Source: Pigoraptor vietnamica (lineage: Eukaryota > Opisthokonta > Filasterea). Taken from it: a stretch of DNA of 37,691 nt. The stretch covers positions 1 through 37,691 of the forward strand of contig CALSCQ010002543.1 of assembly GCA_943704525.1 (NCBI GenBank), given 5' to 3'. Under the pieces are notes generated by a model that was given only the letters and a program-made list of their open reading frames with translations, had not been told where the DNA came from and did no database searches. The position numbers and the translations under genes were made by a program. How positions within the stretch are numbered: the stretch's first letter is position 1; every line of letters begins with the position of its first letter. Positions 1-37,691 of this stretch are shown in pieces.

Positions 1-52
1 CCCCCTCTCATCCTCCTCCTCCTCCTCCTCCAATCCCCGACGTTCTCCTCAG

Positions 53-630
53 CCGTGGTTCGAGTGGTTCTTCACGGGTAACGCATGTCGACCTAATGTT
101 GTGTGCGCAGATTCGCGCCTGGCGCCCGAGTCCGTGAGGTTCAATGACGACGACGATGAGAGCCGCCCATTTTCCAGCGAGGAAGCCAAGTACGAACTGT
201 TTGCCGAGACGGCTGAGAGCTACTTTGTGCTCTATAGGCTCACCAAGGACCGAAAGTACCGCGAGTGGGGATGGGAGATGGCACAGGTGTGTGCTCAGGC
301 AACAGGCGTCGGTCTAGCGGTCTGTCAGTGCCAGTGCTGTTACGCCGCCGAGGTAACGTCTGCTCTCCCCCCCACCTCTTGCTGCTCCGCTTGACACAGG
401 CCATCGAAAAGCACTGCCGCGCACCCGGAGGATATTCTGCTCTCGACGACGCCCAGTGGCCGTTGCCCGTGCAGAGCGATGTGCAGCCGAGCCATTTCAT
501 GGGGGCAGCCCTGAAGTACCTCTACTTGCTCTTCAGCAACGAGCGCGTCCTTTCGCTCGACAACTACGTGTTCAACAGAGGCGGACATGCTCTGCTCGTC
601 ACGAGGATCGACGACGTCCTTCGTCTGTGA
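53..630 (+). CDS. GH47 (class I alpha-1,2-mannosidase-like) C-terminal part, 5' end outside window
   Basis: This is the C-terminal end of a glycoside hydrolase family 47 protein, the family of ER/Golgi alpha-1,2-mannosidases and EDEM lectin-like proteins acting on N-glycans. Inferred exons are 53-77, 111-286 and 400-630; phases agree and the stop is TGA at 628-630. Family landmarks in order are RLAPESVRF, ETAESYFVLYRLTKDRKYREWGWE, GGYSALDD and LKYLYLLF. Several residues expected from ER mannosidase I are replaced: LRPE is LFAE, MESFFLGE is QPSHFMGA and FNTEAH is FNRGGH, so the calcium-binding Thr and two acidic residues are missing while one Glu (FAE) remains. This suggests a pseudoenzyme or a decaying copy. 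The first exon and its 33-base intron are less certain than the other two exons. The family call is sure; activity is doubtful. Confidence 0.83.
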
Positions 631-631
631 T

Positions 632-653
632 CGCGTAACAAAAATGTTACGCG
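632..653. terminator. 8-bp inverted repeat just 3' of the GH47 stop codon
   Basis: CGCGTAAC and GTTACGCG form perfect 8-bp arms around a 6-base AAAAAT loop, starting two bases after the TGA. A closely related hairpin (GCGTAAC/GTTACGC) lies 24 bases after the stop of the next gene. A role in 3'-end formation or mRNA stability is only an inference. Confidence 0.4.
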
Positions 654-985
654 TGTTACATGTGTGCCCGAATTTGCCATTTCTGTGTCAAGAAGGACGG
701 TTTAGCTCCATCAGGCAATCAGAGTCCGCCGGTTGTCACGGGGCCCACGCGCGTGAAACAATTTATTAGCCTGGCAAAACACGAGCGAATCGCCTGAAGA
801 TTAACCCCTTACATCTCTCTTTCACACACATACACATGGAACAGACGCCAGCGTAACTCGTACAGTTTAGCCTGAGAGACTTAGCGCCCACAAACACACA
901 CAAACACACAACGCTCGCGTGAACCACAGCCAGAGTGACGCGGCATCCACAGTGCGGCGGCTGTTGTGGCGCGTGTGTGTGTGCC
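654..985. other. Intergenic region, GH47 3' flank and zinc-finger gene promoter/5'UTR
   Basis: No gene is visible in these 332 bases. CA-rich stretches around 820-910 and a GT-rich stretch at 968-983 precede the next start codon. No convincing TATA box was seen. Confidence 0.5.
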
Positions 986-2516
986 ATGCAGCGCGCCGCG
1001 AGCGCCGGGACCGCGCGTCCCCGTTCGACCTTTGAGGAGTACGCGGATGCCAAAGTGAAACAAGAAGAGGACCACTGGCGGCGGCAGGCGAACCCAAAGG
1101 CGCCCGTGTTCAAGATATGGTGCGTGTCTGCCCCAGTGTCAGTTGTGCTTGGGACGAATGTCGCGTTTATCTGCGTGCCTGCGACTGTCTCTGTAATCGC
1201 TCTTTCTCCCTTTCTCTCTATCTAACTGGACACACGTTTATTGAGCTGATTCAGCATCTCTCTATCGAAGTTTTCTGTGTTCATCTCGCTCTATGCTACT
1301 TCAGCCAGTCGACGCGAGTGTGGCCACGCACATCCACCGCATCTCACTCTCCTTCCCACTCTGCAGCTACATTTGCGGTCGCCAGTTTGGCACGCAGTCC
1401 CTCGCCATCCATCAGCCCGTGTGTCTCCGCAAGTGGGAACTCGAACAGAGCCGCCTTCCCCCGGAGCAGCGGCGAACTCTTCCCAAACCCGACGAGTTCG
1501 AGGCCATCGTCGCAAAGAGCGGAAAGAGCGAACTCGATGTGTACAACGACGCTGCCGAGGCGGCCTTTAACGAGTCGCTGTCCCCTTGCCCCAACTGCGG
1601 CCGCACGTTCCTCCCGGACCGCCTCGCCGTGCATCTCCGTAGCTGCCGCGAGCCAAAGCCGCTTGCTGAGCGCCGCGCCGCTGCAAAGGCCGCGAGCCCA
1701 AAGTCACCGGCGGCTGAGCCCATCGCTGCGGGGAAGGGACCGTCCGGCTCCCCCAAGACGGCTGGTGCGCAGCCGCTCGAGATCCCCTCGCGCCCGTCGA
1801 TACTCGTGCCCATCAACAAGGGCCCTGCGTCGCCCACGTCCAGCAGCGACACGCAGGGGTCCGACGAAGTGCGGCAGCGGAATGCCGTGCGCTTTGACCT
1901 CTCGCATGAGAAGGCGCGGCCCGTGTCGTCGGGCGCCAAGGCGCGATCGAAGGTGGGCGGTTGTGATGTACGTTATGATGATAGTGTGGAGAGGGACAGA
2001 TTCGTGCGTGTGTGCGTGTGTGCGTGTGTGCGTGTTTTGTTTGAATATGCGCCTGACTGCCTGTCAGCAATCCGACCCTTCGCGTGGGTCGAGTGTGGTA
2101 CGCGTGAGAAAACAGACTGCACACAAAAGTCAAAGAGAGGAGGCTGCTCTGACGTCACTTTGATGCCATCGCCGCCGCAGACGCCCGTCGACAAGGGAGC
2201 CAGCGCAAACGGGGGCGCGGTGGGCGCCGTCCGCAAGTCACGTGACAAGGACGCCGGCAGCGCCGCCGCCAATTCGACGTCGAGCCGAACTTCGGGAGAT
2301 GAGACACCACCCAAGGGCATCCTGCGCGCGCAGTCGGCGCAGGCGCAGCGGCCGGCGTCTGTGCACGGGGACCGTCCCCGCTCTGCGCCAAAGGGTCCGT
2401 CGGCGGGCGTGGGCGGGTTCTGCGTCGAGTGCGGCGCGCCGTATCCCGTGGCAACGGCCAAGTTTTGCATGGACTGCGGGGCGAAGCGACCGCAGGCGCT
2501 TAATGCGACCGTGTGA
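986..2516 (+). CDS. ZNF474/ZC2HC1-type C2HC zinc-finger protein with C-terminal zinc ribbon
   Basis: Exons 986-1119, 1367-1952 and 2181-2516 give 351 residues. Two C2HC fingers are visible. The first is C45-x2-C48-x11-H60-x3-C64 (core ICGRQFGTQSLAIH) and its first Cys codon is split by intron 1. The second is C119-x2-C122-x11-H134-x3-C138 (CPNCGRTFLPDRLAVHLRSC). The middle is a low-complexity Pro/Ser/Ala-rich linker. The C-terminus has a zinc-ribbon-like C321-x2-C324-x11-C336-x2-C339. This matches ZNF474/ZC2HC1-family proteins, whose molecular role is poorly defined. Intron 2 (1953-2180) is a multiple of three without stops, so its retention would keep the frame. The start ATG was chosen because its frame joins the Cys codon exactly. 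Confidence 0.82.
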
Positions 2517-2539
2517 GCCGTGTCGGTCGAAGACATTGC

Positions 2540-2556
2540 GCGTAACAGCGTTACGC
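2540..2556. terminator. 7-bp inverted repeat 3' of the zinc-finger gene stop
   Basis: GCGTAAC and GTTACGC are perfect arms around the 3-base loop AGC, 24 bases after the TGA at 2514-2516. The arms match the core of the hairpin at 632-653 behind the neighbouring gene. Confidence 0.4.
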
Positions 2557-2682
2557 CGTGGGTTGATGGAAAGGGGCGTCGCTGCTCTGTGAACGTCGTG
2601 CGGTGGCGTTTGGTTTCGATCGTTCGCCCATTCTTTCTGAAGGCTGCGCCCACAGTGGATGTGTGGTGTGATGTGGCCGTTT

Positions 2683-2720
<38 letters not shown>

Positions 2721-3067
2721 TCGCGCGTGCGTGCGGTGCCGCGTTCTCTCGGATGCTTCGCTTTCGTCGCGTGGCCTTGTTTGAAGCAACGGCCACAGCG
2801 TTTAAAGTGCGTCTCTGAATACAGAAAATGCTCTCGCCGACCTCTGATGAAAGCCCACAAAAGGGCATCGCGGGACAAACAAATCCAAAGAAGGGGACTT
2901 CCGGTCTCTTGTGCGGCCGACCAGGGCCATTTTTATGCGCAGCGGTCAACACCACGACATCAAACGCACGGAAAACGAAAACAAAAAGCACACCGTGCGA
3001 GAGACAGACTCTCCGCGCTTGCACCTGAGGAGGACACGTCTCGTCCGCAAGCACTGCGTGGCCCCCC
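2557..3067. other. Convergent intergenic region with a CT microsatellite
   Basis: This lies between the 3' ends of the zinc-finger gene and the receptor kinase gene. It holds a (CT)n tract at about 2685-2716. No other gene or RNA was recognised. Confidence 0.6.
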
Positions 3068-5402
3068 TCACGAGTGTATGGCTGCATGGCGCCCGTCAAC
3101 CGGGGCGCGCGACTGTCTCTGCGACTGCCGCACGCGCACGTCAATCCACGTCCACCACGAATACGCGTCCTGGCTGTCGGCCGGAGTGAACTGCAGCGCA
3201 CGCGCGCACATCGCATCCACGCGGCGGTGCCCGGCGGCATTGCCGGGCACCGCAAAGAACGCCAGCACAAACGCGGGCGCCGTGAGCAGAGACGCCGGCG
3301 ACGCGATCTCCTCCCCGACGTTAGCGACCGAGTTGGACGACATGGCCTTGTTCCCGAGCGCACCCTGCACGCGCGCGACGGGAGGCGACCGTGCGTCGGG
3401 GATTGCAGTCGCGGGACCGAGCAGCCGGCAACCAATCACCAGCGGCCATGGAACAGAGTACGCAACGGCGCCGTCCACAGACGTCCCGCCGAGCACAGTA
3501 ATGCCGTGCTGCGAGTCGAACATCGCGAGGCGGCGGCGGCGGCTTGCCCCGTGTCGCCGGGCGTCGTCGGCGTCCGTTTCCGGCATCGGCGCATCCTCCG
3601 CCACAGACTCGTCCATCGGAACGGAATCGGCGTCGTCGACGTAAAAGTAACCGCTGCGGCTGGTTGCCACCGTCCCTCCCTCCCCCGGCCTGATGTGCGG
3701 CGTTGCCGCGCCGCTCGCGGGCGTGCTTTCCGTGCCGCTGAGCGTGTTGGAGGAGAGGGCCTTGCTCGTCGTGAGCACGTTGGACGAGGGCGCGTCGACG
3801 TCGATCATGTAGTCGCGCACCATGGCGTCGATTCGCGTGGCAATTGCCGCAAACGTCGGGCGGTTGCTCGGGTCCGTGTCCCAGCAGTCCTGCATCAGGG
3901 CTAGGAAGGTCGTGGGGCACGCCACGGTGATTGCTGGCCTGCGCACGCGTGCACGAGAGAGGTGAGGAAAGAAGAGAGAGGGATAAGTGCGTGCGCGTAA
4001 TACAAGTGTGTTGTTGCGCACGGTTTGCAATCGCTGCCTTCATCCCTCTAGCTCTCTCTCTCTCTCCCGCGCACCTTAGTCCCAAGTTGACAATGTCGTC
4101 CAGGATGGTGCTGAGTGTCATTGCGTTGGGCTCGTTCTCCGCAATGGGCACAATCCCGTCGTTGGCACTCGGCGACACCGCGAGCTCAGAGTATGGCTGT
4201 CGCGCGTTGATAAACTCGCTCAGCACTATCCCAAAGCTGTACACGTCGGCGCTCTTCGAATATGCCGACCCGATGAGCACCTCTGCGGGGGATGGCAAGT
4301 GTAAACGTTAGAGTGGGAGTTAGAGCGCAGGGAGAAGCACGTGCCATAGCAGGTGGCACACTGCAGACCACAGCTACAATTACACAGAAAGAGCGGAAAC
4401 AGCGCTGACATATTGGCACTGTGGAGGAGAGACATCGAGATGTCGGGTAACCACATACGCGCCCCATGCCCTTCGACGTGACTGGGCCAGCGCTGAAGGG
4501 ATTACACACAACACAATACATGAAGAATGCATGCGCGTGTGTACACACCCGGCGGCATCCACAGCAGCGTGCCGAGGCGGTCGCTGTACGCCTGCTGTCC
4601 GAACTGAGTGAGGCCAAAATCCGACACTGCGCGTTCGAAGAAAAAGAGTTCGTCAACGAAATGGGGAGTGCATGCTCGCAACGCACACACACACATAGAT
4701 GGGAGGAAAGGGGAACGCCTATTCAACAAAGGGCACAGACCACGGGCACTTGACGAAAAAGAGTAAGGGCCCAACGGGGAGAGGACACGACCGACAGTAC
4801 AAGAATTAACAGCCCAACGGCGGGCGGACATGAGCGACAGTTAACAATGCGCACCCTTCACGTTCCACTTGTCGTCGACCAGGAGATTGGCGCTCTAAAA
4901 ATAGATTGGGATCAGAAATCAGTGATCATATGGATGTGTGTGTCCACGCACGAACAAAAGGGTGTGCATGTACGCGTCCAAGCGCCGGATGCAAGAGTGT
5001 GCATACATGTGCGCAATGCATGCCCTCACACTGCGCACAGTCGATGTCCCAACGCACCTTCAGATCGCAGTGGAGCATGTCGGCCTCGTGGAGAAATTGC
5101 ATCCCGCTGCAGAGGCACGAAGTGTCACTCAATACGCCAAAAGAAAAGAGAACAAGAGAAAGGGCGATGGTCACGAGTACACACACGCGGGCACACAGAC
5201 ACAGACACAGACACAGACACAGACACAGACACACACACACACGCACGCACGACGCACGCACACGCCACACGCACACGCCACACGCACACGCACACGCACA
5301 CGCACACGCACACGCACACGCACACGCACACACACACACACACACGCACACGCACACGCACACGCACACGCACACGCACACGCACACGCACACGCACACG
5401 CA

Positions 5403-5433
<31 letters not shown>

Positions 5434-6621
5434 GCAACGCACCGCACAGCGTCCGCAATCATCCTGAGCTTCAGTCCCCACGCCACTGGCGTCTTGTTAC
5501 GGATCAGAATGTCAGCGACCGACCCTCGCGACATGTACTCGGTCACAATCGCGAGGTTGGGCAGCTCGCAGCTGCCCATAAAGAGTATGATATTAGGATG
5601 GCGGAGACGAGTCAGCACGGAGATTTCGTTGTGGAACGCCTCCAATCTTTCAGCGTCCGACTGCGTGTTGCCGCCCGTGTGCGCCGGAGACACAGAGGGG
5701 GACCCAGTGCGCCGCGACTGCATGCTGGCGGCACTTCCGCGCTTCGGACCGCCCGTCGTCGGCGCCGGCCCCACGCGCGCAATGCCAAACAGGGCATCGC
5801 GCACGTTCTGCATGAAGTTGGGCGGCGGGCGGCGGGGCGAGTCCGTTGCGCCGGGAGACGTGGACGGCAGCGCGTGCGACCACGACCGCTTCATGATGTT
5901 CGGGACGGCCTTGAGCTCGTCCGACGGAGGGCGGCGCATGCCGAGGGAGACCTTGCGCTGGGGTGGAAGCGCCATTGGCTCGACGGTGCCCTCGCCAACA
6001 GCCTGCGAGAAGGGTGCGCAGATTGACGGACGAGACAGTGAGCGAGGGCGTCGCTCTGACACTGCGCTTCAAGACCCACCCACACGCCACACTCTAACCC
6101 CGACCCTAAAACTCTACAACTGAAACACACACACCAACAAGCACACGTGCGTGCTCCGTGTCTCTGCCTCAGCCGCGCACCTTCTCGATCGACTGCTGCA
6201 TCGCGACAGTGCACAGCACCGCCGTGCGCTCTGCCTGCGATATCTTCCGGCGGGGCTGCGCGGCACCCGCGAGTGCCGGTGGCTGCCGGGCGCCGCCGCC
6301 AATGGGAACGCCTTGCTGAGGCGGTTGGCGCGAATAGTGCGGACGGAGACGCTCCGGCATCACGCGCTTGACGGCGACAGTTGTACCGCGCCCTGTGCGG
6401 TCGGGGGATGTGTGCATTGTGTGTGAGAAAGGTTTGCCGGGCAGCACTCTGTGTGAGTGGTGTGGTGGTGTGTGTTTTGTGTGTGTTTTGTGTGTGTGTG
6501 TGTGTGCGTGTGCGCGTGCGTGTGCGTGTGCGTGTGCGTGCGTGTGCGTGTGCGTGTGCGTGTGCGTGTGCGTGTGCGTGTGCGTGTGCGTGCGCGTGCG
6601 TGCGTGCGTGCGCGCGTGTGT

Positions 6622-6696
<75 letters not shown>

Positions 6697-8682
6697 AGTT
6701 GGTGCACTTTTCGCGTGAGTATTGCATGTGCCCATCGTCACTCACATGTTGCCTTGTACACATCGCCGAATGCCCCACGGCCGATGAAATCCTCCATAAC
6801 AAGTTCGTTAAAGTCAATCACCTGCGCACGGTATTATGTGTAAGGACACTCATGCACACACACACACACACACGCACACACACACACGCCACACGCCACA
6901 CGCCACCCCCACCTCCACACTCACACACGCACACGCACACTCACGCTCACAACCACGCCCACGCCCACGCCACGCACGCACACACGCACAAACACACACA
7001 CACAGAGAGACAAACACACATCGTCAACAGAGCCCGCGCACGCACCTGGCGCTCGATGCGCTCGCGCGCAAGCAGCTGCCTCCGCTTGCGCTGCACAAAG
7101 ACAACAAGCCCCACGAACGCCGCCGCAACCGCTACAAAGGAAACGACGACGACCGGGACGACGACGCGCGTCACGCTCGCGCCGCTCGAACCTTGCAACA
7201 CGTCGCAAGCCTCTCCCATCCACAGGCTGTCGCACAGGCAGAACTGCAGGTACCGCAGCCCCACCTTCTCGACCGTGCACACACCGTGCACGCACGCGGG
7301 GCGGCACACGCCATCCAGCGGCAGCGCCGTCGTCCCGTCCGGCCACACGATCGACCCGGTGATGTTCCACTGCGGCGCGGCGTTGCTGAAGTCGTCCTGC
7401 AAGAAACGGCCGACCATTCGCACGCCGCGAGGAGAGAGATTGATGAGACCGTAGCGCGGCGATCGGTCGCCGTTCGCGTGAAACACGGTGAGTCCGGTGG
7501 GGCCTGCGAACCGTACGCTGCAAAGTTGGAGAGGAGAGAGGGAGAGAGAGAGGGTGAGATTAGTGTCTATAGATAAATCCAAGGCGCGAGTGGCAACATG
7601 GGAGACGCTAGAGAGTCTGTATGCAATCCGTGCGCTGCCAACCCGACCGACTGGCACAGCCGCCCTAAAGGGGCGAAACCACACAAGCGATGCCGCAAGT
7701 CACACTCACCGCTTCATGTAGTCGAGGTAGGCCGTGCCGTTCGCGGCCGGGTCCACGCCGTGCGAGAGGGCTGCGTCTGCCCCAAGCGCAACGACGTACG
7801 CGGCCTCGTAGGCGTATGGAAAGTAGGGGATGATGAAGCGCGTGCGGGGGTCAAACGCCGGCATGAGGGACGCGTTGGCCGTTTTCGCGGCGGCCATTGC
7901 GTCGAGCAGAGAGGCAATCTCGGGGCGATCGGTGCCATCGTACAGCGTGATCCCGACGATGCCCTGGAATAGCGACTGGTAGCTGCGCGGGACGTGGGCA
8001 TGCGTGAGGCGCAGTGATGACTCACAAAGGCAACGTTAACAGACGTGAGCGTAACGCAGTTGCCCCAGCACAAATACTTCATAGTGACCTCCTCACATGC
8101 GCGCGAACACACAGGAACAGACCCCGCGCACAAGTATGGTGCGCCAAAACACACGTGCACAGACGCCCCCCTGCATAGATATCAATGCACACGAACACAC
8201 GCGGCCGCACACTCACGTGGGGCTCACAGTGGCGTGGTAGGCGACCGTGCACCATTCCGTGCACAACCACACAAAGTCGGAGCTTCCGACGGAACGGCGC
8301 CGCGCCAGCTTCATCACGGCATAGGCGTCGTCCTCGCGCCCGACGTACAGAACAATTCGCACGTGCGAGGACTCGATTGCCGAGAAGAGCGTGTCGAGCT
8401 TGCCGTAGGCGTTCGGGGCGTCCTGCAGGATCTGTCCGGACACGACAATATCGATGCCGCGGTCCCTGCACGCGACGGAAAAGTCGCGCGCAAAGGACAG
8501 CGAATACTCGTCGTCCGTGTAGATGAGCGACGTCCTGCACGGGGAGGGTGGAGGGCACGGGCGTCAGGTGAACACAATCAACTGCAATGGAACACACACC
8601 ACCCGCATACACACGCGCGCAAACACGCACAATGGCATTGGCACGCACGCACGCACACACACACACACTACGCTCACACACA

Positions 8683-8713
<31 letters not shown>

Positions 8714-8770
8714 GTACGAGCACGCACGCACGCACACGCACACACAACGCAAACACGCACAATGGCATTG

Positions 8771-8801
<31 letters not shown>

Positions 8802-9469
8802 CTACGCTCACACACACATACACACACACACACACACACATACACACACACACGTACGAGCACGCACGCACGCACACGCACACACACACACATCTCGCAC
8901 GCACACGCACACGAGCGACGCGAGCAGGCTCGCACGCACCCTTTCCACCCAAAGTTGTTCATGAGCTCCGCCATGGCGACGGCGCCGGCGCTATCCGGCG
9001 ATACCGTCCGCATGAACGACGCAAAGCCCATCGATTTGTCGGAGAGCGTCGAACTCGACGACGTATACGATATGAGCGGCGTCATGTAACCGGAGAGATA
9101 CAGAGCCGCCACAATGGAATCTGTCGAGCGCTCGCATCCCATAACGACGGCCGCGCCGCCGTCGTGGAGTTTCACTGCGCTAAAGAGAGCCGTCTGTCGG
9201 CTGACGCCGGAATACTCAATCGAGACGTCAAAGCTCAGCGTGTTGTTCATCGCGGCCGCCGCAGGCGTTCGTCGCTGGTGCACTTCGTCGAAGGCCATCA
9301 TGACGACGTCCAGCATCGTCTTCGAGTAGGGCGCGCCCACGTTGGCGGCGTCGAGTGGCGGCACAATCATGCCGACCTTGAGCGTGTACGCACCGGCAGT
9401 TGCGTCTCTCGCAAGTAGAAGCAACACACACGCGGGCACGGTCAGCAGCGATAGCAGCGTGCGCGACAT
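3068..9469 (-). CDS. Receptor kinase: PBP1-like ectodomain, EGF-like module, TM, TKL-type non-RD kinase
   Basis: Twelve exons join in phase: 9469-8940, 8534-8217, 7982-7710, 7517-7046, 6821-6746, 6392-6181, 6002-5443, 5106-5058, 4894-4855, 4626-4549, 4282-4075 and 3938-3068, giving 1228 residues. A signal peptide (LLSLLTVPACVLLLLA) starts the protein. Residues about 25-400 resemble the periplasmic-binding-protein/ANF-receptor fold. Six cysteines at about 445-478 (C-x3-C-x4-C-x12-C-x-C-x8-C) look EGF-like, and a membrane span lies at about 492-515. The kinase has GRGAFG, VAVK (Lys565), Glu753 in helix C, HCDLK (Asp828), DFG (846-848), PPE in place of APE, and NRPTF. About 165 Ser/Pro-rich residues are inserted between Lys565 and Glu753. 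HRD is HCD, a non-RD catalytic loop. The last 250 residues are unrecognised. It is likely a plasma-membrane sensor kinase; ligand and Ser/Thr versus Tyr specificity are unknown. Confidence 0.9.
5189..5434. repeat. CA/CG dinucleotide microsatellite in kinase intron 7
   Basis: About 245 bases of CA, CACG and CG dinucleotides fill most of the intron between the helix-C exon and the catalytic-loop exon. In the transcript it reads as GU repeats. Confidence 0.95.
6474..6694. repeat. TG microsatellite in kinase intron 5
   Basis: TG/CG dinucleotides occupy most of the intron that separates the glycine-loop exon (ending KAT) from the VAVK exon. In the transcript it reads as CA repeats. Confidence 0.95.
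6855..7010. repeat. CA microsatellite in kinase intron 4
   Basis: CA-rich sequence with CGCC interruptions lies between the transmembrane exon and the glycine-loop exon. Confidence 0.9.
8621..8888. repeat. 130-bp tandem duplication made of CA repeats in kinase intron 1
   Basis: Two head-to-tail copies begin with AAACACGCACAATGGCATTG at 8621 and again at 8751. Each continues with CA runs, a TACGCTC landmark and a GTACGAGCACG landmark in the same order. The copies differ mainly in CA-run length. Confidence 0.85.
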
Positions 9470-10186
9470 GGTCGCACGGTGCCGCCGAGTGGTGCTACGG
9501 CACTGCCGCCGCGTGTGCCACATGGCCGCACGCACTTCCCACGTGCTCGGCTCACGAGAACTCGGTGAGAGGCATAAAACAAGGTCGGAAATGCAGGGTA
9601 AACGACTCTGTCGACGCACTTGCTTCAATGTACGCCGGTCCGTGTTTCGCTTTGAGGGCACTCTCCAGCCCAGCCGATCCATGTGAAATTCCATTCTTCC
9701 ATGTCCGGCAAACTTATTTGGAAATATTCGTATTTGATGGGAAATATTGGGTAAACCCAATATGCGGTTACCTTCACGCGACTGAGCGTTGCCAAGCATA
9801 AAATGGCCGCAATCTCGCTAATTTCGTCACCCACCCCGGATGCGGATGTGCCGAAAAGCGCGCCTTTTTTTCAAAAATTCAAATTTTTTGGTACCTCTCA
9901 ATACAATACCCCCGTGAGAGCGGACACCCCACTCTGACGCACATGCGCACCGACGTCAGAGTCACAACAACCGCGTTCACGCACACCACGCCACGCACGC
10001 AGAATCGCTGTCACTCCTCATTTTCTCGAATCTTCTCGAGACACACGCACGTTCATCACAAAAACTAAATAGCTTCGCGGGCTTTTTTTTTTCCCCCTCT
10101 GCGCACGGCACATCGGTTGGAGATTTAGCGTAACGGATTGCGCACTCGGAACATTTTCGCCATCACTGTAACCTTCTCTCTCGAAA
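9470..10186. promoter_or_regulatory. Divergent promoter region, receptor kinase / TEAD-cofactor-like gene
   Basis: These 717 bases separate two start codons on opposite strands. The region is less GC-rich than the genes and has T and A runs at about 9866-9890 and 10084-10095. A 20-base palindrome-like element lies at 9744-9763. No clear TATA box was identified. Confidence 0.6.
9744..9763. promoter_or_regulatory. Inverted repeat ATATTGGGT-AA-ACCCAATAT
   Basis: Perfect 9-bp arms with a 2-base centre make a near-complete dyad inside the divergent promoter. It contains a CCAAT sequence on each strand. It may be a binding site for a dimeric factor; no function is shown. Confidence 0.45.
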
Positions 10187-11372
10187 ATGGTGACGGTGGG
10201 TTTGCGACCAAAACTGCCCCCTGTGTTCGAACGTGCGCGTCTCGTGTGTGTGTCCCCTAGCCGGCGTGCTCACTCGCGCACTCGCTGTCCAGCAACACGA
10301 CGGTTACCCGCGCAGCCCCCTGCGAGACATTGGCTCGCTCTTCAACGCGGGTCAACACAGCGTCACTGTGAAGCACGCCTTTCGCGCCACGCATGTCGAC
10401 GACAGCGTGCATCCCGTCCCCGCGCATGTCATGAAGCGGGACCTCTTCCTTCCCGCCGCCCGCAGCCCCGCCAGGCCCAATCTGCCGACAGACGATGCGG
10501 CGTCATCCAAAGGCACGGTCGAAATCATCGTTCACGGCTCGGTTGAGGACCACTTTGCGCGCGCCCTCATTGAGCACGAGAAGACGAAGGCCCGGAGGCG
10601 CTCGTCCATTGTGAGTGGGCCGGTTGTAACAGCGTGTCATTGACTCTGCCCACACACCAGACGCAATTTCATAACAGCATCTTCTTTGCGTCTTGCATTC
10701 CTCTCCTTCTCTCTCCGCGTCCCCCTGTCCATTTCTTTGCGTGTTTGTGGTGCAGTACTCACCTGCGTGCTACTGGCCGCGCAGGGCGGTCTCGGTGCCA
10801 TTGACGACTCGTTCAGGCCTGCGGGCATCATCAAGAAGCGGCGAGGTGGGCTTTGGAACAGTCGCCTGCAAACGGAGTGTCGTGCTTTTCTCTGCTTCCC
10901 CCTGTGTGTTGCCATTAGTGGGCGTCTCGGTGTGTGTGCCCGCTCGCTGTTCCCCTGCGCTCTCTGGTCTGTCCCCATTAAAACGCGCCCGTCTTGTTTG
11001 TCTGCAGCGAGCGAGACGACGCCCATTGCCAAGCTCCCCCTCCGCGAGCGCAAGCTTCCGGCGTCCTTCTGGGACCCCGCGCGCCGCTCCACGTCCCCCA
11101 TGTCGCAAGTGCCCGACCTCGCCCGGTCCCACGCCGTGCGCCGCCTGGACAACGACTCGCTCTCGACGTCCGAGTGCAGCGACGCGTCTTCGCAGGACTG
11201 CGCGGGCCTTTTGGGTGACTTTGCCGACATGCGCTGCCTTGGCTTTGAGGGATGCGACATGCTCGACGCGGCGGGCGTCGCTTTGCCGTCGGTGCCACTC
11301 TGCCTCCCGCAGGATCTCCCCGCGCTCAGCCTCGACGACCTGCTCACGTTTGATTGTGCGATCGACCTGTGA
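10187..11372 (+). CDS. TEAD-cofactor-like protein: Vestigial-type TDU motif plus YAP-type omega-loop motif
   Basis: Exons 10187-10195, 10293-10610, 10785-10845 and 11008-11372 join in phase to give about 250 residues. Residues 78-95 contain a beta-strand-like TVEIIVHG followed by SVEDHFARAL, nearly the TDU helix of VGLL4 (SVDDHFAKAL). Residues 141-153 contain LRERKLPASFWDP, which matches the YAP omega-loop (LRKLPDSFFKPP). In animals these two elements bind separate faces of the TEAD/Scalloped transcription factor. A weaker IDDSF sequence lies at 115-119. The C-terminal part is acidic and ends PALSLDDLLTF, like an activation segment. No WW domain and no HxRxxS LATS site is visible. It is likely a nuclear TEAD cofactor. 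The 9-base first exon (Met-Val-Thr) is the least certain part; the motifs sit in well-supported exons. Confidence 0.72.
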
Positions 11373-11877
11373 GCCCTCTCCTCCCTTTTCCGTCGTCGCT
11401 GCGTGCGCGTTGACCTTGCGTCTGCTTGCTGCGTGCGTGCGTCTCCTCTCGCTCTCGCTCTTTCTCATTACTCTTCCTCTGCCCGCACATACCGTATGCG
11501 ATTGACTCGTCATACGCTCGAGTGTGCCACGGCATCCCCACACCATCTTCGCTCTCTTAGTTCGCTCGTCGTGCTTCTGTTGACGCCTCCGCCCAATCGT
11601 CGTCTTTGCGTTCTGTCTCGCTGGCCAGTGGTGCGCCTGCGCCTCGCTATTTATCCGTGTGTTTTGCTGTACATATTGACGGAGCCAATACAAGCCAATT
11701 ATGCGAACTCGGTCTGATTCAAATACGTGTGTGAGCCGATGGTCGTGGTTCCTGTGCGTCCTATGCTATCGGTTGCGCACCGACGCAGTGCACTTGACAT
11801 CCACTTACACTACTCTCAAAACAATGCGCCTGAAATAACACACGACTCTGTATTCACACGGCTTGGCGCACATCCGC
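11373..11877. other. Convergent intergenic region, TEAD-cofactor-like / TFG
   Basis: About 500 bases lie between two 3' ends. The TEAD-cofactor side (11380-11620) is pyrimidine-rich. No further gene was recognised. Confidence 0.6.
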
Positions 11878-13691
11878 TCAGTAATTTTGGTACCCGCCCT
11901 GGTACGAGTAACCGCCATACCCTGCATTCGACCCATAGCCATACTGCGACTGCGGCGGTGCTTGCGAGGCGCCAGTCTGCGGCGGCGCGCTGCCCATTCC
12001 TCCGGGAACGCTCGGCGCTCCATAATACGACGATGGGTCGTATCCGCCATAGCCAGACGACGGCGACGGGGACTGCGACGGGTGCGACGCCTGCTGCGAC
12101 GAGGGCCGTGGAGGCGCGTAACCCCCCTGCTGTGGCGGCGCCGACTGGGACGTGGGCGGTGCGGACATCGGGCCACCGTACGCCGGCATGCCACCCATTT
12201 GCATGTTCTGTCCGTACGCGCCGTCGCCCTGCTGCATGGCCATTGGTGCGCCATACGAGGCGTCCGATTGGTACGGCGGTGCCACCGCCTGCTGTTGGGG
12301 CTGCGAGGGGGGTTGAGAGAGCGGCTGTGGAGGGCCTTGCTGCGCGGGGGGTGCCTTCGCGGCGACGGGCTGGCTCGTGGGAATGGACGCACGGCGGTCT
12401 GCGCGCGTGCAAGTGAATTAGCGATCATCACACGGGTGCGGAGTGAGGAACTCCGCACCGCTGCAATTGCGGACAGCAGCTGCAACCGATCGACCCACTG
12501 TGACAACACCGACCCGTATCCGTCCACTGAGATTCGCCAAAGAACAACTCACCGAAAGTGTCGTTCGTGAGCGGCGGGAAGAACGATGCGGCCGATGCAG
12601 CGGTGGGCGGCGCCCCAGCAGCCGCAGGGGCATACGCAGCGGGCTGGCCCTGGGCACCTGTCGCCGTAGTAGGGGCTGCGGCGGCGGGTGCGGCCGTGGG
12701 GACTGCAGCAGGCGGCGCCTTCTTATCCTGGGCCTGCTGCGCTTGCATGAGAGGGTCGAACATGAGACGCTCCGCGGGCGCCGGTGCGTCCTGTTTAGCC
12801 TTTGGCGCCCCCTTGTCCGGTTTGGTGTCTGCGCGAAGGGCGCGAAGAGCGTCAAGGGCGTGTGCGTGAGCGAACAGTGCCTGGCACATAATGCGTTCAA
12901 ACAGAGTGCCTGGCGCTCTTTTTACACAAATAAGCACAGCAGTCACACTAACGTGCTCGTCCAGACACAGACGCGAGCGCGAGCAGCTTGGAGTAGCTCT
13001 ACGTACCCGACGCCTTTGCCTCGCCCTCGTCCTTCTTCAGCGCATCGAGCAGCGTGTCGACAGTGGAGCGAATGCTCTCCAATTCCTTTCGAAGAGATGC
13101 AACCGTCGCGGCGCAGGGCTTCGATCCGGCCTGGTCCGTCCTCCCCTTCTCACTGCGTACTGCAGCGAAAGTGAACGGCCGGTTCACCCACGGTTAAACT
13201 TTTCCGCCATGTCACGTGACGAGAAACCCAAGGGACGTACCGGTGAGGACGAGGCGGAGGATGCGGCCGTACGCCTTCGCGTGCGTCAGGTCCGGATTGT
13301 CCAGAATGGTCACGAGGTCGCCATCTGCGTTACCAGAGTTGCGTCACCCAAAGCGCGCAATTAAAATGGCTCTATGCAAATTGCGCCACAACACCCCACA
13401 GGGTGATAGTCACGGATGCACTACATTGCACTACGCACTTGACGCGCACAAAAGTGGAACCGTGGACGTACCATCGTCGCGATAGCGGATGAGGAGGTCG
13501 TCACTCGATCGGATGCGCCCCGCAAACACGCGCTGCATCATAAGCACGAGTTCGTCGTACGTAATGTCCTCGTTGTGGATGGGAATTCGGCGAATGTCGT
13601 CCTCCAACTGCGCCTTGATAATCAGCTTGCCCGTGAGGTCGACGTGCAGCGAACTGAACGCACTCGCGAGGTCTGGCGTCCCCATCGCCAT
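11878..13691 (-). CDS. TFG: TFG homologue (PB1 domain, coiled coil, P/Q/Y-rich tail)
   Basis: Five exons (13691-13472, 13324-13241, 13159-13007, 12828-12553 and 12398-11878) join in phase to 417 residues; human TFG has 400. The N-terminal PB1 domain contains [30 protein letters not shown] and DDDGDLVTI, very close to animal TFG. A short coiled coil follows ([20 protein letters not shown]). The rest is Ala/Pro-rich and ends in a Gly/Tyr/Gln/Pro-rich tail ([20 protein letters not shown]). TFG organises COPII transport between ER exit sites and the ERGIC by forming oligomers. Three of the four donors are GTACGT. The ATG at 13691 has a good context (GCCATGG); a second ATG lies at 13684. Both splice junctions within and next to PB1 restore the family sequence exactly. 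Confidence 0.94.
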
Positions 13692-14379
13692 GGCTTCAAA
13701 GGCCAGCACAATACACTGGCACGCAGGGACACACACAATATGGTGGGACAATAACGAGAGATTAAACGACGATCTTTTTGCATCTATGGAAAGGCTGACG
13801 CTTGCACCGGAAATTCTAACATCACGTGATGGAAATCGTAACAGAAAAATAACCGAAATCTCGTTGCGTTTCTTCTCGGCCGATGCGTCTTACATTTTTC
13901 ACACTTATCCGCTTCAAAATTCCACCCCTACCCGGGTGTGGGTAACCTCCGACGGGCCGCGTGCATCCACGCGACGCCAGGGTAACCCTCAATGCGGCCG
14001 AACCTTCCGCATCGGATGCTTGATCAGGCCGATCACACCTGGCCGAATTCTCCGCCTTCAGTTGTGGCTGTGCCGGTGCTGACAAAACTAATTTACGAGG
14101 ACGGCCGTCGGAATGTTTCTCAGTCGTAATCCTGGCGACTTGATATGCAACGGTTCAGTCTCTTCAGGCCATATAAGACTTGCGGGATCGGCAGCCGGCC
14201 GGCTGTGCCGACTCTGAATCAGTTGTTGTCCGTCGCTGTCAGTCAGCCCACGGCTGCCACGGCAGGCGGAACAGTGAATTAACTGACTACTCTGAAGAGT
14301 TGCCAGTCCCGCACATGTCCGCAGTCAGTCCAACTGGCTCAGTGATAAGAAATAGTATGTATTTTTTTGTTCGCCTTTT
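13692..14379. promoter_or_regulatory. TFG promoter side and HMG-box gene 3' flank
   Basis: No gene is visible in these 688 bases. The TFG-proximal part has a TCACGTGA E-box-like site at 13823-13830 and AATAACCGAAATCTCG at 13848-13863, a 16-mer that recurs exactly at 22483-22498 in the SAP18/AIP promoter. The segment at about 14110-14360 is rich in CAGTC and CCGGC words of unknown nature. Confidence 0.5.
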
Positions 14380-16134
14380 TCAGGACGAGGGATTCGCACG
14401 CCGACGCGCCGCCAGCAAGCTGTCTACCGACCAAATCTGACCCGGTCGCCCCTGACTGCCCGACTGAGCGGTCTCAGCCGGCGACGGCGTACTTCCGCCG
14501 GCAGCTGAAAGTTCTGCCGCATGCGGTACCGCAGCAGTGTGGTCTTCGGCGCGACCTTGGGGAGGCGGAGACCTTGTCGCGCCGTGCGCGGGCCACTCGC
14601 CAGCACCAGCGCCGCCGTGGGCCGAGGGATACGAAGCAGGCCGCTGCCACGGGAACGGCTGGCCGGGATCTGAGGCCGCAGCCGGCCACCCGTGACCGGC
14701 CGACTGGTAGCTGCCGGCGTCAAATCCGGGGCGCGCGCCGCCTGGCGGGTAATAAAAGCCGGCGCCGGGCTGAGGATATGCGAACGACTGCGACGCGTAC
14801 GGCGGATGCTTCGATGACCCCTGCGACGCGGCAGATGCGTTGTGGCGGGCGGCCGCAGCCGTCACGCTGCCAATCCAGCCGAAGGGCGGGCGCGAGTAGT
14901 CGAGGGGACCTCCCTGGGCGCCACTGCTCGGGGACGAGCTCACGTGCGTCGCCGGCATAGCGTAAGGGCCGGCTGGCCAATCGCCGCGCGGCGCGGGAGC
15001 GGCGGACGGAGGCATGCCAACTCGGGGGTCCATCGGCGAAGTGGCGCCATACCACGCAGGAAGATAGGCCGAGGGGTGATCGCCGGGAAGCACGCGGTCG
15101 CCGCCTGGCCGGGCTGCAAAGTAGCCGGGGTAGTGGTGGAATCCCATGTACGGCGCTCCCTGCGATGGTACCAGTTGTGGGGGAGCAAAACCCCCGTGAT
15201 CCCCTGGATGGGCAACGTCAACGCCAGCCTGCAGCCGCACGCCGGCGTCGGAATTCTTGGCCGTCTGCGCGTGTTTGGTGCCCGCTTTTGACGACGGCTT
15301 CGATGTCGCGCTCGCGTCCGCCGTCGGCTTGCGCGCCTTGTTGTACTTCCAGTCCGGGTGCGCCTTTCGGTGCGCCGTCTTGATGCGCAGCGCCATATCG
15401 AGGTACTTCTGTCGCTCGCCGTCGGGCAGCTCCGACCACATGTCGCCGAGCATCCGCGAGATCATCTTGTTGTCGTGTTCGGGATGTTGCTCGCGGAGCG
15501 TCCCCCGCATGCTTGTGCTGAAAATCATGAACGCGTTCATGGGTCGCTTGATGTGCGTTTTCTTCGATTGCCGCGGGCACACGCTCTCCACGAGTGCCTG
15601 GAACATCTTCTCCGCATCCCCGTTGTCCGACGACGCCTTGCTCGCCGCCCCGACTGTCGGCACAGATCCCTCACGGTCCACTCCATCTTGAGAGGCAATC
15701 GCTGCGCCACTGACAGCGACTTCGCCCGCGCGCGACGCCGAGTCACTCGCGTCGACGCCGGCTACTCCGGCCGGCGTGCCGGTCGCCGTTGACGCCGATT
15801 CGCTCGAGTCAGCCATGTCGCTCACTCCGCGCAGTGGCCCGCCGAAATCGCCGTCAACCGACGCTGCGTCAACGCGGTCGGGCGCGACCATACTGCAACG
15901 CCCCGGCGGAGACGCAGGCGGGCCGACCCGCAATGTCTCGCTGCTGCTGCGGGGCGAGAGCGACTCGTCCGCGGCCTGCGCAAGCAAGGCAAGGGCGGAG
16001 CAGCCAACGAAAGAGTCGTCGCGATGCTCTTGCACGAAGTGCGGCGCCTCGCGGCTCAGGCGCAGAGAAGGTGTTTGTCGGTTGTAGTGCTGGTCTTGGA
16101 CAGTCGATCGGGTAGCAGCAAGCACGGCGGCCAT
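14380..16134 (-). CDS. HMG-box transcription factor, Capicua/BBX-like box
   Basis: A single exon encodes 584 residues. The HMG box lies at about 192-268 and contains HIKRPMNAFMIFS, DNKMISRMLGDMW, ERQKYLDMA and KAHPDWKYNKARK. The nearest sequences I can recall are Capicua (HIRRPMNAFMIFS, DNRTVSKILGEWW, KEKQKYHDLA, KAHPDWKW) and then BBX and SOX boxes. This box binds the DNA minor groove sequence-specifically and bends it. The flanks are long, low-complexity Ser/Ala/Gly/Pro-rich regions with many PPYA/GAPYM-like and Tyr-Pro pairs. The conserved-looking C-terminal tail is IWSVDSLLAARRR. The ATG at 16134 has a good context (GGCATGGCC). Orthology to Capicua is not proven: no other Capicua element was recognised. 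The absence of introns is unusual here. Confidence 0.85.
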   Translation of the reverse strand: MAAVLAATRSTVQDQHYNRQTPSLRLSREAPHFVQEHRDDSFVGCSALALLAQAADESLSPRSSSETLRVGPPASPPGRCSMVAPDRVDAASVDGDFGGPLRGVSDMADSSESASTATGTPAGVAGVDASDSASRAGEVAVSGAAIASQDGVDREGSVPTVGAASKASSDNGDAEKMFQALVESVCPRQSKKTHIKRPMNAFMIFSTSMRGTLREQHPEHDNKMISRMLGDMWSELPDGERQKYLDMALRIKTAHRKAHPDWKYNKARKPTADASATSKPSSKAGTKHAQTAKNSDAGVRLQAGVDVAHPGDHGGFAPPQLVPSQGAPYMGFHHYPGYFAARPGGDRVLPGDHPSAYLPAWYGATSPMDPRVGMPPSAAPAPRGDWPAGPYAMPATHVSSSPSSGAQGGPLDYSRPPFGWIGSVTAAAARHNASAASQGSSKHPPYASQSFAYPQPGAGFYYPPGGARPGFDAGSYQSAGHGWPAAASDPGQPFPWQRPASYPSAHGGAGAGEWPAHGATRSPPPQGRAEDHTAAVPHAAELSAAGGSTPSPAETAQSGSQGRPGQIWSVDSLLAARRRANPSS

Positions 16135-17198
16135 GCCTGATCCAGTTAGCAGCTGGCGCGGACCGACATTTGCAGAAGATGCTGTTTGATGGTCGGCGAC
16201 GACAATGGGTATGTCACAACGTAGTAGTCACCGGAAGCGCGGGCGCGTTGATAATCAATTTGCGACGAAGTCCGTCTGGTAACGGCGCCACGGCGGGTGA
16301 TATGCGGCAAAGAGGTCACCGCACAGTCAACCGAACGTTCTCAACCTCTATGACAACTGAGATGCGAATGCTATTAACGCAGATGACGAAGGGTGCCGAA
16401 GAGGGTCGCACGAAAAAGAACGCGGGATGCCTTCCTCGCACTGCGCACAAAACGGAGAAGAGAAGGGCCCAGCAACGCTGAATGGGAGGCATCACAGTAC
16501 TGCGGCCCCTCCCGCCTGACACACTGTGCTCCATTTGAAGCCTGTTTGAATGAAATCTGACACGTGAGATCGGTGTGACAGCGACGGCGTTGGCTTCGGG
16601 CCCTGTTTATTTTCAAATTTCCCGGAATTATTTCTCATAGACGATTCATACATTGCCTTCTATTCTTAAAATTATTACGCGACATACACCGCTCGTGGGT
16701 GCTCAGTCACATTGATCTCACATTGAGGTCACAAACCACGCTATACATTGGTGACTGGAAAATGGACCGCCATGTCACCGCACGTGCGATCCAAACCCTC
16801 GTTCCGCTTGACCCTGCACGCACGCAATTTCAAACCCCGTCTCCCACATCTTGGCTCCCATCGTGGTGAATGATTTGACGTCGCGTGAAAAAGAGCCGAT
16901 TTTTTGTCGTTTTATCAAAGATGGCAATAACCGCCGAGGACAGGTGTCGCATTGATGGCACGTGCACTCGTTCGTCATAATAAACTCGGCATCAAACGCT
17001 CGCGACAAAGGCTCAATTATGTGAGAAATGTCGGAGAGAACGCGCCGAAATCGCACACCCATCCCGCTCAAGGCGTGACTGCTCGCGTGAGCCCGCACAT
17101 CGGTTCCACAGCCGCCCGCCCTCGTCAAATGCCCGTCAGTGGTGACGGCTAATTACAATCACAGTACACCAGTCAATACAGGCCCCGGCGACCGTCCG
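16135..17198. other. Long gap between HMG-box gene and C15orf61 homologue
   Basis: About 1.06 kb with no supported gene. The part next to 16134 should hold the HMG-box gene promoter. An AT-rich stretch lies at about 16605-16680. A 117-codon open frame on the minus strand at 16775-17128 resembles no family I know and was not called. Confidence 0.5.
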
Positions 17199-18495
<1,297 letters not shown>

Positions 18496-20783
18496 ATGTT
18501 TCGAGGGCTGCTTTCTCTCGCGACGGGCGAGGCGCCCGCAGTAGACTCAGAAGGTGACAAGCCGCAGACTGCCGGCGACGCAAATGCGTCCACAGAAGGG
18601 CAGTCGTCGTCGTCGTGGACTTCGCTTGTGAGCGGAGTGACGTCGAACATCGCGACGCTCGCGACAAAATTGAAGGTGCGCTGTATGCGGCCGTTCGCGC
18701 GAACTAGGGTTCGAGAGCTGAAATGTCAGGCTTCATTCCTTTGGTGTGAGCGTGCGGTGTGTGTCTCGGAAGCGAGGCGAAGTGGGGGTTAAATGGGGGC
18801 GAGGTGGCGAGGAACGGGCCTTGAAGCGAGACGTCCGAGAGCTAACCCATTCGCGCCTTGCAGTCGACTGTGGAGGAAACGACGCTAGTGAAGGACTTTT
18901 CGGCACAGCAAGACGAGTTTGTCAAGGAAAAGAGGCAGACGGCGGGGGGTGATGGCGTGCCACCGTGGGTCGGATACGCACAGGTGTGTCTTGCGTGAAC
19001 GCGGCGTGTGAAACAATTGCATTCTCACGCTTTCACTCGCCAGACATTTCTCAACCACAACACATATTGCATGCTCACATATGTGCACACACCCTACACA
19101 CAAATACACCCTACATGTACACGCAGTGGCAAAGCAGGAATTCCTCAGCTTGCGTTTCCCCCCCCCCCCCCCCACACACACACACACACACACCGCGCAC
19201 ACGTACCCGCCCCCTATCTCATTTTCCACACCCTACACACAAATACACCGTACGTCAAAGCAGGAATACCTTCGCATGCGTTCTCCCCCCACACCGCATA
19301 CACACGCACACACACACGCTCACTTCTCTCCAACATTTTCCACACCCTACACACAAATACACCCCGGCAAAGCAGGCATACCTTCGCATGCGTTCCTCCC
19401 CCCACACACCGCATACACACACACACACACACACGCACGCACACACACGCACGCACGCACACACACACACCACACGCACACACACACACGCACGCACACA
19501 CACACACACGCACACACACACACACACGCACGCACGCACACACACACACACGCACGCACGCACACACACACACACACACACGAACGCACTAGCACACACA
19601 CACACACACACGCGCGCGCATCTCCTCATTTTTCGTCTCTTTCACAGGAGGACCAGATCAAGGCGCAGATACTCGCGCTGAGCTCCGACAGGCGCAACTT
19701 CATCACGGGGCCTCCGCAGGGGTCCGCTTTCCACTTCAATTTTGCGCGCTATGCCCCGATTGCCATGGCGACGCTCAAGGAGGACAAGTGCCTCGAGCAC
19801 ATGCGCTTTGCGCTCGTCCCCGCGCACGTGTCCGAGGAAAACTTCTGGCGCAACTACTTTTACCGCGTCGCACTTATCAAGCGGTCGTCTCAGCTGTCGG
19901 CGACACCCCCGAGCAGGGACTCGCCCCAACCGGCGTCTGCGCGGCACTCTGCGTCCGTCGCAGAGTCCGCCAGCGCGCAGCAACAACAGGAATCTGCTTC
20001 GGCTGCGCAGTCTGCGCCGCACACCCCGGACGTGGCCGCTCCCAAACCAGTGAGTGCGTTCAAGCCGATTGAGTACAATCCCGAGGACGACGACGACGAC
20101 GACGCCACGGCCGCGTCACGTGACGAGTTTGCGAGCGACGCCCTTGAGGAGCAGGTGACCAGCGGTGACATGTCCGTGGAGAGTCACTCTGCGCACGTGT
20201 CGCCACCGAGGAGTGCCCCGCCGCAGCCCGCGCCCGCGCGACGCGAGGCAACGACGGCGGCCGTACCGCAACCGGCGTCAAGTGAGTAGTGTATCCTTGT
20301 TTTGTACTCGACTGTTGGTGTGTTGCACGCGAGACTGTCTGCATGTGCGACTGTCTGCGTACTCGGCTGTCATTGTGTTGCACGTGAGATGTCTGCGTAT
20401 TGCGACTGTCTGCGTGTGCGTGTGTCGTGTACGGACTTTGGTGTTTGTCTTGTTACATTGCCTGTTCTTGCTTTAAAGCCTATGTCACATGCGCAGAAGG
20501 GATTGATGTGAGTGCGTGGGAGAAGGAGCTTCGCGAGGATGCTCTCGACCTGGACATATCGACGGCACTCGACGCAGAGCTTGCCGAGTACTCCATCCCC
20601 GACGAGCGTGAGTGTCTGCCTGTTGTGTTTGTATTGCGTGACTTGCCCTGCTCACGCGTCTTGTTGTTGCGTTTGTCTGCCTCTCTCCCTGCGCACGGCT
20701 AATCGAACTCCGCGTTCTTCGCTTTCAACGCGTGTGCAGCGCTGTCGGAGATGTCGTGGGAGACTGCCCTGGAGGAGCCGTGA
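18496..20783 (+). CDS. SYAP1: SYAP1-like BSD-domain protein
   Basis: Exons 18496-18675, 18864-18983, 19648-20281, 20497-20607 and 20740-20783 join in phase to 362 residues. The order matches SYAP1: an N-terminal amphipathic part ([28 protein letters not shown]), then [21 protein letters not shown] and RRNFITGPP, then the BSD domain at about 124-183 ([40 protein letters not shown]). A long acidic and Ser/Ala-rich region follows, including a six-Asp run, and the tail is [15 protein letters not shown] and [16 protein letters not shown]1 proteins act as adaptors for Akt activation downstream of TORC2 in animals; the role here is inferred. Intron 2 (18984-19647) contains a CA/C-rich minisatellite. 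The start has a good context (GCCATGT). Confidence 0.93.
19083..19616. repeat. Three-copy minisatellite and CA microsatellite in SYAP1 intron 2
   Basis: The phrase ACACCCTACACACAAATACACC recurs near 19088, 19228 and 19346. It is followed each time by CAAAGCAGG, then TTC(G/A)CATGCGTT-like sequence, a C run, and CA repeats. The first copy has a run of about 18 C at 19149-19172. Copies 2 and 3 are the closest to each other. Pure CA/CACG follows from about 19405 to 19616. Confidence 0.85.
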
Positions 20784-20939
20784 AAACGGACGCTGATGAA
20801 CACGCATATACCTTCTAATGAAATTGAGCTGGACTCATTCTAGAGACACGAAATAGCACGTGCATGGGGTGTGGGGTTGAGGAACAGTAGCACAAACAAA
20901 ACTGCCAGCGGCGCTTCCCACATATAACAATTTAGTGCG

Positions 20940-22235
20940 TCAGTACGGCCGCCCACTGCCACTTGGCCGCGTGAGAATGGCCACAGAGATAAGCGAGCCG
21001 ATCCTGAAGCGGAGCTCCCCGAGCGTCTTGGCGTCGTCGTCTGACCGGCGTCCCGTCACAGTCCGACCCAACTCACGCAAGACCTGTCGTCCCCCCCTCT
21101 CCGTCACGACCTCCGAGAACTCGAGCGTTACGCCGCGCCGACGCGCCGCTTCGTGGACTTCCCTGACGAGCGAGCTGAGTTCGCGCAGCGTCGCGTCCTT
21201 CCTGCTCACCGGCCGTCGGATTTGTGCCGAACCCCAGTCAACAAGTGCGAACAACTCACACTCACGACCCGCCCACAACACATTTACATCGCACTCACGA
21301 GTAGAGATACACTCTGTTCGCCCTTTCACTCACAAGAAACACGCCATGCGCGCGCCCACGCACGCATACGTTCACGCGCACACGACTCACCATGTGTGAA
21401 TTTGGAGCTCATCCTCGATCGGAAGTCGGTTGCGAACGAACGCCTCAGGCCTACGACAACCCCATATCAATAACAACGGTCTCGCTTGTCCCCAGAAACC
21501 ACACAAGGTCACACGCAGCGTGCATGAGAGCGTCCACCGACCATGCATGATCACATTTCCACAACAAAGACGACGACATTCCACGGTAACGAGTGGGGCG
21601 AAAAGACATAGAACGCACCATATGAACGCACATCCACAAAAATTAAACGTCCAACTGATCCCCATATCAATAACAACGGTCTATAGACCGCTTGTCCCCC
21701 GATAGAAACCACACCAGGGCACACGTGGCGTGCATCCACAGCACTGGCGATTCCACGATAACGAGTGAGGGCGAGCAGACCTAGAACGCACCATATGAAC
21801 GCACATCCACATCGACAAAAAATAAACGTCCAACTGACCCCACGGAGCAGACACAGAACGCACCTGTGGTGGCCGTTCACTCGGCAAAAGACGCGCAGGA
21901 GGAAAGGACATGTCTGCAGAGCAAAGTTGCACATTAAATAAAAAAAGGATTACAGTGCGCAATAGAACCTGCAATTCGCACACAAGACATTGCCACGCTA
22001 TCGTTTTCGTGTGAACCCAACGCCAGAGGCATGGATCCTGCTTCGCTCGTCACACTCGAGCAACCTCAAGCAAGTCTCTAGCGTCCACAACACACGGTTG
22101 ACTGCGCGCCCTCACCTTCTCCCGCACCACCTTTCCATCGTTTTTCTTCTCCGCTTCCCGCGTGGCCTCTGTCTCTCGCACCTCCCCGCGCACCTCCCCG
22201 CGCACCTCACGCGGACTGTGTTGCTCGTCCGCCAT
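20940..22235 (-). CDS. SAP18: SAP18 (Sin3-associated polypeptide 18 / ASAP complex subunit)
   Basis: Four exons, 22235-22116, 21913-21864, 21450-21391 and 21201-20940, join in phase to 163 residues. Family landmarks are REKTCPFLLRVF, NGHHR, ELQIHTWKDATLRELSSLV, ARRRG, GRTVTGRR, DDAKTLGELRFRIGSLISVAI and a terminal SGSGRPY. These align over the whole length with human SAP18 (REKTCPLLLRVF, ELQIYTWMDATLKELTSLV, SGRMRPY). SAP18 is a ubiquitin-fold protein of the ASAP/PSAP complexes (with RNPS1 and Acinus or Pinin) in splicing and of Sin3 corepressor complexes. The short exon 2 (50 bases) and exon 3 (60 bases) are supported by exact restoration of the family sequence across each junction. Intron 2 contains a head-to-tail duplication. 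Confidence 0.95.
21460..21840. repeat. Head-to-tail duplication (about 200 + 180 bp) in SAP18 intron 2
   Basis: Both copies start with CCCCATATCAATAACAACGG (21460 and 21660), contain GAACGCACCATATGAACGCA and end with AAACGTCCAACTGA. The second copy is about 20 bases shorter. The word AGAACGCACC, which at 21855-21864 overlaps the SAP18 exon 2 donor, also occurs once in each copy (21610 and 21783). Confidence 0.88.
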
Positions 22236-22760
22236 GGCAAGCCAAAACACCCAACTGCGACAACGGTGCAATCCAGTCACCCTTCTGCGCATATACGCAC
22301 ACGTGCTCACATCCCACGGCGCCACCCACCAAGGTAGCCCAGTGGAGACTTCCTTTCGCTCCAGAACGCGTAACTCTGGAGTTACTCAACACGTAACTCA
22401 GAAAGAATAGAGTGCACGGGCTTCTCTCTCGTTGAGCGTGGCCACCGCCACCAGCTGACTTTGTTTCCGAGTTCTCGGCTATAATAACCGAAATCTCGGC
22501 AAACTCCACTTTAAATTACCGAGATGCCGCTTGAAGTTCTCATTGGTTGCCCGTAAGCACACTGCACTCTGATTGGTTGGCTCGCATTTCTCGTACATTC
22601 CAACCCGAGTTGAAGTGGGCACACACGCAGCCCGTTCCGTTGCGCTTAAAGTCCAAGCGTGTGTGTTACAGACAAGAGTGTGCGTGTGTGTGTGCGTAAT
22701 TATAGTTCACTGCGCGCCATTTTTTGAATTCGGGTGCGTGCGCATTTTTGTGTCCGTGAG
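22236..22760. promoter_or_regulatory. Divergent promoter, SAP18 / AIP-like gene
   Basis: These 525 bases lie between opposite start codons. Visible elements are an inverted repeat GTAACTC-TG-GAGTTAC (22370-22385), the 16-mer AATAACCGAAATCTCG (22483-22498, also in the TFG promoter), and two ATTGGTTG sequences (reverse CCAAT boxes) at about 22540 and 22571. A TTATAGTT word lies at about 22698. Confidence 0.6.
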
Positions 22761-24362
22761 ATGGACGACCTCAAGGAGTTTGCGCCGGTCACTCCCGACG
22801 GCGAAGTCAGAAAGAAGGTCCTGTGCGAGGGCACCGGCCCCAAACCACTCTGCGACAAGGGTGCGAAGGTGCGCACAATGCACTCGGCAAATTACGTGCG
22901 CAGTGCGAGTCTCTGGCTTAGGCACTAGTTAACGAAAACAGTACCCGACGCAGCATTCTTGACCAACGTGTCAGTTCGCTCACACACTTTCTTCTCCACA
23001 GGCCGTCATTCACTTTGTTGCGTACCGGGACGACGGCGTGAAGGTGGACTCTAGCCGCGAGATGCGCCTGGGTCCCTTTGAGCTGCGCATGGGCAAGGAA
23101 TTCTGCGTCAAGGCGTGGGAACCCGCGGTGCGCTCGATGCGAATTGGTGAAAAGGCGCTCTTCCACTGCTCGACAACGGTGGGTTGCGAAGCGTGTGTCG
23201 TTTTGCGTTGTGTCTTTATGTGGGCAACAAGGGCGGACATGTCGGGCGTATATTCCTCTGTAATGATGTCTCACTCTCGAGTTGGTCTTGCGCCTGTTCG
23301 CAGTACGCAAGCGGATATCCGCAGCTGTCGCAGGTGCTGCGCAAGCAAGACAAGAAGAAGCGCGCGGAAGAGGAGGAGGACGACGACGACGCAGAGGAGG
23401 AAGGAGCTCACCAGGGCCACGGTCACTCGCACGCCCACGGACATGGACACTCGCACGATTCGAACGGGCACTCGCACTCCCACGGCGACGGCCACGGTCA
23501 CTCGCACGCAAACGGTGGAGGTCACGGTCACTCTCACGCGCATGAGGATCACGGCCACTCGCACGCAAACGGTGAGGGCCACGGCCACTCACACGCAAAC
23601 GGAAATGGGTGCACGACGTCGAGCGATTGCGCCGCCGAAAAGTGCGGCGACGGCGCGTGTTCCACCGGGGCTGCGTGTGCGCCCAAGCCCGCAAAGAAGA
23701 AGAAGGCGAAGCGCGTGGAGGAGGAGGAGGACGATGGCGGCCACGCGTGCTGCGGTGCGGGGATGCAGAAAATGATCAAGGAGAACGGCGACCTGCTTGC
23801 ACTGTACGGGCGGGACATGCGGTTTGAAATTGAGCTCCTGCGCGTGGACGAGGCGGGCACTTACCAGAAGGACCATTGGGAGATGTCGCTGGACGAGAAG
23901 CGCGAGGTGGCTCCTCGGCTGAAGGAGGAAGGGAACGAGCTGTACAAGCGCGGAGAGTACGCGCGCGCTGCGGAGAAATACGGCATCGCCATTGCCTACT
24001 GCGAGCAAGTGCTTGTGGAGCGGCGCCCGGGGGACTCGCACCCGCTCGACGCCGTTCTCTCGGCGTGCCAGCTGAACTACGCCGCGTGCAAGGGCCGGCT
24101 GGAGGAGTGGGAGGAGGTCATCAAGCACACGACGGCAATTCTAGAGAAGGATCCAAAGAACATCAAGGCGCTGTTCCGGCGGGGTCAGGCGCACGCGCGG
24201 CGGGGGCGTGACCTCGAGCTGGCCGAAAAGGACCTGTCGCTCGTCGAGTCACTCGATCCGGACAACGCGGACGCGAAGAAGGAGCTGCGCCTTGTCAAGA
24301 CAAAGATGAGTGCCGCGGAAAAGAAGGAGAAGGCGATGTTTGGCGGAATGTTCGCGCGATGA
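22761..24362 (+). CDS. AIP/XAP2-like FKBP-TPR co-chaperone with His-rich insert
   Basis: Exons 22761-22868, 23002-23178 and 23304-24362 give 447 residues. The first 115 residues are a degenerate FKBP-type domain (VIHFVAYRDDG, VKAWEPAVRSMRIGEKALFHC). The C-terminal part matches animal AIP: HACCGAGMQ, DEAGTYQKDHWEM, EGNELYKRGEYARAAEKYGIAI, QLNYAACKGRLEEW, NIKALFRRGQAHA and a final MFGGMFAR. It contains three TPR-type repeats. AIP binds Hsp90/Hsp70 C-terminal peptides and client receptors in the cytosol. Residues about 130-194 are an inserted run of 24 histidines in units such as GHGHSHANG, after a poly-Glu/Asp stretch. A cluster of Cys (CTTSSDCAAEKCGDGAC) and a poly-Lys stretch follow. The insert suggests Ni or Zn binding, which is inferred. 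The FKBP active site looks incomplete, as in AIP. Confidence 0.9.
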
Positions 24363-24689
24363 GACGGCAGCGTTGTTGGTACTCGCTATTGCGTGGGAGG
24401 AAGGGATGAGGAACGCTTTGCGTGGTCGGTGCGTGCGTGCGTGCGTGTGCGTGTGCGTGTGCGTGCGTGCAAGTTCGTCACGGTGTGAAACCGTGGGAAT
24501 GACGTGAACTCAGCCAAAACAGTACACTTCGCGCCTGAGTCAATTGAAAGGTCACATGCGCAAACACGCACTCAGCGCGCGCGAGGAAAAGCGCGCGCGA
24601 CACAGACTTGTGCGGCCCAACCAGGCACGCAATACAGCCACACATAAGCCAGCCACGTGCACCGACACCCCTTGTTTCTCACACTCTTT
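24363..24689. other. Convergent intergenic region, AIP-like / methyltransferase-like
   Basis: This 327-base gap contains a short GTGC-rich tract at 24430-24472. No gene was recognised. Confidence 0.6.
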
Positions 24690-25703
24690 TCATTGGAGGC
24701 GCGCGCGATCGCCAGCGTCCGCAGGAGCACCCACAAATGACGTCAACACGACGGCGGGAAGGGGCCTCGATTCCGAGTACGTCCACTCAAAGCGCTTATG
24801 CGGGTCCGCACGCGCCGCAATGGCGCGCAGCTCTGCCTCGCTATGCGTCCGGAGGCACGAAACGACGCCGTCAAAGGTCACGACGAGCGGGATGATGGGG
24901 ACAAGGTAGGTGAACACAAAGCGCGACAGGGACAGCGGGCGCAGGAACGGCGTGGCGACAAGCACGAGCAACGGCAGCAGGAAGACGGACGCCAAGACGC
25001 TCGCGAGTGCGCGCCGCTGCAGTTCAAACAAGCCGATCCCGCTTCCCTTGCGAACGGCGTCGGCGAGAATTCGCTCGAGAAGGGGCGGCTGGAAATGGTG
25101 GGCCGAGAGGAACATTGTGCGGAAGCCGCGAAAGTGGGAGGGACAGTCGGTCGCGTCGACGGGACTCCGTTCGAAGGAGAGCCGCGGACGTCCACGTGCA
25201 GAAGCGCGGAAGGCGCTCTCGTTGGGAAAGAGGTCCGTGAGCACGAACGACACACCCGGCATGGCATCATGCAAGGCGGGAATGGGCCCTCCGCCGCCGC
25301 TGCATAGGTCTATCACGGACGACTCGCGCACGCGTGCGAGCGACTTCGAGAGAACGGGGACGACATCTGCGCACGGAGGGCGCGAATTCCGCGCGAGGCC
25401 GATCAGAGCGAAGGGGTTGTTCGTCCAGAGGTAGTGGAGAATGTCGGTCACGTGGTCGCGAAGGAAGCGCGGGAAGAACGGCTGCTCCTGTTAATCGGGC
25501 GCAAGGGTACAAAACACAGAGTGTGAGCGTGAGATGCGGCGCGTCCCCTGAATTGTCAAAACCAAAGGGTTGAAAGCGGGCCGTGCCATCATTTCCACTC
25601 ATCTCCTTACTCCTAGGCAACTGCAACCCCCAACACAAGCACACTCGCAACTCTGCGTGCAGCAGCCACCCACGTGCAGCTCAATGAGGTGAAGTCGCGG
25701 CAT
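24690..25703 (-). CDS. Class I SAM methyltransferase-like protein with C-terminal membrane segments
   Basis: Two exons, 25703-25674 and 25487-24690, give 275 residues. The N-terminus (MPRLHLIELHEQPFFPRFLRD) agrees with a family I know mainly from bacteria, where it reads like RLHLFEFEDQPWFP. The split codon boundary supports the 30-base first exon. VIDLCSGGGGP at 68-78 is the SAM-binding glycine motif. FLSAHHFQP, GIGLFELQRR and VVTFDGVVSCLRT are further family landmarks. Two hydrophobic stretches (about 170-215: ASVFLLPLLVLVATPFL and FTYLVPIIPLVV) predict membrane attachment. The substrate is unknown. A bacterial origin by transfer is possible, but the gene has an intron and host-like codon use, so any transfer would be old. 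Confidence 0.76.
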
Positions 25704-25920
25704 TCTCCTCCGAGGGAAAGGGAACACAGGCGACCACCTTTTGTTACTCTTTTTTGACTGCAACTCTCAGCCGTGCGACGAACGCTTCCCACGGCGGCCA
25801 AGAGGTCCCGTCGGCACCTGACCCTCACCTTGGATGTTACCTAACCCTCACCTTCCCTGAATCGAATGTTACCCGACCCAATCGCCGCAACCGGCTTTTC
25901 CAGCACGTCGCTTCTTTTCA

Positions 25921-26205
25921 TGTGTGCACACGAGCCTGTGTATCTGTGTGTGTGTGTGTGCACGCGTCTGTGTACGTGCGTGCGTGTGTACGTGTGTGTG
26001 TGTGTGTGTGCGTGTGTGTGTGTGTGTGTGTGTGCGTGTGTGTAATGTGTGTGTGTGCGTGCGTGCGTGTGTGTGTGTGTGTGTGTGTATGAGCGTGTGT
26101 GTGTGAGTGCGTGTGTGGGTGCGTGTGTGTGTATGAGCGTGTGTGTGTTCGTGTATGAACGTGTGTGTGTGTGTGTGTTTGTGTGTGTGCGTGTTTGTGT
26201 GTGTG

Positions 26206-26250
<45 letters not shown>
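25921..26250. repeat. 330-base TG microsatellite
   Basis: TG dinucleotides with CG, TATG and TTTG interruptions run almost unbroken. It ends at a TGTGTAG that could serve as a splice acceptor for the following 80 bases. Confidence 0.95.
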
Positions 26251-26252
<2 letters not shown>

Positions 26253-26330
26253 GCGCAGATCATCTGGAATGACGAGGTCACCTCGCGCAGCGAAGTGTAC
26301 GCGACAAGCGGATGCACTGGATGCCGGGTG
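26251..26330 (+). other. Orphan exon-like segment
   Basis: The segment runs from after TGTGTAG to GATGCCGG followed by GTGAGTGC, a good donor. One frame is open and has mostly G or C at third positions (AQIIWNDEVTSRSEVYATSG, then CTGCR). I recognise no family and cannot assign neighbouring exons, so it may be chance or a gene relic. Confidence 0.25.
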
Positions 26331-27241
26331 AGTGCTCTAGTTGGTCGCCAAAGGGAGGTCGTGTGTTGTGTTGGGTGAAGTAATTCAATAATGCATTGTG
26401 CGATGCGTTGCGCGCACTGGTGCGTTATGGTTGTGTTTGCAAAATGTGTTCGATGTACGCTCCTGGGGGAACGAGACATGCACGGTGCGGCCCGCTATAT
26501 TGGATGCTGCAGGTGTCGGTGAGCCGAACGCGTCGACAACTGGAGTCGATTGAGCAACAGCGAGCCGGCGCCGCCAGCCGAGAGTCTCGGCACGTCGGCC
26601 TCATGCCAGTGTCGCGAGTGCTGCGGCATATGTGCAAGAGATGTTCAGGCAGCCGGCCTCGTGCACGCTGCCAAGTGCGCTGACAGTTCATGTCGGTGCG
26701 GCCGGGTACGTCAGTCAACACGCGGCCGCGGAAAGACAACTCCATCCGGCAGAGTCGTCTGGAGCACGTTCAGAGCACGCAACACCAACTGTCCGAGTCA
26801 GCAAGGCGCCACGGTACTGGCAGCAAACGGCGTCAGTCATGCTCGCCTTGAGCGGCTTGGGCTCGCCGGGCGCCGGGCCCGGCGCAGTGATGAGGCCGCC
26901 GCCTCTGAGTTACTGCTGAAACGCGCTGCCGTGTCCGTACTGGAGGCTGACTGATAACTCACTGAGTGGGCTGATTACGTGCCCGGCGGCGATCTGATTC
27001 AGTCCTGGAGTGCCCGGCTGGCACAGTCCGGCATGGGCACGGCTTCACTCGGACGCGAGCCGTCAGCAGTCGGCCGGCTGCAGTCCACTGCCTGATGAGT
27101 TTGTCTTTTGTTTGTCCGGGATTACAGTGGCCGGTGCGGAATTGCCTGGCGGAATGCAGGCCTCACCTTGCCAGTTTTGTTACTATTCTGTAACAAGTGT
27201 TCACGCGGCGTTAACATTTTGTCTGAGCACACAACTGTTTA

Positions 27242-27319
27242 ACACACACACACACATACGCACACACACATACGCACACACACACGCACATACACGCACG
27301 CACACACACACACACACAC
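27242..27319. repeat. CA microsatellite upstream of the 27404 gene
   Basis: CA dinucleotides with ATACGCA interruptions lie about 85-160 bases before the ATG at 27404. Confidence 0.9.
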
Positions 27320-27357
27320 TTCGGCCGCGCATCGGTGTAACATCAAGCCCCCATCAG

Positions 27358-27365
27358 TATTTAAG
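27358..27365 (+). promoter_or_regulatory. Candidate TATA-like element TATTTAAG
   Basis: TATTTAAG ends 38 bases before the ATG at 27404 and is the only TATA-like word near that start. Function is inferred. Confidence 0.3.
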
Positions 27366-27403
27366 CCGATAAGATCGGTCTCTGTCGCCGGCTACGGTGG
27401 AAA

Positions 27404-28084
27404 ATGGCCGCAATCTTTTTGCGCATCGCGCGCGTCGCGGCGAGTCCGTTGCGGGGCGCGCCAAGGCCGGCTCTCGCGTTCGCACGCGGCTTGGCGGGCG
27501 TAACAAACTCTCCAGGTAAAAGGGTCCCGACAGAACTCGACGCTCTTGATGGCGTGACCGCCCTTCCCCTGACGCTCGAGCAGAAGCGTACCGTCGTATT
27601 CATGGCGGGAACGGACTCGCGGATCTTGCGTCGCGCGTCCCAGGCGGCACGGGTGTGTCTGGTACGGCCCCAGTCTCCCGACGCCATCGACGACTTCGTC
27701 GGCGTGCTGGCCTTTGCGGAGCGTGCGCCCCTCGAGCATGGTGTCGCAGCGCGCGCGCACTTGACGGATGGCACGTTCATCGGCAGCATCTACGCCGCAA
27801 TGTACAGGGCCAACAGGGCGCTCTTCGACGCAGCCGTCGACCGCAGCACGGATACCATCCGCGCGAATGCCATTGGCCACATTCCGTGGGAAGACTTTGT
27901 GCCACTGCGTCACGACGACGTGCAGAAAGTGCACGAGCGCGTGGCGGGTAGCGCTCAAGCCACGCATGTCGCATCGGACGTCCAGTACCTTGTCGATCGC
28001 CGCTGGCTCATTGAGCGCGACGGCGAGTACTATCCCGTGCGGTTTTTTGACATTGCGATGCATGTTCTCCTGCACCGTCTGTGA
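27404..28084 (+). CDS. Unrecognised intronless protein, probable mitochondrial presequence
   Basis: A single open frame of 226 residues ends with TGA at 28082-28084. I do not recognise the family. The first 30 residues (MAAIFLRIARVAASPLRGAP and on to FARGLA) are rich in Arg, Ala and hydrophobic residues without acidic ones, as in a mitochondrial targeting peptide. The rest looks like a soluble folded domain with no low complexity: SPDAIDDFVGVLAFAER, FIGSIYAAMYRANRALFDAAV and VQYLVDRRWLIERDGEYYPV. Third positions are GC-rich, as in neighbouring real genes. The ATG has a purine at -3 (GAAAATGG). A polyadenylation-type AATAAA follows 65 bases after the stop. It could be a lineage-specific protein or a diverged member of a family I cannot place by eye. 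Confidence 0.6.
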   Translation: MAAIFLRIARVAASPLRGAPRPALAFARGLAGVTNSPGKRVPTELDALDGVTALPLTLEQKRTVVFMAGTDSRILRRASQAARVCLVRPQSPDAIDDFVGVLAFAERAPLEHGVAARAHLTDGTFIGSIYAAMYRANRALFDAAVDRSTDTIRANAIGHIPWEDFVPLRHDDVQKVHERVAGSAQATHVASDVQYLVDRRWLIERDGEYYPVRFFDIAMHVLLHRL

Positions 28085-28148
28085 GTGCAGATACTCACTC
28101 GCCCGTATGCCCGGGACGTTGCGCTCCCCTTGAGTGAAACACAAAGCC

Positions 28149-28154
28149 AATAAA
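28149..28154 (+). terminator. AATAAA polyadenylation-type signal
   Basis: AATAAA lies 65 bases after the stop of the 27404-28084 gene. It is the clearest such signal seen downstream of a gene in this window. Confidence 0.45.
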
Positions 28155-28793
28155 TGTCGTGTGAGTGCAGCGAACGCGTCGATTATTCTGCCACCTCTGC
28201 CGTGCAAACCGTGCACTCGGCCGCAGTTCACCGAGAGCAGTAGTTGGCGCCGAGTCGCCGATGTCTCGGAAGCGCTGCCTGAACGGCAACGCGACGTGCC
28301 TGAGGCAGTTCTCGGCCTCTCAATTGGGAGGCTGACATTTGGTGGCCAGTCGTTGTCCTGCGGTTCGTATTCACTGTGCAGTGCGAAGTCGCAGTCGGTG
28401 ACTGTGGGTATTAACAGATGGCGTTGGCCGTTTCATGATGAAGTGTAGACTGGGTGAGGTCGTCCAGTCGAGCATTTCAGTATTGCCTATGTAACAGCTC
28501 TCTTGACTAATGACCGATTGACAGTCGTTGTCCTGGTCGTGTAGGTCCGGCCGTATCGGCCTACCCGCCCAACACCGTGAAATTAAAGGGCGACGGTCGC
28601 ATTTGCTCAGTCTCAATATTTCGCCTCAGTCTTCGATTGTACCCTGCCCGACGGAGACTTCAGTTTGTGTGTGTGTTTGCGGCTCGGTTGAACTGAACGA
28701 ATGTACTTCGGTCGTTTACTGTGCCCACTCTGTCTGCGCATATATATCGCCAAGGACTCCAAATGAAATGGCAGCCGAGATGGACGACCTTTA
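28155..28793. other. Convergent intergenic region before WDR3
   Basis: About 640 bases with no recognised gene or RNA. It has the same CAGT/CCGGC-rich word use as the blocks at 14110-14360 and 26500-27130. Confidence 0.5.
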
Positions 28794-32678
<3,885 letters not shown>

Positions 32679-33445
32679 CTTCGCAGAGGAGTCGCACGCA
32701 CAGCGCGCTTCGACACTGGCGGCGAATCAGGCGCGATAATGAGAGTGCGTATTTGTGCCAATCGTCGTGAGAGGGCAAGTGGCCACTGAGGCCGTTGCGA
32801 ACGTAAGTGGCCGGCAAATCAAAGTCACGCCGGCGGCAGAGTCGACGAAGACACAGTCACACTGCTTCCCTTCCTTCCTCAAACGAGAGACCGACAGCAA
32901 AGTAAGGGAAGAGGGAATCGAATGTGTTCAAGCGATGCCTGCGATTGGGATCGCAAGTCAGCACAGCACGTGCCGGCGACCAACACGTGCAACCCGTAAC
33001 ACCCACCACACCTCAACCCTCACCTCTGATTACACAGCATCCCATTCCTAACCCTCACCACAACACGAGTATTACTCGCACGTGTAACACCCACCCCTCC
33101 CCACACAAGCCATCTGAAACAGATAACCCCCACCACTGCCCCCACTCGCCCTGTGCGTCACTCGCGCGGTGACGTCAGTCGACTGGAAACCGCCAACCGA
33201 GTGACCGCGCTTGTCCCAAGGCGCATCTACCCTCGCGTCGTCTTTTTCTCTCCCACATCCACTGATCTCTCTACGACTGTGCACGTATGCCACTGCATTA
33301 GCGCGCGTCTTCGGTGGCATCTTTTTCTTTTTTCGTGTCTTTCTATTGGAAAGCAGCAGTGACTGTCCCTCTGTGGAGTTATCACAGCGAGTGGATCGTC
33401 TGCCCATCATCCTTCTTGCTCTTCAGCAAATCGCGAAAGGCACAA
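32679..33445. promoter_or_regulatory. Divergent promoter, WDR3 / taxilin
   Basis: These 767 bases separate opposite start codons. Around 32990-33130 there are many CCCTCAC and AACACCCACC words, giving a strand-asymmetric C-rich stretch. No TATA box or known motif set was recognised. Confidence 0.55.
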
Positions 33446-35285
33446 ATGTCTGCGACGGTCGCGTCTCCTTCCAGCGCCGCGGGCCACCCAGGGCACCCAG
33501 CGCAGCAAGCGAACGGCCCCAACGGCATTTCGGCGGGAAGCGGAAATTCGGCGGGAAGCGGCGCTTCGACGAATGATTTGCACGCGCGCATCGGTGCCAT
33601 GGCCCTCCAAGCGCAGCGCGAGGACGACTTTGAGCGTTCGCTGCAGAAGGCAGTGAAGAAGGAGGCGAAGGATTTGGAGCAGTCGCTCGAGGCGTGCGGC
33701 AGCCTGGAGGCGCGGTTCGATCTTGCGTACAAACGGCTCGTGCCGTTGATGGCCGAGCACAAGCGGTTCGAGCGGGAGTTGCTGCAGGCGCGGCGTGAGC
33801 GGGAGCAAGCGCAGAGGGATCGCGATGCGGCGCTGGCGGAGTTGTCCAAGGCGAACACGGCGAAGACGCGGCTTGAGCAGCTGTGCCGCGAACTGCAGAA
33901 GCAGAACAAGCTCGTGAAGGACGAGACGAAGCGGCTGGCGGACGACGAGCAGCGCAAGCGGGATGAGCTGAGCGGGAAGTTTCAGAAGACGATTGCGGAG
34001 ATTACGGAGAGGATGGACAAGGAGGGGGAGATGCGCGAGCAACAGGCGAAAGAGGGCGAGGACCTGCGGGAAAAGTTCCGCAGCTACATGGAGCAGTACG
34101 AGCTGCGCGAGCAGTACTTTGAGAAGGCGCGTGTCTCAATGTGCGCGTATATATGTGTGTATGGTGTGTGCGTGCGTGTGTATGGTGTGTGATCGTTATC
34201 TCACAGATCCCATGTTGTGCTTGACCCATGTCCACACCCGTTCTTGAGAGTGTATGCTGCTTCACTGACGTCCCATGCATGTCACGTGCCACCTCGCAGG
34301 TGCTCAAGTCGAAGGAGCTCGAGTTCAAGCTCAGCGAGGCCAAATTGGAGCAACAGGCGCGTATGACGATGCAGGAGCAGACCACGTGCAAGCACCTCCG
34401 CGAGCAGAACAGGCACGTGCGCGCGCCCGTCGTATTGCTTGACATCTCATCGAAAGTGTGCCTTTCGACGCTCCCATGCATGCTAGTCCCGTATTGCCAT
34501 TAGACATCGCGCTAGAGTGTGCGTGCGTTTGGGTGCATCCATGCGACCAGACATCTCATTGTCCTGTGCGTGAACTCGCATTCTGACGCAATTGTTGCGA
34601 CGTCGTGCAGTTTGCTGGCCAAGTCCGAGGCTGAGCTCAAGGCGCAACTCGCGACGTATGCCGAGCGCTTTGAGCAGTTCCAGGAGACGGTCAAGCGCAG
34701 CAACGAGCTCTTTGGGGCGTTTCGCGAGGAGATGGACCGGATGACCAAGACGACCAAGAAGCTCGAGAAGGACAACGCCTCGCTCAAGCAGACAGTCGAC
34801 AACACCAACGTGTCGCTGCTGAAGCTCGTCGAGGAGAAGGAGGCGTGGGTGTCTGTCGCGGTTATTGCGCGTGACTGCGTGTGTCATATGGGTGTGGCAT
34901 TGCACGTTTGTTCGTCTGCGCTTTTATGCGCTCGTGTGTGCGTGTGGTGGTGGTGGGGGGGGGGGGGGGAGCATTGCATACTGCACGTTTGTTAGTGTGG
35001 GCGCTTGCCGAGTGCCGCGTGGGAAGTGGGGTCGTTGTTCCTGTCGTTGAGGGCTCCTGACCGTCTGCCTTCTCTACGGCCTCACACCACCGGCGCCTAC
35101 TCTTTCAACGAAGGATCCGGAAAGCACACGACCAGAACCTTGTCAAAATCGGCAAGCTCGAGTCGCTGTGCCGCGCGCTCCAATCCGAGCGCACGCAGCT
35201 CAAAACGGAGCTTGCGGCGTACAAGCCATCGGTCGCGACAGCCACAGACGCCCCTTCCGACGCACAGCCTGCCAGTAATGAGTAG
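33446..35285 (+). CDS. Taxilin family coiled-coil protein
   Basis: The preferred model has exons 33446-34126, 34300-34385, 34611-34844 and 35114-35285, giving about 390 residues. A Ser/Gly/Ala-rich head is followed by a long coiled coil with the taxilin signatures KTRLEQLCRELQKQNK, SGKFQKTIAEITERMD, SYMEQYELREQYFEK, QLATYAERFEQFQETVKRSN, KLEKDNASLKQ and KIGKLESLCRALQSERTQL. Taxilins bind syntaxins and ribosome/NAC components and act in vesicle traffic. Intron 1 seems to be a GC-AG intron (AAG^GCGCGT), because this junction keeps the coiled coil in register (EKVLKSKELE). The next GT donor, four bases later, breaks the frame, and a later in-frame one adds two residues. The exon 2 end is uncertain: 34385, 34412 and 34416 are all possible. 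The last acceptor is AAG, not CAG. Confidence 0.9.
34950..34969 (+). repeat. G-rich run in taxilin intron 3
   Basis: A GGTGGTGG stretch continues into about 14 consecutive G inside the intron 34845-35113. It is a possible length-variable site. Confidence 0.8.
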
Positions 35286-35669
35286 GGTGCGCGCGGATGG
35301 CACTGAATACACAACAGACACACATTACTAACTTTGCTTCTCACGCTGCTTTGGTGGATGGGGCGTGACCGCGAGACGTCGGTTTGGAATAACGGCACAT
35401 TTTTCGTCACTACAAAGCTCAAGGCCAACGTCACGCGCTGCTCTCGTCACGCACGACTCGTATTTATCGCCGCACACGGCCAGCATATCGGCGCAGCACA
35501 CACGCGAGCCCGCAATGCAACGCACACGAAAAGGATAAAAACATAAATGAGCGGGAAAGAAGAAAAGGCGCAGAAGAAAGCGAATTCCTCACAATCGTCG
35601 ACAATCGCAACGGGGACTCTCGGCGATAGGAGGCAAGCGAGGCACACTGCGAGGCATACGGCGAGGCAT
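35286..35669. other. Convergent intergenic region, taxilin / STIP1
   Basis: No gene is visible. Three GCGAGGCA words at about 11-12 base spacing (35637-35669) lie in the STIP1 3' flank. The sequence around 35520-35590 is A-rich. Confidence 0.6.
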
Positions 35670-37655
35670 TTATCGCATCTGAATGATGCCGGCGTTCGCA
35701 AGCTTCTGAATGCGCTGTGCGACCGAAGGGTTCTTCAGGTGGCTGCGCGGGATTGAAAACGAGGTGAATCATCAGCAATGCGAGCAATATGTCGAATGTG
35801 TGCGTGCGTGCGTGTGTGTGTGCATGTGAGTGTGTGTGTGTGCGTGTGCGTGTGTATGTGTGAGTGTGTGTGTGTGTGTGAGTGTGTGTGCGTGTGTGTG
35901 TGTGTGTGCGCGCGTGTGTATGTGCGAATGTATGTGTGAGTGTGAGTGTGTGTGTGTGTGTGCGTGCGTGCGAGTGCGAAAGCGCGCGTTCGTTGCGACA
36001 CCCACTCTCGGATGGCGGCCGGGTTCTCCCTCATCTGTTCGAGGATCTGGCGCATGACGGGATCGCCAAGGATTTCCTGCGAAGGACAAAGGCACGAGGC
36101 AAGGCAATTGAGTGCCATCGCTCGAGTAGACACGCGCAGGCAATCAGTTGCTCCCTCCCTGCACACTGTTCTTCTACACACACGCGGTGCGACATACAAA
36201 TACCGGCACGCACCTGAATCTCAGGGTCCTGCATCGCCCGCTTGGCGCGTTCCTCGGGCGCCTCAGTCTCGCGCTGGAGCGCCTCCATGCACCTGCACCA
36301 AAACACACCAAAACTCAGTGAGCGAAAAGCAGTGCAACAACGCAACAAGCAAAACGTTCTCTGTCAACAACTATGGCCGCAGCGAGTGACCCGGCCAAAC
36401 AATGCTGTGCAGGCACAAAGCAACTCAAACAGACACGTCGCACATCACTCCAGGCGTACACGCACAGATGCACACACTCACCGCATGCGGCCCTCCTCCG
36501 CCTCCTTGTTGCCGGGATCGACCTTGAGGGCGTTCTCGTACGTCTCGAGGGCCTTGTAGTGCTCCTTCATGAGGAACTGAATTGCGGCCTTGCGCGTGTA
36601 GCCCTTGACTGTGCGGAGAGAGGGACATCGGTGGCACGGTCAAATTTTGCACAAAGGAAGCATCGGTGGCACGGTAAATGTTGGACGAACGGCAGGGGAC
36701 ACAGAGGGTTGACGTGGGACAGAGGTGGCTAGGATGGAACGCCAGACGGAGGTGGAGGTTGATATGAGAGGCAGTGGGCTCGGTGCTTCTGCGCAATGTT
36801 GTGACGTAACAACGCACTCACCAAAGTTGGGATCGCGCTGAATGCACTCGTCGCAGTCCTTGAGGCCAAGAGGATACTCCATGAGCTTCGTGTAACACGC
36901 GGCGCGGTTGCTGTACACGCGAGCGTCGTCCGGGTTGCGCCTGCATGGGAGAAAACAAACGATCAGAAAATGGGAACGAAAATATAACTCGTTTGATTAC
37001 ATCAAATTGCAGCCGCATCAAATCGCAGCCGCGTGCGACACGCCGACACAGGGCGAACGCATATAATGCAGGAACAGAGGCGCAGCGCGCGCGCGTCCAG
37101 ACAGAGGGCGACAGCACGACAGGGGGCAACTGGCCACACCCACTTGATTGCCTCCGTGTAGAAGCGGATGGCCTCGACAAAGTCGCCCTTCTTGAAGTAC
37201 TCGTTGCCCCTCTCGCGCTCCTCAGCGGCCTTCGCGGGGTCAATGTACTCCTTCGCCTTCTTCTCCTTGAGCACCTTCTCCAGCTGCCGCACACACGGTG
37301 GCAAGTCGACTGTAAGCAATGGTGCACGAGCACTCGGCGTACATAACAGCACAATGTAACATGCATGCCACTGCAAACATAATGCAAGAACACGTTGTGG
37401 TGCCAGGAGCACCATGAGAGTTCATGACGAAGACGCAGAGGGGCAGACGAGGCATGCGTCTCGCTACAGCCGGCTCACACTCAACAAACAGGGTACACTC
37501 TCTTCGAAAATGCGCACAGGCACCGACGCCCCACCTGCTGGACCTTCTTGAGGACGTCGGGAGTGCGGTGTTCGGCGAGGCTCTTGCTGAAGTTGGCGTA
37601 GGCCTCCTCGATCTTGTCCATCTTCTGATACGCATTGCCAATCCGCGCGTACGCC
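35670..37655 (-). CDS. STIP1: STIP1/Hop co-chaperone, C-terminal part (5' end outside window)
   Basis: Seven exons are in the window: 37655-37535, 37283-37144, 36940-36822, 36608-36482, 36292-36214, 36076-36000 and 35742-35670, about 245 residues in total. They cover the end of TPR2A ([25 protein letters not shown]), all of TPR2B ([64 protein letters not shown]) and the DP2 domain ([42 protein letters not shown]). STIP1/Hop links Hsp70 and Hsp90 in the cytosol. All phases agree. The junction before HLKNP uses a weak GTCGCA donor and adds Trp-Val compared with human. The start and TPR1/DP1 lie beyond 37691. The intron 35743-35999 carries TG repeats. Confidence 0.95.
35803..35974. repeat. TG microsatellite in a STIP1 intron
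   Basis: TG dinucleotides with GTGAGTGTG and GCGC interruptions fill the intron between the two DP2 exons. Confidence 0.93.
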
Positions 37656-37668
37656 CTGGTTAACACGT

Positions 37669-37690
37669 GGGGGGGGGGGGGGGGGGGGGC
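37669..37690. repeat. Poly-G run at the window edge
   Basis: About 21 consecutive G lie in the STIP1 intron upstream of the exon starting at 37655. In transcript sense it is a poly-C stretch, and it may continue past the window. Confidence 0.8.
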
Positions 37691-37691
37691 G

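Follow-up and report, generated by a model that had tools for sequence, protein, structure and literature searches.

A probable Vestigial-like TEAD coactivator with a TONDU-type helix and an omega-loop in the filasterean Pigoraptor vietnamica

The gene at positions 10187–11372 on the forward strand of the window (the whole 37,691-nucleotide stretch of P. vietnamica DNA analysed here) encodes a 250-residue protein, probably a nuclear and largely disordered coactivator of TEAD that is built like Vestigial/VGLL2. From its sequence the product very probably binds TEAD, and with somewhat lower confidence it should activate rather than repress. The original prediction of a premetazoan host holds, since P. 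vietnamica is a filasterean and therefore a holozoan relative of animals. The window constitutes an entire contig of an assembly of 32.5 Mb in 1395 contigs. Pigoraptor cultures were fed on the prey Parabodo, as stated in the available text of PMC9492541; the contig is taken to come from the same organism as the TEAD genes described below, on the basis of the common assembly and of a homologue in Pigoraptor chileana.

The four exons (Table 1) give an intact frame of 250 aa after splicing, and the three introns of 97, 174 and 162 nt all have GT-AG borders, so the original prediction of a 250-residue protein with three introns is borne out, with both motifs at the predicted residues. The alignment with the P. 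chileana homologue includes both termini, which supports the first exon of three codons. There are 17 CATTCC/GGAATG TEAD sites in the window, with none in the approximately 650 bp upstream of the gene and one in intron 2 (position 10696). On the minus strand of the window, positions 14380–16227 encode an HMG-box protein that matches capicua in PDB (E 5e-24) ahead of SRY (3.2e-17) and SOX-9 (1.1e-16), and this would be a capicua/SOX-type HMG box in a filasterean. Exons on the same strand at about 2.9–9.5 kb resemble, judged by eye from the reading frames, a receptor kinase whose outer region is like a periplasmic binding protein and whose kinase domain is of the TKL type.

Table 1. Exons and sequence features of the putative TEAD cofactor gene (positions in the window).
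Feature	Position	Strand	Basis
Exon 1 (M-V-T)	10187..10195	+	Start backed by P. chileana homologue, MVVQHEG vs MVTQHDG
Exon 2, residues 4–109	10293..10610	+	Splice model; GT-AG borders
Strand-like TVEIIVHG, residues 78–85, presumed TEAD interface 1	10515..10538	+	Aligns with VGLL4 VSITG preceding the helix
TONDU-type helix SVEDHFARAL, residues 86–95, presumed TEAD interface 2	10539..10568	+	Pattern and PDB profile matches
Exon 3, residues 110–129 and first base of 130	10785..10845	+	Splice model
NLS-like IIKKRR, residues 124–129, inside conserved FRPAGIIKKRR; putative function	10827..10844	+	Identical in both homologues
Exon 4, remainder of codon 130, residues 131–250 and stop	11008..11372	+	Splice model
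Ser131 of KKRRASE, conserved basophilic RRxS site; putative phosphorylation	11010..11012	+	Both homologues
Omega-loop LRERKLPASFWDP, residues 141–153, presumed TEAD interface 3	11040..11078	+	Pfam omega-loop HMM, PDB profile
Acidic-hydrophobic C-terminus LPSVPLC..DLPALSLDDLLTFDCAIDL, residues 222–250, presumed activation domain	11283..11369	+	Conservation

The strand-like segment and the helix at residues 86–95 were found in the spliced protein where they had been predicted, and a strand followed by a VxxHFxxAL helix, which is the TONDU criterion of the Vg/VGLL family, is thus present at the level of sequence. When the TONDU core was written as the DNA pattern V-[DE]-[DE]-H-F-x-x-A-[LF], two matches were obtained in the 32.5-Mb genome with both strands counted, one of them in the window, and none with the backward control. 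The other match, VEEHFLNAL on contig C246, is followed by a stop about 40 residues on, has no omega-loop within 2.5 kb and is taken as chance. Shuffling the cofactor protein 200,000 times produced the TONDU core once and the omega core 12 times. The cut-out TONDU pieces both gave VGLL4 as the best match in PDB (E 0.0064 and 0.0069), the closest TONDU there being VGLL4 TDU2 (GSVDDHFAKAL), and the TONDU piece alone also matched two aldehyde dehydrogenases (E 0.72 and 0.8). The Pfam family Vg_Tdu (PF07545) has a cut-off of 27 bits, and the scores lie below it, with 12.4 bits for a cut-out 35-aa peptide of the window protein, and 15.5 bits at full length and 19.5 bits as a peptide for the P. chileana homologue. 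The family was not reported in the Pfam scans of the full-length window protein or of an 86-aa piece, and a Vg_Tdu scan of the P. vietnamica genome gave no candidates. With scores below the cut-off, formal membership of the VGLL family is not established.

The omega-loop LRERKLPASFWDP is likewise present in the spliced protein at residues 141–153, as predicted. It stands C-terminal of the TONDU motif, an arrangement that by the criterion given in the available text of PMC7566471 is found in Vg and VGLL2 only. Arg144 and Ser149 are located at the positions of YAP Arg89 and Ser94, and Leu141-Leu146-Phe150-Trp151 at those of YAP Met86-Leu91-Phe95-Phe96, so that YAP Met86 is replaced by Leu. Against the Pfam omega-loop family TEADIR3 (PF15238, cut-off 26 bits) the scores are 23.5 bits for the full-length protein (E 6.1e-5), 24.9 for the 86-aa piece, 26.1 for the exon and 27.3 for a 28-aa peptide. 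Six matches were obtained in a TEADIR3 scan of the genome and two of them exceed the cut-off, namely the cofactor gene (26.1 bits, as an exon) and a locus on contig C215 (32.8 bits). The same scan of 14 control genomes gave matches at E ≤ 10 in seven, and above the cut-off in none. A loose omega-loop DNA pattern is not significant on its own, with 58 matches in the genome and 66 in the control, and was therefore left out of the evidence.

The locus on contig C215 (L018, 1231–2160) encodes a second omega-loop protein, GIPMRHRQLPKSFFSEP, with 30–33 bits on TEADIR3, above the cut-off. Pfam scans of two of its exon pieces showed no further family, and it is a candidate FAM181-like protein with an omega-loop only. 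A bHLH transcription factor (HLH 37.9 bits) is encoded at about 36.3–38 kb of contig C111 (L015/L082), and an omega-loop-like stretch in its N-terminal region, LDQLRNLPESFFMLAP, scores 14–17 bits on TEADIR3, below the cut-off. A direct bHLH-TEAD link is possible there.

When some 5.8 billion proteins were searched, 1482 candidates included one match at E ≤ 10, namely P0001 from EukProt Opistho-2, with 273 aa and an E-value of 6.7e-59, which we infer from the record name to be transcript-derived. According to the accessible parts of PMC7147346 and PMC9492541, Opistho-2 is P. chileana and Opistho-1 is P. vietnamica. The two proteins are 56% identical in an end-to-end alignment (50% by BLASTP), and both motifs are kept in the relative, as expected if the prediction was right, along with the NLS-like block and the acidic C-terminus. 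In block 118–153, which contains the omega-loop, 29 of 36 residues are identical between the two species, and in the C-terminus 24 of 29 (residues 222–250); these last 29 residues are net acidic. The strand-helix region 78–98 has 13 of 21 identical residues and is less conserved than the N-terminal block 1–23 (16/23), and lower identities are found in segments 24–76 (18/53), 99–117 (6/19) and 154–195 (18/42). The homologues share two more conserved blocks, an N-terminal MVxQHxGxPRSPxRD (residues 1–23) and HVMKRDxF (48–55). A search of the P. vietnamica genome with the window protein gave strong matches to the window itself only, and two weak matches on contigs C912 (E 0.196) and C1157 (E 0.618) were rejected, neither locus having either motif. 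P. chileana was discarded as the source of the genome, because the window protein finds itself there while its Opistho-2 homologue is 50% identical by BLASTP.

A profile of the two homologues was compared with 177,635 distinct PDB sequences and gave three matches at E ≤ 10, all of them TEAD-bound cofactor peptides: the FAM181A omega-loop (0.063), the VGLL4 TONDU (0.94) and Drosophila Vestigial (2.1), the last with TONDU and omega-loop both aligned and in the correct order. Individually these matches are weak, but jointly they are telling. The window protein alone matched an unrelated phosphoprotein (E 1.2) beside FAM181A, and since single-query searches also return unrelated proteins they are unconvincing by themselves.

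It is possible, if somewhat doubtful, that filastereans evolved the two short linear motifs on their own to suit a conserved TEAD surface, giving a protein that works like Vestigial without common descent with VGLL. Such an origin would agree with the two protein-database searches, both of limited sensitivity, in which P. chileana was the only match (one of 1482 and one of 19 candidates) and no animal VGLL was returned, so that the homologues come from two species of one genus. The search with the P0001 region had no animal VGLL among its 19 candidates and is therefore no evidence of absence. The omega-only protein on contig C215 also points in this direction, as omega-loops thus occur in more than one protein of the genome. 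Against separate origins stand the strand-helix-omega order and the consensus of both motifs, which fit Vg/VGLL2 in the PDB profile and in what is available of PMC7566471, and a premetazoan origin of TONDU, which is claimed in the accessible text of PMC12922143 with a citation of Koontz 2013.

The original prediction depended on a TEA-domain gene in the same organism, and four TEA-domain matches in two genes were found. TEAD-A, on contig C145, combines a TEA domain with a full YAP-binding domain, which matched in PDB TEAD4 (E 1.4e-61) and the Scalloped protein of the Vg:Sd crystal (4.1e-57). The query model still included one intron, adding 21 residues, and misplaced one linker border; its best stretch, 232–411, is located beyond that intron, and the last two exons rest on a by-eye model and similarity. 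Among the 120 proteins listed (3358 at E ≤ 1e-10, 8000 scored) the best match of TEAD-A is EukProt Opistho-1_new, which is identical in the shared exons (88% by BLASTP with the intron-retaining model). The differences are confined to the retained intron, the linker border and a later intron into which the Opistho-1 record reads through, and that read-through stretch is the genome's own sequence. An amoebozoan origin of the genome was rejected on this agreement. By a hand count along the alignment, TEAD-A keeps TEAD4 Glu263, Asp272, Lys297, Trp299, Ser336, Val389 and Tyr429, all of which are listed, some of them under Scalloped numbering, as hot spots or points of cofactor contact in the portions available of PMC7566471 and PMC10146773. 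The second gene, TEAD-B on contig C1165 (L011, 1330–3215), is diverged and has a TEA domain, and several of its binding-pocket residues seem changed by eye.

With such a partner, TEAD interfaces 1 and 2 would be taken by the strand and TONDU helix (78–95). Interface 3 would be taken by the omega-loop (141–153), connected to the helix by a flexible 45-residue linker. Covering interfaces 1–3, the cofactor would thus be a competitor of Yorkie for this TEAD, and its conserved acidic-hydrophobic C-terminus would bring in the transcription machinery. A KKRRxSE site adjoins the omega-loop on its N-terminal side and is kept in both homologues, which makes regulation by a basophilic kinase possible, and phosphorylation there could tune binding. 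We infer the disorder of the protein, the competition with Yorkie and the kinase control.

Alternatively, the protein could act as a corepressor in the manner of VGLL4/Tgi, binding TEAD and holding Yorkie off while its acidic tail recruits repressors or nothing. VGLL4 TDU2 is the nearest TONDU in PDB, and VGLL4/Tgi antagonises Yorkie-Scalloped in what is accessible of PMC12922143. We regard repression of this kind as unlikely, given that the cofactor has one TONDU core and not two, has an omega-loop that VGLL4 lacks (PMC10146773, available parts), and has a strongly conserved acidic-hydrophobic C-terminus. Chance resemblance in an unrelated nuclear protein without TEAD contact is very improbable: the motifs are short and the PDB E-values weak, with some unrelated proteins beside the TEAD cofactors, but both rare motifs occur in one protein and are kept together in a second species, and all three PDB matches of the two-sequence profile are TEAD cofactors.

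A Yorkie gene is also located in the genome (contig C1268, minus strand, L081), with two WW matches, one complete and the other partial, and four HxRxxS sites, HSREAS, HRRQLS, HFRSAS and HSRKLS. No canonical omega-loop was found there by pattern in the surrounding 6.2 kb, in a Pfam scan of the N-terminal exon or in the TEADIR3 genome scan; an exon further upstream may have been missed. In the cofactor, the original prediction of no WW domains and no LATS-type HxRxxS site agrees with the scans, as neither homologue has a WW match in Pfam or an HxRxxS site, and PPxY is also absent from both; the genome's 41 listed WW matches all lie on contigs other than that of the window. Freedom of the cofactor from Hippo control, as first suggested, is at most putative. 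The idea of a Yorkie paralogue that has lost its WW domains, to which the omega-loop common to the cofactor and YAP and the presence of a Yorkie gene would lend themselves, is hardly credible beside a helix of the TONDU type (VxxHF) rather than the YAP type, and the absence of PPxY, HxRxxS and WW.

Vestigial is a selector-type TEAD partner, known in animals for its role in the identity of wing and muscle. If a filasterean has the same two-handed grip, this architecture would date from before animals, and a Vestigial-like TEAD switch may be older than animals. A premetazoan TONDU is itself not new, being stated in the accessible text of PMC12922143. What looks new is a WW-free, probably activating cofactor of Vg/VGLL2 architecture in a unicellular holozoan that also has Yorkie. 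Among the titles and opening lines of abstracts listed from open-licence papers, none dealt with a protein of unicellular holozoans that joins TONDU and omega-loop. The available portions of two Capsaspora Hippo papers contain no mention of vestigial or VGLL (PMC10959527) and of vestigial or the word cofactor (PMC9170242), VGLL and vestigial are likewise absent from those of a paper on Hippo in Hydra (PMC8526868), and those of PMC7147346 do not mention Hippo, Yorkie or TEAD.

The proposal, in the text available of PMC7566471, that the ancestral VGLL had an omega-loop would be carried far back in time by a filasterean cofactor. A view relayed in PMC12922143 (accessible text) takes the short TONDU of the VGLL4 type as the ancestral unit. 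The cofactor, with its VGLL4-like TONDU, fits this view, but a single TONDU joined to an omega-loop lies outside it. A tentative and rather doubtful extension is that a strand-TONDU-omega-activation-domain protein was the ancestral holozoan TEAD cofactor, with VGLL4 (TONDU only), FAM181 (omega only) and VGLL1/3 as reduced descendants, and that in Pigoraptor the present cofactor, beyond the reach of LATS, would be the chief activator binding TEAD with high affinity, Yorkie being without a canonical omega-loop in the 6.2 kb examined. Whether Yorkie and Vestigial-like inputs already competed for TEAD before multicellularity becomes concretely testable with the cofactor, and Capsaspora, of the same clade, can be gene-edited (PMC9170242, available part).

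Compared with the animal cofactors, VGLL4/Tgi is nearest in TONDU sequence, is mostly described as a repressor without interface 3 (PMC12922143; PMC10146773, in the text available), and has two TONDU motifs against one in the cofactor, which adds an omega-loop and an acidic C-terminus. FAM181A/B (Pfam TEADIR3) has a similar omega-loop (VPMRKRQLPASFW versus LPLRERKLPASFW) and, unlike the cofactor, no helix element (PMC10146773, accessible parts). YAP/TAZ/Yorkie have the three-interface TEAD grip that is presumed for the cofactor, which differs by the absence of WW domains and HxRxxS and by a TONDU rather than YAP-type helix. In the original prediction the two elements were described as best known, in animals, from separate cofactors, and this needs correction, as Drosophila Vg and human VGLL2 carry both, and a crystal structure of Vg:Sd exists (PMC7566471, available text). 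A three-part TEAD contact is made by YAP, Vg and VGLL2 (PMC7566471; PMC10146773, in the parts available). TONDU alone has an affinity of hundreds of nanomolar, and the omega-loop region strengthens Vg binding 190-fold (PMC7566471, same portion). The cofactor differs from Vg/VGLL2 in coming from a unicellular holozoan, in having no further similarity detectable in the searches made, in a Vg_Tdu score below the cut-off, in LPASFW in place of FPPSFW in the omega-loop, and in a linker of 45 residues against 12 in Vg and 27 in VGLL2, where it costs affinity (PMC7566471, available text). Like Vg/VGLL2, it has strand, TONDU helix with VxxHF and then omega-loop in one protein, and the Arg, Ser and Phe-Trp of the Vg omega-loop are also present, so there is a good probability that it works like Vestigial/VGLL2, with a two-handed TEAD grip that, by analogy, would resemble those of Vg:Sd and YAP:TEAD.
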